A stretch of 64,000 bases of DNA, taken from NCBI GenBank assembly GCA_030829955.1, contig JAURNY010000010.1, forward strand, positions 1-64,000, in the 5' to 3' direction. A model generated the notes under the pieces. It saw only the letters and a program-made list of their open reading frames with translations, was not told where the DNA came from and made no database searches. Shown here one piece after another: positions 1 to 64,000 of the stretch. This DNA is from Gammaproteobacteria bacterium (GTDB lineage: Bacteria; Pseudomonadota; Gammaproteobacteria; Eutrophobiales; Eutrophobiaceae). The number at the start of each line of letters is the position of its first letter. The stretch's first letter is position 1. The position numbers were made by a program, and so were the translations under genes.

Positions 1-1534
1 ATGTTTCTGCAGCCGTAATAAAGGCCGCGAACAAGGCAAGTGAGGTCAATATTGCAGCACCGATGGCAAAACCTTTACCAATCGCTGCAGTTGTATTGCC
101 AGCAGAGTCAAGGATGTCGGTTCTTCGTCTAACTTCTGATTCGAGGCCTACCATCTCTGCAATACCGCCAGCGTTGTCAGCAACAGGACCGTAAGCATCA
201 ATAGTCAGAGTTAGAACGAGACTACCAAGCATCCCCAAAGAGGCGATGGCAATGCCATACATTCCCGCAAGTTCCCATGAGATGAAGATGCTTATCGCAA
301 TAGCTAGATAAGGAAGAACTGTACTCTTATAACCTAGGGCAAGACCGTAAATTATGTTGGTAGCAACACCCGTTTCACAGGACTTGGCGACTTCCTTAAC
401 AGGGCTATATTTTTCAGACGTGTAGTAACCGGTCAATAAACCAACGGCTAGGCCCGATACCAGACCAGCTAGGAAGCAGAAGTAAACGCCTTGATTGGTA
501 TAGTCCGCACCATTTAATGCGAAGTTAGCAGGGATCAACTTAACAGTAACGAAATACATTACCACTGCCATGATGGCACTGGAAATTATCAGCAGCTTCA
601 TTAAAGATGGAGCAACATCACTTTCAGTCTTTACGCTAACCATTGCTTTAGTAATTAGGGCTATTGGAATACCGACAGCACTGATCAAAATTGGAAACAA
701 TAATGCATCCGGATTACCGGCAAACGCTACTGCACTAATAACCATCGCAGCACACGTGCTTTCTGCACAGGAACCGAAAAGGTCAGCGCCCATACCAGCA
801 ACATCGCCCACATTATCGCCAACATTGTCTGCAATAACGGCAGGGTTACGTGGGTCATCTTCCGGGATGCCCTGCTCAACTTTACCTACTAGGTCAGCAC
901 CAACGTCTGCGGCCTTGGTGAAGATACCACCACCAACACGTGCAAATAATGCGATGGTCGAACCACCTAATCCAAAGCCAGCTATTACTTCCATAAGGAT
1001 ATGGTTGTTCTCAGCCCCAAGGTCAGCCAAGAGGGTTTTCATCACCACATAAATGATAATCAGCCCGAGGGTTGCCAATCCGACTAGGGCAAAACCCATT
1101 ACTGCCCCAGAGTCAATGGCCACATCATAAGCGGCAGAAATGTCTTTCTTCGCGGAAACCGTGGTTCGTGCGTTGCCTTGAGTTGCCACCTTCATGCCTA
1201 TATAGCCAGAGGCGATTGATATCGCGGCACCAAACAGGAAAGCGATGGCGGTATAGATACCCTCATGAATATTATGTGTATGAGAATCATCGATCAGAAC
1301 GGCGATAATAGCAGCAAAAACTAACATGAATATCGTCAGGATTTTGTATTCCTGTTTTAGGAAAGCCATGGCTCCTTCAGCAATAGCACCATGGATGAAG
1401 CTTAGCTTCTTGGCCTGGGCTTCATCAAGCCCAAGATCAAGCGGTATACTGTCAACCTTCTTCATGTAATAGAAGGCTACTCCTAAGCCCATCAGCGACA
1501 GGATCAGGGTTACCCATATTGTTATTCCCGACAT
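1..1534 (-). CDS. hppA: Membrane-bound pyrophosphatase (H+/Na+-PPase), C-terminus cut by window edge
   Basis: Integral membrane pyrophosphatase that couples PPi hydrolysis (or synthesis) to H+ or Na+ transport across the inner membrane. I translated it from the minus strand. It starts at ATG 1534 behind GGGGAG and runs off the window start after about 511 of the usual 650-700 residues. The frame is open with many hydrophobic helices. The PPi-binding loop runs from about residue 210 ([13 protein letters not shown]...) to an acidic DNVGDNVGD stretch near 236-244. [11 protein letters not shown] segment at 479-488 has Ala483 and Gly486 where K+-independent enzymes have Lys and Thr. That is the K+-dependent signature by family knowledge; the pumped ion cannot be decided. 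The PPi-phosphofructokinase gene lies upstream on the same strand, with one opposite gene between them. Confidence 0.95.
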
Positions 1535-1769
1535 AATATCTCCCCTAAATATAAGTTATTGATTAGAAAAATAAAAAAGTAATAGAATTACCAGCAATAT
1601 TCCTTAGCTTTGCCGGTGCCAAAAAGTGGTGCAAATTGTACTTGGATATGAGGCAAGTTCAATTAAAAACCCAGTAAATTTCCGTAATTAATGCAATTTT
1701 CAACACTAATTTATATAAACTTATTTAAATAATTTATCTGTAATTTAATAAATATAGTAGAGATCTGAA

Positions 1770-2336
1770 ATGACATTATTAATAGCTGGTTTAACTCTAT
1801 GGACAGTCGTACATTTCTTTCCATCACTTCTTCAAGAGCAAAGAGCAGCCATCATTACGAAGGTAGGCTTGGGTAATTATAAAGGGGTGTTCGCGGTTTT
1901 AATCGTGTCATCAGTAATATTGATTGTCTACGGTTGGCGTTCTGTTATTCCGGAAGATATTTATAGTCCGCCAATCTGGGGTCGACACATCACATTTTTA
2001 TTAATGTTAATTACTTTTATTTTGTTTGTTGCCGCAAAACATAAAACCAATATCAAACGCCATCTGCGTCATCCGCAACTGACTGGTCTGGTAGTTTGGA
2101 GTATCGGCCACTTGCTTGCCAATGGCGACAATCGATCAGTTATTCTTTTTGTCATGCTTGGCGTTTGGGCAATCCTTGAAATGATATTAATCAATCGACG
2201 TGAAGGTGTATGGCAAAAGCCGGAATCACTCCCTGTTAAGAAAGATATTATTACAGTAATAGCAGGTTGTGTGCTTTATACGGTTTTATTGTTTGCTCAT
2301 TCCTATATAACCGGGATGAGCTTGATGAATATGTAA
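1770..2336 (+). CDS. NnrU family membrane protein
   Basis: A 188-residue inner-membrane protein of the NnrU family, whose founding member lies in denitrification loci and whose biochemical role is unsettled. About five or six hydrophobic segments are visible. The family's most recognisable stretch, RHPQLTGLVVWSIGHLLANG, sits near residues 100-120, with a helix and a basic cytoplasmic turn after it. The ATG is preceded by a weak purine stretch (AGAGATCTGAA). It ends 1 base before the convergent stop of the phosphofructokinase gene and lies opposite to both that gene and hppA, so it interrupts what is a contiguous pair in other bacteria. No nitrate or nitric oxide reduction gene is nearby, so a denitrification role is not supported here. 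Confidence 0.8.
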   Translation: MTLLIAGLTLWTVVHFFPSLLQEQRAAIITKVGLGNYKGVFAVLIVSSVILIVYGWRSVIPEDIYSPPIWGRHITFLLMLITFILFVAAKHKTNIKRHLRHPQLTGLVVWSIGHLLANGDNRSVILFVMLGVWAILEMILINRREGVWQKPESLPVKKDIITVIAGCVLYTVLLFAHSYITGMSLMNM

Positions 2337-2337
2337 A

Positions 2338-3603
2338 CTATAAAGAAAAGTCAGTTTTTAAAACCTTTTCTACTGGTTCATTTTCTAGCGTCACATACTT
2401 GGGTAAACCACCTTCATAAGGAGGATAATCTTCACCTTCGATCAATGGACTCAAGTATTTACGACAAGCATCAGTAATTCCAAAACCATCATCCGTAATA
2501 AACTCTTTTGGCATCATCTTTTCAACATTGGCAACGTCTTCAAGTTTGGCACTACCTATTTCCCACACATAAGGCTGATCAGACTTTCTAACTATGGTTG
2601 GCATGACAGCATTGTCACCAGCGATAGCCATTTCTACTGCCGCCTTGCCCAGCGCATAGGCTTGTTCAACATCTGTTTTGGAGGCGATATGTCTGGCAGC
2701 ACGTTGCAGATAATCTGCAACTGCCCAATGATATTTATATCCAAGTGCCTCTTTTAACATATTGGCTACCACTGGTGCTGCGCCACCAAGCTGAGCATGT
2801 CCAAAGGCATCTCTTGTTCCTTGTTCAGCGAGAAACTTTCCATCCGGCCAATGTGCGCCTTCCGATACAACGATTGAGCAGTAGTCATATTTTTCGACTT
2901 TTGCCTTGACCGCCGCAATAAATTTTTCCTGATTAAATTCAACTTCGGGAAACAAGATGACGATTGGAATATCGTTCTGCCCATCAGCAGAGAGTCCGCC
3001 GGCAGCGGCAATCCAGCCTGCATGTCTACCCATGACTTCAATGACAAAGATCTTGGTGGACGTTTTTGCCATGGAACATACATCGAAAGAGGCCTCACGT
3101 ACTGATGTAGCAATATATTTTGCCACCGACCCAAAACCAGGGCATACATCCGTTATAGGTAAATCATTGTCTACAGTTTTTGGTACATGGATCGCCTGAA
3201 TTGGAAACCCCATTTTCTCTGAGAGTTGAGACACTTTGTGACAGGTGTCGGCAGAATCACCGCCGCCGTTATAAAAAAAATAACCAATATTGTGTGCCTT
3301 GAATATATCCATCAATCTTTCGTATTCAGCCTTGCTTTGTTCTAGTCCCTTTAATTTGTAGCGACAGGAACCAAACGCCCCTGATGGCGTATGTCGTAAA
3401 GCGGCTATGTTGTCTGCACTTTCCTGATTCGTATCAATCAGGTCTTCTGTTAAAGCGCCAATAATGCCATTTCGTCCGGCATATACGTTTGCTATCTTGT
3501 CCGGATGCTGTCTTGCGGTTTCGATCACGCCACAGGCACTGGCATTGATTACGGCGGTTACACCTCCTGATTGGGCATAAAATGCATTTTTGGCTGTTGC
3601 CAT
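2338..3603 (-). CDS. pfp: Pyrophosphate-dependent 6-phosphofructokinase
   Basis: Interconverts fructose 6-phosphate and fructose 1,6-bisphosphate, using PPi rather than ATP if the motif reading is right. The 421-residue length fits the PPi-type family. GGDSADT at 114-120 replaces the ATP-type GGDGS. PKTVDND at 141-147 places Lys where ATP enzymes have Gly (PGTIDND); this Lys is the known PPi determinant. MGRHAGW at 191-197 is the substrate-binding signature. In methanotrophs and sulfur-oxidising symbionts such enzymes are reversible and some also act on sedoheptulose bisphosphate, replacing FBPase/SBPase. A divergent promoter region of 102 bases separates it from bepA. The neighbouring hppA supports PPi use; activity itself is inferred. 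Confidence 0.93.
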   Translation of the reverse strand: MATAKNAFYAQSGGVTAVINASACGVIETARQHPDKIANVYAGRNGIIGALTEDLIDTNQESADNIAALRHTPSGAFGSCRYKLKGLEQSKAEYERLMDIFKAHNIGYFFYNGGGDSADTCHKVSQLSEKMGFPIQAIHVPKTVDNDLPITDVCPGFGSVAKYIATSVREASFDVCSMAKTSTKIFVIEVMGRHAGWIAAAGGLSADGQNDIPIVILFPEVEFNQEKFIAAVKAKVEKYDYCSIVVSEGAHWPDGKFLAEQGTRDAFGHAQLGGAAPVVANMLKEALGYKYHWAVADYLQRAARHIASKTDVEQAYALGKAAVEMAIAGDNAVMPTIVRKSDQPYVWEIGSAKLEDVANVEKMMPKEFITDDGFGITDACRKYLSPLIEGEDYPPYEGGLPKYVTLENEPVEKVLKTDFSL

Positions 3604-3705
3604 TCTAAACTCCTGAAATTATTGGATAATGAAACTGAACCGTCATCAAGCCGGCCTGACTAATGTGTTAAACTGTAACGATAACATAACGGACATCAAC
3701 ATTTC

Positions 3706-5202
3706 GTGATTAAAAATATGTCAGCCCTATTCATGAATATTATCAAAAGACCTGTTCATCAGTTCAAGTTAGTGTTGATGCTGATCATTATTCCCGTTTT
3801 GGTATATGCCGGCGCTTCACAGGATTTACCTGATTTTGCAGATTCTGCGGGGGCAGTAATTTCGCCTGAACATGAAAGACGATTGGGGCAGATATTTCTA
3901 AAACAGGTTCGTTATTTTGCAAAGATTGAAAATGATCCTGAAGTTGAATCTTATATCCAGTCTATTGGCTATCAACTTGCTTCACATAGCGACAATACAG
4001 TACAGCCATTTCAGTTTTTTGTGTTAAAGGATGGAGCAATTAATGCGTTCGCTGGTCCGGGCGGAATGATTGGTGTTAATAGTGGCGTTATTCTTAATTC
4101 AGCGAATGAAAGTGAATTGGCAGCCGTTATGGCGCATGAAATTGCACATGTTACCCAGCGACATTTGGCGCGCATGATAGAAGAACATAAAAAATATAGT
4201 GTGCCGACTGCGGCAGCGATGGTGGGAGCAATTCTTTTGTCGATCGTGAACCCGCAGGCAGGATCAGCCGCTTTAACCGGTGTTAGTGGTTTGAGTGTGC
4301 AGAATCAGATTAATTTTACTCGGGCAAATGAAGAAGAAGCTGATCGTATTGGCATGCAATTATTGGTTAGGGCTGGACATGATCCTTATGCCATGCCTTC
4401 TTTCTTTGAAAAGTTGCAACAGGTGACACGTTATCAACAAAGTGGTGCGTCGGAATATTTTCGTACTCACCCTTTAACTACCTCGCGTATAGCAGATACA
4501 CGTGCACGTGCAGATGAATATCCAAAAAAGGAATATGATAATTCTTTAAGTTATGAATTAGTTAAAAATAAATTGCTGGCAAGTTCATTCAAGAATGCTC
4601 GAGATGCGGTGGCAGTACTCAATCAAAAGCTAAATGACTCTACATTGACTGATAAAGATAAAATGCCTGTTCGATACGGTCTTGCCTATGCGCACATCAA
4701 TATTAATGAGTATGTCAATGCACAGATACAAATAAATAATCTACTTAATTTTGATCCAGATAATGTCTCATATTTACTATTATCTGCAAATAATTATGTG
4801 GAACAAAAAGATTATGATAAGGCAATATCTGTTTATGAAAAAGCTTATAGGTTATATCCTGATTTCAAACCGGTGCTGGTCGGGTATGCACGTGCATTGC
4901 TTGATATTAAACAAGCTAAAAAAGCGAGAGAATTATTAAAGGATTACGAACGTTACTACAGACATGGTCTCAACACTTATACCTTGCTTGGCCAAGCTGA
5001 AGCGATGTTAGGTAATGAAATTGAGACGGCAATCATTCAGGCTGATTATTATTTCCTTGCTGGAGAAACAAAGCTTGCTATAGATAAATTAAAATTTATC
5101 AAACAACAGTATTCACTGGATTATTATCAGGAAGAGCGCGTTAAGGCACGCATGAAAGAACTGGAATATGAATTAAATATTGAAGAATCGATAGATATCT
5201 AG
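3706..5202 (+). CDS. bepA: Periplasmic M48 metalloprotease with TPR domain (BepA-like)
   Basis: Periplasmic zinc protease/chaperone of the BepA (YfgC) type, which in E. coli helps assemble or degrade outer-membrane proteins such as LptD. An N-terminal hydrophobic signal at about 20-36 is followed by the M48 domain. HEIAH at 144-148 gives two zinc ligands and the catalytic Glu; EADRIG from Glu211 supplies the third ligand. The C-terminal half (about 290-480) is alpha-helical with TPR-like repeats. The longest frame uses GTG 3706; ATG 3718 or ATG 3733 are alternatives and the latter gives a more usual signal peptide. It ends 4 bases before soxY, so it is probably cotranscribed with soxYZ, an unusual pairing. 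Confidence 0.88.
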   Translation: MIKNMSALFMNIIKRPVHQFKLVLMLIIIPVLVYAGASQDLPDFADSAGAVISPEHERRLGQIFLKQVRYFAKIENDPEVESYIQSIGYQLASHSDNTVQPFQFFVLKDGAINAFAGPGGMIGVNSGVILNSANESELAAVMAHEIAHVTQRHLARMIEEHKKYSVPTAAAMVGAILLSIVNPQAGSAALTGVSGLSVQNQINFTRANEEEADRIGMQLLVRAGHDPYAMPSFFEKLQQVTRYQQSGASEYFRTHPLTTSRIADTRARADEYPKKEYDNSLSYELVKNKLLASSFKNARDAVAVLNQKLNDSTLTDKDKMPVRYGLAYAHININEYVNAQIQINNLLNFDPDNVSYLLLSANNYVEQKDYDKAISVYEKAYRLYPDFKPVLVGYARALLDIKQAKKARELLKDYERYYRHGLNTYTLLGQAEAMLGNEIETAIIQADYYFLAGETKLAIDKLKFIKQQYSLDYYQEERVKARMKELEYELNIEESIDI

Positions 5203-5206
5203 TTCA

Positions 5207-5662
5207 ATGATTAAACGTCGTTACTTATTAAAATTATTATTCGCAGGTTCATCTGCAATAGCCTACAGTTTGTTGTTTCCTGTAAAAGTTTTGGCTAGAT
5301 GGAATGAAGCGGCATATGCAGCAGAGAATATTAATGAGGCGTTGTCAGCTTATTATCCTAATAAACAATTAATTACCAGCAATAAAATTAATATTACTGT
5401 AAGACCAGAAATTGAAAATGGTGCAGTGGTACCAATAAAAGTAAATACAGACTTAAAGAATGTTGAATCGATTGCCATTTTTGTAGAAAAAAATCCTAAT
5501 CCTTTAATTGCTAACTTCGATTTATCTCCTGCATGTAAAGGTTTTATATCTACCAGAATAAAAATGGATGGACCTTCAGATGTATTAGTCGTTGTTGTGT
5601 CAGATGGACAACCTTACAGCACAAGCAAGTCAGTGATGGTTCATGCAGGAGGTTGTGGTTAA
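5207..5662 (+). CDS. soxY: Thiosulfate-oxidation carrier protein SoxY
   Basis: SoxY carries sulfur intermediates covalently on a C-terminal cysteine during periplasmic thiosulfate oxidation, in complex with SoxZ. The 151-residue product has a twin-arginine-like export signal (KRRYLLKL at 3-10, then a hydrophobic stretch ending near VLA). It has the all-beta SoxY core and ends in AGGCG with Cys150 next to last. The classical tail is GGCGG, so this version is one Gly shorter. The stop overlaps the soxZ start (TAATG), implying translational coupling. No soxXA, soxB or soxCD is present in the window, so the partners must be encoded elsewhere. Confidence 0.93.
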   Translation: MIKRRYLLKLLFAGSSAIAYSLLFPVKVLARWNEAAYAAENINEALSAYYPNKQLITSNKINITVRPEIENGAVVPIKVNTDLKNVESIAIFVEKNPNPLIANFDLSPACKGFISTRIKMDGPSDVLVVVVSDGQPYSTSKSVMVHAGGCG

Positions 5663-5973
5663 TGTCTGCGATTAGAGTGAGAAGTCATCTAAAGGATGGG
5701 GTAGCTATCGTTGAAGCTATCATACGTCACCCTATGCATACCGGCTTTGGTGTCGATGAGGATACTAAAGAGATAATCCCCGCTCATTATATTAAACTTC
5801 TAACAGTTAAACATAATGGTAACACTGTTATTTCATGTGACTGGAGTCGTGCGGTTTCCAAAAACCCTTATTTTTCATTTATGTTTGAAGGCGCAAGTAA
5901 AGGTGATGAACTGGAGTTAAGCTGGATTGATACCGAAGGCGAAACTGACGTAATAAAAACAAACTTGGAATAA
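5662..5973 (+). CDS. soxZ: Thiosulfate-oxidation carrier protein SoxZ
   Basis: SoxZ is the scaffold partner that binds SoxY and presents its cysteine tail to the Sox enzymes. The chosen start is ATG 5662, overlapping the soxY stop as TAATG; the soxY sequence AGGAGG ends 7 bases upstream (5647-5652) and serves as a strong ribosome binding site. A TTG 9 bases upstream would add only three residues. The 103-residue protein shows the family pattern: an N-terminal IRVRSHLKDG segment, an IIRHPMHTGFG motif near 20-33 and an immunoglobulin-like beta C-terminus. SoxZ lacks a signal peptide, as is usual, because it is co-exported with SoxY through the Tat system. Confidence 0.93.
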   Translation: MSAIRVRSHLKDGVAIVEAIIRHPMHTGFGVDEDTKEIIPAHYIKLLTVKHNGNTVISCDWSRAVSKNPYFSFMFEGASKGDELELSWIDTEGETDVIKTNLE

Positions 5974-5983
5974 ACAGTTCTTA

Positions 5984-6856
5984 ATGCCTGCGATTCTGCT
6001 TTTTTTATTTTTTATAGCACTAGCATATCTGTTGGGTGCTGTCGTTGCCTATCCACTGAAATTGGTGCTCGAGCCTTATCTCGATCTCGAATATAAAAAA
6101 TATATTAATTATGCAACTTTATTATGTGGTTTATTGGTTAGCGCACTATATTTAAAAACCTGTGGCGTGTTATCAAAACAGGCATTTGGGTTTTCCGGTT
6201 CGATAAAGTCCTTTTTTAATCTTTTACTAAAGTCATTTGCTTATGGAATTTTACTGATACTGATAATTGAATTGATTCTATATCTTCTGGGTATATATGA
6301 GTTAAACCCTAGACGTAGTTATACACTCCATGAGTTTGTGATTCGTATTATCAAGGCGCTTGTTTCAGGTTTATTAATCAGTTTGCTTGAAGAAACAATA
6401 TTTCGTGGCGGATTGTTTGCCGGTTTACATAAACAGGCGGGTGCGGTGTTGGCAGTAATTACGTCATCATTATTGTATGCCACAGTTCATTTTGTGCGTT
6501 ATCGTGAAGTGCCGGAAGGCAAGGATATAGATTGGATAACCGGTTTAATGATGATGCCAGATGCCTTTAGACGCTTTTATGAATGGTCGATCATGGATTA
6601 TTTCATGACCCTGTTTATGTTTGGCGTATTATTGGCCCTGCTGCGTTTAAGGTTTAATAATCTTGCCGCATGTATCGGTATTCATGCCGGCGCAGTCGGA
6701 ACTATAAAAATGACGAATTACTATGGACAACGAATCAGTGATAATCAATTTGATTTTCTGGTGAACCAATATAACTCAACCTTTGGCTGGTTGAGCTTTG
6801 TCGTGTTATCAGTATTTACAGTGATTTTTTATTTGAGGAAGATGAAGCCTAAATAA
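5984..6856 (+). CDS. CPBP family intramembrane glutamic endopeptidase
   Basis: A membrane protease of the CAAX-prenyl-protease/bacteriocin-processing (Abi) family, 290 residues with about eight hydrophobic segments. The catalytic motif EETIFRG (Glu136, Glu137, Arg141) and the second motif around His169 (ATVHF), plus a late GIHAG, are all present, so the active site looks intact. The substrate is unknown. It starts 10 bases after soxZ and probably belongs to the bepA-soxYZ transcript. The pairing of two proteases with soxYZ hints at processing or quality control of exported proteins, but this is only inference from position. Confidence 0.85.
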   Translation: MPAILLFLFFIALAYLLGAVVAYPLKLVLEPYLDLEYKKYINYATLLCGLLVSALYLKTCGVLSKQAFGFSGSIKSFFNLLLKSFAYGILLILIIELILYLLGIYELNPRRSYTLHEFVIRIIKALVSGLLISLLEETIFRGGLFAGLHKQAGAVLAVITSSLLYATVHFVRYREVPEGKDIDWITGLMMMPDAFRRFYEWSIMDYFMTLFMFGVLLALLRLRFNNLAACIGIHAGAVGTIKMTNYYGQRISDNQFDFLVNQYNSTFGWLSFVVLSVFTVIFYLRKMKPK

Positions 6857-6866
6857 TCAGGCTTCA
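6843..6866 (+). terminator. Stem-loop at the end of the soxYZ operon
   Basis: A perfect 8-base inverted repeat, TGAAGCCT (6843-6850) and AGGCTTCA (6859-6866), encloses an 8-base loop that holds the stop codon of the CPBP gene. No clear T-run follows, so it may act as an RNA-stabilising or weak terminator rather than a strong intrinsic one. Confidence 0.4.
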
Positions 6867-6989
6867 CCGCTAGCATTATCATGAGGCGCCCTGTTGGATT
6901 CCAGAATCTCGGATAAACATAGACTATAGATGCCCACGGCTTTTTTTCGATGCAAATCTTAATCTTTGTTTTGTGCAATTAACCCCGAG

Positions 6990-7802
6990 TTATTTAATTA
7001 CATCTGGATGAAACAGTGTTTTACCGTTTATTTTAAATTCACGAATTATGCGTTGACCGTCTTCACCACGAATAAAATCTATATACTTTTGCGCTAATTC
7101 AACATTGGTATGTAGATGCTTATCAGGGTTTACTACAATAACGTGATAAGGGTTAAACAGCGCCGCATCATTTTCAAATACGACTGTTAGACTAATTTTA
7201 TCCATAAACGCCAGATACGTGCCGCGATCAGTTAATGCATAGGCATGTTTGTCATCTGCGATTCGTAATACGGCCCCCATACTTTGACCAACAGAGAGAT
7301 ACCACTCGCCCTGTGGGTCTTTGCCGGTGGTTTCCCACAGTTTTTTCTCCTTTTTGTGAGTGCCAGAATCATCACCACGAGAAATAAATGGATGTTTGCC
7401 TTCAAGCAATATTTCCATTGCCTGTTTTAAACTTTGTGCTTGCCCCAATCCTGCCGGGTCATCTTTAGGACCAACAATAACAAAGTCGTTATGCATTACT
7501 GGTAAGCGTTCAGTGCCAAAACCTTTTTCGATGAATTTTTTTTCGGCACCGGGAGCATGTACCATAATCAAATCCACATCGCCATTTTCGGCGATACGAA
7601 TGGCTTTACCAGTGCCGACAGCAATCACATCTACCTTTGCATTAAATTTTTCTTCAAAGGCAGGATTAAGCACAGCTAACAATCCTGAGTTTTCAGTGCT
7701 GGTAGTGGTCGCCATTTTAAGGCGCACAGGTTCTGCGTTGATGGTGTTAGTAAATAAAACCAGCAACAATATACATAATGAAGTAATTCTTTTAGTAAAC
7801 AT
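6990..7802 (-). CDS. tupA: Tungstate/molybdate ABC transporter substrate-binding protein (TupA-like)
   Basis: Periplasmic binding protein of the TupA family, which captures tungstate (or related oxyanions) for an ABC importer. The chosen start is ATG 7802 (MFTKRITSL...), giving 270 residues with a classical signal peptide ending near residue 23; the frame can be extended 33 codons upstream but that would run into the porin gene. ATTTSTENSG at 31-40 and SRGDDSGTHKKE at 141-152 are the oxyanion-binding signatures of the family. It lies 26 bases downstream of the porin gene on the same strand. TupB permease and TupC ATPase genes are absent from the window, so the protein either uses a distant transporter or has a sensing role. 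Confidence 0.85.
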   Translation of the reverse strand: MFTKRITSLCILLLVLFTNTINAEPVRLKMATTTSTENSGLLAVLNPAFEEKFNAKVDVIAVGTGKAIRIAENGDVDLIMVHAPGAEKKFIEKGFGTERLPVMHNDFVIVGPKDDPAGLGQAQSLKQAMEILLEGKHPFISRGDDSGTHKKEKKLWETTGKDPQGEWYLSVGQSMGAVLRIADDKHAYALTDRGTYLAFMDKISLTVVFENDAALFNPYHVIVVNPDKHLHTNVELAQKYIDFIRGEDGQRIIREFKINGKTLFHPDVIK

Positions 7803-7827
7803 TTTACAATTCCTTAACAAATATAAA

Positions 7828-9162
7828 CTAGAATTCAATCTGACCACGTAAATTAAATATTCCCGGTTCATCAGCATCAGACGGCCCACCATCAACATCA
7901 AGCACCTTCACGTAGTTTGCTGACATGCGAATATTGTTAATGGGAAACCAGTTAATACCAAAAGAAAGGTTGTCTGCTTCACCACCTGAAATATCAGCAT
8001 CATTTAGATCAACATGACTGAAACGTGCTGCCAGTTGCCAGGCGCCAATGCCACCCTTGCCCAATGGCGCACTAGGTTTGATTTTGCTGTAACTGCCTTT
8101 ACTACCACTATAATTACGTGTGTCACTGGTCAGAAACCAGCTTCCTTCAACATAGTAACCATCAAAGTTCAGATCAGAGCCACCGTCCCGATCGACATCA
8201 ACAAGATAATATTCACCCTGTAATGATCCGCGGCCTAATGTATAAGCTGCTTCTGCAACAGCACGAATGTTTGCATCAGCATTAAATGATCCTGAATTCA
8301 CTTCACGAATGTTGGTGACATGTGATTCCGGTCGATCACTAAAACTAACGGAATCAATAGAGCCGCTACGACGATAGGAAACAGATGCACCTAAATGTAA
8401 GTGTTGTGATTTTTCCAGTATCGGTGCATAAGTGCCACGCCCGGTAAAGGCATAGCCTTCATCTTCATTACTGCTCGCGCCATCAATACCTTCACCAAAT
8501 AAACCGGCATTAAGCCCCCAGTTTTTGCCGCTTTTACCAGCAGCAAAACCTATTCCACGACCGGGAGTGAATAGATGCGGCAAACCACGTTCGGTAAAGG
8601 TGATATATTTCGAGCTGGTCATGTTTTGCAAACTGAAGGGTTGTTTGAAATGACCAAATGTAAAATTCCAGCCCGGTAATCCGGCATATTTAATATACGC
8701 ATCATTAATACCTGCGCTACCGCTACCAGTGAAATCATATTGCAGCTTGTATTGCCAATCTGTCCACATCGTACCCTGAACAAATAATCGGGCACGACGC
8801 ATTTCAGTGCCATCAGTATGCTTCAGATTGTCTTCATCGTAATAAGCGGCATCAGCCTGTACGCGGCCACCCACACGGAAACTGAAATTACCTTCTTGAT
8901 CCTTAACTTCAAATTTATCTTTCAGAGTGATCTTCGGCTGGTCTTTAGTCGCAGCAGCAACTTCTTCCTTAACCATTTTTTCAACTTCAGTTTTACCCTG
9001 ATTAGCAACCTGCATGACCAGATCACTAACTTCTTTGGTGATCGTGCCATTTTTTTCCAGTGCCTTTAATAATTCTGCCAAGGCTGCGCTGGAGTCTGCA
9101 TAAGCTGTGCGTCCGGCAAAAAAGGTAATAAATGCAAATATAAAGATAAATGTACGCTTCAT
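7828..9162 (-). CDS. OprO/OprP-type outer-membrane porin
   Basis: A 444-residue outer-membrane porin of the phosphate-selective Porin O/P family. It has a signal peptide (cleavage after AYA near residue 22), a helical, probably trimerising, segment at about 25-70, then alternating amphipathic strands forming the barrel and a C-terminal phenylalanine typical of BAM substrates. The motif region FRVGGRVQADAAYY opens the barrel. It is the first gene of a two-gene unit with tupA and is read divergently from the ModE-like regulator. That context suggests it may admit tungstate, molybdate or another oxyanion rather than phosphate; the selectivity cannot be read from the sequence. Confidence 0.85.
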   Translation of the reverse strand: MKRTFIFIFAFITFFAGRTAYADSSAALAELLKALEKNGTITKEVSDLVMQVANQGKTEVEKMVKEEVAAATKDQPKITLKDKFEVKDQEGNFSFRVGGRVQADAAYYDEDNLKHTDGTEMRRARLFVQGTMWTDWQYKLQYDFTGSGSAGINDAYIKYAGLPGWNFTFGHFKQPFSLQNMTSSKYITFTERGLPHLFTPGRGIGFAAGKSGKNWGLNAGLFGEGIDGASSNEDEGYAFTGRGTYAPILEKSQHLHLGASVSYRRSGSIDSVSFSDRPESHVTNIREVNSGSFNADANIRAVAEAAYTLGRGSLQGEYYLVDVDRDGGSDLNFDGYYVEGSWFLTSDTRNYSGSKGSYSKIKPSAPLGKGGIGAWQLAARFSHVDLNDADISGGEADNLSFGINWFPINNIRMSANYVKVLDVDGGPSDADEPGIFNLRGQIEF

Positions 9163-9260
9163 TATTTTTCCTTTCTTTATGTAATTAATTTCTTATTTGA
9201 TTTTAGGGTGATAAATATAAATACTTAAGCATTAAAATAAATATGTAATATGTTGCATAA

Positions 9261-10331
9261 ATGAATCTGGAACTAAAAATTCAATGGCAATCGAAAGGTT
9301 CAGAAGAAGAGATTGATCCACGTTTGTTGCATATGCTTAATGAAATAGCCATGAGTGAGTCGTTAAAAATAGCAGCAGATGAGGTCGGTGTATCGTATCG
9401 AACGGCATGGCAAATTATCGAATACTGGAATGAACAATTCGGACAACCATTGTGTGAAAAGAAAAGAGGTAAAGGTACCGTATTAACCGCGCTAGGCGAA
9501 AAACTGGTTAGTGCGAAACAACAGATTGATACCGAGTTTGCAAATAAATTACATGCTGCTGCATATGATTTAAATTATGACATCAAACGTCTGACAGATA
9601 AAAAAGTAGCACAGCCACGCATTGTTGTTTATACCAGTCATGATTTGGCAATAAATCTATTTGCCGAACTTTGTGGCGAATCATCTGTGGCCGAGTTTGA
9701 ATTTATCTCTCGTGGCAGTATAGATGCGCTTAAACAGCTTCATGCTACAGATAATCGAATTGCCGGATTTCATTTTCCTGCAGGTGATCTGGCAAAAGAA
9801 CTATTAGCTGATTATTCGAGTTTGTTTGATGATAACAAGTTTGACTATATTCATCTTGCCAAACGTCAACAGGGGTTAATGTTTCGTTCATCATTGAAAA
9901 GTCATATCAAAGGAGTAAATGACTTAACACGTCGTTCAGTTAGTTTTATTAATCGACAAAAAGGATCCGGTACTCGTCTGGTGTTTGATCGCCTGTTACA
10001 ACGCGAAGGAATAAAGAGTAAGGATATTCAGGGTTATAAAAACGAAGAGTTCACACATACTGCAGTAGCGGCAATGGTTTCTAGCAATCATGCTGATGTT
10101 GGTTTTGGTTTGCGTGCCGCAGCAAGTGAATTCAAACTGGCATTCACGCCAATACTTGAAGAGCATTACTTACTCGCGATGAGTAAACGTCTGCCAAAAA
10201 GTATTGCGCATGAAATTCGTAATTTGATCAAATCGCCAAAGTTAAAAACAAAAATTAATAAACTTACCGGTTACGATACATCAATGACTGGCAAGTTGGT
10301 TCACACTGATAAATTAATAAGTGAAAAATAA
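9261..10331 (+). CDS. ModE-like winged-helix regulator with periplasmic-binding-protein domain
   Basis: A one-component transcription factor. Residues about 20-85 form a ModE/LysR-type winged helix (LKIAADEVGVSYRTAW as the recognition region). Residues 118-340 match a PBP-like ligand domain, with INRQKGSGTRLVFDRLL at 231-247 as its signature. Proteins of this design sense molybdate, tungstate or related ligands and control uptake genes. It starts 98 bases from the porin start on the opposite strand, so it likely controls the porin-tupA unit and itself. A short inverted element (TATG 9242-9245, CATA 9256-9259) abuts its own start codon and could be part of an operator, though this is weak evidence. 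Confidence 0.85.
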   Translation: MNLELKIQWQSKGSEEEIDPRLLHMLNEIAMSESLKIAADEVGVSYRTAWQIIEYWNEQFGQPLCEKKRGKGTVLTALGEKLVSAKQQIDTEFANKLHAAAYDLNYDIKRLTDKKVAQPRIVVYTSHDLAINLFAELCGESSVAEFEFISRGSIDALKQLHATDNRIAGFHFPAGDLAKELLADYSSLFDDNKFDYIHLAKRQQGLMFRSSLKSHIKGVNDLTRRSVSFINRQKGSGTRLVFDRLLQREGIKSKDIQGYKNEEFTHTAVAAMVSSNHADVGFGLRAAASEFKLAFTPILEEHYLLAMSKRLPKSIAHEIRNLIKSPKLKTKINKLTGYDTSMTGKLVHTDKLISEK

Positions 10332-10370
10332 ATGGAGGACTGGTCGTTATCGACTCCGGTCTTTCTTCAG

Positions 10371-10388
10371 CGCACGACCAATGCATTA
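10371..10388. repeat. Imperfect copy of part of the adjacent tRNA-Lys gene
   Basis: Eighteen bases here match 10461-10478 inside the tRNA-Lys gene at 16 positions, in the same orientation. The region 10332-10437 otherwise holds no gene. A 7-base inverted repeat, TGGTCGT at 10341-10347 and ACGACCA at 10374-10380, overlaps it. This could be a decayed tRNA fragment, an old attachment-site footprint or chance. Confidence 0.3.
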
Positions 10389-10437
10389 GATTCTTAATCC
10401 CATAAAGCTTTGAGAAAATTAGATATGAATAAAGAAA

Positions 10438-10513
10438 TGGTGGGCCGTGGGCGACTCGAACGCCCGACCAATGGATTAAAAATCCACTGCTCTACCAACT
10501 GAGCTAACGGCCC
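10438..10513 (-). tRNA. tRNA-Lys (anticodon TTT), CCA encoded
   Basis: Read on the minus strand, GGGCCGT (10513-10507) pairs with ACGGCCC (10448-10442) as a 7-base acceptor stem, followed by discriminator A and an encoded CCA at 10440-10438. The D arm (AGCTCAGTTGGTAGAGC), an anticodon loop TTTTTAA with anticodon TTT, and a T arm with TTCGAGTC are all present. The cloverleaf is complete. Confidence 0.97.
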
Positions 10514-10564
10514 TTGATGTGAGATATTCACGATGTGTGCCCGATGGGCATAACAAAAGCGGCG

Positions 10565-10593
10565 ATAATACCCAAGAAAAGCCGCTGGGTAAA
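10565..10593 (-). promoter_or_regulatory. Candidate sigma-70 promoter for tRNA-Lys
   Basis: On the minus strand TTTACC (10593-10588) and TATTAT (10570-10565) are spaced by 17 bases, followed by a GC-rich stretch typical of stable-RNA promoters. The start would fall about 45 bases before the mature tRNA. The -35 match is poor, so this is tentative. Confidence 0.35.
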
Positions 10594-10684
10594 ATATCTA
10601 AACAAAATTTCAGGACAAAACTTGATTTTCGGGCTGGACACCCCTATTTTCGCCCAATTGTTATCTTTGTTTAGGAGCAGAGAC

Positions 10685-11026
10685 GTGCCAATTTACGAGT
10701 ATAAATGTGTAAACTGCGGTCATCAGTTAGAGATGTTGCAAAAAATGAGTGACGACCCGGTGAAAACCTGTCCGGAATGTAGTGAAGACGCGTTGAAAAA
10801 GATGGTTTCTGCGGCGGCATTTAAACTTACCGGCACCGGATGGTATGAGACCGATTTCAAGGATAAAAAGCAAAAAACTGAAAATAAATCCAGCTCTGGA
10901 ACTAGTGATAAGTCAACTACAGACGATAGCAATAAAAAAAGTGATACTACTTCTACAACCAAGTCTGAGACTAAATCTACAGAAACATCGACAAAATCCG
11001 AAAAAAAGAGCACCAGTTCTGAGTAG
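10685..11026 (+). CDS. FmdB family zinc-ribbon protein
   Basis: A small (113-residue) FmdB/putative regulatory zinc-ribbon protein. The chosen start is GTG 10685 with AGGAG at 10673-10677; an ATG 150 bases upstream would add an unrelated N-terminus. It begins MPIYEYKCVNCG with Cys8 and Cys11, paired with Cys29 and Cys32 (CPEC), a complete zinc knuckle. Residues from about 60 on are a low-complexity Ser/Thr/Lys tail, probably disordered. This gene stands upstream of a DUF502 gene and aspS in many gammaproteobacteria, and here too it is followed by them within a few bases. The molecular function of the family is not established. Confidence 0.85.
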   Translation: MPIYEYKCVNCGHQLEMLQKMSDDPVKTCPECSEDALKKMVSAAAFKLTGTGWYETDFKDKKQKTENKSSSGTSDKSTTDDSNKKSDTTSTTKSETKSTETSTKSEKKSTSSE

Positions 11027-11031
11027 AATAG

Positions 11032-11691
11032 GTGTCGATGGGTACATTACGTAAATATATCATTGCCGGGCTATTAGTCTGGCTACCATTGGCGGCAACG
11101 GTAGCGATCATCAAGCTTGTAATTGATCTGCTGGATCGTACTATTTTACTGATTCCATCTGAATATCAGCCTGCGAATATGCTGGGTTTTTCTGTGCCTG
11201 GTTATGGCATTGTTATCGCTATAGCGATTCTGTTAATCACCGGAATGCTGGCGACTAATTTATTTGGAAGCCGCCTGCTTGATTTCTGGGAGTCGGTATT
11301 AAGTCGCATTCCGTTGGTAAAAACGATTTATAACAGTGTTAAGCAAATCTCAACGACCTTACTCGACTCAGAGCGTAAATCCTTCCGTAAAGTCGTTATG
11401 TTGGAATACCCAAGAAAAGATATCTGGAGTATCGGTTTTCTAACTAATGAGCACGTGGGCAGTCAAATGGAGGGGTTAGCGAATGAAATGGTTGCCGTTT
11501 TTGTCCCGACGACACCGAATCCAACCTCTGGTTTTATACTGTTATCGCCAATGAAAGACGTTATTGAGCTAGATATGACGGTGGAAGAAGGCTTTAAATT
11601 CATCATATCCATGGGCGTTATTATTCCTGACGGCCCGATAAAATCGAAAACAATCCCTAATAAAGTTGCGCAAAACGCGGCTGACTCGTAA
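11032..11691 (+). CDS. DUF502 family membrane protein
   Basis: A 219-residue protein with two transmembrane segments (about 8-32 and 56-78) and a soluble C-terminal domain of the DUF502 family. The [27 protein letters not shown] stretch near 80-106 is its most conserved feature. The start is GTG 11032 or ATG 11038; the two differ by two residues. Function is unknown, although members commonly sit with fmdB and aspS as here (5 bases after fmdB, about 40 before aspS), so the three probably share a transcript. Confidence 0.8.
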
Positions 11692-11732
11692 GATTCCGCC
11701 CTTTGTTTCAACCACAGGGGTGGATTTCAGGC

Positions 11733-13514
11733 ATGCGCAGCCATTATTGCGGAGAATTATCCGGCAAACACATTGATCAAGAAGTCGAGTTATGCGGCTG
11801 GGTACATCGTCGTCGTGACCATGGCGGCGTCATATTCATCGATTTACGTGACCGCGCCGGTATTGCGCAGATTGTTTTTGACCCTGACCGTGCTGAATCC
11901 TTCCAGACTGCCGACTCTGTGCGCAATGAATATGTGATCAAGATTACCGGCAAGGTGCGCCAGCGTCCTGAGGGCACTATAAATAAGGATATGCCAACGG
12001 GCGAAATCGAAATTCTGGGTCACACCATTGAAATCCTGAATAAAGCCAAGACCCCACCTTTCCAGTTGGACGATGATCATGTTCATGATGATGTGAAATT
12101 ACGTTATCGCTATGTGGATCTGCGTCGGCCAGTCATGCAACGCAATCTGCAAATGCGTTCAAAGGTTGTGAAACACATGCGTGATTATCTGGATAGCCGT
12201 GGCTTTCTCGATATTGAAACCCCGATGCTGACCAAAGCCACACCCGAAGGTGCGAGAGACTATTTGGTTCCTAGCCGAACTCATCCGGGTAATTTCTTTG
12301 CCTTACCGCAATCGCCACAATTATTTAAACAGTTATTAATGATGTCTGGCATGGATCGTTATTACCAGATCGTACGTTGTTTCCGTGACGAAGATTTACG
12401 TGCTGATCGTCAGCCTGAATTTACCCAGCTTGATATTGAGGTCTCGTTTATGGATGAGGCCGACATTACTAATTTAATGGAAGATATGGTGCGCCATTTG
12501 TTTAAGGAATCACTTGGTGTTGCTTTACCGGAAGAATTTCCGCGCATGACCTATGCAGAAGCGATGTATCGTTTTGGTAGTGATCGACCCGATCTACGTA
12601 ATCCACTGGAGCTTGTCGACGTTAGTGATTTAATGGCAACGGTTGAATTCAAGGTTTTCAGTGCACCTGCCAAAATGGATGATGGTCGTGTTGCAGCCTT
12701 ACATGTACCGAACGGTAGCAAACTGAGCCGTAAGGAAATTGATGACTATACAAACTATGTCAGTCAGTTTGGTGCGAAAGGATTGGCTTATATTAAAGTC
12801 AATGATACGGCTGCGGGCAAAGAAGGTCTGCAATCCCCGATATTAAAGTTCCTGCCAGATGAAGTTGTTGCCGAAATTCTGTCACGTACTGCAGCTGAAA
12901 ATGGTGATTTAATTTTCTTTGGTGCGGACAAGACCAGAGTCGTGAATGATGCCTTAGGTGCTTTAAGAAACCGGGTTGCACAGGATCTGGATTTATTAAA
13001 TGGTGAGTGGGCACCTTTATGGGTGATCGATTTTCCAATGTTTGAATACAACGAAGATGAAAAACGCTGGGAATCTTTACACCATCCATTTACATCACCA
13101 AACATTACCGATATCGATGCAATTAAAGCCAATCCGGGCAAAACTTTGTCTCGAGCTTATGACCTTGTGATGAATGGTACTGAGTTAGGTGGAGGGTCAA
13201 TTCGTATTCATGATGCGGAATTACAATCCGCTGTTCTTGAATTATTGGGTATTGGAGACGAAGAAGCGCAAGAGAAATTTGGCTTCTTGCTTGATGCCTT
13301 AACCTATGGTTGTCCACCACATGGTGGAATTGCATTTGGTCTGGATCGCGTTGTGATGTTGATGGTCGGCGCTGAATCGATTCGTGATGTGATTGCCTTC
13401 CCTAAAACACAATCTGCCAGTTGTTTATTGACCTCTGCCCCAGCAGCAGCAGGTGCGAGACAGTTGCGCGAATTAGGCATTAAACTGGCCAAATCAAACA
13501 AGCCTGATCAATAA
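11733..13514 (+). CDS. aspS: Aspartyl-tRNA synthetase
   Basis: Class II synthetase that charges tRNA-Asp. The chosen start is ATG 11733 (MRSHYCGEL...); an upstream in-frame start would add ten residues unlike the family. The 593-residue length is the bacterial type, with an N-terminal OB fold ([17 protein letters not shown] at 25-41), class II motifs, a GAD insertion in the middle and motif 3 [12 protein letters not shown] near the C-terminus. His30 in RRDHGG corresponds to the His found in non-discriminating AspRS enzymes, where discriminating E. coli AspRS has Leu. The enzyme may therefore also make Asp-tRNA-Asn, provided GatCAB is encoded elsewhere. Confidence 0.97.
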
Positions 13515-13533
13515 ATAAGCCTGATCAGGCTTG
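13499..13533 (+). terminator. Stem-loop after aspS
   Basis: CAAGCCTGATCA (13499-13510) and TGATCAGGCTTG (13522-13533) form a perfect 12-base stem with an 11-base loop that includes the aspS stop. There is no strong T-run after it. It lies between aspS and nadA and probably limits read-through or protects the aspS 3' end. Confidence 0.6.
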
Positions 13534-13564
13534 TATTCCCAGCTTCATATAGTAACGTTTAATC

Positions 13565-14638
13565 ATGACTACAAGTGCCGTATTAAATCGTTCTTATGAA
13601 TTGCCCAAAGAGGCAATACCTCAAACCGTGTCTGAAGAAATAGGCGTGGAAGAGCGTGATGCATTAACGTCAAAGATTAAACAATTATTAAAAGAACAAA
13701 ACTCAACTATCGTTGCTCATTACTATACAGACCCCGATTGCCAAATCATCGCTGACGAAACCGGCGGTTATGTTTCGGATTCGCTCGATATGGCTCGCTT
13801 CGGCCATGACTCAGATGCTGAGACCTTAGTTGTTTGCGGCGTAAAGTTTATGGGTGAAACGGCGAAGATACTGAACCCGGAAAAAAGAGTATTGATGCCG
13901 GATCTGGAAGCAAATTGTTCGCTTGATATTGGTTGTCCTATTGACGATTTCACTGCCTTTTGCGATGAACATCCTGATCGTGAGGTGGTGGTTTATGCCA
14001 ATACCAGTGCAGCTGTTAAGGCACGTGCAGACTGGATGGTGACCTCGGGCAGTGCCGTAGAGGTTGTGAAACATTTACATGATGAAGGTAAAAAGATTAT
14101 CTGGGCGCCGGATAAATATCTTGGTCAGTATGTGAAGGAACAAACGGGTGCCGATATGTTGATCTGGCAAGGCGCTTGTATCGTTCATGAAGAGTTTAAG
14201 GCAAAAGAACTCGAAGCATTAAAAGATTCGCACCCTGATGCGAAAGTATTAGTCCACCCCGAGTCACCTGCGTCCGTTGTTGGGTTGGCCGATTATGTTG
14301 GTTCAACTACCGGGATTATTAATGCAGTAAAAACAATGAAAGCAAACAAATTTATCGTTGCTACTGATCGTGGCATTTTTCATAAAATGAAACTGGCCGC
14401 ACCGGATAAAGAATTAATTGAAGCGCCTACGGCAGGTAGAAGTGCGACTTGTATCAGTTGCGCGCATTGTCCGTGGATGGCAATGAATGGTTTACGCAAA
14501 CTTGCTCATGTACTTGAAACCGGAACAAATGAAATCCATGTCGACGAAGATGTAATTAGTAAGGCCAGAGTATCAATTCAAAGACTACTCGATTTCACCA
14601 GGGATAAAACCGCAACTATTCTCGCTGGAGATGCCTGA
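13565..14638 (+). CDS. nadA: Quinolinate synthase A
   Basis: Makes quinolinate from iminoaspartate and dihydroxyacetone phosphate, the second step of de novo NAD synthesis, using a 4Fe-4S cluster. The 357-residue protein opens with [12 protein letters not shown] near 49-60 and carries the cluster cysteines in ANCSLDIGC (about 118-125), WQGAC (about 210) and CISCAHCPW (about 298-306). The triplicated fold regions are uninterrupted. It is monocistronic by spacing, preceded by the aspS stem-loop and followed by a pseudogene. NadB and NadC are not in the window. Confidence 0.96.
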
Positions 14639-14654
14639 TTAATAAGTCTCAATA

Positions 14655-15165
14655 CCGACAACATGTTATTCTAATCCATGGCCTATGGATGAATGGAATG
14701 GATGTGTTGCTATTGCAACATCGTTTTAATCAACAAGATTATTCTACCTCCCTTTTTTTTATCATTCGATAAACAATTCTGTTATTTGAGTATTTAACTA
14801 ATCTTAATCATGAGAGTTTTTCAATTGTCTGTCACAGTCTAGATGGTTTAGTGCCCCGGTAAATGCTGGCAAGACATCAGCTTGATAGATTACATAGCGT
14901 GGTTATGCTCGGCATACCTAATCAAACCAGTGCTGCCGCGGCAACATTAAAACAATGGTCGGGAGGTAAACTAATTCTCGGTGATAATTTGAAGGGCGGT
15001 CTATGTGGCCCGATATTCCGAAACCGAATGAAGGCACAGTTACAGTAGCATAGACACGTCTTACAGGCATGAAGGATCACATCATCCTGCATGTCATGCA
15101 CGTTGGTTTATTGTTGTTATGCCAATACCTTTGAGCAAACATGTCACTTTATCGAGAATTTATCG
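14655..15165 (+). pseudogene. Decayed alpha/beta hydrolase (lipase-like) gene
   Basis: Fragments in successive frames match one esterase/lipase-like protein in the correct order. First comes VILIHGLWMNGMDVLLLQHR (from about 14666), the beta-strand/oxyanion-hole start. An 8-T run near 14753-14760 is a likely frameshift, then stops follow. Next is a degraded nucleophile elbow, CHSLDGLV near 14831, in place of GHSLGG. The longest piece, 14863-15048, reads LHSVVMLGIPNQTSAA then GGKLILGDNLKGGL. Finally a His-box-like DHIILHVMHVGLLL (about 15075) and TCHFIENL (about 15142) appear. Several stops and at least one frameshift mean no functional protein. The 616-base gap between nadA and yebC holds nothing else I can identify. 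Confidence 0.8.
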
Positions 15166-15255
15166 TTCAAACATTAGTGTCTGCTGTTGGGAGAAATCGA
15201 CGGCAATGTTAAACTACACCGTAATTTATTAACGACTCAGGTATTAAAGAGCAGT

Positions 15256-16002
15256 ATGGCTGGACATAGTAAATGGGCAAACATTAAACATAAAAAAAGC
15301 CGTGAAGATGCTAAACGCGGCAAGCTGTTTACCAAACTTATTCGAGAAATTACCGTATCCGCAAAAATGGGCGGTGGCGATGCATCGGCAAATCCAAGGT
15401 TACGGGCAGCAATAGATAATGCGCTTTCCAATAATATGACCAAAGACACCATTGAACGTGCGGTGAAGCGTGGTGCCGGTGGTGAGGAAGGGGATAATGT
15501 TGAAGAAGTTCGTTATGAAGGTTATGGACCAGGCGGTGTTGCCGTTATGGTTGATTGTATGACGGATAATCGTAATCGTACGGTAGCTGAGGTACGTCAT
15601 GCATTTAGCAAATTTGGCGGTAATCTGGGAACGGATGGTTCAGTTGCCTATATGTTCGATAAGGTAGGTTTATTGTCTTATCCAGCTGGTGCTGACGAAG
15701 ATGTATTAATGGAAGCCGCACTTGAAGCCGGTGCTGAAGATATTATCACCAATGATGATGGTTCTATTGATGTTATTACATCACCGGATAATTTTGTTGA
15801 TGTTAAAGAAGCGCTGGTCGCTGCATCACACACACCGGAAAATGCAGAAGTCACCATGCGTGCACAAAATAGCAGTGCGCTTGATCTAGATGGTGCTCAA
15901 ACCATGCTTAAATTACTTGATATGTTGGAAGACCTTGATGATGTGCAAGAGGTTTATTCCAATGCTGATATTTCTGAAGACATACTTGAACAACTTGGCT
16001 GA
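15256..16002 (+). CDS. yebC: YebC/PmpR family protein
   Basis: A 248-residue member of the YebC/TACO1 family, described as DNA-binding regulators and more recently as translation factors that relieve ribosome stalling at proline stretches. The chosen start is ATG 15256, giving the invariant N-terminus [14 protein letters not shown]; an ATG 69 bases upstream is not conserved. The middle carries [23 protein letters not shown], the family hallmark. It heads the yebC-ruvC-ruvA-ruvB series, a very common arrangement. Confidence 0.95.
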
Positions 16003-16007
16003 TTAAT

Positions 16008-16526
16008 TTGATAAGACTACTAGGCATTGACCCTGGTTCTATTAATACCGGTTTTGGTATTATTGATAGCGAGGGCAATCATGCCAAGCATGTCACCAGT
16101 GGTGTAATAAAAGTCACAGGTGACACGCTTGCTGAAAAACTCAAGGTTATCTATCAGCAATTAACGGATCTTGTTCTGGAATATAACCCCGTTGAAGTTG
16201 CTATCGAAAAAGTTTTTATGCACAAGAATGCCGATTCAGCATTAAAACTCGGGCAGGCAAGAGGCGCTGCTATTGCTGCCTGTGCCATGCAGGAACGCCC
16301 GGTATTTGAATACACAGCTAATCAGGTAAAACAATCTACTGTTGGTAAGGGTCATGCCGCAAAACAACAGGTACAACATATGATTAAGATATTATTGTGC
16401 TTGTCGGAAGAACCGAAAACTGATGAAGCCGATGCGCTTGCGATAGCCCTATGTCATGCACATTCTCGTGAAGGTTTATTGCGTATGCAGGGTGTAACCG
16501 GCATTCGTTTTGGGCGATTACAATGA
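16008..16526 (+). CDS. ruvC: Crossover junction endodeoxyribonuclease RuvC
   Basis: Holliday-junction resolvase acting with RuvAB. The start is TTG 16008 ([15 protein letters not shown]), 5 bases after yebC. The catalytic acidic residues are visible: Asp8 in GIDPG, Glu68 in AIEKVF, and the DEADALAIA pair near 144-147. The 172-residue length is normal. It overlaps ruvA by four bases (ATGA). Confidence 0.96.
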
Positions 16527-17119
16527 TTGGTTATCTACGCGGCAAAATTATCAAGAAACAGCCGCCGTTATTATTGCTTGATGTACAGGGTGTCGGTTAC
16601 GAGCTGGAAGCACCGATGACTACATTTTATGCCTTACCCGAAATCAATGATGATGTAGAAATTTATACGCATCTGGTTGTGCGCGATGATGCACATTTAT
16701 TATTTGGTTTTGCGACAGAAGACGAACGACATTTATTTCGCACATTGATAAAAGTGAACGGAGTAGGTGCAAAGATGGCATTGACGATTTTGTCTGGAAT
16801 AGAAGCTGATGAGTTTGCTATCTGTGTGCAGGCAAATGATTCTGCAAGACTGACGAAATTGCCGGGCGTTGGTAAAAAGACAGCTGAACGATTGATTGTT
16901 GAGATGCGTGATCGTCTGGATGACTTGCCAAAAGGTACAGTGTCTCAGGCAGGGAAAATACCAGCGCTAGATAGAGATGATCCGGTTAATGATGCTGTGA
17001 GTGCCTTGATTGGTTTAGGTTATAAACCGCCTGAGGCAAGTAAGTATGTGTTGGCTATTGCGAGTGAGGGTATGAGCAGCGAAGAACTTATACGCGAGGC
17101 ATTAAAGAATTCAGTATAG
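16523..17119 (+). CDS. ruvA: Holliday junction branch-migration protein RuvA
   Basis: Tetrameric junction-binding subunit of the RuvAB motor. The 198-residue protein has the OB-fold domain I (MIGYLRGKI...), two helix-hairpin-helix motifs ([13 protein letters not shown] near 76-88 and [15 protein letters not shown] near 111-125) and a C-terminal UBA-like domain III ([16 protein letters not shown]) that contacts RuvB. Its start overlaps the ruvC stop as ATGA. The gap to ruvB is 120 bases and may contain a separate promoter. Confidence 0.97.
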
Positions 17120-17239
17120 CAGTAATTGATTCCTCGATATTGCCATTGGCTCGTCATATTTCTGCCCTTTTTTTAATTTAAGCTAATCTCGAAGTTTGCT
17201 GGCACAAAACCAATTTTATAGAGACAATAGATACCCAAC

Positions 17240-18286
17240 ATGGTTGAACCAAACGCTGTCATTTCACCTCAAGGATCTGCCGAAGATGCGGCAGCAGATA
17301 ACACGCTTCGCCCGAAGCGCTTGCAAGACTATCTCGGGCAAACTTCAGTTCATGAACAAATGGAAATATTCATTGGTGCCGCCCTGCAGCGAAATGAATC
17401 ATTGGATCATGTCCTGATATTTGGCCCACCCGGACTCGGAAAAACCACGCTCGCACATATTATTGCCAATGAAATGAATGTGAATATGCGGCAAACCTCA
17501 GGCCCTGTACTTGAGCGTCCTGGCGATCTGGCAGCTTTATTAACCAATCTTGAGCCTAACGACGTGTTATTTATTGATGAAATTCATCGATTAAGTCCAG
17601 TAGTCGAGGAAGTGTTGTATCCAGCAATGGAGGATTATCAAATCGATATCATGATCGGTGAAGGTCCGGCGGCACGCGCGATTAAACTGGATGTGCCACC
17701 TTTTACGCTTGTCGGCGCTACGACACGTGCGGGCTTATTGACTTCACCATTGCGTGATCGTTTTGGCATTGTGCAACGACTTGAGTTTTATTCGGCAAGT
17801 GAGCTATCCAGTATCGTGACGCGCTCCGCAGGTATACTTGAAGTTGAGATAGAAGCTGATGGCGCTGGCGAGATCGCGGTACGTTCCAGAGGAACACCAC
17901 GTATTGCCAATCGCTTATTACGCCGTGTGCGCGATTATGCGCAGGTTAAGGGTGATGGTCATATTACGGGTGAAATTTCTGCGAAAGCCCTGGATATGTT
18001 GAATGTCGATGCCCATGGTTTTGACATGATGGATAGAAAACTTTTGCTCGCGATTTTGCAAAAATTTGATGGTGGTCCTGTCGGTGTGGATAGTCTGGCG
18101 GCTGCTATTGGCGAAGAACGTGACACTATTGAAGATGTTATCGAGCCTTATCTGATTCAGCAGGGGTTTATGATGCGTACCACGCGTGGTCGTGTTGCTA
18201 CCAAAACAGCATGGCAACATTTTGGACTGGATGCGCCTGAGACATCATCACAAAGTGCTGATCTGTTTAACGATGAACAAGGTTGA
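17240..18286 (+). CDS. ruvB: Holliday junction branch-migration ATPase RuvB
   Basis: AAA+ motor of branch migration. The Walker A motif [10 protein letters not shown] is at 61-70 and Walker B FIDEIH at 111-116, with sensor 1 around GATTRAG and the C-terminal winged helix ending GRVATKTAW. The 348-residue length is standard. The ATG at 17240 follows a short A-rich leader without a strong ribosome binding site. ybgC starts 17 bases downstream, so ruvB may be cotranscribed with the tol-pal genes, a common layout. Confidence 0.97.
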
Positions 18287-18303
18287 TTTAATCCATAGTA
18301 TTT

Positions 18304-18714
18304 ATGACTGCTAAATTTAAATGGAATGTGCGTGTTTATTATGAAGATACCGACGCTGGAGGCGTGGTTTTTTATGCAAACTACTTACGCTACATGGAAC
18401 GCGCAAGAACAGAATGCTTGAGACAGCTTGGATTTGAACATGAAAGATTGCGACAGGAGTTTGGTGTTTTGTTTGCAGTTAAAAATGTGACTATTGCATA
18501 TAAAAAACCGGCAAGACTGGATGAAGAACTAAATGTCATATCACATTTATTAAGTTATCGTGGTGCAAGTATCAATTTTCAACAAAATATTACCAATCAA
18601 CAAGAAGAACTAATAACCGAGGCAGAAGTGAGAGTGGTCTGTTTAAATGCAGAAACATTAAAACCTTCACCGATGCCAGAGTTGTTACTTTCGGAGCTAG
18701 TCAATGTCGACTGA
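18304..18714 (+). CDS. ybgC: Tol-Pal system acyl-CoA thioesterase YbgC
   Basis: Hot-dog-fold thioesterase at the head of the tol-pal operon. VYYEDTDAGGVVFYANYLRY at 11-30 holds the catalytic Asp17 of the 4-hydroxybenzoyl-CoA thioesterase type. The 136-residue length is typical. Its physiological link to Tol-Pal is not settled; E. coli YbgC interacts with phospholipid-synthesis enzymes. The 3' end overlaps tolQ by 11 bases. Confidence 0.93.
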   Translation: MTAKFKWNVRVYYEDTDAGGVVFYANYLRYMERARTECLRQLGFEHERLRQEFGVLFAVKNVTIAYKKPARLDEELNVISHLLSYRGASINFQQNITNQQEELITEAEVRVVCLNAETLKPSPMPELLLSELVNVD

Positions 18715-19378
18715 ACATTCTTTTCTCGATCTCATTTTAAATGCCAGTTTACTGGTGCAGTTTGTTATGTTCCTGCTGGTTATGGCTTCGGTTGTATCAT
18801 GGGCCATGATTTTTCATAAACGTAAATTTTTAAAACAGGCAAAACAATATGCTAATAAATTTGAAAGTGATTTCTGGTCTGTTGAAGATTTAAGTCCGCT
18901 TTATACAAGAATCTCCAATAGTCGTTATGAACCTATGGGGATGGAAAAAATCTTTGAAGCGGGTTTTAAGGAATTTGTTCGTTTAAGAAAACAGGAACAC
19001 ATTGAACCTGAAGCTGTGCTTGATGGCGCGCAACGTAGTATGCGTATTGCAACGAATAAGGAAATGGATCAACTGGAAACAAATCTATCTTTTCTGGCAA
19101 CGGTCGGTTCTACCAGTCCCTATATCGGTTTGTTTGGTACGGTCTGGGGGATTATGAACAGCTTCCAGGCGTTAGGTGCAGTACAACAGGCAACAATTTC
19201 CATGGTCGCGCCAGGAATTAGTGAAGCATTGATTGCAACAGCAATGGGTTTATTTGCCGCCATACCCGCAGTGATTGCCTACAACCGTTTTTCATATGAT
19301 GTTGAACGACTGATTAATCGTTACGATAACTTTACCGAAGAGTTTGCATCAATCTTACACAGGCACGCTCATTCCTGA
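18704..19378 (+). CDS. tolQ: Tol-Pal system proton-channel subunit TolQ
   Basis: Inner-membrane subunit that with TolR uses the proton motive force to energise TolA during cell constriction. The 224-residue protein has three transmembrane segments: about 15-35 and a pair near 135-155 and 170-192. The conserved GLFGTVWGIMNSFQ motif lies in the second. Its TGA stop overlaps the tolR ATG by one base. Confidence 0.95.
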   Translation: MSTEHSFLDLILNASLLVQFVMFLLVMASVVSWAMIFHKRKFLKQAKQYANKFESDFWSVEDLSPLYTRISNSRYEPMGMEKIFEAGFKEFVRLRKQEHIEPEAVLDGAQRSMRIATNKEMDQLETNLSFLATVGSTSPYIGLFGTVWGIMNSFQALGAVQQATISMVAPGISEALIATAMGLFAAIPAVIAYNRFSYDVERLINRYDNFTEEFASILHRHAHS

Positions 19379-19800
19379 TGAGACAGCGAATTAAAAAACG
19401 ACCAATGTCAGAGATCAATGTTGTGCCATATATTGACGTCATGCTGGTGTTGTTAATTATTTTTATGGTAACAGCACCTTTATTAAGTCAGGGTGTCAAA
19501 GTTGATTTACCACAAGCGCCTTCACAACCATTGCCACCAAATGAAAAAGAGCCTGTGATTGTGAATGTTGATAAAGCGGGTCAGTTTTTTATTAATTATG
19601 GTGATACTCAGGATAAGCCGATTAGTGCTGATGTGTTGCTTACACGTGTCAGCGCATTGCTGAAGTATCAGCCCGAGATTCCGGTTTTGGTTGGTGGTGA
19701 TAGTCAGGTGCCTTATGGTCAGGTTGTTCAAGTTATGACCTTGTTGCAGCAAGCCGGTGTACCCTCTGTTGGTATGATTACCGATCCACCTGAAAAATAA
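19378..19800 (+). CDS. tolR: Tol-Pal system subunit TolR
   Basis: ExbD/TolR family protein, 140 residues, with a single N-terminal transmembrane helix (about 17-36). The proton-relay aspartate is in VPYIDVMLVLL (Asp20). A periplasmic domain follows. It overlaps tolQ by one base and is followed 2 bases later by tolA. Confidence 0.95.
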   Translation: MRQRIKKRPMSEINVVPYIDVMLVLLIIFMVTAPLLSQGVKVDLPQAPSQPLPPNEKEPVIVNVDKAGQFFINYGDTQDKPISADVLLTRVSALLKYQPEIPVLVGGDSQVPYGQVVQVMTLLQQAGVPSVGMITDPPEK

Positions 19801-19802
19801 TT

Positions 19803-20669
19803 ATGTTCAATGAAGGTTTGTCGGCGGCTGTTAAGCCTTTTTTATTGTCTATAGTTCTGCATGTTGTTATTGCAGTGATGCTTTTGTTTAGTCTCAAGTT
19901 TCATACAGAACCGCCAAAGCCAATAAAGCCGCAGGTAAATATTGTTAAAGCGGCGGCAGTGAATAAAGCAGATGTTGAGAAAGAATTAAAACGATTGGCA
20001 GATCAAGAACAGGCTAAAAAGGATGCTGAATTAAAAAAACAACGTGAACTGGAACGCAAGGCTGAAGAAGCTAAACAGAAACGCATTGAAGAAGAACGTA
20101 AACTAAAAGAGATCGAAAAAAAGAAACAGCTGGAAATTAAAAAGCAAAAAGAAGCAGAGCAAAAACGTAAGGAACTGGAAAAACAAAAACAGATTGAGTT
20201 AGAGAAAAAGAAAAAAGCTAAAGAAGAAGCTAAAAAGAAAAAACTAGAAGCCGAGAAAAAGAAAAAAGAAGAGGCAGAGCGGAAGCGTAAGGAAGAAGAG
20301 GAACGTAAACGGAAACGACTGGAAGGGGAAAAGGCATTACAGGAACAACTGGAGGCAGAACAACAGGCGGCTCAGGAACAACAGGATCTGACAGAGATAC
20401 AAAAATATACCATCCTGATCGGTAGAGCGATTGAAAGTAAGTTTAATCGACTGGGATTACCGGATGGTTTATCTTGCGAGATTTTGATTAGCTTACTGGA
20501 AGGCGGAAAGGTGGTACATGTGGTTATTGTTAAATCAAGTGGAAATGAATTATTTGATAAACGTGCAGAGTCTGCTGTTTATGCTTCTTCACCATTACCA
20601 GTGCCGACTGAAGTCCGTGTATTTAATAAAATGCGAACGATTCAGATTTTATTTAGACCAAAGAGTTAG
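19803..20669 (+). CDS. tolA: Tol-Pal system protein TolA
   Basis: Links the inner-membrane TolQR motor to TolB and Pal. The 288-residue protein has an N-terminal transmembrane helix (about 13-35), a long charged helical domain II rich in Lys, Glu and Arg (about 50-195), and a compact C-terminal domain III (ALIGRAIESKF-like start near 205 to the end) that engages TolB. The A-rich base composition of domain II reflects its Lys/Glu repeats, not a mobile element. Confidence 0.93.
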   Translation: MFNEGLSAAVKPFLLSIVLHVVIAVMLLFSLKFHTEPPKPIKPQVNIVKAAAVNKADVEKELKRLADQEQAKKDAELKKQRELERKAEEAKQKRIEEERKLKEIEKKKQLEIKKQKEAEQKRKELEKQKQIELEKKKKAKEEAKKKKLEAEKKKKEEAERKRKEEEERKRKRLEGEKALQEQLEAEQQAAQEQQDLTEIQKYTILIGRAIESKFNRLGLPDGLSCEILISLLEGGKVVHVVIVKSSGNELFDKRAESAVYASSPLPVPTEVRVFNKMRTIQILFRPKS

Positions 20670-20670
20670 T

Positions 20671-21990
20671 ATGAATATAAAAAATTATGTAATAAGTCTA
20701 TTTGCGACGATGTGTTTTCTGGTAACACTGCCATTAAAGGCTGAAGAGCCACTTAAAATTGTCATTGAAGGTGGTATAGAAAATGCATTGCCGATTGCCA
20801 TAGTGCCCTTTGCCTGGTCACAGTCTGCGAATATCCTGCCTGTTGATATTACAAGTATTATTAGTGAAAACCTGTCACGTAGTGGTCGTTTTGATGTGAT
20901 GTCAGAACAGGATTTGCCGCAAAGACCTACGGAATTAAATGCAATTAATTATGGTGATTGGCGCAAGCTGGGCATGGAGAATATTGTAATAGGTACGATT
21001 TCGTTAACTGGCACCGGTGATTATGATATTAGTTTTCGTCTGGTTGATATTTATCGACAAAAACAAATTGCCGGTTTTCGTGTGCCGGCCAAGCCGGATA
21101 AGCTTCGTCGTGTTGCCCATCAGATAAGTGACATTATATTTGAAAAACTCACCGGTATCGCAGGAGCCTTTGATACGCGTGTTGCTTATATCACTGTTCG
21201 CGGAGACAGCAAAAAAGGAAAAACGCATTCATTAAAGATTGCCGATGCTGATGGCTATAACGCACAAATATTACTGGAATCTCCAGAGCCATTAATGTCA
21301 CCAACCTGGTCTCCAGATGGTCGGCGTATTGCGTATGTATCGTTTGAAGGAAAGAATTCAGCTATCTACATACAGGATGTATTATCTGGCAAGCGAGCAA
21401 AAGTTGCTGATTTTAACGGTATAAATAGTGCTCCTGCTTTTTCCCCTGATGGAAAACGTCTGGCAATGACATTATCCAAAGATGGTAATGCCGAGATCTA
21501 TGTCATGAATCTCGTCGACCAGACATTACGACGAATAACAAATCACCATGCTATCGATACTGAGCCCAGTTGGGCACCCGACGGTCAGTTATTAGTATTT
21601 ACCTCTGATCGCAGTGGTAGCCCGCAGATTTATCAGGTGAGTGCCAATGGCGGAGAACCCAAACGTATTACCTTTCAGGGAAAATATAATTCACGTGCTG
21701 ATTATTCGCCTGATGGCGGGTACATTACGCTGGTGCATGGAGATGGAGAATCAGGGACATACCGCATCGGCATTCTGGATACTGATAATGGTTATATCAA
21801 CTTATTAACTACGTCCAGACTGGATGAGTCGCCGAGTTTCGCGCCAAATGGCGGGATGATTATTTATGCGACTTCAGGAATCAATGGCGGACAACTGGCG
21901 GCTGTCTCTACAGATGGACGAATTCATCAACGTTTGGGCTTGCAGGCGGGAGATGTGCGTGAGCCGGCCTGGGGCCCTTATGTTAAGTAA
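20671..21990 (+). CDS. tolB: Tol-Pal system periplasmic beta-propeller TolB
   Basis: Periplasmic partner of Pal and TolA. The chosen start is ATG 20671, one base after the tolA stop; a longer frame begins inside tolA. The 439-residue protein has a signal peptide (cleavage near PLKA-EE, residue about 24), an N-terminal alpha/beta domain (about 30-160) and a C-terminal six-bladed propeller with repeated WSPDG/FSPDG/WAPDG motifs. Confidence 0.96.
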   Translation: MNIKNYVISLFATMCFLVTLPLKAEEPLKIVIEGGIENALPIAIVPFAWSQSANILPVDITSIISENLSRSGRFDVMSEQDLPQRPTELNAINYGDWRKLGMENIVIGTISLTGTGDYDISFRLVDIYRQKQIAGFRVPAKPDKLRRVAHQISDIIFEKLTGIAGAFDTRVAYITVRGDSKKGKTHSLKIADADGYNAQILLESPEPLMSPTWSPDGRRIAYVSFEGKNSAIYIQDVLSGKRAKVADFNGINSAPAFSPDGKRLAMTLSKDGNAEIYVMNLVDQTLRRITNHHAIDTEPSWAPDGQLLVFTSDRSGSPQIYQVSANGGEPKRITFQGKYNSRADYSPDGGYITLVHGDGESGTYRIGILDTDNGYINLLTTSRLDESPSFAPNGGMIIYATSGINGGQLAAVSTDGRIHQRLGLQAGDVREPAWGPYVK

Positions 21991-22089
21991 TTTAATAAAT
22001 CTGATACATAATTTGATGTTCTACAGCTCGACATCAGAATGTTATGCTTTGAGCTGATGGTATTTTATATTTATCGAAGGAGAAAGGGC

Positions 22090-22632
22090 ATGACTATCCG
22101 TCTGTTGTTATTGTTAGGTCTGATTGGAATGTTGGCGGCGTGTAGTTCTGATCAGGTAAAAGAGGAACAGCAAGTTGCTGTAGAAGATTTATCGTCTTCT
22201 AGCCCAAATAGTGGTACAGGAAATGAAGCAGGTGGCGCCCAGACCTATGGCACTGAAGATTCATCTTCATCATCTTTTAGTGAGCTGGATGATCCTGCCA
22301 GTCAACTTTCAATCAGAATTATCTATTTTGAATATGATAGCAGTGATGTGAAATCGGAATATCGCCCGGCGGTTGAAGCGCATGCGCAATATCTGAGTCG
22401 AAACCCAACACAAACTCTTACCTTGGAAGGTCATGCGGATGAACGTGGTTCACGTGAGTATAATCTGGCATTGGGTGAGCGCCGTGCACAGTCTGTAAAG
22501 CAACAAATGATGTTGTTAGGTGCTGCGGCTAGTCAGATACGCGTGGTGAGTTATGGTGAAGAGCGTTCGGCAGTAGATGGCCATGATGACTATTCCTGGC
22601 AGCAAAATCGTAGAGTAGAAATTTTTTACTAA
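22090..22632 (+). CDS. pal: Peptidoglycan-associated lipoprotein Pal
   Basis: Outer-membrane lipoprotein that binds peptidoglycan and TolB. The chosen start is ATG 22090, with AAGGAG at 22077-22082, in preference to an in-frame ATG 51 bases upstream. The lipobox LAAC places the lipidated Cys at residue 18. A Ser-rich linker leads to the OmpA-like domain with EGHADERGSREYNLALGERR near 116-135. Length 180 residues. Confidence 0.96.
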   Translation: MTIRLLLLLGLIGMLAACSSDQVKEEQQVAVEDLSSSSPNSGTGNEAGGAQTYGTEDSSSSSFSELDDPASQLSIRIIYFEYDSSDVKSEYRPAVEAHAQYLSRNPTQTLTLEGHADERGSREYNLALGERRAQSVKQQMMLLGAAASQIRVVSYGEERSAVDGHDDYSWQQNRRVEIFY

Positions 22633-22641
22633 ATTCAGATA

Positions 22642-23508
22642 GTGATGCGCTTTTTTCTCGTTATATTTTTATTCATTTTTGCTGTCACCTCTCAGTCAGA
22701 AGAGGTGACGGTGACTGAAGGTCAGGTCATTCCCGAAAACTTTGAACCAATTACCCAGGACATAAATGGTCGTCTCGATCGGCTAGAAAAGTATCTTAAT
22801 AATTCAGCCTTATTGGATATGCTTGATGTGCTTGAGCAGTTGAAACTGGAAGTCAGTGAATTAAGGGGCAAGATTGAGATACAAACACATACGCTAGAGC
22901 AATTACAAATTAAACAGCGTGATCTATATACAGATGCAGATAGTCGATTGCAAAAGCTTGAAACAGCTAAGGCATCAACAAAAACAGACGATGCGATTGT
23001 TATTAATTCCGAGACAAATGTAACTGAAGATGAAGTGGTCGACACAGAAAATACAGAACAAAATCAACCTGAAACTGTTGCAGAAGTACGTGAAGCTATG
23101 TCGGTTGATCCTGTTAAGGCCGAAGCTGAATATCAACATGCCTTTAAATTGTTAAAAGAAAGTCAATATGACCAGGCTTTAAGTGCATTCAAACAGTATT
23201 TAAAGGATTATCCGGGTTCTGATTTTGCTGATAATGCACAGTATTGGCTGGGCGAAACCAGATATGTTATGCAGCAGTATGATAAAGCAATTAGTGAATA
23301 TCAGGCTTTGTTAAACAGCTATCCTGAAAGTCAAAAAATATCTCATGCTATGTTAAAGATTGGCTACAGTTATGCGGAGCTAGGTAACGCGGGAGATGCT
23401 GAAAAAATGCTTAATAAAGTGAAGATAAGATATCCAGGTACAACAGCAGCGCGTTTGGCCGAAGAACGATTACGTAAATTACAGCAAAGCAAGGAAACGA
23501 ATACCTGA
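22642..23508 (+). CDS. cpoB: Cell-division coordinator CpoB (YbgF)
   Basis: Periplasmic TPR protein that in E. coli coordinates PBP1B with the Tol machine during septation. The start is GTG 22642 or ATG 22645. A signal peptide (cleavage near TSQS-EE) is followed by a trimerising coiled coil (about 40-115), an acidic Thr/Glu linker, and three TPR-like repeats from about 155 (YQHAFKLLKESQYDQALSAF). The 288-residue length and position after pal are as expected. Confidence 0.93.
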   Translation: MMRFFLVIFLFIFAVTSQSEEVTVTEGQVIPENFEPITQDINGRLDRLEKYLNNSALLDMLDVLEQLKLEVSELRGKIEIQTHTLEQLQIKQRDLYTDADSRLQKLETAKASTKTDDAIVINSETNVTEDEVVDTENTEQNQPETVAEVREAMSVDPVKAEAEYQHAFKLLKESQYDQALSAFKQYLKDYPGSDFADNAQYWLGETRYVMQQYDKAISEYQALLNSYPESQKISHAMLKIGYSYAELGNAGDAEKMLNKVKIRYPGTTAARLAEERLRKLQQSKETNT

Positions 23509-23509
23509 T

Positions 23510-24196
23510 ATGGATTCGCCAACTAAAAAAGGGTTGGTGCTACGACAATCCTCGCAAAATGAGTTGCGCATCAACGAAATCTTTTTATCCATACAGGGCG
23601 AGTCGGTCAAGGTAGGCCTGCAAACAGTATTTATTCGCTTAACGGGGTGCCCACTGCGTTGTAGTTATTGTGATACTGCCTATGCTTTTCACGATGGCAA
23701 TAAAATGACTATCGATGAGATTGTGAAATCAATAGGCCAATATCGAACCAGACATGTCACTGTGACTGGTGGCGAACCTTTGGCACAAAAACCTTGTATA
23801 GAATTGCTTACCCGTTTATGTGATGAAGGTTTTGAAGTGTCACTGGAAACCAGTGGAGCAATTTCAGTAGAAGCTGTAGATGAGCGAGTGATGAAAATCA
23901 TGGATATTAAAACCCCTGCTTCTACTGAAGAAGATAAAAACAAACTGGACAATCTGCAGTATCTGTCTGCGCAGGATCAAATCAAATTTGTTATATGTAA
24001 TCGTCAGGATTATGACTGGGTTAAAAGACTTATTAACGAATATAAACTTACCGAAATATGTGAAGTGTTATTATCGCCGGAACATGAAGCAATCAGCGCA
24101 ACCGATATTGCTGATTGGTTATTGCAAGACAAATTAAATGTACGCCTGCAAGTGCAGTTGCATAAATATCTTTGGGGAAATGAACCCGGACGTTAA
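23510..24196 (+). CDS. queE: 7-carboxy-7-deazaguanine synthase
   Basis: Radical SAM enzyme that contracts the ring of carboxytetrahydropterin on the way to queuosine. The cluster motif CPLRCSYC gives Cys47, Cys51 and Cys54, with FLSIQGES and VTVTGGEP flanking regions characteristic of QueE. The 228-residue length fits. It starts one base after cpoB and precedes queC by 93 bases, forming a small preQ0 unit at the end of the tol-pal operon. Confidence 0.95.
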   Translation: MDSPTKKGLVLRQSSQNELRINEIFLSIQGESVKVGLQTVFIRLTGCPLRCSYCDTAYAFHDGNKMTIDEIVKSIGQYRTRHVTVTGGEPLAQKPCIELLTRLCDEGFEVSLETSGAISVEAVDERVMKIMDIKTPASTEEDKNKLDNLQYLSAQDQIKFVICNRQDYDWVKRLINEYKLTEICEVLLSPEHEAISATDIADWLLQDKLNVRLQVQLHKYLWGNEPGR

Positions 24197-24289
24197 TTTT
24201 CACGGTTGGGTTTTTCATATCACTTCGTTATAACCCGGATTATTTTTCTTAATTTCGAGTGAAGCGAGAAATCCGCTAACATAGTTATC

Positions 24290-24970
24290 ATGACTTCAAA
24301 TAAAAAAGCTGTAGTACTGGTTTCCGGCGGACTGGATTCAACAACGGTATTGGCAATAGCGCGTGAGAAAGGATTTGATTGTTATGCATTGAGTTTTGAT
24401 TATGGTCAGCGGCATATTGCCGAGTTAAATGCTGCCAATAATATCGCTAGCAAATATCAGGTTAAAGAACACAGAATTATTTCATTAGATCTTGCTCAAC
24501 TGGGCGGTTCGGCATTAACGGATATAACTATTGCAGTGCCGAAAATGCTAACAGAGGGTATACCCGTGACTTATGTTCCGGCACGTAATACCTTATTTTT
24601 ATCCTATGCTCTTGCCTGGGCTGAAGTATTAAAATCGCAGGATATATTTATAGGTGTTAATGCCGTGGACTATTCAGGTTATCCGGATTGCCGACCGGAA
24701 TATATCTCTGCTTATGAAACAATGGCTCGTTTAGCTACCAAGGCCGGTGTTGAAGGCTCTCTATTAACAATTCACACGCCATTAATTACATTAAGCAAAT
24801 CAGACATCATCAAAACCGGTAATCAACTCGGCGTTGATTACAGTTTGACGGTGTCCTGTTATCAGGCTGATGATCAAGGACGCGCATGCGGTGAGTGTGA
24901 TTCCTGTCGATTTCGAAAAGAAGGTTTTATTAGCGCAGGATTAGATGACCCTACTCTTTATCAGAATTAG
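24290..24970 (+). CDS. queC: 7-cyano-7-deazaguanine synthase
   Basis: Converts carboxydeazaguanine to preQ0 with ATP and ammonia. The PP-loop motif SGGLDST is at 12-18, and zinc-binding cysteines appear near the C-terminus (SCYQ, then [10 protein letters not shown]). The 226-residue length is standard. The 93-base gap from queE contains a weak hairpin and no gene, so queC may have its own promoter. Confidence 0.96.
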
Positions 24971-24973
24971 TTG

Positions 24974-25366
24974 ATGAATAAACTTTATATATTCTTTACT
25001 GCAGGTTGTTTAGGTGCTCTGGCGAATAGTCTTGCTGTCTGGTTATGTGGTTATTTTGATATAACTGGCATCATGGGTGTATCTATTGCTCCTGCCCTTT
25101 CAGCACATTGGTTGTATCCACGTATTGTTTGGGGAGGTTTATGGGGCCTATTGTTTATACTGCCTTTTATGAATTCGCGTTTACTTTTAAAAGGTAGTTT
25201 ACTAAGTATTTTACCGACGATTATTCAGTTGTTGGTCTTTTTTCCCTATAAGGCACACAAGGGAATAGCTGGCATGGAGTTGGGTTTGTTGACCCCTGTC
25301 TTTGTATTGTTCTTTAATTGGGTCTGGGGCGTGGTTACTGCTATCGCTATCAAGATTGTCAGATAG
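24974..25366 (+). CDS. Conserved small membrane protein of unknown function
   Basis: A 130-residue hydrophobic protein with four predicted transmembrane segments (about 6-26, 40-58, 72-92 and 104-127). I do not recognise the family with confidence. The start is ATG 24974, with a TTG at 24971 as an alternative. It starts 3 bases after the queC stop, which suggests cotranscription. The helices are Gly/Leu rich with a WGGLWGLLF segment. The Gly- and Ala-rich helices suggest a channel or assembly factor, but there is no firm evidence. It converges with the transglycosylase gene. Confidence 0.6.
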   Translation: MNKLYIFFTAGCLGALANSLAVWLCGYFDITGIMGVSIAPALSAHWLYPRIVWGGLWGLLFILPFMNSRLLLKGSLLSILPTIIQLLVFFPYKAHKGIAGMELGLLTPVFVLFFNWVWGVVTAIAIKIVR

Positions 25367-25369
25367 CAA

Positions 25370-27556
25370 TTAATTCATAGAAAGACGTTCGCGTTGTTTG
25401 TCTTCGATAAAGCCATAAATAGAAGCAATGCGCAGACTTTCGGTTAAACGAATATAATTGTAATAACGTGTACGAATCTCGCGCACATAAACAACAGTCT
25501 GTCCACAGCGACAAATCCTGATTTCTTCATCATCTCGCTGAAATGGTTTTGCCATATCCAGCATGGCTAGTTCAACATTGTTAAACCAGCGGTTTTTATC
25601 CAGCCCCATTTCTTGAGCAAGTGCGCGTGCACGTTTAACCCTGCCATAGCCAGCATTGTATGATGCCAGAGCAAACCACATACGTTCTTCCTGTAATAGC
25701 GTTTCCTCAAATTTAGTGCGCAGATAATTTAGATAGCGAATACCGGCATTAATACTGGTTTCAGGATGTTCAGTATCGCTTACCCCCATTAACTCGGCAG
25801 TCGCGGGAATAAGTTGCATTAAGCCTTCTGCGCCAACATCGGATTCTGCTTCAGGATTAAACTGACTTTCCTGAAACATCAAAGCTGTTATTAAACGCCA
25901 GTCAAAACCATATTCATTAGCGTACTTTTGAATCTTGTTATCGTAGGGCGATAGCGATGCTATACGAGAAGTATTGTAATCACTTGCATGTGGAATCTTA
26001 TCTTTTTCGAAATAACGCGCATGTAAAATATTATAAAACTCTCCGCGATATGTATTATCGATGAAATTATTTAGCGCTCTGAGTAAAGAAGGGTTGCCAT
26101 GTCGCACCGCCCAGCGATGGCCAATCGGCTCTGCCAGACTGAATTTTGAATTGATACCAATGTCTTGTGAAAATACATGTTTGTATTGATGATGGCCAAT
26201 AACAGTCAAATCGTACATGCCCAGAGCAACCATCAATAAAGTACCTTCCATGTTGATGCCGTATTCCGTACGTACTAATTCAAACTTGGCACCTTGTTTC
26301 TGCAGATTCAGCATAAAATCCCAATAAGGACTATCTGCAGATAAACTTATTCGTCGACCGTTAAGTTGACGCATATCCAGTATTGGACTTTCGTCATTGC
26401 GACCGACCAATATTGGATTAGCAAAACTATATGGATGAGTAAATGCTAAACGCCCATCATCAGCCATTACATCATAAGGCAATGATGCGGCAATAATATC
26501 GCCCTTGCCTTCTCGCAACATGCTAAACATCTCTGTATATGAACGGGCAACAATGACATCAACACGCAGATTGTTTTGTTTGGCAAATCTTTTGATGTAT
26601 TCATATTCAAAGCCATACAATTTGCCGTGCTTTAAATAATAGTGCAGTGGATTCGAGCTGGTAATAACTCTCAAGATTCCACGCTTTTTTATTTCTGCTA
26701 AATCATCAAAAGAAACAGTAACTACATTATGGGTAATGTGTTGCTGATTCAGATATTGATTTAATAAGTTTTTTAATGACACAGATTCGCTATGGATAGC
26801 CCATGCCATACTTTTACGCTTACCCAGTCTAAGTCCCGCTGTTAAATCACGGTGATAGGGTAAGTAATGTTTTAAAAACAAACTGTCTGCTACCGCAAGA
26901 TCATATTCACCGGAAGCAACTCGTTGCATGATTTCAGCATAACCCATGTCGGCTGGTATTGCCTTCAATACAAAGCCAGGCACAGTTTTTGTTAATTCTT
27001 CCAGATCATGCCATATCGTGAGGTGCTCATAGGCAGCGAGCTTTCTGCCGGCAAGGTCTTCATTTCGCTTGATACTGCCATTGCTAGCACGTTGTACAAT
27101 TTGAAATGATGTATTGGCCCAAGTGTAGGTGTAGTCTAGCTTGCTATCTGAGCCAGGACTGAATTGATTGTGTTGACCAACAATAATGTCTCCTTCATCA
27201 TTCATTAGCGCAGGCAACAGATCCCACTCATTTTCTACATAGTGCCATTGCACCTGTAATTCGTGACTGGAAGAGAATTCTTCGATTAGCTGTTTTTCAA
27301 TTGTGCTTAGCTGGCAATGGTTTGCTTTTTCAGCAAGCAATACTCTCAACACTCCCCGTTTTTGGATAGCGTCAAAATCTTTATCGATTTGTAATTGATA
27401 GGGGGATTCAGAAACGTCGACATTATCAGCTTCAGGTTGCTGACAAAATTGATTGTTGTTTCCGGTCTCAGCTAGACATACATATGACAACAACAAGCTG
27501 CTAAAAAACAACCCAAATTGGCCGAGCCGGTGTGTTTTTAAGTTAAACATTATCAT
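25370..27556 (-). CDS. Membrane-bound lytic transglycosylase with two solute-binding domains (MltF-like)
   Basis: A 728-residue exported protein. After a signal peptide (ending near residue 29) come two consecutive bacterial solute-binding family 3 domains, opening with GVLRVLL (about 68) and GILRVI (about 292), then a C-terminal SLT transglycosylase domain (from about 540). The catalytic Glu lies in MFQESQFNPEAES, with GAEGLMQLIPATA and ASYNAGYGRV following as typical SLT motifs. Such enzymes cleave peptidoglycan to 1,6-anhydromuropeptides. E. coli MltF has one solute-binding domain and about 518 residues; the second here is an expansion. The downstream gene pair for muropeptide recycling (murU, amgK) lies upstream on the same strand. 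Confidence 0.85.
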   Translation of the reverse strand: MIMFNLKTHRLGQFGLFFSSLLLSYVCLAETGNNNQFCQQPEADNVDVSESPYQLQIDKDFDAIQKRGVLRVLLAEKANHCQLSTIEKQLIEEFSSSHELQVQWHYVENEWDLLPALMNDEGDIIVGQHNQFSPGSDSKLDYTYTWANTSFQIVQRASNGSIKRNEDLAGRKLAAYEHLTIWHDLEELTKTVPGFVLKAIPADMGYAEIMQRVASGEYDLAVADSLFLKHYLPYHRDLTAGLRLGKRKSMAWAIHSESVSLKNLLNQYLNQQHITHNVVTVSFDDLAEIKKRGILRVITSSNPLHYYLKHGKLYGFEYEYIKRFAKQNNLRVDVIVARSYTEMFSMLREGKGDIIAASLPYDVMADDGRLAFTHPYSFANPILVGRNDESPILDMRQLNGRRISLSADSPYWDFMLNLQKQGAKFELVRTEYGINMEGTLLMVALGMYDLTVIGHHQYKHVFSQDIGINSKFSLAEPIGHRWAVRHGNPSLLRALNNFIDNTYRGEFYNILHARYFEKDKIPHASDYNTSRIASLSPYDNKIQKYANEYGFDWRLITALMFQESQFNPEAESDVGAEGLMQLIPATAELMGVSDTEHPETSINAGIRYLNYLRTKFEETLLQEERMWFALASYNAGYGRVKRARALAQEMGLDKNRWFNNVELAMLDMAKPFQRDDEEIRICRCGQTVVYVREIRTRYYNYIRLTESLRIASIYGFIEDKQRERLSMN

Positions 27557-27815
27557 TCGTTATTCTGCTAACCCAGACACGCCGGTAATTGGCGCGTAGT
27601 TTATTCATAAATAAGGGGAAAAGCTATATATAGCGGGGGAAAAATAAAATACCACTAAATATTGAAATCGCTCAATAAAGTGTCGACAAAGGCAACATAA
27701 GCGATATTGCGCTGCAACATAATAATTTATCGTCTATTTAACAGTACGATAAATGGACAAGAGCAATGATTATTCCATGTTGGGTTATAGCATTAAGTAA
27801 GTAATTACTTATTTA

Positions 27816-28472
27816 TTAAGCCTTATCTGCATTGACTTTTTGTAAGCGAGCAGGAGTGCCTACGTCATTCCAGTATCCTTTGAAGTGTTGTCCGCTAACG
27901 ACATTTTTGTCTGCGGCGGCAAATAGTAATGGTGCCAATGGTCGTTCGCCTTTTGCTAAGGATTCGAAAAATGCCGGATGATAGATGGAGATACCACTAA
28001 ACGTCAGTTTGGGTTCGCCACTGGATAAAACTTGTCCATCATTTAATACAAAGTCGCCTTGAGGGTGGTGTGGCGGATTATCTACCAAAACCAAATGTGC
28101 CAGACCTGAGAGACTGGTGGGAAGCGTCTTATAATCAAAATGGGTATAGATATCAGCATTTGTCACAAGAAAAGGCTCTTGAAAAAAATCCAAAGCCTGA
28201 ATAATGCCACCTGCTGTTTCCAGAGGTGAATCCCCCTCGTCTGAATAATGTATGGTTACACCATAATCGGTACCATCATTTAATTTTTGCTGGATTTGAT
28301 TACCCATTATGGCGATGTTAATAATGAACTCGTTAATGCCTGATTTCTTTAATGCCAATAATTGATGTTCAATCAAACTGAGTCCATTTACTTCTAATAA
28401 TGGTTTGGGGATCGTGTCGGTTAGGGGGCGCATTCGTTCGCCGCGACCTGCTGCAAGGATCATGGCTTTCAT
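27816..28472 (-). CDS. murU: N-acetylmuramate alpha-1-phosphate uridylyltransferase
   Basis: Makes UDP-MurNAc from MurNAc-1-phosphate in the fosfomycin-tolerant recycling route described in Pseudomonas. The 218-residue nucleotidyltransferase starts MKAMILAAGRGERMRPLT with the nucleotide-binding loop, then KPLLEV; VTNADIYTHFD near 104-114 holds the metal-binding Asp. The start overlaps the amgK stop by four bases (ATGA), so the two are translationally coupled. The adjacent amgK makes the MurU assignment much more likely than a glucose-1-phosphate enzyme. A 12-base palindrome (27799-27810) follows the stop. Confidence 0.88.
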   Translation of the reverse strand: MKAMILAAGRGERMRPLTDTIPKPLLEVNGLSLIEHQLLALKKSGINEFIINIAIMGNQIQQKLNDGTDYGVTIHYSDEGDSPLETAGGIIQALDFFQEPFLVTNADIYTHFDYKTLPTSLSGLAHLVLVDNPPHHPQGDFVLNDGQVLSSGEPKLTFSGISIYHPAFFESLAKGERPLAPLLFAAADKNVVSGQHFKGYWNDVGTPARLQKVNADKA

Positions 28473-29464
28473 AACTTATTCTCCAACGCTGGCATGACAG
28501 TTTCATTTAAATAGTTACATAGCCAGTCAAGTTCGGGGTATTTGTCTTGTAGCTCCAGAATATAATGTAGTGTGGGAGGAATATGCTGAAGGTAACCATG
28601 TTTGTCATCGCGCAGATATAAGCGGGCAAAGATGCCGGCGACTTTGAGTTCTCTTTGTACGCCCATTAGATCAAACCAGCGAATAAACTCATCTGTTTGA
28701 AATGCCAAAGGTGATTTTGATTCTAATTGCTGGAGGTAATAATTTACCCATTGCAGGCGTTTATCTTCTGGCCAATTGATATAACTGTCTTTTAATAACG
28801 AGACCAAGTCGTAAGTAATGGGCCCTTTTACCGCATCCTGATAATCAAGTATGCCCGGCGAGTTTGCTTTAGTAAGCATAAGATTTCTGGAATGATAATC
28901 ACGATGAACAAAGGTTTGTGACTGCAATGTGGCTTCTTTAATAAGTAATTTAAATAAGTCAGCCATTGATTCCTTTTCATGTTCTGATAGTTGTAGATCC
29001 AGATATCGCTGTAAGAACCAATCAGGAAATAGATCCATCTCGCGTTGTAACAGATTCTGATCATAATCAGCTAGTCCTGTGCAATCTGCATTTAACTGAA
29101 ACTGAATCAAACTATCTATTGCTTGCTGGTAAAGTTTATCTGCATTATCTGTATTAATACTTGCGAGGTAATGACTATCTCCAAAGTCAGTTAATAATAA
29201 AAAGCCTTGTTGTTTGTCGTGATGAAGTATCTCGGGTACGTTACTCTGGCAAGCTAGCAGTCGTCCGGTAATATCAATAAATGCACAACAATCTTCATAT
29301 TCTGGCGGCGCATCCATAACAATATAAGTATTATCTTTAAATGCGACACGATAATAAGCACGAAAGCTGGCATCTGCTGATGCTGTTGTGATCGTAAAAT
29401 CAGAAGACTGAAAATATTCAGTTAGCCATTGGTTCAGGGATTGTTGACGATCATTCATTTGCAT
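28469..29464 (-). CDS. amgK: N-acetylmuramate/N-acetylglucosamine kinase
   Basis: Anomeric sugar kinase that phosphorylates MurNAc (and GlcNAc) at C1, supplying MurU. The aminoglycoside-phosphotransferase fold is visible: a Gly/Ser-rich start region, the Brenner motif VHRDYHSRNLML near 189-200 and ILDYQDAVKGPITYDL for the metal-binding Asp. The 331-residue length matches AmgK. The start is ATG 29464 or ATG 29458. Together with the transglycosylase upstream in the pathway it gives a MurNAc recycling route that bypasses part of de novo synthesis. Confidence 0.88.
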   Translation of the reverse strand: MQMNDRQQSLNQWLTEYFQSSDFTITTASADASFRAYYRVAFKDNTYIVMDAPPEYEDCCAFIDITGRLLACQSNVPEILHHDKQQGFLLLTDFGDSHYLASINTDNADKLYQQAIDSLIQFQLNADCTGLADYDQNLLQREMDLFPDWFLQRYLDLQLSEHEKESMADLFKLLIKEATLQSQTFVHRDYHSRNLMLTKANSPGILDYQDAVKGPITYDLVSLLKDSYINWPEDKRLQWVNYYLQQLESKSPLAFQTDEFIRWFDLMGVQRELKVAGIFARLYLRDDKHGYLQHIPPTLHYILELQDKYPELDWLCNYLNETVMPALENKL

Positions 29465-29570
29465 CAGCGTGTTATTATCAGAAATATTAAAATTAGAGTT
29501 TGTTTTTCACTATTGTCTTAATCTGGCATTATTAATTTAATTATTATTAGTTGAAAGAGTCTAACAAGCA

Positions 29571-30536
29571 ATGTTGCTTTCCTTGGCATTCGTGATCATT
29601 GGTTTGGTGTTGCTGGTATATGGTGCTGATGTTTTTGTTGTTGGCGCAGCCAGTATTGCACGTATATTAGGTATGTCATCCCTGATGATCGGTTTGATCG
29701 TGGTTGGGTTTGCAACTTCGGCACCAGAAATTATCGTCGGTAGTGTTTCTGCCTGGAATGGTAAAACCTCCATTGCTATCGGCAATGCGATAGGATCGAA
29801 CATCACTAATGTTGGTCTGGTTTTAGGCGTCAGTATTTTATTAATGCCTATCGTGATTAATTCAAAAACGCTTATGCGCGAATTTATCCTGATGGTGTTA
29901 TCTATTGGCTTGGCGTTGGTTTTGATTCTTGATGGTAGTCTTGATCGGATAGACGGTATTATTCTATGTGTCGCGATCATGCTAGTGTTTTATGAAATTA
30001 TAAGGATTGCGCGCAAGGCGAAGAAGAACGATCCAATTATTGCAGAATTTGATCAGGAATATACCGAGGTAGACTCATCCGGCAAGTCCGTATTCAAACT
30101 TATTATTGGTTTGACCATGCTGCTAATCGGTGCCGCTCTCCTGGTTAGGGGGGCAAGTGATATTGCTCGACAGTTTGGTGTATCTGATTTAATTATCGGT
30201 TTAACCATTGTTGCGATTGGTACCAGCTTGCCTGAATTGGCAGCCTCAATAGCCAGTCTCATGAAAAAGGAAGCTGATATCGCAATAGGTAATGTCATCG
30301 GCTCGAATATGTTTAATATGTTGGCAGTGATGGGTATACCTGCTCTTATCAATCCAGTTGCAGTGGACTCGGCAGTATACACACGAGATTATCCAGTTAT
30401 GTGTGGATTAACCCTGTTGCTGGCAATTATGCTTTTTGCGACGAAAAAGCATAAACTTTATCGTGGTGAAGGGATATTATTGGCCTTTTGTTTCTTTGCC
30501 TATCAATATTTATTGTATGTAAACACAATAACCTGA
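29571..30536 (+). CDS. Calcium/sodium antiporter (YrbG family)
   Basis: A 321-residue CaCA-superfamily exchanger with about ten transmembrane segments and the two inverted alpha-repeat motifs, GNAIGSNITNVGLVLG near 71-86 and GNVIGSNMFNMLAVMG near 242-257, each with nearby TSAPE/TSLPE acidic segments for cation binding. It starts the yrbG-kdsD-kdsC-lptCAB group, as in many gammaproteobacteria, and ends 7 bases before kdsD. Ion specificity is by family only. Confidence 0.93.
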   Translation: MLLSLAFVIIGLVLLVYGADVFVVGAASIARILGMSSLMIGLIVVGFATSAPEIIVGSVSAWNGKTSIAIGNAIGSNITNVGLVLGVSILLMPIVINSKTLMREFILMVLSIGLALVLILDGSLDRIDGIILCVAIMLVFYEIIRIARKAKKNDPIIAEFDQEYTEVDSSGKSVFKLIIGLTMLLIGAALLVRGASDIARQFGVSDLIIGLTIVAIGTSLPELAASIASLMKKEADIAIGNVIGSNMFNMLAVMGIPALINPVAVDSAVYTRDYPVMCGLTLLLAIMLFATKKHKLYRGEGILLAFCFFAYQYLLYVNTIT

Positions 30537-30543
30537 GACGCCT

Positions 30544-31524
30544 ATGTTGACTGAGAAAAACACACAATTTATTTCGCTTGCTCAAGCCGTTATTGAGGCT
30601 GAATCACAGGCTGTTTTGGCATTAAAGGATCGTATTGATGAATCGTTTGTTAAAGCCTGCCAATTAATCATGCATTGTGAAGGTCGTGTTGTTGTTATTG
30701 GTATGGGTAAATCAGGCCATATTGGTAATAAGATAGCAGCGACTTTGGCCAGTACTGGCACGCCTGCATTTTTTGTACATCCTGGTGAAGCAAGTCATGG
30801 TGATCTTGGAATGATTACAACAAAAGATGTGGTGATGTTGTTATCCAATTCAGGTGAAACAGATGAGGTTGTGGCTTTGTTACCGGTAATCAAGCGCCTT
30901 AACGTTGCATTGATTTCACTCACTGGTAATGCCAATTCTACGTTAGCCAAATCAGCTGATGTAAATCTTGATATAAGTGTTGAAAAGGAAGCTTGTCCAT
31001 TAGGGTTAGCGCCTACTTCCAGCACTGCCGCAACCCTTGTAATGGGTGATGCAATCGCAGTTGCCTTGTTGGATGCGAGAGGTTTTGATGAAAAAGATTT
31101 TGCTTTATCGCATCCGGGAGGAAGTCTTGGCCGGCGTTTATTACTACATGTTAAAGACATCATGCATAAGGGAAGTGATATTCCAAAAGTTAGAGAAAAT
31201 TCTAGTTTTCGGGATGCCTTAATTGAGATGACACAGAAGAAACTCGGTGTAACTACTGTGGTTGATGCTAATGATAATGTGTTGGGAATTTTCACTGATG
31301 GTGACGTCAGACGTGCACTGGATTCTGACATTGATGTAAAACAATGTATGGTGAAAGACGTCATGACAAAACATGGTAAAACCATTCATGAAAATGAATT
31401 AGCGGCAGCAGCATTAGCGCTGATGGAGTCACATAGTATAAATGCCTTACTCGTAACTAATGAGAAGGACAAACTGGTTGGTATTTTAAATATGCATGAT
31501 CTATTAAGGGCACGGGTAGTATGA
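30544..31524 (+). CDS. kdsD: Arabinose-5-phosphate isomerase
   Basis: Converts ribulose 5-phosphate to arabinose 5-phosphate, first step of KDO synthesis. The 326-residue protein has an N-terminal SIS domain (VVVIGMGKSGHIGNKIAATLAS near 48-70, SNSGETDE) and two C-terminal CBS domains (from about 205). The stop overlaps kdsC (ATGA). Confidence 0.96.
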   Translation: MLTEKNTQFISLAQAVIEAESQAVLALKDRIDESFVKACQLIMHCEGRVVVIGMGKSGHIGNKIAATLASTGTPAFFVHPGEASHGDLGMITTKDVVMLLSNSGETDEVVALLPVIKRLNVALISLTGNANSTLAKSADVNLDISVEKEACPLGLAPTSSTAATLVMGDAIAVALLDARGFDEKDFALSHPGGSLGRRLLLHVKDIMHKGSDIPKVRENSSFRDALIEMTQKKLGVTTVVDANDNVLGIFTDGDVRRALDSDIDVKQCMVKDVMTKHGKTIHENELAAAALALMESHSINALLVTNEKDKLVGILNMHDLLRARVV

Positions 31525-32066
31525 GCAGACTTGACTACAACAGCTATCTGGACAAGGCCGCGAAGATCAAGCTTGCAGTATTTGATGTTGATGGTGTTTT
31601 GACCAATGGTCAGTTGATTCTGGGTGAAAGTGGTAATGAATATAAATGTTTCGATGTGCGTGATGGGCATGGACTGGTTATGTTATTGGAAACAGGTTGT
31701 CAGGTAGCTGTTATCACTGCGAGAACATCAAAAATTGTTGCTGAACGAATGGCCTCGCTAGGTATCGAATATGTATATCAAGGCGAAAAAGATAAAGGTG
31801 CGCGCTTATTGGCATTAATAGATGAACTTGGGTTAACGACAGAGCAGGTTTTATATGTTGGTGATGATGTTATTGATTTACCGGCCATGAGCAGAGTAGG
31901 ACTTGCGGTAAGTGTTAATGATGGGCATCAGAAGGTAAGAGAGTTTGCGCATTGGGTAACTGAAAATAATGGCGGACAAGGTGCTGTAAGAGAGGTATGC
32001 GAAACCATCATGCAATCACAGGAAAAACTGGACGCATTATTAAATCGCTACCTTGCCAGTGATTAA
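31521..32066 (+). CDS. kdsC: KDO-8-phosphate phosphatase
   Basis: HAD-family phosphatase that removes phosphate from KDO-8-P. The nucleophile motif FDVDGVLTNG lies at about 21-30 and the later GDDVIDLPAM at about 115-124 completes the active site. Length 181 residues. It overlaps kdsD (4 bases) and lptC (14 bases), showing a compact operon. Confidence 0.95.
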   Translation: MSRLDYNSYLDKAAKIKLAVFDVDGVLTNGQLILGESGNEYKCFDVRDGHGLVMLLETGCQVAVITARTSKIVAERMASLGIEYVYQGEKDKGARLLALIDELGLTTEQVLYVGDDVIDLPAMSRVGLAVSVNDGHQKVREFAHWVTENNGGQGAVREVCETIMQSQEKLDALLNRYLASD

Positions 32067-32652
32067 ACAAAGTTTCTACAGGATTATTAATCGACCAAAG
32101 CTGGTAGCGGTCCTGATTATTGCTGCCGCTTTAAGTTTCTGGATATTGAAGTTGCTAAATGATGAATACAAGAATGATTTGATGGCGTTGGCCCATTTCC
32201 CGGATTATTACATGCATGACTTTTCTACCTTGACGATGGATGATTTTGGCAAGCCACGTAATTTGCTGGAGGCTGAATACATGGCTCATTATCCAGATGA
32301 CAATACAACAGAATTAAATTTACCAAAGATGAAATTCTTTCGTGTAGATGAATCGCCTATACATGTTAGTGCGGATAAAGGCTGGGTCACGTCCAACAAT
32401 GAAGTCATACTGTTATTAGGTAATGTCTATCTCTATCAAAATAATGTACAAGGTAATAAAGCATTGGAAGTGATTGCAGACGATGCTCGCTTACTTATAG
32501 AAGAGGATTATGCTGAAACAGATAATGCGGTGACTGTAATTAGAGGTCGAACAGTAATTAATTCAATAGGCATGCGCGCCTTTATTGCAGAGCAACGAAT
32601 GGAGTTCCTTAGTAATGTTAAAACAAAGATTGAAGCAAAACATGAGCCCTAA
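32053..32652 (+). CDS. lptC: LPS export protein LptC
   Basis: Bitopic inner-membrane component of the lipopolysaccharide bridge. The 199-residue protein has one N-terminal transmembrane helix (about 14-32) and a periplasmic beta-jellyroll with the HVSADKGWVTSNNEVILLLGNV pattern. The start is TTG 32053 or GTG 32059 inside the kdsC end. Position between kdsC and lptA supports the call; sequence conservation in this family is low. Confidence 0.88.
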   Translation: MPVIKQSFYRIINRPKLVAVLIIAAALSFWILKLLNDEYKNDLMALAHFPDYYMHDFSTLTMDDFGKPRNLLEAEYMAHYPDDNTTELNLPKMKFFRVDESPIHVSADKGWVTSNNEVILLLGNVYLYQNNVQGNKALEVIADDARLLIEEDYAETDNAVTVIRGRTVINSIGMRAFIAEQRMEFLSNVKTKIEAKHEP

Positions 32653-33181
32653 ACGCTTCATAGTAATTTTACTGATGTTTATCAGTTCATCTGTCATGGC
32701 ATTGTCCAGCGACAAACAACAGGACATAGAGATTGAGGCTAACTCGGCAGAGATGGATGATGTAAAAGGAATATCCATTTATCGTGGTGATGTTGTTGTC
32801 ATACAAGGGAGCATTAAAATGACTGGTGATGTCATGACAGTCCATTTTGATGAAAATGGAGATATGGAGTTGGTCATCATGGACGGCAAGCCGGCAACGT
32901 ATAAACAGTTGCCAGATGATAGTAAGATCTATGATGAGGCTGAGGCCTTACGCATGGAATACTACGTATTAAAAGACTATGTGATTTTGATTAATAAGGC
33001 GCTTGTGACACAAGAAGGTTTGCGTTTCAGTGGTGATCGAATTGAATACGATACGGTTAATAGCCAGATAAAGGCAAAAACAGAAGCCAAGACTGAAAGT
33101 GAAGATGGCAGTGAAGTCAGAAATAAAGATAGTGAGCGTGTGAAAATTATTATTAAAAAGAAAAATAATACTGGCGAATAA
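32615..33181 (+). CDS. lptA: LPS periplasmic bridge protein LptA
   Basis: Periplasmic protein that extends the jellyroll bridge carrying LPS from LptC to LptD. The chosen start is ATG 32615 with GGAG at 32601-32604, giving a signal peptide ending at SSVMA (about residue 29); ATG 32642 is an alternative with a shorter positive region. The mature protein shows the IEIEANSAEMDDVKGISIYRG start of the OstA-like domain and a Lys-rich tail. The gene overlaps the lptC end. Confidence 0.9.
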   Translation: MLKQRLKQNMSPKRFIVILLMFISSSVMALSSDKQQDIEIEANSAEMDDVKGISIYRGDVVVIQGSIKMTGDVMTVHFDENGDMELVIMDGKPATYKQLPDDSKIYDEAEALRMEYYVLKDYVILINKALVTQEGLRFSGDRIEYDTVNSQIKAKTEAKTESEDGSEVRNKDSERVKIIIKKKNNTGE

Positions 33182-33202
33182 CCATTTAAGGATAAGTCTT
33201 TC

Positions 33203-33928
33203 ATGAGTACGTTGTCTGCCCTACATTTATCTAAATCATATCGTTCCCGACAGGTAGTAAAGGATGTCAGCGTCTCTGTGAAAAGTGGAGAGGTTGTTGG
33301 TTTGTTAGGACCAAATGGTGCTGGCAAGACCACTAGTTTCTATATGATTGTTGGTATGGTTACGTCAGACAAAGGCAATATTTATATTGATCACAGAGAA
33401 ATCAGTGGATTGACCATGGATCAGCGATCACATCTTGGTCTCGGCTATTTACCTCAAGAGGCATCAGTCTTCAAAAAACTCACAGTTGCAGAAAACATTA
33501 TGGCGATTATGGAGACGCGTATTCCAGATAATCCTGATTTGGCGCAATTTCGAATGGAGACATTACTGGAAGAGTTTCATATTTCACACTTACGCGACAA
33601 TTTGGGTATGAGTCTATCAGGTGGAGAGCGCAGACGTTTAGAAATTGCCCGCGCATTGGCATCAGAACCGCGCTTTTTATTGCTTGATGAGCCTTTTGCG
33701 GGAATTGATCCTATTTCAATTAACGATATTCAGCACTTAATCCATCGTTTATCCGAACAAGATATTGGCATATTGATCACAGATCATAATGTCAGGGAAA
33801 CTCTGGGTACTTGTGATCGCGCTTATATAGTTAGCGAAGGAAGAATACTTGCTGAAGGCGCGCCAGAAGTGATTCTTGCGAATGAACAAGTGAAACAAGT
33901 TTATCTTGGAGATAATTTTCGAATTTGA
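33203..33928 (+). CDS. lptB: LPS export ABC transporter ATP-binding protein LptB
   Basis: ATPase of the LptB2FG extractor. Walker [10 protein letters not shown] (about 38-46), signature LSGGERRR (about 138-145), Walker [12 protein letters not shown] and the H-loop [10 protein letters not shown] are intact. The 241-residue length is standard. It ends 47 bases before rpoN. Confidence 0.97.
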
Positions 33929-33975
33929 TTAAGTAGTTTGTTCAAATCAATGAAAATTAAGTTAAAATTATTAAT

Positions 33976-35457
33976 ATGAAGCCCTCTTTACAACTCCGAC
34001 TTGGCCAAAGTCTGACGATGACACCACAGCTGCAACAAGCTATACGCTTATTGCAATTATCAAGTATCGAATTACAGGCCGAGATTCAAGATGCTCTCGA
34101 ATCCAATATGATGCTGGAACTGGAAGATTCCGAACAAAATGAAGCCACGAATATCGAATCACCTTCTGATAAATCTGATGATAAACAGGCTGGTCCCGAA
34201 AACGCCGAGCGCATCGATATCCAAAATGAAACTATGCCTGATGATTTGCCTGTCGATAGTGTATGGGAAGATGTCTATGATGGTACTGGTAGTTATCCAA
34301 AAAATGCCGAAAATGTTTTAGGCAACGATGGTTTTGAAAATCAGGATAGCAGTGAAAAAACATTGCGAGATCATTTATCCTGGCAATTAAACCTTACGCC
34401 TACGTCGGATGAAGATAAGGTAATCGCGATGGCTATTATTGATTCAATTGACGATGATGGCTATTTAACTGAAACACCGGAAGCGATTCTTGCCTCGGTC
34501 AAAGATAGTGAACATGATATCGATGATGAAATCGGAGTTGAGGAAATTGAGGCAGTTTTGCATTTAATGCAGGCAATGGAACCTGCAGGCGTCTGCGCAA
34601 GAGATATTAAAGAGTGTTTGACTATTCAATTACGGCAATGCGACCCGGATACGCCCTGGTTAAAAGAAGCAATGTTACTAGTCGATCATTATCTGGGTAT
34701 GCTGGCTTCACGCGATTTCAATCAGTTGATGCGAAAGATGAAGCTGGATCGCGACACGCTTGCCGAAGTCGTTAACCTGATACAATCAATGAATCCAAGG
34801 CCCGGAGGGCAAGTATCCGAAACGCAAACTGAATATGTTATTGCGGATGTTTATGTAAAAAAAGAAAAAGGTATATGGCGGGTAAAATTAAATACTGAAT
34901 CTATGCCCAATCTGAGAATAAACTCCGCTTACGCTAATTTGATCAAGCGTGCCGATAATAGTGCTGACAACACCTCACTAAAATCTCATTTGCAGGAAGC
35001 ACGCTGGTTTATCAAGAGCTTGCAAAGTCGTAGTGAAACCTTACTAAGAGTTGCGGTCTGTATTGTTGAAAAGCAACGCGCTTTTCTTGAGCATGGTGAA
35101 GAGGCAATGAGACCTATGGTGTTGCATGATATTGCTGAAGAGTTAGGTATGCATGAGTCAACTATTTCACGTGTGACAACCAGAAAGTATATGCATACAC
35201 CACGTGGTGTATTTGAATTAAAATATTTTTTCTCGAGTCATGTCAGTACCAATTATGGAGGTGTTGCTTCATCAACTGCGATACGCGCATTAATTAAAAA
35301 ACTGATTGGTGCCGAGAAACCTTATAAGCCTTTGAGTGATAGCAAGATAGCTGCAATTCTTGAAGATCAGGGCATTAATGTAGCACGTCGCACAGTAGCA
35401 AAATATCGTGAGGCAATGTCCATACCTCCATCGAATGAACGTAAACGACTAGTGTAA
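33976..35457 (+). CDS. rpoN: RNA polymerase sigma-54 factor
   Basis: Alternative sigma factor that needs enhancer-binding activators. Region I ([25 protein letters not shown]) is Gln/Leu rich as usual, an acidic region II follows (about 55-115), and the C-terminal RpoN box [10 protein letters not shown] is near 475-484. The 493-residue length fits. It is followed by hpf, ptsN, hprK, rapZ and PTS genes, the classical sigma-54/PTS-Ntr neighbourhood. Confidence 0.97.
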
Positions 35458-35495
35458 ATAAGACGATAAAATAACAAAAAACAAGGAGTCAACTT

Positions 35496-35822
35496 ATGCA
35501 AATCAGTGTTACCGGTCACCATGTTGATATTACTGACTCATTGAAAGACTATGTTGATAATAAGTTCGCAAAGCTGGAAAGGCATTTCGAACATATCATT
35601 AACATACATGTCATTCTGACCGTAGAAAAAGATCGACAAAAAGCGGAGGCAACCGTAAATATAAATCGTGGGGATTTATTTGCCGACAACGAGCAGGACA
35701 ACATGTATGCTGCTATAGACGGGTTGATTGAGAAACTCGATCGGCAATTATTAAAACACAAGGAAAAGTTGACCAATCATCATCGTGCTGAAGGCAGACA
35801 CCGTGATTCTGCTGTTGAGTGA
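35496..35822 (+). CDS. hpf: Ribosome hibernation promoting factor
   Basis: A 108-residue short-form HPF, which binds 30S subunits and promotes 100S dimers in stationary phase. The start MQISVTGHHVDITDSLKDYV and the helix ending DNMYAAIDGLIEKLDRQL are the family pattern. AAGGAG lies 8 bases before the ATG. It follows rpoN by 38 bases. Confidence 0.96.
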   Translation: MQISVTGHHVDITDSLKDYVDNKFAKLERHFEHIINIHVILTVEKDRQKAEATVNINRGDLFADNEQDNMYAAIDGLIEKLDRQLLKHKEKLTNHHRAEGRHRDSAVE

Positions 35823-35855
35823 AAACCCTATTTAAACTTACATTCTTTGTGATAT

Positions 35856-36302
35856 ATGCAAATTTCTGAATTCCTTAAAATAGAGTGCGTATTTTCTGCT
35901 ATGGACTGTCACAGCAAAAAAGACGCGTTGGATACACTTGCGAAAATCATTGCTGACTCCGATAGCGCAACTTCCCAGACGGAAGTTTATGATTGTTTAT
36001 TGGCCAGAGAACGTCTGGGTAGTACCGGGTTAGGTAAAGGTGTTGCTATTCCTCATGGGCGTCTAAAACAGGGCAAGAAAATTCTGTCAGCTTTTATTCA
36101 GCTTGAAGAAGCAGTTGACTATGATGCGATTGATAAACAGCCGGTTGATTTACTGTTTGCTTTGATTGTGCCTGAAGAGTCAACGGAAGAACATTTGCAA
36201 ATTTTATCGGCATTGGCAAAAAAATTTAGTCAGGAATCAGCATTGAAGGCATTACGATCAAATCAACCAATAGAAGAAATTTACAAACTCCTTACGGAAT
36301 AA
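35856..36302 (+). CDS. ptsN: PTS nitrogen-regulatory EIIA (EIIA-Ntr)
   Basis: Phosphoryl acceptor of the regulatory PTS. The 148-residue EIIA-2 fold carries the phosphorylated His in GVAIPHGR (about residue 68). In other bacteria it modulates potassium transport and sigma-54-linked functions. hprK follows after 3 bases. Confidence 0.95.
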   Translation: MQISEFLKIECVFSAMDCHSKKDALDTLAKIIADSDSATSQTEVYDCLLARERLGSTGLGKGVAIPHGRLKQGKKILSAFIQLEEAVDYDAIDKQPVDLLFALIVPEESTEEHLQILSALAKKFSQESALKALRSNQPIEEIYKLLTE

Positions 36303-36305
36303 ATC

Positions 36306-37316
36306 ATGGTCGGTATTACTAGCCAGATTAGTATTGAAGACCTGTTTAATATACATAAGGATAAACTCGATCTTCAATGGGTGGCCGGACAGCAGGGCGC
36401 CAAACATGTAATCATTCGCGAAGAAGCATCTGAAATAAACAAAAAAGGGAAGCGAAAAAAGAAGACTATTAAAAAAACCGATAAGGAACCTAAAAGCTTT
36501 TCATTAGTTGGTCATCTAAATCTAATCCACCCTCATCAGATACAGGTTATTGGTGAAGTTGAAGTGCGTTATCTTGAAGGATTAAGAAATATCTCTATGC
36601 AGGATGCTGTCGTTCAACTTTTTAAAAGCAAACCAGCGTGCGTCATTGTTGCTGATGACTTGGAGCCTCCCACATTACTAAAACGAAAAAGTAATGAACA
36701 TAGCATTCCGTTATTTGCCTGTAGCATGAATAGTGACAAGTTGTCAGATGTGTTGCATTATTTTTTAACCAATCTATTTGCTGACATGTTGACTTTGCAT
36801 GGAGTATACATGGAGGTCATGACTATTGGCGTATTGATTACAGGTCCAAGTGGAATCGGCAAAAGTGAATTGGCACTGGAATTAATTTCACGTGGGCATC
36901 GATTAATCGCAGACGATGCACCGCTTTTTTCCAAGGTTGCCCCCGATATTATTAATGGTACTTGCCCGCAGACTTTACAGGATTTTCTTGAAGTTCGCGG
37001 TCTGGGTATTATTAACGTGCGCGAGTTGTTCGGCGACAGTGCTATAAAGAAAAATAAATACTTGAGATTGATTGTCAATTTACAGCCAATGGATGAAAAG
37101 AATCTTTTATCTCTAGATAGACTGGAAGGTAGCTACAGTATGCGAAAAGTATTGGAAATGGATGTGCCTGAAATTACCTTGCCTGTTGCACCGGGTCGAA
37201 ATCTATCCATTATGATGGAATGTGCAGCACGTAATCATATATTGCGAGAAGCAGGTTATAACGCAGCTGAAATATTTGTCAGTCGACAAAAAGATATAAT
37301 CGATAGCGAACACTAA
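36306..37316 (+). CDS. hprK: HPr kinase/phosphorylase
   Basis: Phosphorylates and dephosphorylates HPr on Ser46. The Walker A motif GPSGIGKSELALELISRGH lies at about 179-197, followed by LIADDAP and the family signature LEVRGLGIINVRELFG. The 336-residue length is slightly above average because of a very basic Lys-rich insert near residues 45-63 before the SFSLVGHLNLIHP segment. The insert is in frame and the rest is complete, so the gene looks functional. The target HPr downstream retains Ser46. It ends 4 bases before rapZ. Confidence 0.93.
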   Translation: MVGITSQISIEDLFNIHKDKLDLQWVAGQQGAKHVIIREEASEINKKGKRKKKTIKKTDKEPKSFSLVGHLNLIHPHQIQVIGEVEVRYLEGLRNISMQDAVVQLFKSKPACVIVADDLEPPTLLKRKSNEHSIPLFACSMNSDKLSDVLHYFLTNLFADMLTLHGVYMEVMTIGVLITGPSGIGKSELALELISRGHRLIADDAPLFSKVAPDIINGTCPQTLQDFLEVRGLGIINVRELFGDSAIKKNKYLRLIVNLQPMDEKNLLSLDRLEGSYSMRKVLEMDVPEITLPVAPGRNLSIMMECAARNHILREAGYNAAEIFVSRQKDIIDSEH

Positions 37317-37320
37317 TATA

Positions 37321-38190
37321 ATGAATCAACAGCAACGACGCTTAATTATTGTGACCGGATTATCAGGTGCAGGTAAGACGGTCGTTTTACATTCATTGGA
37401 AGATTATTCTTTCTATACTATTGATAACCTGCCTATCAGTTTGCTCGATACTTTTATTGCTCAGTTGATTAGCCCAGAGAGCAAATATCCACAAGATATT
37501 GCTATAGGGATAGATGCAAGAAATAGTCCGGATGAATTATTTCAATTACCGGACATACTTCACAGTTATCGAAAGGAATCGATCAATATAGAGCTAGTAT
37601 TTATTGATGCAAGTAACGAGGTATTGGTTAAGCGTTTTAGTGAAACCAGACGTAAACATCCGTTAACATCAAAAGATTATTCTCTAAATGACGCCATAAA
37701 GCATGAGCGTAAGATTATGAATCTCTTTGCGGAGATAGCTTACTTTAAAATTGATACCAGTCGCATGTTGCTGCATGAATTGCGTGATTTGGTTCGTGAG
37801 CGGATTGCTAATCATGCTATAGCAAGCTTGTCGCTACAAATCATGTCTTTTGGTTTTAAGCATGGAATTCCCGCGGATGCCGATTTTGTATATGATTTAC
37901 GTTGTTTGCCTAATCCATTTTGGGAAAAAAAATTGCGTCATTTCTCTGGTAAGGATCAACCTGTAATTGATTTTCTATCTTCTCAGGAAAGTGTGAAAAA
38001 AATGCAGGAAGATTTATTAGAATTTTTTAAGTATTGGATTACACAATTTGAAAAAGATAATAGAAGTTATTTGAGTATTGCGCTTGGTTGTACCGGTGGT
38101 CATCATCGTTCCGTTTATATGGCAGAACAACTTGCATCAGCATTTATATATGAGGATAAACAGGTCATTATCCGTCATCGGGATATTTAA
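37321..38190 (+). CDS. rapZ: RNase adapter / nucleotide-binding protein RapZ
   Basis: Family best known from E. coli RapZ, which guides RNase E to a small RNA controlling glmS and senses glucosamine-6-phosphate. Walker A GLSGAGKT is at about 14-21, and C-terminal ALGCTGGHHRSVYMAEQLA is the family hallmark. The 289-residue length is standard. It ends 1 base before the EIIA relic. Confidence 0.96.
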   Translation: MNQQQRRLIIVTGLSGAGKTVVLHSLEDYSFYTIDNLPISLLDTFIAQLISPESKYPQDIAIGIDARNSPDELFQLPDILHSYRKESINIELVFIDASNEVLVKRFSETRRKHPLTSKDYSLNDAIKHERKIMNLFAEIAYFKIDTSRMLLHELRDLVRERIANHAIASLSLQIMSFGFKHGIPADADFVYDLRCLPNPFWEKKLRHFSGKDQPVIDFLSSQESVKKMQEDLLEFFKYWITQFEKDNRSYLSIALGCTGGHHRSVYMAEQLASAFIYEDKQVIIRHRDI

Positions 38191-38191
38191 T

Positions 38192-38455
38192 ATGCGGCTT
38201 GGTTTATTAATAATCACTAATGATAGCATTGGTGTTAGCTTGTTTTGTGCTGCAACTTTCATGATGAGTGATAGTCCGCCTGAAGCGAAACTTGTCACGA
38301 TTGGTCGTGGTCGCAATATAGATGAGATTAAGCAACAAACTAATGTCATTGTTGTTCCCTGGCTTAATTTGTAAATGTTGATCCGCGTATTGAATTATCT
38401 GGATCTCAATTTAAATGATATGGCGAAAAAAGCTGGCATAACAATTAATCAATAA
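38192..38455 (+). pseudogene. Decayed PTS EIIA-Man (fructose/mannose family) gene
   Basis: The reading frame from ATG 38192 gives 60 residues beginning MRLGLLIITNDSIGVSLFCAA, the shape of an EIIA-Man N-terminus, but the phosphorylatable His of the usual THGDLG motif is Asn (ITNDSIG). The frame stops at 38372-38374, then continues in frame from 38375 as MLIRVLNYLDLNLNDMAKKAG, the usual C-terminal helix (normally after GVNLPML). The central portion, including the second active-site region, is missing. Intact relatives are about 130 residues; only about 87 remain. It lies exactly where an intact EIIA-Man gene sits between rapZ and HPr in related bacteria. Confidence 0.78.
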
Positions 38456-38469
38456 CAGAGTTACATGTC

Positions 38470-38739
38470 ATGCAAACAAAAACACTAACAATTGTTAATA
38501 AACTGGGGCTACATGCCCGCGCTGCTGCCAAATTTGTACAAACGGCTTCAGCGTTTGAAGCAGAGATTACAATTAATTCGGGTCATCTTGAAGTCAGTGG
38601 TAAAAGTATTATGGGTATTATGATGCTGGCAGCGGGCAAGGGTAAGGAGATTAGTGTCTCAGCCGTTGGCAAGGATGAAAAAGAAGCAATGAAGGCAATT
38701 GAGGACTTAATCAATGATAAATTTGGTGAGGACGAATGA
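38470..38739 (+). CDS. ptsH: Phosphocarrier protein HPr (NPr-type)
   Basis: An 89-residue phosphocarrier with active-site His15 in LGLHARAA and regulatory Ser46 in GKSIMGIMML, the site of HprK. It passes phosphate from enzyme I to EIIA-Ntr. The start MQTKTLTIVNKLG follows a weak ribosome binding site. The stop overlaps the ptsI start (ATGA). Confidence 0.96.
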   Translation: MQTKTLTIVNKLGLHARAAAKFVQTASAFEAEITINSGHLEVSGKSIMGIMMLAAGKGKEISVSAVGKDEKEAMKAIEDLINDKFGEDE

Positions 38740-40475
38740 CAATCCTCTTACAAGGTGTCAATGTCTCGCGCGGTATAGCGATTGGTCATGCGCACCTGTT
38801 ACAAAATGATCAGATAGATGTTCGAGAATACTCAATTCATAGTTCTCATATTGATGAAGAAATACAACGTCTCAATGATGCAATAGGCGATGCGCGTCAA
38901 CAGTTGCGCGCAATAAGAGATCATATTCCATCATCTACATCGGCAGATATTGCTGCCTTTATCGATACACATTTATTGATGATGGAAGATATTGCAATCA
39001 CGGAAGAACCAAAGCGAATTATTAAAGAACGTTTATGTAATGCAGAGTGGGCACTGAAGCTGCAACGCGATGCTGTAGTCAATGTTTTTGAGGAAATGGC
39101 CGACGCCTATCTCAGTACTCGTCGTGATGATGTGAATCATGTTGTTAATCGTATTCTTCGCGTCATGTTAAATCAGAAGCCGCTTGCACATGAGATGCCT
39201 GATGATTCACTAAATGGAAGAATCATTCTAGCAGAAGACCTGACTCCTGCGGATACCGTCATGATGCAGCACAATGGAATTCTTGCTTTTGCTACAGAGT
39301 TTGGTGGCCCTACTTCCCACACTGCTATTCTGGCAAGAAGTCTTGGTATTCCTGCAATAGTCGGTATTCAAAATGCAAGAAAATATATAAAAAATGATGA
39401 CCTGATCATTATTGATGGCACTAATGGCATTGTCCTAATTGATCCGGATGAATGCATTCAATCACATTATGAAAAACGTCAGCGCGAGGATAGGCGTTAT
39501 ATCAATTCTTTGGGTCGACTTAAGAATACAACCACCAAAACAAGTGATGGTATCAGCATAAACCTGATGGCGAATATAGAACTGCCAAGTGATTTTGATA
39601 CTGTTCGTGATGTCGGTGCGTCGGGTGTTGGCTTATATCGTACCGAATTTTTGTATATGAACCGCGAAGCTTTGCCAGACGAGGAAGAACATTTCAATAC
39701 CTATATGGATGTGATGAAGTCGCTTGATGGTTTACCGCTTACTATTCGCACACTGGATCTTGGAGCGGATAAACAGGTTGATGGCATTACCAAAAATATA
39801 GGACAGCAACGCACTAACCCGGCACTGGGATTGCGAGCAGTAAGACTTTGCTTAAGAGAGCCTGGTCTTTTCCGACCACAACTGCGCGCAATTATACGAG
39901 CGTCTGCATATGGGCCGATAAGAATAATGATTCCTATGTTGACTAATCTTCAGGAAATTCAACAGGTGATGACTATTATTGAAGAGATTCAACTAGAACT
40001 TGAAAAAAAAGAAATCGGTTTTGATAAAGATATACAAATTGGTGGCATGGTAGAGGTGCCGGCATCAGCAGTGTGTGCAGATATTTTTGCAAAAAAACTC
40101 GACTTTCTTTCTATAGGTACTAACGATTTAATTCAATATACCATGGCCATCGACCGTGTTAATGACGAAGTAAATTATCTTTACGATCCTTTTCATCCAT
40201 CCGTGTTAAGACTGATTCATATGACGATAAACGCAGGAAAAAAAGCAAAGATTCCGGTAGCCATGTGTGGTGAAATGGCAGGTGATCCAAACAGTACAAG
40301 ATTATTGTTAGGGTTGGGCTTGCGTGAGTTCAGTGTGCATTCAGCGAGCCTGTTGGAGATCAAAAAGATCATTATTGATAGTGATGTTGAAGAAGCAACC
40401 AGGCTGGCTAAACGTGCCTTAAAGGCCAATAATGGTGTTGATGTAATTGAATTATTCAGAAATAGTTCTGATTAA
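38736..40475 (+). CDS. ptsI: PTS enzyme I
   Basis: Phosphoenolpyruvate-protein phosphotransferase, 579 residues, without the N-terminal GAF domain of PtsP. The phosphorylated His lies in GGPTSHTAILARSLGIPA (about 180-197), and the C-terminal PEP-binding barrel has IGGMVEVPASA and the MCGEMAGD segment. No sugar-specific EIIB or EIIC gene is in the window, so this chain looks purely regulatory. Confidence 0.95.
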   Translation: MTILLQGVNVSRGIAIGHAHLLQNDQIDVREYSIHSSHIDEEIQRLNDAIGDARQQLRAIRDHIPSSTSADIAAFIDTHLLMMEDIAITEEPKRIIKERLCNAEWALKLQRDAVVNVFEEMADAYLSTRRDDVNHVVNRILRVMLNQKPLAHEMPDDSLNGRIILAEDLTPADTVMMQHNGILAFATEFGGPTSHTAILARSLGIPAIVGIQNARKYIKNDDLIIIDGTNGIVLIDPDECIQSHYEKRQREDRRYINSLGRLKNTTTKTSDGISINLMANIELPSDFDTVRDVGASGVGLYRTEFLYMNREALPDEEEHFNTYMDVMKSLDGLPLTIRTLDLGADKQVDGITKNIGQQRTNPALGLRAVRLCLREPGLFRPQLRAIIRASAYGPIRIMIPMLTNLQEIQQVMTIIEEIQLELEKKEIGFDKDIQIGGMVEVPASAVCADIFAKKLDFLSIGTNDLIQYTMAIDRVNDEVNYLYDPFHPSVLRLIHMTINAGKKAKIPVAMCGEMAGDPNSTRLLLGLGLREFSVHSASLLEIKKIIIDSDVEEATRLAKRALKANNGVDVIELFRNSSD

Positions 40476-40574
40476 TTATTCCGCAATATAAAGTCTCTAT
40501 TATTCTTTTTTTCAGCGCAATCGTGTTAAGTTGCGTATTATTGTCTTAAAAATACTAATAATAAATTTAATTCA

Positions 40575-41933
40575 ATGAACGACATTACAGAACCAGTTGA
40601 AGAGCAAACGGCGTTAGAGTCCTTGCATGAAGCTTTGGAGCAGGATAATAAACCGCTTGCCCGTTCTGTGGTTGATGCCTTACACCCCTCTGAAATTGCC
40701 GACCTTATTGAAGGTTTACCCAAGCAGCAACGTTACGAAGTCTGGCAATTAGTTGATTCCGAAGTTGAAGGTGATGTGCTATCGCATACACAGGATGCTG
40801 TGCGCGCTGAATTAATGGAGCAAATGTTGCCGCATGAAGTGGCACAGGCAACACAGGATCTGGATACGGATGACGTCGCTGATATCCTGCAGGATTTACC
40901 CGAACCTATAGCAGAAAGCATTCTATTGGCAATGGATGAGCAAAACCGACATCGTTTGGCATCGGTCATGACTTATCCTGAAGATAGTGCGGGTGGTTTG
41001 ATGAACCTTGATGTTACCTCTGTCAGGGCAGATGTAAGCCTTGATGTGGTGACACGTTATTTAAGACGTGTGGGCGATATTCCCGAAGATACCAATAACA
41101 TCATGGTTGTCGACCGCGATAATCATTATTTGGGTGTCTTACATCTGACAGATTTGTTGTTAAAAGAGCAAGCAACTACCGTTGGAGAATGGTTGGAAGA
41201 AGCGCCGTTCCTGAAAGCAAATGCACCCACTTCTGATGTGACAAAACTATTCGAGCAACGTGACCTTGTTTCAGCAGCTGTTGTCGATGAAGAGGGAATG
41301 CTTCTGGGTCGTGTAACCATTGACGACGTTGTTGACGTTATCCAGAGCGAGGCAGAACAAACTGTTCGAAGTATGGCAGGTTTGAGTAGCGATGATGATA
41401 TGTTTGCTTCTGTCATTAGCAGTACACGTCGTCGAGCTGTCTGGTTAGGTATTAATTTGATGACAGTTTTTCTCGGGTCATGGGTGATTGGTCGTTTTGA
41501 AGATACCATTCAACAGTTAGTCGCTCTGGCAGTGTTATTGCCAGTTGTTGCCGGTATGGGGGGAATAGCCGGGAGTCAGACGCTTACCATCGCTATTCGC
41601 GGTATTGCGCAAGGTCAGTTGGTAAAAAGTAATGTAAAGCCATTGCTAATTAAAGAGCTTATGGTCGGTGTGCTGAATGGTTTGATCTGGTCCTGTATTG
41701 TGAGCCTGGTGGTAATCTTCTGGTTTGATGATCAGGCATTGGGATTGATTATCGGGTTAGCTATGTTGATTAATCTGGTTATCGCTGCCCTGGCTGGCGC
41801 ACTGATTCCGTTTATCCTTAAATCCTTTGGTATCGATCCAGCCATTGCTGGTGGTGTGGTATTAACGACGGTAACAGATGTAGTTGGCTTTATGACCTTT
41901 CTCGGCTTGGCAACCCTCTATCTAATTGTTTAG
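40575..41933 (+). CDS. mgtE: Magnesium transporter MgtE
   Basis: Mg2+ channel of 452 residues with the N-terminal cytoplasmic domain (about 1-130), two CBS domains (about 135-255, Mg2+ sensors) and a C-terminal block of five transmembrane helices from about 285. The pore-region motif MGGIAGSQTLTIAIRGIA and the late TDVVGFMTFLGLA are present. A 99-base gap separates it from ptsI. It converges with the EVE gene. Confidence 0.95.
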   Translation: MNDITEPVEEQTALESLHEALEQDNKPLARSVVDALHPSEIADLIEGLPKQQRYEVWQLVDSEVEGDVLSHTQDAVRAELMEQMLPHEVAQATQDLDTDDVADILQDLPEPIAESILLAMDEQNRHRLASVMTYPEDSAGGLMNLDVTSVRADVSLDVVTRYLRRVGDIPEDTNNIMVVDRDNHYLGVLHLTDLLLKEQATTVGEWLEEAPFLKANAPTSDVTKLFEQRDLVSAAVVDEEGMLLGRVTIDDVVDVIQSEAEQTVRSMAGLSSDDDMFASVISSTRRRAVWLGINLMTVFLGSWVIGRFEDTIQQLVALAVLLPVVAGMGGIAGSQTLTIAIRGIAQGQLVKSNVKPLLIKELMVGVLNGLIWSCIVSLVVIFWFDDQALGLIIGLAMLINLVIAALAGALIPFILKSFGIDPAIAGGVVLTTVTDVVGFMTFLGLATLYLIV

Positions 41934-41936
41934 GTT

Positions 41937-42395
41937 TTATTCCAGACCAGAAATATAATTCCATTCTTTTTTGCTTACCGGCATGATTGAGAGTCGGTTG
42001 CCTTTCTGTAATAACTTCATATCTTTTAACTGCTTGTGATCGCGTAATTCTGAAAGTGAAATGGTTCGTTTTAACTTACGCTTATATTTCACATCAACAT
42101 AAAACCAGCGTGGGTTCTCCGGATAACTTTTAGGATCAAAGTGTTTATCATCAGGATCAAATGCCGTATGGTCGGGATAACCTTCTTTGTCAATAGTCAT
42201 GATGCCTACGATACCCGGTTCATCGCAGTTGGAATGATAGAAAAAAACCAGATCACCCTTTTTCATTTCATCACGCATCATATTACGTGCCTGATAATTT
42301 CTGACGCCATCCCAGGCTTCTTTTTGTTTCGGACGTTTTTTTAAATCATCAATACTGAACTCGGAAGGTTCAGATTTCATTAACCAGTAATTCAT
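41937..42395 (-). CDS. EVE domain protein
   Basis: A 152-residue EVE-domain protein (PUA-like fold, proposed to bind modified nucleic-acid bases). It begins MNYWLMKSEPSEFSIDDL and contains WDGVRNYQARNMMRDEMKKGDLVFFYHSN, the classical stretch. It lies 22 bases downstream of the 6S RNA gene on the same strand, where E. coli has the fau (ygfA) gene instead. Confidence 0.9.
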   Translation of the reverse strand: MNYWLMKSEPSEFSIDDLKKRPKQKEAWDGVRNYQARNMMRDEMKKGDLVFFYHSNCDEPGIVGIMTIDKEGYPDHTAFDPDDKHFDPKSYPENPRWFYVDVKYKRKLKRTISLSELRDHKQLKDMKLLQKGNRLSIMPVSKKEWNYISGLE

Positions 42396-42416
42396 TTGAA
42401 TACCTACTGAAAATTA

Positions 42417-42612
42417 GGGGGTATCAACCGCAATGTCGTCTCAGACATTGGACTTGAACCAGAGGTTCAAGTGGGCATCTTAGGAAACAGCGTATCAGGC
42501 TTTCCACGTGGTTGGACATGCGCAACAACACTGTTTTCAGATTCCCTGGTTAGTATCTTATCGGCTCAAGTCACCACGAGTATGACAACGGCCATCGCAG
42601 AAGATACCCAAG
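42417..42612 (-). ncRNA. ssrS: 6S RNA
   Basis: Read on the minus strand, this region matches the 6S RNA pattern. GGGTATC (42609-42603) and GATACCC (42425-42419) form the closing stem. An inner TTGAGCCGATA segment corresponds to CTGAGCCGATA of E. coli 6S, and CTTGAACCTCTGGTTCAAG is the highly conserved apical helix. It follows zapA on the same strand, the usual gammaproteobacterial position. 6S RNA mimics an open promoter and binds sigma-70 holoenzyme. The ends are approximate. Confidence 0.88.
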
Positions 42613-42619
42613 CTTGAAA

Positions 42620-42955
42620 CTAGGTGCTCTGAGAGATTGGATCTTCAATATCCAGTTGCTTTTCTCTAACCAGAGCATTGTTGATTTTGTTTTGTAAACG
42701 CTTAAGCGTACTGTCTATATTAGTAGTATAGACCTGGTTTTTTTCTTTGTAAGCCAGCATCTCATGAGTAATATTCAGGGCTGTCATAACAGCAATTCGT
42801 TCTGTACCGATCACACCACCGTTACGTTTCATCTCAGTCATTTTTGCATTGAGAATATCGACAGCGGCACGTAATTGATCGTGTTCTTCATCGCTACAAT
42901 TAATCAGATATTCCTTTTCCAGAATGTTGACCTTGACGGGGTTGGTATCACTCAT
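42620..42955 (-). CDS. zapA: Cell division protein ZapA
   Basis: FtsZ-ring-associated protein, 111 residues. VNILEKEYLINCSDEEHDQLRAAVDILNAKM is the family N-terminal domain, followed by a coiled coil. Its ATG overlaps the upstream gene's stop (ATGA). The 6S RNA gene begins just downstream. Confidence 0.95.
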   Translation of the reverse strand: MSDTNPVKVNILEKEYLINCSDEEHDQLRAAVDILNAKMTEMKRNGGVIGTERIAVMTALNITHEMLAYKEKNQVYTTNIDSTLKRLQNKINNALVREKQLDIEDPISQST

Positions 42956-43176
42956 GGCCGAGTTTCCATAGCACGCAGGCGACTAATCATCGATTCTATA
43001 CGAGTACGGGCCTGCTCAGTTTTTTCAATTAATATTGCACGTTCATTTACCAGACCTTCCTGCTGGTTACGTAATGCTGAATTTTCTGATTTTAACTTTT
43101 CTATGGTTTTAATCAGATCATCTACTCTGGCCTCAAGCGATGCTAGATCGGAATTGTCTATATCATTATCAGTCAT
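42952..43176 (-). CDS. Small coiled-coil protein (TIGR02449 family)
   Basis: A 74-residue coiled-coil protein (heptad-like pattern through LEARVDDLIKTIEKLKSENSALRNQQ). It matches the TIGR02449 family, usually found upstream of zapA and reminiscent of ZapB. Its stop overlaps the zapA start. It probably works in division, but no activity is established. The 219-base region to ygfB holds the divergent promoters of both units and no gene. Confidence 0.8.
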   Translation of the reverse strand: MTDNDIDNSDLASLEARVDDLIKTIEKLKSENSALRNQQEGLVNERAILIEKTEQARTRIESMISRLRAMETRP

Positions 43177-43395
43177 ACTTTTATCCTGTCGGACAGTAAT
43201 CTATTAGATAAACTACGTTGATTGTTAATACACCCAGTTAGCAATATAGAATGCCTGCATAGTGTGGTCAACAGCAGATCCAAAATGCGACGATAGGATG
43301 AATATATTGTATGATTATGGGACTAATTTTCTAAATATTCGTCAGCGGAAATATCCAATAATGACGTGAATTCGTCATATATTAAGTAGACCATT

Positions 43396-43953
43396 ATGGA
43401 ACTGGATTATAATGAAATTGACATCGGTTTGATTGAGGCGAGCGCGGGTACACGTGCGTCTGAGTGTCATGGCCTGATAACAGCCTACTTTGTTTTCAAT
43501 AATGAATTACAGATGGGATTATTGCGTGATCACCTAGTCAGTGGGCTGGAAGATGCGCAGGCGCTTGATCAGGCTTATGCGGTAATTAATAAAATCGCGG
43601 AAGATGTTGCCAGTACATTAGAGTCGGAAGAAATTATATTTGACCTGTTAATTCCTGATGACGACGAGCCATTAACGCTGCGAACACAGGCCTTGTCTGA
43701 GTGGTGTGCCGGATTCATTTCCGGTCTGGGAGTAGCAGGTTTAAATGAACAGCATAGTCTACAAAATGAGAGCGAAGAATTTATTCAGGATCTGTCGAAA
43801 ATTGCTCGACTAGAAACCGAGCCTGAAGAGGATGAAGATTCGGAAACAGCATTTGTAGAATTAATTGAATATGTGCGTATAGGTGTGTTGATGCTGCATC
43901 AGGATTGGCATCCCAATACTCAGTTAGAAACAGGACCCAGGGTATTACATTGA
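43396..43953 (+). CDS. ygfB: UPF0149 family protein (YgfB-like)
   Basis: A 185-residue helical protein of the UPF0149/YgfB family. SAGTRASECHGLITAYF near the start and the LSEWCAGFISGLGVAGL and acidic EEFIQDLSKIA segments are the usual features. YgfB homologues in Pseudomonas modulate transcription of peptidoglycan-recycling genes, but that role is not shown here. Its TGA overlaps the TTG start of pepP. Confidence 0.9.
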   Translation: MELDYNEIDIGLIEASAGTRASECHGLITAYFVFNNELQMGLLRDHLVSGLEDAQALDQAYAVINKIAEDVASTLESEEIIFDLLIPDDDEPLTLRTQALSEWCAGFISGLGVAGLNEQHSLQNESEEFIQDLSKIARLETEPEEDEDSETAFVELIEYVRIGVLMLHQDWHPNTQLETGPRVLH

Positions 43954-45266
43954 AACACATTAACGAATGCAAAAGACGTCGCAAAAAATTGATGGATCTT
44001 ATTGGTTCAGACAGTATTGCTATTATACCTACTGCTTCAGTACATATTAGAAACCGTGATGTCGAGTTCCCTTTCCGTCCGGACAGCGACTTTTATTATT
44101 TGACAGCCTACCCCGAACCGGAAGCTGTTGTTGTGCTTATCCCTGATCGTGAAGAGGGTGAATTTTTAATTTTCTGTCGGGAACGTGATGCAGAAATGGA
44201 AACATGGCATGGTCGTCGCGCAGGTCTGGATGGAGCAATGGAAACCTATGGCGCTGATGATGCCTTTCCCATCGAAGATATGGATGAAATATTGCCCGGT
44301 CTCATCGAAGGTCATGATCGCGTATTTTATAATATGGGTCGTGATCAACAGTTTGATCAACGCGTACTTGGGTGGGTCAATCAGATTCGAAATAAATCAC
44401 GTTCCGGCGTGAACGCTCCCGAAGAATTTATCGCGTTAAATCATTTTCTGCATGAAATGCGACTATATAAAAGTAGTCATGAGATTAAGTTGATGAGGAA
44501 AGCTGCACAAATTGCAGCTGCAGGCCATCGTCGAGCAATGCAATATTGTCGACCGGGAATGAATGAATTTCAGATTGAGTCTGAGTTACTCTATGAATTT
44601 ATGAGGCAAGGCTCACGTACACCGGCTTACCCTTCCATTGTTGGGGGTGGTGCAAATGGTTGTATTCTGCATTACACTGAAAACAAGGATCTGTTAAATG
44701 ATGGAGATCTGTTATTGATAGATGCTGGTGCGGAATATGAAGGTTATGCCAGTGATATTACTCGTACCTTTCCCGTGAATGGCAATTTCAATAAGGCCCA
44801 ACGTCAGGCCTATGATCTGGTACTTGCCGCACAATATGCTGCGATTGAGCAAGTAAAACCGGGAAATCACTGGAACGATCCTCATGATGCAGCAGTAAAG
44901 GTATTGACCGAAGGCATGGTAGAGCTGGGTATTCTTAAAGGCAATGTAGAACGGCTATTGGAAGAACATACTTATCGCAAATATTACATGCATCGTACCG
45001 GACATTGGTTAGGAATGGACGTACATGATGTGGGTGATTACAAGCTGGAAGATGAATGGCGCATGCTGGAGCCCGGTATGGTATTAACTGTTGAGCCCGG
45101 TATTTATCTTCCTGCTGAGTCAAATGGTTTGGCCAATAAATGGTTTAACATTGGTATTCGTATTGAAGACGATGTGTTGGTGACTAAAGACGGATATGAG
45201 GTTCTCAGTAAAGACGTGCCTAAGGAAGCTGACGAGATAATGGAGCTAATGAACAAGGTAGCGTAA
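43950..45266 (+). CDS. pepP: Xaa-Pro aminopeptidase (aminopeptidase P)
   Basis: Removes N-terminal residues preceding proline. The chosen start is TTG 43950, overlapping the ygfB stop (TTGA); a longer frame begins 45 bases earlier inside ygfB. The 438-residue protein has the N-terminal creatinase-like domain (MKHINECKRRRKKLMD...) and the C-terminal pita-bread domain with metal ligands in DAGAEYEGYASDITRTF, HWLGMDVHD, VEPGIYL and IRIEDDVL. Confidence 0.94.
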   Translation: MKHINECKRRRKKLMDLIGSDSIAIIPTASVHIRNRDVEFPFRPDSDFYYLTAYPEPEAVVVLIPDREEGEFLIFCRERDAEMETWHGRRAGLDGAMETYGADDAFPIEDMDEILPGLIEGHDRVFYNMGRDQQFDQRVLGWVNQIRNKSRSGVNAPEEFIALNHFLHEMRLYKSSHEIKLMRKAAQIAAAGHRRAMQYCRPGMNEFQIESELLYEFMRQGSRTPAYPSIVGGGANGCILHYTENKDLLNDGDLLLIDAGAEYEGYASDITRTFPVNGNFNKAQRQAYDLVLAAQYAAIEQVKPGNHWNDPHDAAVKVLTEGMVELGILKGNVERLLEEHTYRKYYMHRTGHWLGMDVHDVGDYKLEDEWRMLEPGMVLTVEPGIYLPAESNGLANKWFNIGIRIEDDVLVTKDGYEVLSKDVPKEADEIMELMNKVA

Positions 45267-46504
45267 TGTCGAAAGATTGGGATTACGATATCTTTATCAG
45301 TGGTGCTGGCATGGTGGGGTGCAGTCTTGCCCTTGGCCTGGCGTCAACAGGTTTAAAGATTGCAATTATTGATGCCACTCAACTAAAACAAAGCGATAAA
45401 ACCACTTTCGATGAACGCGGTATAACATTATCACTAGCGTCAAAACGAATATTTGAAAACCTGGGGCTTTGGCAAGCTTTACAATCTTCAAGCTATCCAA
45501 TCAAACAGGTTCATATATCTGAACAGAATCGTTTTGCCTTTACCCGTTTACGTGCCAATGAAATGAATGTGGATGCGCTTGGCTATGTCGTTATTGCCAG
45601 TACACTCGGAAATGGCCTAAGAAAGTCATTGTCACAGCATGATAATATTGAATTTATTTGTCCTGCCGAATTGAAGTCTTTTGAATTAACTCAACAGGGA
45701 ATGAGGGTCACTTGGCAGCAGGAAGGCAGTGAAAGAAGTGCGAGAGCAGGTCTATTGATCGGTGCAGATGGCTCCTGTTCACTTACGAGACGACTTGCCG
45801 GTATCAATACCGAGCAACATGATTTTAAACAAACTGCTATCGTTGCAAATGTCTCTACCGAAAAACGGAATCAATATACAGCGTATGAACGCTTTACCCC
45901 GCATGGACCTATTGCTTTATTGCCTGTCGCCGAGAATCGATCAGTATTGGTTTATGTGGTTAATAGCGAAGATGCAGATTACTGTTTATCACTAGATGAC
46001 CCACAATTTTTAGCACGGGTACAGTCGGAAACAGGTCGTCGTCTTGGGCGTTTAATTACGGTTGGTGTGAGACGTAGCTATCCTATTTTTTATCAAAACG
46101 CAGTCAGACAGTATCAACCTCAATTATTGTTACTAGGTAATGCTGTTCACACGATACACCCTAATTCAGCACAGGGATTTAATCTGGGTTTACGTGATGT
46201 TGCTGGTTTGGCAGAGGTGATTAAGCAATCGCTAGTCAATGGGTTGACACTTGATGATGTTCGCATACTTGAACGTTATGTCGACAACAGGACAGAGGAT
46301 CAAAAACGAATCATCAATTTTACCAATGGTCTCGCTGAACATTTCTATCATCAACAAATCGTCAGCAATCTATTGAGAGATGTAGCGATGATTGGCATTG
46401 ATTCGCTACCCTTTTTGAAAAAACAGTTGATGCAATTAACCATGGGTATGCTTGGCCGTCAGCCGGAACTGGTGCGTTACAGTATGCAACAGGAAATAGT
46501 ATGA
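45266..46504 (+). CDS. ubiH: Ubiquinone biosynthesis FAD monooxygenase UbiH
   Basis: FAD-dependent ring hydroxylase of the UbiH/COQ6 type, proposed to hydroxylate C6 (2-octaprenyl-6-methoxyphenol). The Rossmann motif GAGMVGCSLALGLA lies at about 11-24. The FAD-binding GNAVHTIHPNSAQGFNLGLRD, near 290-310, is characteristic. Length 412 residues. The stop overlaps the ubiI start. Confidence 0.9.
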   Translation: MSKDWDYDIFISGAGMVGCSLALGLASTGLKIAIIDATQLKQSDKTTFDERGITLSLASKRIFENLGLWQALQSSSYPIKQVHISEQNRFAFTRLRANEMNVDALGYVVIASTLGNGLRKSLSQHDNIEFICPAELKSFELTQQGMRVTWQQEGSERSARAGLLIGADGSCSLTRRLAGINTEQHDFKQTAIVANVSTEKRNQYTAYERFTPHGPIALLPVAENRSVLVYVVNSEDADYCLSLDDPQFLARVQSETGRRLGRLITVGVRRSYPIFYQNAVRQYQPQLLLLGNAVHTIHPNSAQGFNLGLRDVAGLAEVIKQSLVNGLTLDDVRILERYVDNRTEDQKRIINFTNGLAEHFYHQQIVSNLLRDVAMIGIDSLPFLKKQLMQLTMGMLGRQPELVRYSMQQEIV

Positions 46505-47718
46505 AGCTGGATGCGGATGTCATTATTGTCGGTGCCGGAATTACTGGCACTGCCTGTGCCTGTTTATTAGCAAAGCAAGGCTTAGAAGTAATTTTACTGG
46601 AAGCTGCTGCGCGTGAACTCGATGATCTAAAACCATGTGACCCGCGTATCTTCGCGATAAGTCCTGCATCTAAAACCTTACTGGAATTAACAGGCGCATG
46701 GCGACGATTGGCGGAAGAGGATATTGGGCATTATCAAACCATGCATGTCTGGGATGAAAATGGCTTAGGTGAAATTCATTTTGATAGTGCCGAAATATGT
46801 CAACCAACCATGGGTTATATTATTCCCTACATGGCGATAGCCGATGCCTTACAGGATCGTATGTTAGACATGGAATCGATTCGTTGTTCGTGGTCTGCAA
46901 AGCCTGTTGCCATTGAAGATGAAGGTGAATCAATTAAGGTTTCAACGGAAGCTAATCTTGATTATCGTGCCAAATTAATTATTGCTGCTGATGGTAGTCA
47001 TTCCATTATTCGTCAATTAGCAGGTATTAAATTTAACAAGCATGATTATCAACAGGCGGCGCTTGCATGTACGGCAATCACTGAACGTTCGCATGAACAG
47101 GTTGCCAGACAGCGTTTTTTAACGAATGGCCCTTTGGCCTTTTTACCCATGGTAAACCCGCATCAATCCGCGATCGTCTGGTCAGAAAAGCCAGAGAAAA
47201 TTAATGAATTATTATCGCTGGATGAAACACAATTTAATCAAACATTAGCTGATGCCTTTGCTAATGAATTATCCAGTGTTACTTCAAGTACAAAGCGCTT
47301 TTCATTTCCACTTTATCGTGCTGAAGCTGAACATTATGTGAAATCAAGGATTGCATTGGTCGGTGATAGTGCGCATGTTATTCATCCATTAGCAGGACTT
47401 GGTGCTAATCTCGGGCTTGTCGACGTTGCAGCACTATGTGAAATAATTCAGAGTTACCATGTCCGTAAGCGAGATTTTGGTAAGCAGCAGGTATTAAGAC
47501 GTTATGAGCGTTGGCGTAAGGGCGAAAATAAAAATATGTTGTATTTAATGGATGGTTTTAAATATCTGTTTGAAAAGCAGACGATGTTTATGCCATGGAT
47601 CAGGAATATCGGGCTTGATACCATTGATGCGATGCCTTTATTTAAAAATATCATCATGAAACGGGCTATGGGCTTAGAAGGAAATTTACCTAAATATTTA
47701 AAGATTAATATTAACTAA
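46501..47718 (+). CDS. ubiI: Ubiquinone biosynthesis FAD monooxygenase (UbiI/VisC-like)
   Basis: Second member of the same hydroxylase family, paired with ubiH as in E. coli. It has GAGITGTACACLLAKQG (about 11-27) and the second FAD motif GDSAHVIHPLAGLGANLGLVD (about 289-309). The ring position hydroxylated (C5 for UbiI, C1 for UbiM/UbiL types) cannot be fixed from the sequence alone; the name follows synteny. Length 405 residues. Confidence 0.8.
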   Translation: MKLDADVIIVGAGITGTACACLLAKQGLEVILLEAAARELDDLKPCDPRIFAISPASKTLLELTGAWRRLAEEDIGHYQTMHVWDENGLGEIHFDSAEICQPTMGYIIPYMAIADALQDRMLDMESIRCSWSAKPVAIEDEGESIKVSTEANLDYRAKLIIAADGSHSIIRQLAGIKFNKHDYQQAALACTAITERSHEQVARQRFLTNGPLAFLPMVNPHQSAIVWSEKPEKINELLSLDETQFNQTLADAFANELSSVTSSTKRFSFPLYRAEAEHYVKSRIALVGDSAHVIHPLAGLGANLGLVDVAALCEIIQSYHVRKRDFGKQQVLRRYERWRKGENKNMLYLMDGFKYLFEKQTMFMPWIRNIGLDTIDAMPLFKNIIMKRAMGLEGNLPKYLKININ

Positions 47719-47727
47719 ATAGTGTTT

Positions 47728-48226
47728 ATGCAAAATCCTTATAAATACAGTAAACATTTATTTGCATTTTTAATAATTACGATGACCTTTGATGTAAAGG
47801 CTGAGAAATTAATTGAAGCAAACAGTCATGTTTTGACTATAGATAATGAACCTCAGATTATTAATATTAATAAAACCGGGAATTAATATATTAAAGAAGT
47901 AGCAGCTCTGTTTAAGTGAGAATATAAAGAAGTTAATCAGACTGGAATAAGATAAGGTTTTGTTTATATGTGTAGAGTAGGAATACGGTTATAAAAAACG
48001 ATTTGGAATCAATACAGAAAATGTATAGACATGCGATTTAATATCAGGTCTCAATGATAAATTCAACAGTGCTATGGATGATCATGAATCAATAGTATAT
48101 CAATTTATTGATATTGGGCCTGATACAGTTACGATAAAATTTAAATCCGAGTTTAATCATGGGTCGTTTGGCGAGGATAAAACAACTATTGATAAAGAAT
48201 CTATCAAAATTCTATATCGGCAATAA
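47728..48226 (+). pseudogene. Probable decayed gene for an unrecognised secreted protein
   Basis: The frame from ATG 47728 gives 52 residues with an exported-looking N-terminus (HLFAFLIITMTFDVKAEK), then stops at 47884-47886. Open stretches continue with further stops, and a last segment (about 47999-48226, interrupted by one TAG near 48029) reads LISGLNDKFNSAMDDHESIV and a beta-rich VTIKFKSEF. This layout looks like one small secreted protein broken by stops. I do not recognise the family. The 651-base gap between ubiI and glnS contains only this and the glnS upstream region. Confidence 0.45.
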
Positions 48227-48369
48227 TAAACTGAATTTAAAAGCAGTAATCTTCAAATTAATTACATGCCGACGTTATTTGCATAGTCTATTAATAAATC
48301 TATTTGTCTAGTAAAATTCGTTAACTCAATAATTATTATTAATTACTAATTATATTTACAGGTTGTAGC

Positions 48370-50061
48370 ATGGCTGAAAATAATAAACCCGAAGCCAGTC
48401 ATTTTATTTGTCATATTATTAATGACGATTTAAAGAACGGAAAAAATGATGGCCGCTTACATACGCGTTTCCCTCCAGAACCAAATGGCTATCTACACGT
48501 AGGACATGCCAAGTCGATCTGTCTCAACTTTGGTTTAGCAGAGAAATATGAGCAGGGCCTGTGTAATCTTCGGTTTGATGACACCAATCCTGAAAAAGAA
48601 GATATTGAATATGCTGATGCCATCGCTAATGATGTACGTTGGTTAGGATTTGATTGGCAAGATCGTGAGTTCTTTGCTTCTGACTATTACGACAAGCTTT
48701 ATGAGTTTGCCGTGCAACTGATTAAAGATGGTAAGGCTTATGTAGATCATCTAAATGCTGAACAAACCCGTGAGTATCGCGGTACGCTAACTGAACCAGG
48801 CAAGGATAGTCCCTATCGTTTTCGTAGTGTCGAAGAAAATCTCGATCTGTTTGAACGTATGAAGAGAGGCGAGTTTGCTGAAGGGGAATGTGTATTAAGA
48901 GCAAAGATAGACATGGCGGCACCTAATATGAACATGCGTGACCCTACTATCTATCGTATTCGTAAGGTTTCGCATTATCGTACAGCAGATAAATGGTGTA
49001 TCTATCCAATGTATGATTTTGCACATTGTATTTCTGATGCACTGGAAGGTGTTACACATTCGCTTTGCACATTGGAGTTCGAAGATCACCGTGTTTTGTA
49101 TGATTGGTATCTGGATCAGCTTGATCTGCCATGCCATCCGCAACAAATTGAATTTGCCAGATTGAATCTCGCCTATACAGTTACCAGCAAACGTAAATTG
49201 AATGAATTGGTTAAAAATGGCGATGTCAGCGGATGGGATGATCCAAGAATGCCGACGATTATTGGCATGCGTCGCCGAGGTTATACACCGGAGGCAATTA
49301 GAGATTTTTGTGATCGTATTGGGATCACAAAGAGCGATACTTTGATCGATATGGGCGTGTTGGAAAACTGTGTGCGTGAAGATCTGGATAAAACCACCAA
49401 ACGTGTTTTAGGTGTGCTTAATCCATTAAAGGTTGTCATTGAAAATTATCCTGAAGGGAAAGTTGAACAACTCGATGCGCCTTATCACCCCAATAATCCA
49501 GACATGGGTTCGCGTGAGTTGCCGTTTGCTCGCGAGATATATATTGAACAGGATGATTTTATGGAAGACCCGCCGAAAAAGTTTTTTCGATTGGGTCCAG
49601 GCAGGGAAGTACGTTTACGCTATGCATACTTTATTACCTGTAATGAAGTGATTAAAAATGATGATGGTGAAGTAATCGAATTGCATTGTAGCTATGATCC
49701 GGAAACTAAAGGCGGAAATGCGCCAGATGGACGCAAGGTAAAAGGTACGATTCACTGGGTATCATGTGAGCATGCGCTGCAAACAGAAGTCAGATTATTT
49801 GATCGTTTGTTTACTGAACCAACTCCAGATAGCAACAAACATGAAAAGGAATGGCGTGAATTTTTAAATCCGGAATCCAAAGTCGTGATAAGCAATGTGA
49901 TGCTTGAACCATCGTTAATGAGTGCGGAAAAAGAAACCCGTTTTCAGTTTGAACGAACGGCTTATTTTTGTGTAGACAACAAAGATAGTTTTGATGGAAA
50001 GCCTATATTTAACAGAACGGTTACGTTGAGAGATTCCTGGGCAAAGCTACAAGCCAGATAA
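48370..50061 (+). CDS. glnS: Glutaminyl-tRNA synthetase
   Basis: Class I synthetase, 563 residues. [18 protein letters not shown] holds the HIGH-type motif (HVGH) and VTSKRKL is the KMSKS-equivalent, with two C-terminal beta-barrel domains. Its presence means glutamine is charged directly, so any GatCAB would serve only Asn-tRNA formation. Start ATG 48370 follows AGGTTGTAGC. Confidence 0.97.
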
Positions 50062-50063
50062 GT

Positions 50064-50864
50064 TTATTTCTTTTCCATACCGTTAAATATTTCTTCAATC
50101 TCCAGTTGGATCAGATCTTCGATCTGGGCTTGCTCATTTTCAGGCAGGTTCTGTTTATCTTCTTTAAAAAGATAATTATTTAATTCGAAATTTTTCAGCA
50201 TCATCTTGGTATGAAACAGATTTTCCTGATAGATATTGACATCAACCATTTGATACAGCTCTTTGTATTCATCATCAATATAGTTTTGAATCGAATTAAT
50301 TTCGTGATCTATGTAATGCTTTTTGCCTGAGGTATCACGGGTAAAACCACGCACACGATAGTCCATGATCACGATGTCTGATTCAAAACTATGGATTAAA
50401 AAGTTAAGTGCCTTCAACGGAGAGATCATGCCACAGGTACTAACATCTATATCTGCACGGAAGGTACAGATGCCACCAGTCGGATGTGTTTCAGGGTAGG
50501 TATGAACGGTCAGGTGGCTTTTATCCAGATGCGCAACCAGTACTTCGGGAGTAGGGCCTGGTGATTCACTGTTGGTGACGCCAGCAAGTGCTGGCACTTC
50601 TTCAGAGATTAGTAACGTAACACTGGCACCAAGAGGATCATAGTCTTGCTTGGCAACATTAAGGATATTGGCACCGATAATACTAGCAACATCTTCCAGG
50701 ATCTGCGTCAATCGATCAGAATTATATTCCTCATCAATATAATCCATATATTCCTGAATACCTTCTTTGGTTCGCGCATAGCAAACGTCATAAATGTTGA
50801 AGCTCAGGGTTTTGGTTAAATTGTTAAAACCAAATAAACGCAGTTTGTCCTCTTTTTTTGTCAT
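50064..50864 (-). CDS. speD: S-adenosylmethionine decarboxylase (proenzyme)
   Basis: Pyruvoyl enzyme that makes the aminopropyl donor for spermidine. The 266-residue E. coli-type proenzyme has the self-processing site at Lys115-Ser116 in [15 protein letters not shown]; cleavage would convert Ser116 to pyruvoyl. [22 protein letters not shown] is the other conserved stretch. It is divergent from purC and convergent with glnS; no speE is adjacent. Confidence 0.95.
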
Positions 50865-50984
50865 GTATCTATAAACTTATGTTGATTCAGGCGACTTTAT
50901 ACCAGAGCTTAAAAAACAACGATAGCCCTGATTTAGCGAGTATGGGAAAATAGGAATATATTTAATCAAACCGTAATCTGAATC

Positions 50985-51866
50985 GTGACTTCATTATACC
51001 GTTCCAATATTCAACAGCTTAAGCTAATAAATCATGGCAAGGTCAGAGATATTTATGATATTGATGACAAGCACATGCTGATAGTCACCACCGATCGATT
51101 ATCCGCATTCGATGTGATACTGCCCGATCCGGTACCTAAAAAAGGTAAGATACTGAATGAGGTGTCAACATTTTGGTTTGACCGCTTTAACAATATTATC
51201 CCTAATCACTTAACCGATATTTCCTTGTCCGCTGTCCTGAACAATAAGCAGGATGTTGACGAACTGAAAGGGCGGGGCATTGTTGTACGTAAATTAAAGC
51301 CACTGCCTGTTGAAGCTGTGGCACGGGGTTATTTGATTGGTTCCGGTTGGAAGGACTATCAGGCGTCACAATCGGTATGCGGGATATCCTTGCCATCGGG
51401 TTTACAGCAGGCATCGCAGCTTGCCGAACCTATCTTTACGCCTGCGACTAAGGCAGCTGTGGGTGATCATGATGAAAATATCAGTTTTCAGGCCGTTGTT
51501 GATTTGATAGGGCTGGAACTGGCCAATAAAATAAAAGAAACAACATTGAAGATTTATCAGGAAGCAGTCGAGTATGCCAAAACTCGGGGTATTATTATTG
51601 CTGATACCAAACTGGAGTTCGGTCTGGACGAATCAGGTGAACTTGTTTTGATCGATGAAGTCATTACGCCTGATTCTTCCCGTTTTTGGCCTGCAGATGC
51701 TTATAAAGTCGGGGTTAGTCCACCAAGTTTTGATAAACAATATATTCGTGATTATCTGGAAACCCTCGACTGGGATAAAAAAGCACCGGGCCCCAGGCTG
51801 CCAGAAGAAGTGATAATACAAACAGCAAATAAATATAAAGAAGCCAGAGACAGATTATTAAAATAA
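50985..51866 (+). CDS. purC: Phosphoribosylaminoimidazole-succinocarboxamide synthase
   Basis: SAICAR synthetase of the longer (about 290-residue) form, as in yeast and several gammaproteobacteria. [26 protein letters not shown] near the start, [14 protein letters not shown] and the [14 protein letters not shown] segment are the hallmarks. A 120-base divergent region precedes it. The carbonic anhydrase gene begins 19 bases downstream. Confidence 0.96.
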
Positions 51867-51885
51867 AAATTATTCGGGGTTAGGC

Positions 51886-52527
51886 ATGAAAGAAATAAAA
51901 AAACTGATCAATGGTTATGAGCGTTTTCATCAAGATTATTTCGTAGAAAATCCTGACTTATATCAGGACTTATTTCAGGGCCAGTCTCCCAAATTTTTAA
52001 TTATTTCCTGCTGCGATTCACGTGTTCATCCAGCACAAATCATGTCAACTGAACCTGGCGATATATTTGTAATTCGAAATGTCGCTAATCTTGTGCCAAT
52101 TAATGAAGATGACGGTAAATCTCATGGTACCAGTGCGGCCATGGAGTTTGCTATTAAGCATCTTAAAGTTAGGCATGTGATTATTATGGGACACAGTCAG
52201 TGTGGTGGCATCAAGGCATTGATGGAAGGTGATCATGGTCATGAAGATTATGGCTTTATCGATCCATGGATGAAAAATGTAACTGAAGCAAGAGAAGCCA
52301 TTCTGTCAAAACATGGAGATAAAAGTTTTGACGAACAATGTGCGCATTGTGAGAAAGAGGCGATAGGTATTTCGTTAAAAAATATCATGACCTTTCCATG
52401 GGTAAAGGAAAGGGTTGATACAGGCAATTTATTTGTACATGGATGGTATTTTGATATTGGTAGCGGTAGTTTACTAGGGAAAGAAGGTGTAGACTTCAAG
52501 CCTATTAATGAATTATCGATTAATTAA
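51886..52527 (+). CDS. Beta-class carbonic anhydrase
   Basis: Interconverts CO2 and bicarbonate. The zinc site is complete: Cys42 and the Asp44/Arg46 dyad in SCCDSRVHP, and His103/Cys106 in GHSQCGGIKAL. The 213-residue length is standard for bacterial beta enzymes. GGGGT lies about 11 bases before the ATG. It is soluble by sequence. In an autotroph it could feed bicarbonate or CO2 to carboxylases, but it is found widely. Confidence 0.95.
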   Translation: MKEIKKLINGYERFHQDYFVENPDLYQDLFQGQSPKFLIISCCDSRVHPAQIMSTEPGDIFVIRNVANLVPINEDDGKSHGTSAAMEFAIKHLKVRHVIIMGHSQCGGIKALMEGDHGHEDYGFIDPWMKNVTEAREAILSKHGDKSFDEQCAHCEKEAIGISLKNIMTFPWVKERVDTGNLFVHGWYFDIGSGSLLGKEGVDFKPINELSIN

Positions 52528-52533
52528 TAATTT

Positions 52534-52737
52534 ATGAAGATACTCAATATATTTTTTTGTTGTTTATTTCTGGTTGCCTGCTCGGATGAAGCGAGTGACA
52601 CAAAGAAAAATAATTCATCAACGGGTGAACACGTCTGGAATACACAAACTGATGCATTGGAAAAAGCAAAGACTGTTGAAGGAATGGTGTTAGACAGTGT
52701 AGAAAAAACCAGAGAGCAAATAGATTCAGAACAATAA
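52534..52737 (+). CDS. Small putative lipoprotein
   Basis: A 67-residue protein with a type II signal peptide: NIFFCCLFLVAC gives the lipobox with Cys16 as the lipidation site. The mature part is short, hydrophilic and helical (DALEKAKTVEGMVLDSVEKT). I do not recognise the family. It starts 6 bases after the carbonic anhydrase stop and is followed by a broken DUF4399 gene. Confidence 0.6.
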   Translation: MKILNIFFCCLFLVACSDEASDTKKNNSSTGEHVWNTQTDALEKAKTVEGMVLDSVEKTREQIDSEQ

Positions 52738-52770
52738 TTTTTTGTTGTTTATCAAGCTATAAAGTTATAG

Positions 52771-53116
52771 CTGATGAATATATATCATCTGTACCAGATG
52801 ATGCGAAGGTATATTTGATCGCCCAAATAATGGCGACACTATTAGCATCCGTTTTAAAGTATAATTCAGATTAACAAATAGGGGTGTTGCTCCTGCGGGC
52901 ATAGATAACGAAAATACCGGGCATCATCATTTATTGATTGATGCAGTTGAGTTGCCGGCTAATAATGTGGTTAAACATTTTGGTGGTGTTCAGACTTAAA
53001 TGATGCTTGAACTGACACCGGGCAAGCATACTTTACAATTAATCTTGGGAAACTATCTGCACATTACGCATAACCCGCCTGTTATTTCTGGCAGAATTAC
53101 AATTTACGTAAAGTAA
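52771..53116 (+). pseudogene. Broken DUF4399 family gene
   Basis: Fragments reassemble a DUF4399 protein in order. VPDDAKVYLIA (from about 52795) is followed by a single-base loss near 52830, after which NNGDTISIRFKV continues in the next frame. Then come a TAA, GVAPAGIDNENTGHHHLLID, a second TAA (at about 52999), and LELTPGKHTLQLILGNY ending ISGRITIYVK before the stop at 53114-53116. Function of the family is unknown; members are usually exported. With one frameshift and two stops the gene cannot make the full protein. The interval 52738-53126 holds nothing else. Confidence 0.85.
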
Positions 53117-53126
53117 TCTTTCTGCT

Positions 53127-53402
53127 TCAGGACATTAATTTAATTAACTGAGTTCTGTCGTTGGTATCTTCTACAGCGGACATTGCTATACTGAATGCAG
53201 CCACATTATTGTCGTGTTCTTTTAAGAGTTTTTCGAGTTGCAGGTTTTCAGAAATGCTGGGCGCTCCGCCTGATTTATATTTGCTATCCAGATCCTGTAA
53301 CAGCTGAAAATAAATTGTCTTACTTTGATTCATGTCCTGATAGGCCCGGAAAGCAATCCGGGCCTGTTCAGATAGTTCTTGCACTTCCTGCGCTTTAGAC
53401 AT
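53127..53402 (-). CDS. Small coiled-coil protein coupled to class I aldolase
   Basis: A 91-residue helical protein (MSKAQEVQELSEQARIAFR..., with Gln/Leu/Lys-rich helices and no signal peptide). Its ATG overlaps the stop of the aldolase gene as TAATG, so it is probably made by translational coupling from the same transcript. I do not recognise the family. It could be a subunit, chaperone or regulator of the enzymes upstream, but nothing in the sequence proves it. It is the last gene of the cluster. Confidence 0.65.
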   Translation of the reverse strand: MSKAQEVQELSEQARIAFRAYQDMNQSKTIYFQLLQDLDSKYKSGGAPSISENLQLEKLLKEHDNNVAAFSIAMSAVEDTNDRTQLIKLMS

Positions 53403-54424
53403 TAAGCAGAAGATTCCATCTTTTCATCGTAATCGCCATTGCATGCAAGACTATTACATTTCTCACGGTGCAATAAGGCTTTTGTAGCAGCCTCGACATT
53501 TTCGGTCTTGCCAGCCCATGCATTTAAACATGGTTCCTGTAATGCACGACCATAGGAAAAGCTTAATGGCCAGGGTAAGTCTTTGTTAGTTGCATTCATA
53601 GCATTTAAATGTGCTGTCGCTAATTCTGCGCTTTGACCACCTGACAGGAAGACAATACCGGGAACCTCGGCAGGAACATTATTCAATAAACATTTCACAG
53701 TCATGTCGGCGACGGTTTGTACATCGGCCTGCACTGAACACTTTTTACCGGAAATCACCATATTGGTTTTTAAAATCGTATGTTCAATTGCAACATCCTG
53801 ATCTTTGAGTTCAGAGTAAAGTGTTTTTAAAGTGAGTTCTGTTACTTCATAGCAGCGCTCGATCGTGTTGTTAGCATCCATTAATACTTCAGGTTCAACC
53901 ATAGGTACGATACCCGCTTCCTGACAAAGTGCAGCATAACGTGCAAGTGCATTTGCATTAGCCTTGATACAAGCCATACTCGGGATGTTGTCACCAATTG
54001 TTATGACGGCACGCCACTTGGCGAACTTTGCGCCCAGCGATTTATATTCTGCCAGACGATCACGAAGACCATCCAAACCTTCGGTAATCTTTTCACCCGG
54101 ATGACCTGCCATATCTTTAGCGCCTGTATCAACCTTAATTCCAGGCATCATGCCTGCGTCTATCATCGCCTTTGGAAAAGGTGTTCCATCAGCACTTGAT
54201 TGGCGTATGGTTTCATCAAACAGGATCATGCCACTGATAAATTCATTGCCACCTGGCGCAGTAATTAACAAGTCTCGATATGTACGACGACTTTCTTCTG
54301 TTGATTCAGTATTGATTGTGTCGAAACGTTTTTTGATAGTTGGCGTACTTTCATCAATTGCCAAAATACCTTTGCCTTTTGCCACCATGGCTTTGGCTGT
54401 CGCTTCTAGTTCTGCTGCGCTCAT
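53402..54424 (-). CDS. fba: Fructose-bisphosphate aldolase, class I
   Basis: Schiff-base aldolase of the class I (animal/plant-type) family, 340 residues. The active Lys219 lies in TILKTNMVISG, and GKGILAIDESTPTI (18-31) and the LSGGQSAELATAHLNAMN region are conserved. It interconverts fructose 1,6-bisphosphate with triose phosphates and may also form sedoheptulose bisphosphate. It does not depend on a divalent metal. It is at the 3' end of tkt-gap-pgk-pyk-fba, 33 bases after pyk. Confidence 0.96.
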   Translation of the reverse strand: MSAAELEATAKAMVAKGKGILAIDESTPTIKKRFDTINTESTEESRRTYRDLLITAPGGNEFISGMILFDETIRQSSADGTPFPKAMIDAGMMPGIKVDTGAKDMAGHPGEKITEGLDGLRDRLAEYKSLGAKFAKWRAVITIGDNIPSMACIKANANALARYAALCQEAGIVPMVEPEVLMDANNTIERCYEVTELTLKTLYSELKDQDVAIEHTILKTNMVISGKKCSVQADVQTVADMTVKCLLNNVPAEVPGIVFLSGGQSAELATAHLNAMNATNKDLPWPLSFSYGRALQEPCLNAWAGKTENVEAATKALLHREKCNSLACNGDYDEKMESSA

Positions 54425-54457
54425 AGCTGTGCCCCTTATTTATTACTCAATAAAAAA

Positions 54458-55900
54458 TTAAAGTGTATGTTCCAAAGCCTCGCCGACTTTGATGATCTTC
54501 ATATTGTTTGTGCCGCCTCGCTTACCTCGCAAATCGCCTTTGGTAATAATGACGAAGTCCCCATTTTCAACGACACCAAATTTGACCATGATATCGATCA
54601 TTTCCTTATTAGCTTCCAGAGGATCTGTGTGGGTAATATCAAACTTAACCGGATAGACGCCACGATATAATGCTACCCGTCGTCTTGTGGAAGTGTGTCT
54701 GGTAAACGCATAAATCGGAATGCCTGAACTGATTCGTGACATCCATAAGCAGGTTCCACCTGTTTCGGTTAGTGCACATATTGCTTTTGCACCAATATGA
54801 TTGGCTGCATACATTACTGACATGGAAATAGCTTCACCAATAGATTCAAAGCGTTGATTAAGACGATGATCAGAAACGCGCACACTGCGTTGTTTTTCAG
54901 CTTCTTCACAAATGCGTGACATGGCTTCAACGGCCTTGTCCGGGTAATTACCAATACTGGTTTCTCCGGAGAGCATTACGGCATCAGTGCCATCAATAAC
55001 AGCATTGGCTACGTCAAATACTTCAGCGCGGGTTGGTATTTTATTCAGAATCATTGATTCCATCATTTGTGTCGCGGTAATGACAGCACGATCCATGTCT
55101 CTCGCCATCTTAATCAGACTTTTTTGCACCGGCGGTAAAGCGGCATCACCAATTTCCACGCCTAAATCCCCGCGCGCAATCATAATTACATCAGATGCTT
55201 CGATAATTTCCTCAATATGATTTAAAGCTTCAGCACGTTCAATCTTGGCAATAATCTGTGCCTCACATTTACATATCTTCATCATCTTTCTAGCTAGATT
55301 AATATCATCCGCATCACTAGGAAATGAAACTGCAATGTAATCAACCTTGATCGATGCAGCATGTTTTAAATCAGCTTCATCCTTTTCAGTCAATGCGCTA
55401 GCAGATAAGCCGCCGCCCTGTAAATTGATACCTTTGTTATTACTGAGTTCTCCACCAGTAACGACTTCACAGTTAATGACATATTTACCAACTGATTTGA
55501 CATGCAGAACGATACGTCCGTCATCAATCATCAATAAATTATCGGGCTTAACATCTTTAGGCAGATCTTTGTAAGTGACGCCGACCTGATTAATATCACC
55601 GGCATTGGCATCAAGTTGTGTATCAATTTTGAATGCAGCACCCTCCCGTAAAATAACTTTACCTTCCTTGAATCGTTCAATACGAATTTTTGGTCCTTGC
55701 AAGTCGGCAATAACAGAAACAGCATGTGATTTTTTCAGAGACAGTTTGCGTATCTCTTTCATGCGATGTTCATGTTCTGCATGGGTCTGGTGGGAATAAT
55801 TTAGTCGAAAGACATCAACCCCTGCATCAAACAGTTTTTCCAGTACACCAGAATGATCAGTTGCCGGACCTAGTGTTGCAATAATTTTTGTTCTTCTCAT
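54458..55900 (-). CDS. pyk: Pyruvate kinase
   Basis: Converts PEP and ADP to pyruvate and ATP. The 480-residue protein begins MRRTKIIATLGPATDH, has the substrate/metal motif IIAKIERAEALNHIEEII with IARGDLGVEIG after it, and TATQMMESMI near the active site. The RLNYSH segment replaces the commoner RLNFSH. It is the fourth gene of the sugar-phosphate cluster, 46 bases after pgk. Confidence 0.96.
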   Translation of the reverse strand: MRRTKIIATLGPATDHSGVLEKLFDAGVDVFRLNYSHQTHAEHEHRMKEIRKLSLKKSHAVSVIADLQGPKIRIERFKEGKVILREGAAFKIDTQLDANAGDINQVGVTYKDLPKDVKPDNLLMIDDGRIVLHVKSVGKYVINCEVVTGGELSNNKGINLQGGGLSASALTEKDEADLKHAASIKVDYIAVSFPSDADDINLARKMMKICKCEAQIIAKIERAEALNHIEEIIEASDVIMIARGDLGVEIGDAALPPVQKSLIKMARDMDRAVITATQMMESMILNKIPTRAEVFDVANAVIDGTDAVMLSGETSIGNYPDKAVEAMSRICEEAEKQRSVRVSDHRLNQRFESIGEAISMSVMYAANHIGAKAICALTETGGTCLWMSRISSGIPIYAFTRHTSTRRRVALYRGVYPVKFDITHTDPLEANKEMIDIMVKFGVVENGDFVIITKGDLRGKRGGTNNMKIIKVGEALEHTL

Positions 55901-55946
55901 CTGTAGTTATTTATCGTTCACGCAAATAATTTTTAAAGATTAGTGT

Positions 55947-57158
55947 TTATAGTTCGCGGGCTTTTTCCATTGCTTCCCATGCGCGTGCAGCTTCTTCCAG
56001 CAATTCAATCGCAGGTAATTTTTTGCCTTCAAGAAATTCAAGGAAAGCACCACCGCCGGTTGAGATGTAGGAAATATCATCAGCGATTTTAAATTTTGAG
56101 ATAGCGGCTATGGTATCTCCGCCACCGGCAATCGAATAGGCATTACTTGCAGCGATGGATTTAGACAAACTTGCAGTACCCTGACTGAATTGATCGAATT
56201 CAAATACGCCTAAAGGACCATTCCAAACGATGGTTGCAGCATCATTAATATACGTATTTAACAATTTACTGGTTTTCGGCCCGACATCCATAATCATGTC
56301 ATCTGCTTCGACTTCACTTATTGGTTTTATCGTAGCTTTAGCATTTTCATTAAACTCTTTGCCTACGATGACATCGACAGGTAACGGAATATCACAACCT
56401 TTCTCCTTAGCTTTTTCTAATAAGCTACTGGCTACATTTACCAGATCAGGTTCATAAAGTGATTTGCCAATTTCGTAACCGGCAGATTTTAGAAAAGTAT
56501 TAGCGATACCACCACCAACGATTAATTGATCAACTTTTTCACTTAGTGTTTCCAGAATAGTAAGTTTGGTTGATACCTTGGCACCACCAACAATCGCAAC
56601 AAGCGGTTTTGCCGGGTCACGTAATGCCTTGGTTAAGGCTTTTAATTCGGTAATTAGTAATGGACCAGCCGCAGCGACCGCTGCATATTTTGCAACACCA
56701 TGTGTTGAAGCTTGCGCACGATGCGCTGTAGCAAAAGCATCATTGATGTATACCTGACACATTTGTGCCATCTTGCGAGATAATTCCTCATCATCTTTGG
56801 TTTCACCGGCTTCAAAACGCGCGTTTTCACATAAAACAATATTGTGTTCGCCCATGTCGACTCCATTAACCCAATCCCTAATTAATGGCACTTCGCAATC
56901 AAGTAATTCACTTAAACGTTTAGCCACAGGCGCAAGCGAGAAGGCATCATCATATTCACCGGCTTTTGGCCGACCGAGATGCGAAATCAGGATAATCTTT
57001 GCTTCTGCAGCAAGTAATTGATTGATAGTTGGTAGTGTTGCTCTGATACGAGTGTCATCAGTGACCTCGCCATTTTTCAATGGAACATTGTAGTCTTCTC
57101 TGACAAGCACAGTCTTGCCGGAAAGATCTAGATCAGCAATTTTTACTAGTATCGACAC
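55947..57158 (-). CDS. pgk: Phosphoglycerate kinase
   Basis: Uses 3-phosphoglycerate and ATP in the Calvin direction, or the reverse in glycolysis. The 403-residue protein has LVREDYNVPLKNGEVTDDTRI near the start and the C-terminal GGGDTIAAISKF and STGGGAFLEFLEGK nucleotide-binding segments. It starts 12 bases after gap. Confidence 0.97.
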   Translation of the reverse strand: MSILVKIADLDLSGKTVLVREDYNVPLKNGEVTDDTRIRATLPTINQLLAAEAKIILISHLGRPKAGEYDDAFSLAPVAKRLSELLDCEVPLIRDWVNGVDMGEHNIVLCENARFEAGETKDDEELSRKMAQMCQVYINDAFATAHRAQASTHGVAKYAAVAAAGPLLITELKALTKALRDPAKPLVAIVGGAKVSTKLTILETLSEKVDQLIVGGGIANTFLKSAGYEIGKSLYEPDLVNVASSLLEKAKEKGCDIPLPVDVIVGKEFNENAKATIKPISEVEADDMIMDVGPKTSKLLNTYINDAATIVWNGPLGVFEFDQFSQGTASLSKSIAASNAYSIAGGGDTIAAISKFKIADDISYISTGGGAFLEFLEGKKLPAIELLEEAARAWEAMEKAREL

Positions 57159-57170
57159 GTTAGCTTTACC

Positions 57171-58184
57171 TTACTTTGCGTTCATTAATGCCAGTGTGCT
57201 GTCCAGCATACGATTTGAGAATCCCCATTCGTTGTCATACCAGGCCACGACTTTAACTAAAGTACCATCAATAACCTTGGTTAAAGATGCATCATAGGTA
57301 GATGATGCCGGGTCATGGTTAAAATCGATAGATACCAATGGCGCATCGTTATAAGCCAATACACCTTTAAGCTCACCATCCGCAGACTGCTTTAACAGGG
57401 TATTGATTTCTTTAACACTTGTTTCACGTGCCGCGGTAAAACTTAGGTCAACCATCGATACGTTAATGGTAGGAACACGAACTGCATAACCGTCAAGTTT
57501 GCCATTCAACTCTGGCAAAACGAGTCCAACCGCTGCAGCTGCACCCGTTTTGGTAGGGATCATTGACATGGTTGCAGAACGTGCGCGTCTTAAGTCTGTG
57601 TGATAAACATCAGTTAATACCTGATCATTGGTATAGGCGTGAACAGTTGTCATGACGCCGCCAATAACACCGATATTTTCGTGTAGAACTTTCACAACAG
57701 GTGCCAGACAGTTAGTCGTGCATGATGCATTGGAAATAACTGTGTCAGCTGCTTTTAATACACTATGGTTTACACCATAAACAATCGTTGCATCAACATC
57801 GTTACCGCCAGGTGCTGAAATAATCACTTTCTTTGCACCACCTTCAAGGTGTGCAGATGCCTTTGCCTTACTAGTGAAAAAGCCGGTAGATTCGTGAACA
57901 ACATCAACGCCTAGTTCTTTCCATGGCAACTTTGCCGGGTCGCGTTCGGATAACACTCTGACTTTATCGCCGTTGACGATCATGTGATCACCTTCAACAG
58001 AAACAGTGCCCGGAAATTTTCCATGCGCTGTATCGTATTGTGTCAAGTGTGCATTGGTATTAGCGTCACCCAGGTCGTTAATAGCAACGATTTCGATTTC
58101 ATTGGTACGGTTGGATTCATACAAGGCACGTAAAATATTACGTCCGATTCTTCCATAACCATTGATCCCGACTTTAATTGTCAT
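57171..58184 (-). CDS. gap: Glyceraldehyde-3-phosphate dehydrogenase
   Basis: Type I GAPDH, 337 residues. [11 protein letters not shown] (7-17) begins the Rossmann fold and INDLGD after the second strand carries the Asp that favours [16 protein letters not shown] places the catalytic Cys at 155. It is the second gene of the cluster, 24 bases after tkt. Confidence 0.97.
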
Positions 58185-58208
58185 TGTTCTCTCCGTTTTA
58201 TTTCTTTT

Positions 58209-60206
58209 TTAATCAATAAGTTCGTTTGTTAATTCAAATAATTTTTCTTCGGTCAAACCGAAATGTTCAAACACATCTTTTGCCGGCGCTGATTCACCAA
58301 AGCTATCAATGCCGAGTTCACGTCCATCAATACCGGTGTATTTTTTCCAGTAATCAGTAACACCTGCCTCAACAGCAATACGTTTTTTACATGCTGTAGG
58401 TAATACCGATTCTTTATAAGCTGCATCCTGCGCATCATAAGTATCTGTTGAAGGCATGGAAACGATACGTATCGATTTACCTGTGTCATTCAAACGTTTT
58501 GCCACATTCATGGCCATGCTGACTTCTGAGCCGGTAGCAATAATGATGACGTCCGGTGTATCAGTACCATCAAGTAATACATAACCGCCTTTACTGATGT
58601 TGGTGATTTGCTCAGATGTTCTTTCTATATGCGGCAAACCCTGTCTGGAAAAAAGCAGACTGCTTGGTCCGCTTTCTTTTTCAATTGCCACCTTCCAGGA
58701 GACCGCGGATTCTACCGCATCACAAGGTCGCCACAAAGACATGTTAGGAATTAAACGCAGAGTTGATGCTTGCTCAACTGCCTGATGAGTAGGTCCATCT
58801 TCGCCAAGACCGATAGAATCATGAGTAAAGACAAAGATATTGCGTTGCTTCATCAATGCAGACATGCGTAATGCGTTGCGCGCGTATTCCGAGAAGATCA
58901 GGAAAGTAGCTGAATATGGAATAAAGCCACCATGCAAAGCAATACCATTATTGATGGCAGCCATTGCAAATTCACGTACACCATAGGAAATATAATTACC
59001 GGCATAGTCAACCTTACTGATGATTTTTGAACCAGACCAGTTTGTCAGGTTTGAGCCTGTTAAATCAGCAGAGCCACCGATCATCTCAGGTAAATGGGCA
59101 GCAAAAGCTTCAATTGCATTTTGTGATGCTTTACGCGAGGCAATGGATTCTGCTTTGGAATCAGTTTGCTGGATATAGGCCTGGGCCACTTCCTGCCAGT
59201 TACTGATCAGATCGCCAGCGATGCGGCGTTCATATTCTGTCGCTTTTTCAGGATAGGATTTTTTATATTCAGCAAACAATGATTGCCATTCATTTTCTGC
59301 TTTAGCCCCTTTGTCTCTGGCATCCCATGCCTTGTAGTAGTCAGCAGGAATTTCAAAAGCATCATATATCCAACCAATATTTTCTCGGGTTAGTTTGATT
59401 TCATCATCACCTAATGGCGCGCCATGACTCGATTCCTTGCCGGCTTTATTGGGAGAGCCCCAGCCAATGATTGTTTTGCAAATGATAATACTGGGTTTAT
59501 CGGTTGAAGCTTGTGCAGTTTCAATGGCGGATTTAATTTTGTCTGGATCGTGGCCATCAATATCTTCAATAACATGCCAGCCATACGCTTGAAAACGCTT
59601 GGCAACATCTTCTGTAAACCAGCCTTCTACATCACCATCGATGGAAATTTTATTGCTATCATAGAGCACGATTAGTTTGCCTAGACCTAATGTTCCAGCA
59701 AGTGAACATGCTTCATGAGAAATACCTTCCATCAAACAACCATCACCAACGGTGACGTAGGTATGATGATCAACGATATTGAAATTTGGCTCATTGTATT
59801 GAGCTGCCAAAACTGCTTCGGCAATCGCCATGCCCACAGCATTAGCCAAACCTTGTCCAAGTGGGCCAGTCGTTGTTTCTACACCTGGCGTATAACCATA
59901 CTCAGGGTGGCCGGGGGTTTTTGAATGTAGTTGTCTGAAATTTTTCAGTTCTTCTATGGTCAGATCATAACCTGTCAGATGAAGAAGTGAGTAAACCAGC
60001 ATGGAGCCGTGACCATTAGACATAATAAAACGGTCGCGATTGTCCCATTTCGGATTGGCTGGATTATGTTTAAGAAAGCTATTCCATAAGACTTCGGCGA
60101 TTTCAGCCATGCCCATCGGGGCACCTGGATGACCGGAATTAGCGCGTTGTACGGCGTCCATACTTAGCGCGCGAATAGCATTGGCAAGTTCATGCCTAGA
60201 TAACAT
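58209..60206 (-). CDS. tkt: Transketolase
   Basis: Thiamine diphosphate enzyme of the pentose phosphate pathway and Calvin cycle. The 665-residue protein has [17 protein letters not shown] near the start, the TPP/metal motif [13 protein letters not shown] (about 156-168) and a C-terminal domain with [20 protein letters not shown]. It is the first gene of the cluster. The 200-base region 60207-60406 upstream contains its promoter area and the hairpins after the thioredoxin-like gene. Confidence 0.97.
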
Positions 60207-60375
60207 ATATGATTCCCCTGCAGATTATTTCTGATTTTCGTTACGGAATTAGGTTTTTACGGCAGCGGATACCACGTCTCATGGCGAGAAACTTATGTTC
60301 TTAGAAAATTAATGTTTCAGGAACAGATAACCGAGCAGATTACCACCGAAATAAAGCGCGGTATTGTCGCTTACC

Positions 60376-60417
60376 TGCCCGTTTCGGGCAAGTCACAACA
60401 GCTTATTTATGGCTGTT
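60376..60417 (-). terminator. Two short hairpins after the thioredoxin-like gene
   Basis: TGCCCG/CGGGCA (60376-60381 and 60385-60390, 3-base loop) and AACAGC/GCTGTT (60397-60402 and 60412-60417) follow or overlap the 3' end of the thioredoxin-like gene. Neither has a long T-run on the minus strand, so termination strength is uncertain. Confidence 0.4.
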
Positions 60418-60964
60418 TCCACTTAATTGAGCAGCCGATACTTGCGATTTGTTGTCTTGGGCCCGCACCTGTCTCGGCAACGAGACGCATAGCATCTACA
60501 AGATCTCTTTTAGTTTCATCGTTCGCCGGCACTTTACCACTAGAATCAAGACGTCCACGATACTGTAATTCCAATTTATTGTTGTAACCAAAAAAGTCTG
60601 GGGTGCATACAGCACCATATGCTTTTGCAATTTCCTGACTTTCATCAACAAGATAGGGAAATGGATAGGCAAAGGCTTCGGCAACACGTTTCATATTATC
60701 AACTGAATCTTCCAGATAGGCTGTCGAATCATTCGACATGATGGAAACACATTTAATACCAAGTGTTTCCAGTGTCTTTGCATCGCTAACCAATCTTATT
60801 TGGATCGCTTTAACATATGGGCAATGATTACAGATAAACATGATTAAGGTGCCGTTTTCACCAATAAAGTCACTCAGTTTCCAGTTTTTGCCATTGTAAT
60901 CAGGGAGTTCAAAATCTTTAGCTGCCTGACCGAAGTCACATATTGGTGTCTCTGTTAGTACCAT
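60407..60964 (-). CDS. Thioredoxin-fold (AhpC/TSA-like) protein
   Basis: A 185-residue cytoplasmic redoxin with the thioredoxin fold. FELPDYNGKNWKLSDFIGENGTLIMFI leads to ICNHCPYVKAI, where Cys45 and Cys48 form a CxxC. A later cis-Pro region appears at VCTPDFFGYN. Family members are annotated as thioredoxin-like or peroxiredoxin-like proteins of unclear substrate. There is no signal peptide. It lies divergently from metK across about 130 bases. Confidence 0.85.
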   Translation of the reverse strand: MVLTETPICDFGQAAKDFELPDYNGKNWKLSDFIGENGTLIMFICNHCPYVKAIQIRLVSDAKTLETLGIKCVSIMSNDSTAYLEDSVDNMKRVAEAFAYPFPYLVDESQEIAKAYGAVCTPDFFGYNNKLELQYRGRLDSSGKVPANDETKRDLVDAMRLVAETGAGPRQQIASIGCSIKWKQP

Positions 60965-61096
60965 ATTTCATTCTCAAGTGATGGTTTTGTCATTTATTTT
61001 ACCTTTTTGAATATTTTTCGTCGAAAATCGTGCGCTAATAGCGATTAAACGTTAGAATCCTGCGCCGTTTATAACCCTAATCTAAAAAAAGCCAAT

Positions 61097-62260
<1,164 letters not shown>

Positions 62261-62294
62261 ACCGATAATAAATCTGGGCAATTAGTACTAATTT

Positions 62295-62323
62295 TTGAAA
62301 AGCGAATGCGTGAGTACTATACT
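62295..62323 (+). promoter_or_regulatory. Sigma-70-type promoter for ahcY
   Basis: TTGAAA (62295-62300) and TATACT (62318-62323) are separated by exactly 17 bases, a near-consensus promoter. Transcription would start at about 62330, just before the SAH riboswitch at 62344. A GAGTA/TACTC inverted repeat (62312-62324) overlaps the -10 element. Confidence 0.7.
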
Positions 62324-62343
62324 CTCGCTCTTGTTTAAACGGT

Positions 62344-62413
62344 TTTGAGGAGCGTTGCGACGGGACAACCCCGCTAGGCTCAAAATTGTGGTCATTTTAA
62401 AACGGCGCTCGCT
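62344..62413 (+). promoter_or_regulatory. S-adenosylhomocysteine (SAH) riboswitch
   Basis: The leader of ahcY has the SAH riboswitch core: TTGAGGAGCGTTGCGACGGG, then CCCCGCTAGGCTCAA, a variable loop and AACGGCGCTCGC, with the 3' GCGCTC pairing with the early GAGCG. By family knowledge SAH binding turns on downstream genes that remove SAH, here ahcY and probably metF. It ends about 25 bases before the ahcY start, so control may involve the ribosome binding site AAAGGAG at 62427-62433. Confidence 0.92.
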
Positions 62414-62437
62414 TAACTTGTTTGCTAAAGGAGAAAC

Positions 62438-63856
62438 ATGATGAGCGTAGCAGCTTCCTCTGTTGATAACGATTATTACGTAGCCGATATTTCTCTCGCT
62501 GAGTGGGGACATAAAGAGATTCGTATTGCTGAATCTGAAATGCCTGGTCTGATGGCGATTCGTGAAGAACTTGGTTCTGACCAGCCTTTGAAAGGCGCGC
62601 GTATTGCAGGTTCTCTGCATATGACAATTCAAACCGCAGTGTTAATTGAAACATTAAGTGCCCTCGGTGCAGAAGTGCGTTGGGTGTCTTGTAATATTTA
62701 TTCCACTCAAGACCATGCCGCAGCAGCGATTGCTGACCAAGGTATTCCTGTATTTGCTTACAAAGGCGAATCATTAGAAGAGTATTGGGATTTTACTCAT
62801 CGCATCATGACTTGGTCTGATGGCGGTTCACCAAACATGATTCTGGACGATGGTGGTGATGCCACCATGCTATTAATTCTGGGTAGCAAGGCAGAAAAAG
62901 ATATTTCAGTTTTGGATAAGCCCGGTTCGGAAGAAGAAAAATGTTTGTTTGCTGCGATCAAAAATAAGCTCGCAGAAGATAAAGATTTTTATTCACGCAC
63001 ACTCGCAAAAATTCAGGGTGTTACAGAAGAAACTACTACAGGTGTACAACGTTTGTATCAAATGAAGAAACGCGGTGAATTGCCTTTCCCTGCAATCAAT
63101 GTGAATGATTCAGTCACCAAATCTAAATTCGATAATTTATATGGTTGTCGTGAATCTTTGGTTGATGGTATCAAACGTGCAACTGACGTAATGGTTGCTG
63201 GAAAGGTTGCACTAGTTTTAGGTTATGGTGATGTCGGTAAAGGGAGTGCGCAATCACTAAAAGGGTTGGGTGCTACTGTCTGGATTACTGAAATAGATCC
63301 TATCTGTGCCTTACAGGCAGCGATGGAAGGTTTTCGTGTAGTTACTCTGGAAGATGTTGTCGATAAGGTTGATATCTTTGTTACCTCTACAGGTAACAAA
63401 GACATTATTCGTCATGATCATTTGGTGAAAATGAAAGATCAGGCAATCGTTTGTAACATCGGTCACTTTGATAATGAGATCGATGTTGCCAGTCTTGAAA
63501 AATATGAGTGGGATGAGATTAAGCCTCAGGTTGATCATGTTATTTTTCCTGATGGCAAGCGAATTATCCTGCTAGCAAAAGGTCGCCTGGTCAATCTGGG
63601 TTGTGCGACAGGTCACCCCAGTTTTGTAATGTCTAACTCATTTACCAATCAGGTATTGGCGCAGATTGAGCTTTATAGCCGCGGCGAAAACTATGAGCAG
63701 GATGTTTATGTTTTACCTAAGCATCTGGATGAAAAAGTAGCCCGACTGCATTTGCAACGAATCGGAGCGAATCTGACTGTATTGACCAAGGAGCAAGCTG
63801 ACTATATTAATGTGGACGTTGATGGTCCTTACAAACCAAAGCATTACCGCTATTAG
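62438..63856 (+). CDS. ahcY: S-adenosylhomocysteine hydrolase
   Basis: Hydrolyses SAH to adenosine and homocysteine. The 472-residue protein starts ATG 62438 (ATG 62441 is equally possible) behind [30 protein letters not shown] is the usual N-terminus, and [13 protein letters not shown] (about 260-272) is the NAD-binding motif. It ends with PYKPKHYRY, typical of the family. metF follows after 11 bases. Confidence 0.97.
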
Positions 63857-63867
63857 AAGGTATAGTA

Positions 63868-64000
63868 ATGGAAACTCAAGATAAGTTTGCTCGTACATTC
63901 AGTTTCGAGTTCTTCCCGCCGCGCACACCCGAGGCGGCAGGGAAGTTAAAGACGACACAGGAAACTCTTGCTGCACTTAATCCGGATTTTTTCTCGGTTA
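63868..64000 (+). CDS. metF: Methylenetetrahydrofolate reductase, N-terminal part
   Basis: Only 44 codons are visible before the window ends. The start ATG 63868 follows GAAGG. FARTFSFEFFPPRTPEAA and TLAALNPDFFSV match the MetF N-terminus. It probably supplies methyl groups for homocysteine remethylation, completing the methyl cycle with metK and ahcY, and may share the riboswitch-controlled transcript. Confidence 0.9.
   Translation, partial: METQDKFARTFSFEFFPPRTPEAAGKLKTTQETLAALNPDFFSV

Follow-up and report, generated by a model that had tools for sequence, protein, structure and literature searches.

Known EIIA-Man proteins that act outside sugar permeases offer the nearest points of comparison for the locus described here. 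In Brucella melitensis, PtsM is an EIIA-Man-like protein that is phosphorylated via EI-Ntr and NPr and that binds SucA (PMC2937029). It is a stand-alone EIIA-Man without a PTS permease, as was the ancestral gene type of the lineage under study; however, PtsM is intact and sits in another operon layout, whereas the frame found here is broken. The IIA-Man genes of proteobacterial rpoN clusters are regarded as the remnant of an ancestral cluster that presumably shed its IIB, IIC and IID (PMC2405797), and in the present genome this last EIIA-Man piece has been lost too. One close known system has the same PTS gene set, with no EIIB or EIIC and with an EIIA-Man gene number adjoining that of ptsH, but there EIIA-Man is listed at working length. 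The stand-alone EIIA-Man gene of such operons is also named ptsM or ptsN-Man.

The window, i.e. the whole stretch of 64,000 nucleotides that was analysed, carries an operon in the order ptsN, hprK, rapZ, relic, ptsH, ptsI and mgtE, in which all genes but the relic are intact (Table 1). The relic frame (38192-38455, forward strand) runs for 60 codons to an in-frame TAA and, beyond it, for another 26 codons to a closing TAA, in an interval bounded by the end of rapZ at 38190 and the start of ptsH at 38470. We are highly confident that this frame is the pseudogene remnant of the stand-alone EIIA-Man gene of the operon.

Table 1. Coordinates of the relic, its lesions and the surrounding PTS genes in the window
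Feature	Position	Strand	Remarks
ptsN (EIIA-Ntr)	35856..36302	+	Intact; single PF00359 match in the genome
hprK	36306..37316	+	Intact, with both Pfam domains
rapZ	37321..38190	+	Intact
EIIA-Man relic, first 60 codons	38192..38371	+	Open; Asn at codon 10; 35-codon centre gone after codon 45
Codon 10, AAT (Asn) in place of the phospho-accepting His10	38219..38221	+	From the alignment with intact relatives
Junction of the 35-codon deletion that removed TDLYGSTP	38326..38327	+	Exact position depends on the alignment
In-frame TAA, codon 61	38372..38374	+	Intact relatives have Ser (28/30) or Pro (2/30) here
26 post-stop codons of the EIIA-Man frame and final TAA	38375..38455	+	Begins with ATG; lacks 6 codons that are FSGGMD in G001
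ptsH (HPr)	38470..38739	+	Intact; no other HPr in the genome; motifs GLHARAA and GKSIMG
ptsI (EI)	38736..40475	+	Intact; the only PF05524 (EI N-domain) match of the genome

The homology to EIIA-Man is visible only with a profile of relatives: a profile of six intact ones recognises the read-through relic at 62.8 bits (E 4.8e-18) and, by themselves, the first 60 amino acids at 34.3 bits (E 3e-09), whereas Pfam gave no match at all to either version at E 10 and NCBIfam returned no EIIA-Man family match. The relic lacks what marks a member of the family, namely the match to PF03610 (EIIA-Man), the phospho-His after the first strand and the TDLYGSTP segment. Its congener G001, which alone represents the genus besides this genome in the comparison set and is the only congener with a readable locus, encodes an intact EIIA-Man of 133 aa at the same site between rapZ and ptsH (PF03610, 56.1 bits), and intact orthologues with these flanks occur in others as well. 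The disabling lesions comprise the stop, deletions of 35 and 6 codons and the active-site change. Codon 10 is Asn where 29 of the 30 intact family members have His, and the conserved TDLYGSTP is wholly absent with the deleted centre. Relative to G001 the relic misses 46 codons, of which 35 come from the centre, 6 from close to the end and 5 from the C-terminus, all indels being multiples of three. Of 50 positions at which 10 intact relatives do not vary, it has lost 19 by deletion, changed 8 and kept 23. The first-pass annotation had proposed an EIIA-Man relic at this site, with Asn for the phosphoryl-accepting His, an in-frame stop and a missing centre amid otherwise intact PTS genes; each of these points is borne out by the profile, by the comparison with G001 and 29 other family members, and by the integrity of ptsN, hprK, rapZ, ptsH and ptsI. 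The list of open reading frames contains no intact alternative frame across 38192-38455.

The loss is not confined to this genome. In a family sample of 53 genomes HPr was found in 50, three without an HPr match (G034, G068 and G071) being outside the locus count, and the HPr locus of these 50 contains EIIA-Man in 30, a relic in three (this genome, G000, with G066 and G070) and no detectable trace in 17. On a tree from RapZ, HPr and PtsN, which holds 59 genomes (the 50 and nine others, all nine with EIIA-Man), this distribution amounts to eight separate losses, or seven if nodes with less than 80% support are collapsed and the branches without EIIA-Man in one polytomy are counted as one. As in the window, hprK still stands in front of rapZ in six of the 17 traceless genomes (G016, G018, G021, G023, G028 and G036); there is none between ptsN and rapZ in G011 and G032, and in the rest none was seen in the stretch examined, which is short for some. 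The relics of G066 and G070 resemble the one in the window in having decayed between rapZ and ptsH, and their intervals align with the intact gene of G067, a member of their genus, with z 18.4 and 11.1 over shuffles. They are far more degraded, however, being full of stops, and hprK was not found in the one locus (L102, G066) and is represented by only a 40-residue match in the other (L103, G070). Among the papers listed in PMC on stand-alone EIIA-Man, HprK and PTS gene loss, no title or opening abstract line concerned recurrent EIIA-Man loss, by which we do not claim that such reports are absent.

Several loci in other genomes are noted alongside. G065 (L084, reverse strand) has a full-length open EIIA-Man frame adjoining ptsN and ptsH in which Asp replaces the phospho-His; the frame has a 6-residue insertion and a changed C-terminal motif, and neither hprK nor rapZ turned up in the stretch examined for this locus. 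In seven genomes without EIIA-Man a ptsI match after ptsH is missing from the stretch examined (L049, L051, L056, L058, L059, L060 and L097), and their HPr may be without EI at this locus. G074 (MO_140.B7, L061), of roughly genus-level nearness, was uninformative as an EIIA-Man comparison with its rapZ cut by the contig end, and its only HPr sits in another rapZ-ptsH operon that differs from the first. The presence of two unlike operons carrying ptsN and rapZ (L061 and L108) in this 4.4-Mb bin suggests that G074 is a mixed bin.

How the remaining codons have evolved bears on the age of the inactivation. Synonymous sites are saturated in the codon model (14 neutral units on the window branch), and the omega estimate was therefore set aside in favour of amino-acid branch lengths and position-wise identity. 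The EIIA remnant accumulated 0.87 substitutions per site in the window lineage against 0.22 in G001, while the window branch of the controls measures 0.33 for RapZ, 0.27 for HPr and 0.26 for EI. Measured against the control genes and the remainder of the tree, this is an acceleration of 2.09 (1.23-3.03 in 40 bootstraps). It is unevenly spread: the window branch is 1.26 for the first 60 codons but 0.25 for the 26 post-stop codons, which are unaccelerated (0.32 in G001) and share 19 of 26 residues with G072. Within the first 60 codons the identity to intact relatives is 0.50 at first and 0.79 at second codon positions. When uniform neutral decay was simulated from an intact copy (400 runs, 40-60 mutations, two mutation spectra), the observed second-minus-first excess was reached in 0.3 to 2.2% of the 400 runs at matching identity, and none at those settings showed a contrast between the two parts as strong as the real one. 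The first 60 codons do not look like uniformly neutral sequence, on tests that are post hoc and concern 86 codons of one genome. These simulations, the unaccelerated post-stop codons and the in-frame indels count against the pseudogene reading; we take the pattern to point to a gene that was inactivated recently, after a phase of relaxed evolution in which it still coded. Constraint, or the His itself, would have been lost first while the frame was still coding, and the stop would have come late as part of a general shrinkage of the genome.

The same codon pattern invites readings in which a product persists. The first-pass annotation had suggested that the first 60 codons might still make a short protein, and a 60-aa non-phosphorylatable EIIA-Man-like protein, perhaps with a reinitiated 26-aa piece, could conceivably be made and used, e.g. 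as a binding remnant. The 60 codons are indeed open, all indels are in frame, an ATG directly follows the TAA, second positions are conserved and the C-terminal codons are unaccelerated. However, the TDLYGSTP centre is gone, changes affect 8 of the 31 undeleted positions at which the 10 intact relatives do not vary, and support across species is missing, G001 being intact and G066 and G070 riddled with stops; the short form was found in no other genome. Moreover, a DUF676 relic in the window, which has a frameshift and several stops, displays a similar codon pattern, its second-minus-first difference being 0.21 compared with 0.27 for the whole relic against G001; among 1271 stretches of 60 codons from 51 window orthologues, taken as a control, the 99% quantile is 0.27. 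We give such a short protein, as a binding remnant or otherwise, very little credence, and judged from the codons its retention appears unlikely. It is also quite improbable that phosphotransfer was lost first and a non-phosphorylatable coding protein then lived on for long, with selection on its hydrophobic pattern and C-terminal part and with a truncated form still made, the Asp of G065 representing a parallel early stage.

A function in cis might be argued from the EIIA frame of G001, whose last 4 bases lie within the beginning of ptsH, and from the post-stop frame here, which ends 14 bases before ptsH, as if the remnant were kept for carrying ribosomes or a signal to ptsH by translational coupling or as a leader. 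Yet 17 of the 50 HPr-bearing family genomes manage without an EIIA frame, rapZ or ptsN closely preceding ptsH, and the interval has neither an Rfam match nor a terminator-like site, with promoter-like sites at chance; we hold a coupling or leader role to be extremely improbable, and the idea that the interval acts as an RNA or a promoter was likewise rejected because there is no Rfam match and no excess of promoter-like sites. An assembly error in an intact gene might be entertained for a genome in 32 contigs that could be a metagenome assembly, the more so as a single-base change could yield the stop, but it is implausible that a 35-codon deletion, the His to Asn change and the alteration of seven further invariant sites are all errors, and the chance of this is practically nil.

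The genome as a whole provides a fitting backdrop. It measures 1.89 Mb compared with 3.1 Mb in G001, and the GC content of the window is 41.1% versus 44.5% in the 80 kb that surround the locus in G001. Two further relics lie in the window: that of DUF676 (alpha/beta hydrolase, esterase-like; 14659-15116), with its stops and frameshift, has an intact counterpart of 210 aa in G001, and a DUF4399 relic with in-frame stops (52814-53113) has one of 138 aa. The small genome and the further window relics give the picture of a gene-shedding lineage.

A search of the entire genome with PF03610 at E 10 found no second EIIA-Man, and with a single EIIA-Ntr, HPr and EI the phosphorelay would run only from EI via HPr to EIIA-Ntr. 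Judging from the known families, PEP phosphate would take this route alone, HprK would still act on HPr, and former targets of the EIIA-Man branch would now be outside PTS control. The loss of the branch had been put forward as a specific change in the phosphorelay; the loss itself stands, while its being special to this organism does not, given about eight losses in the family and six genomes that keep hprK next to rapZ as here. The EIIA-Man loss here is ordinary, recurrent gene decay, and its importance is low. The locus nevertheless shows clearly how a regulatory PTS can be deprived of one of its two EIIA end points and yet retain EI, HPr, HprK and EIIA-Ntr, and the repeated loss of the EIIA-Man branch in one family offers a natural comparison for the function of stand-alone EIIA-Man.
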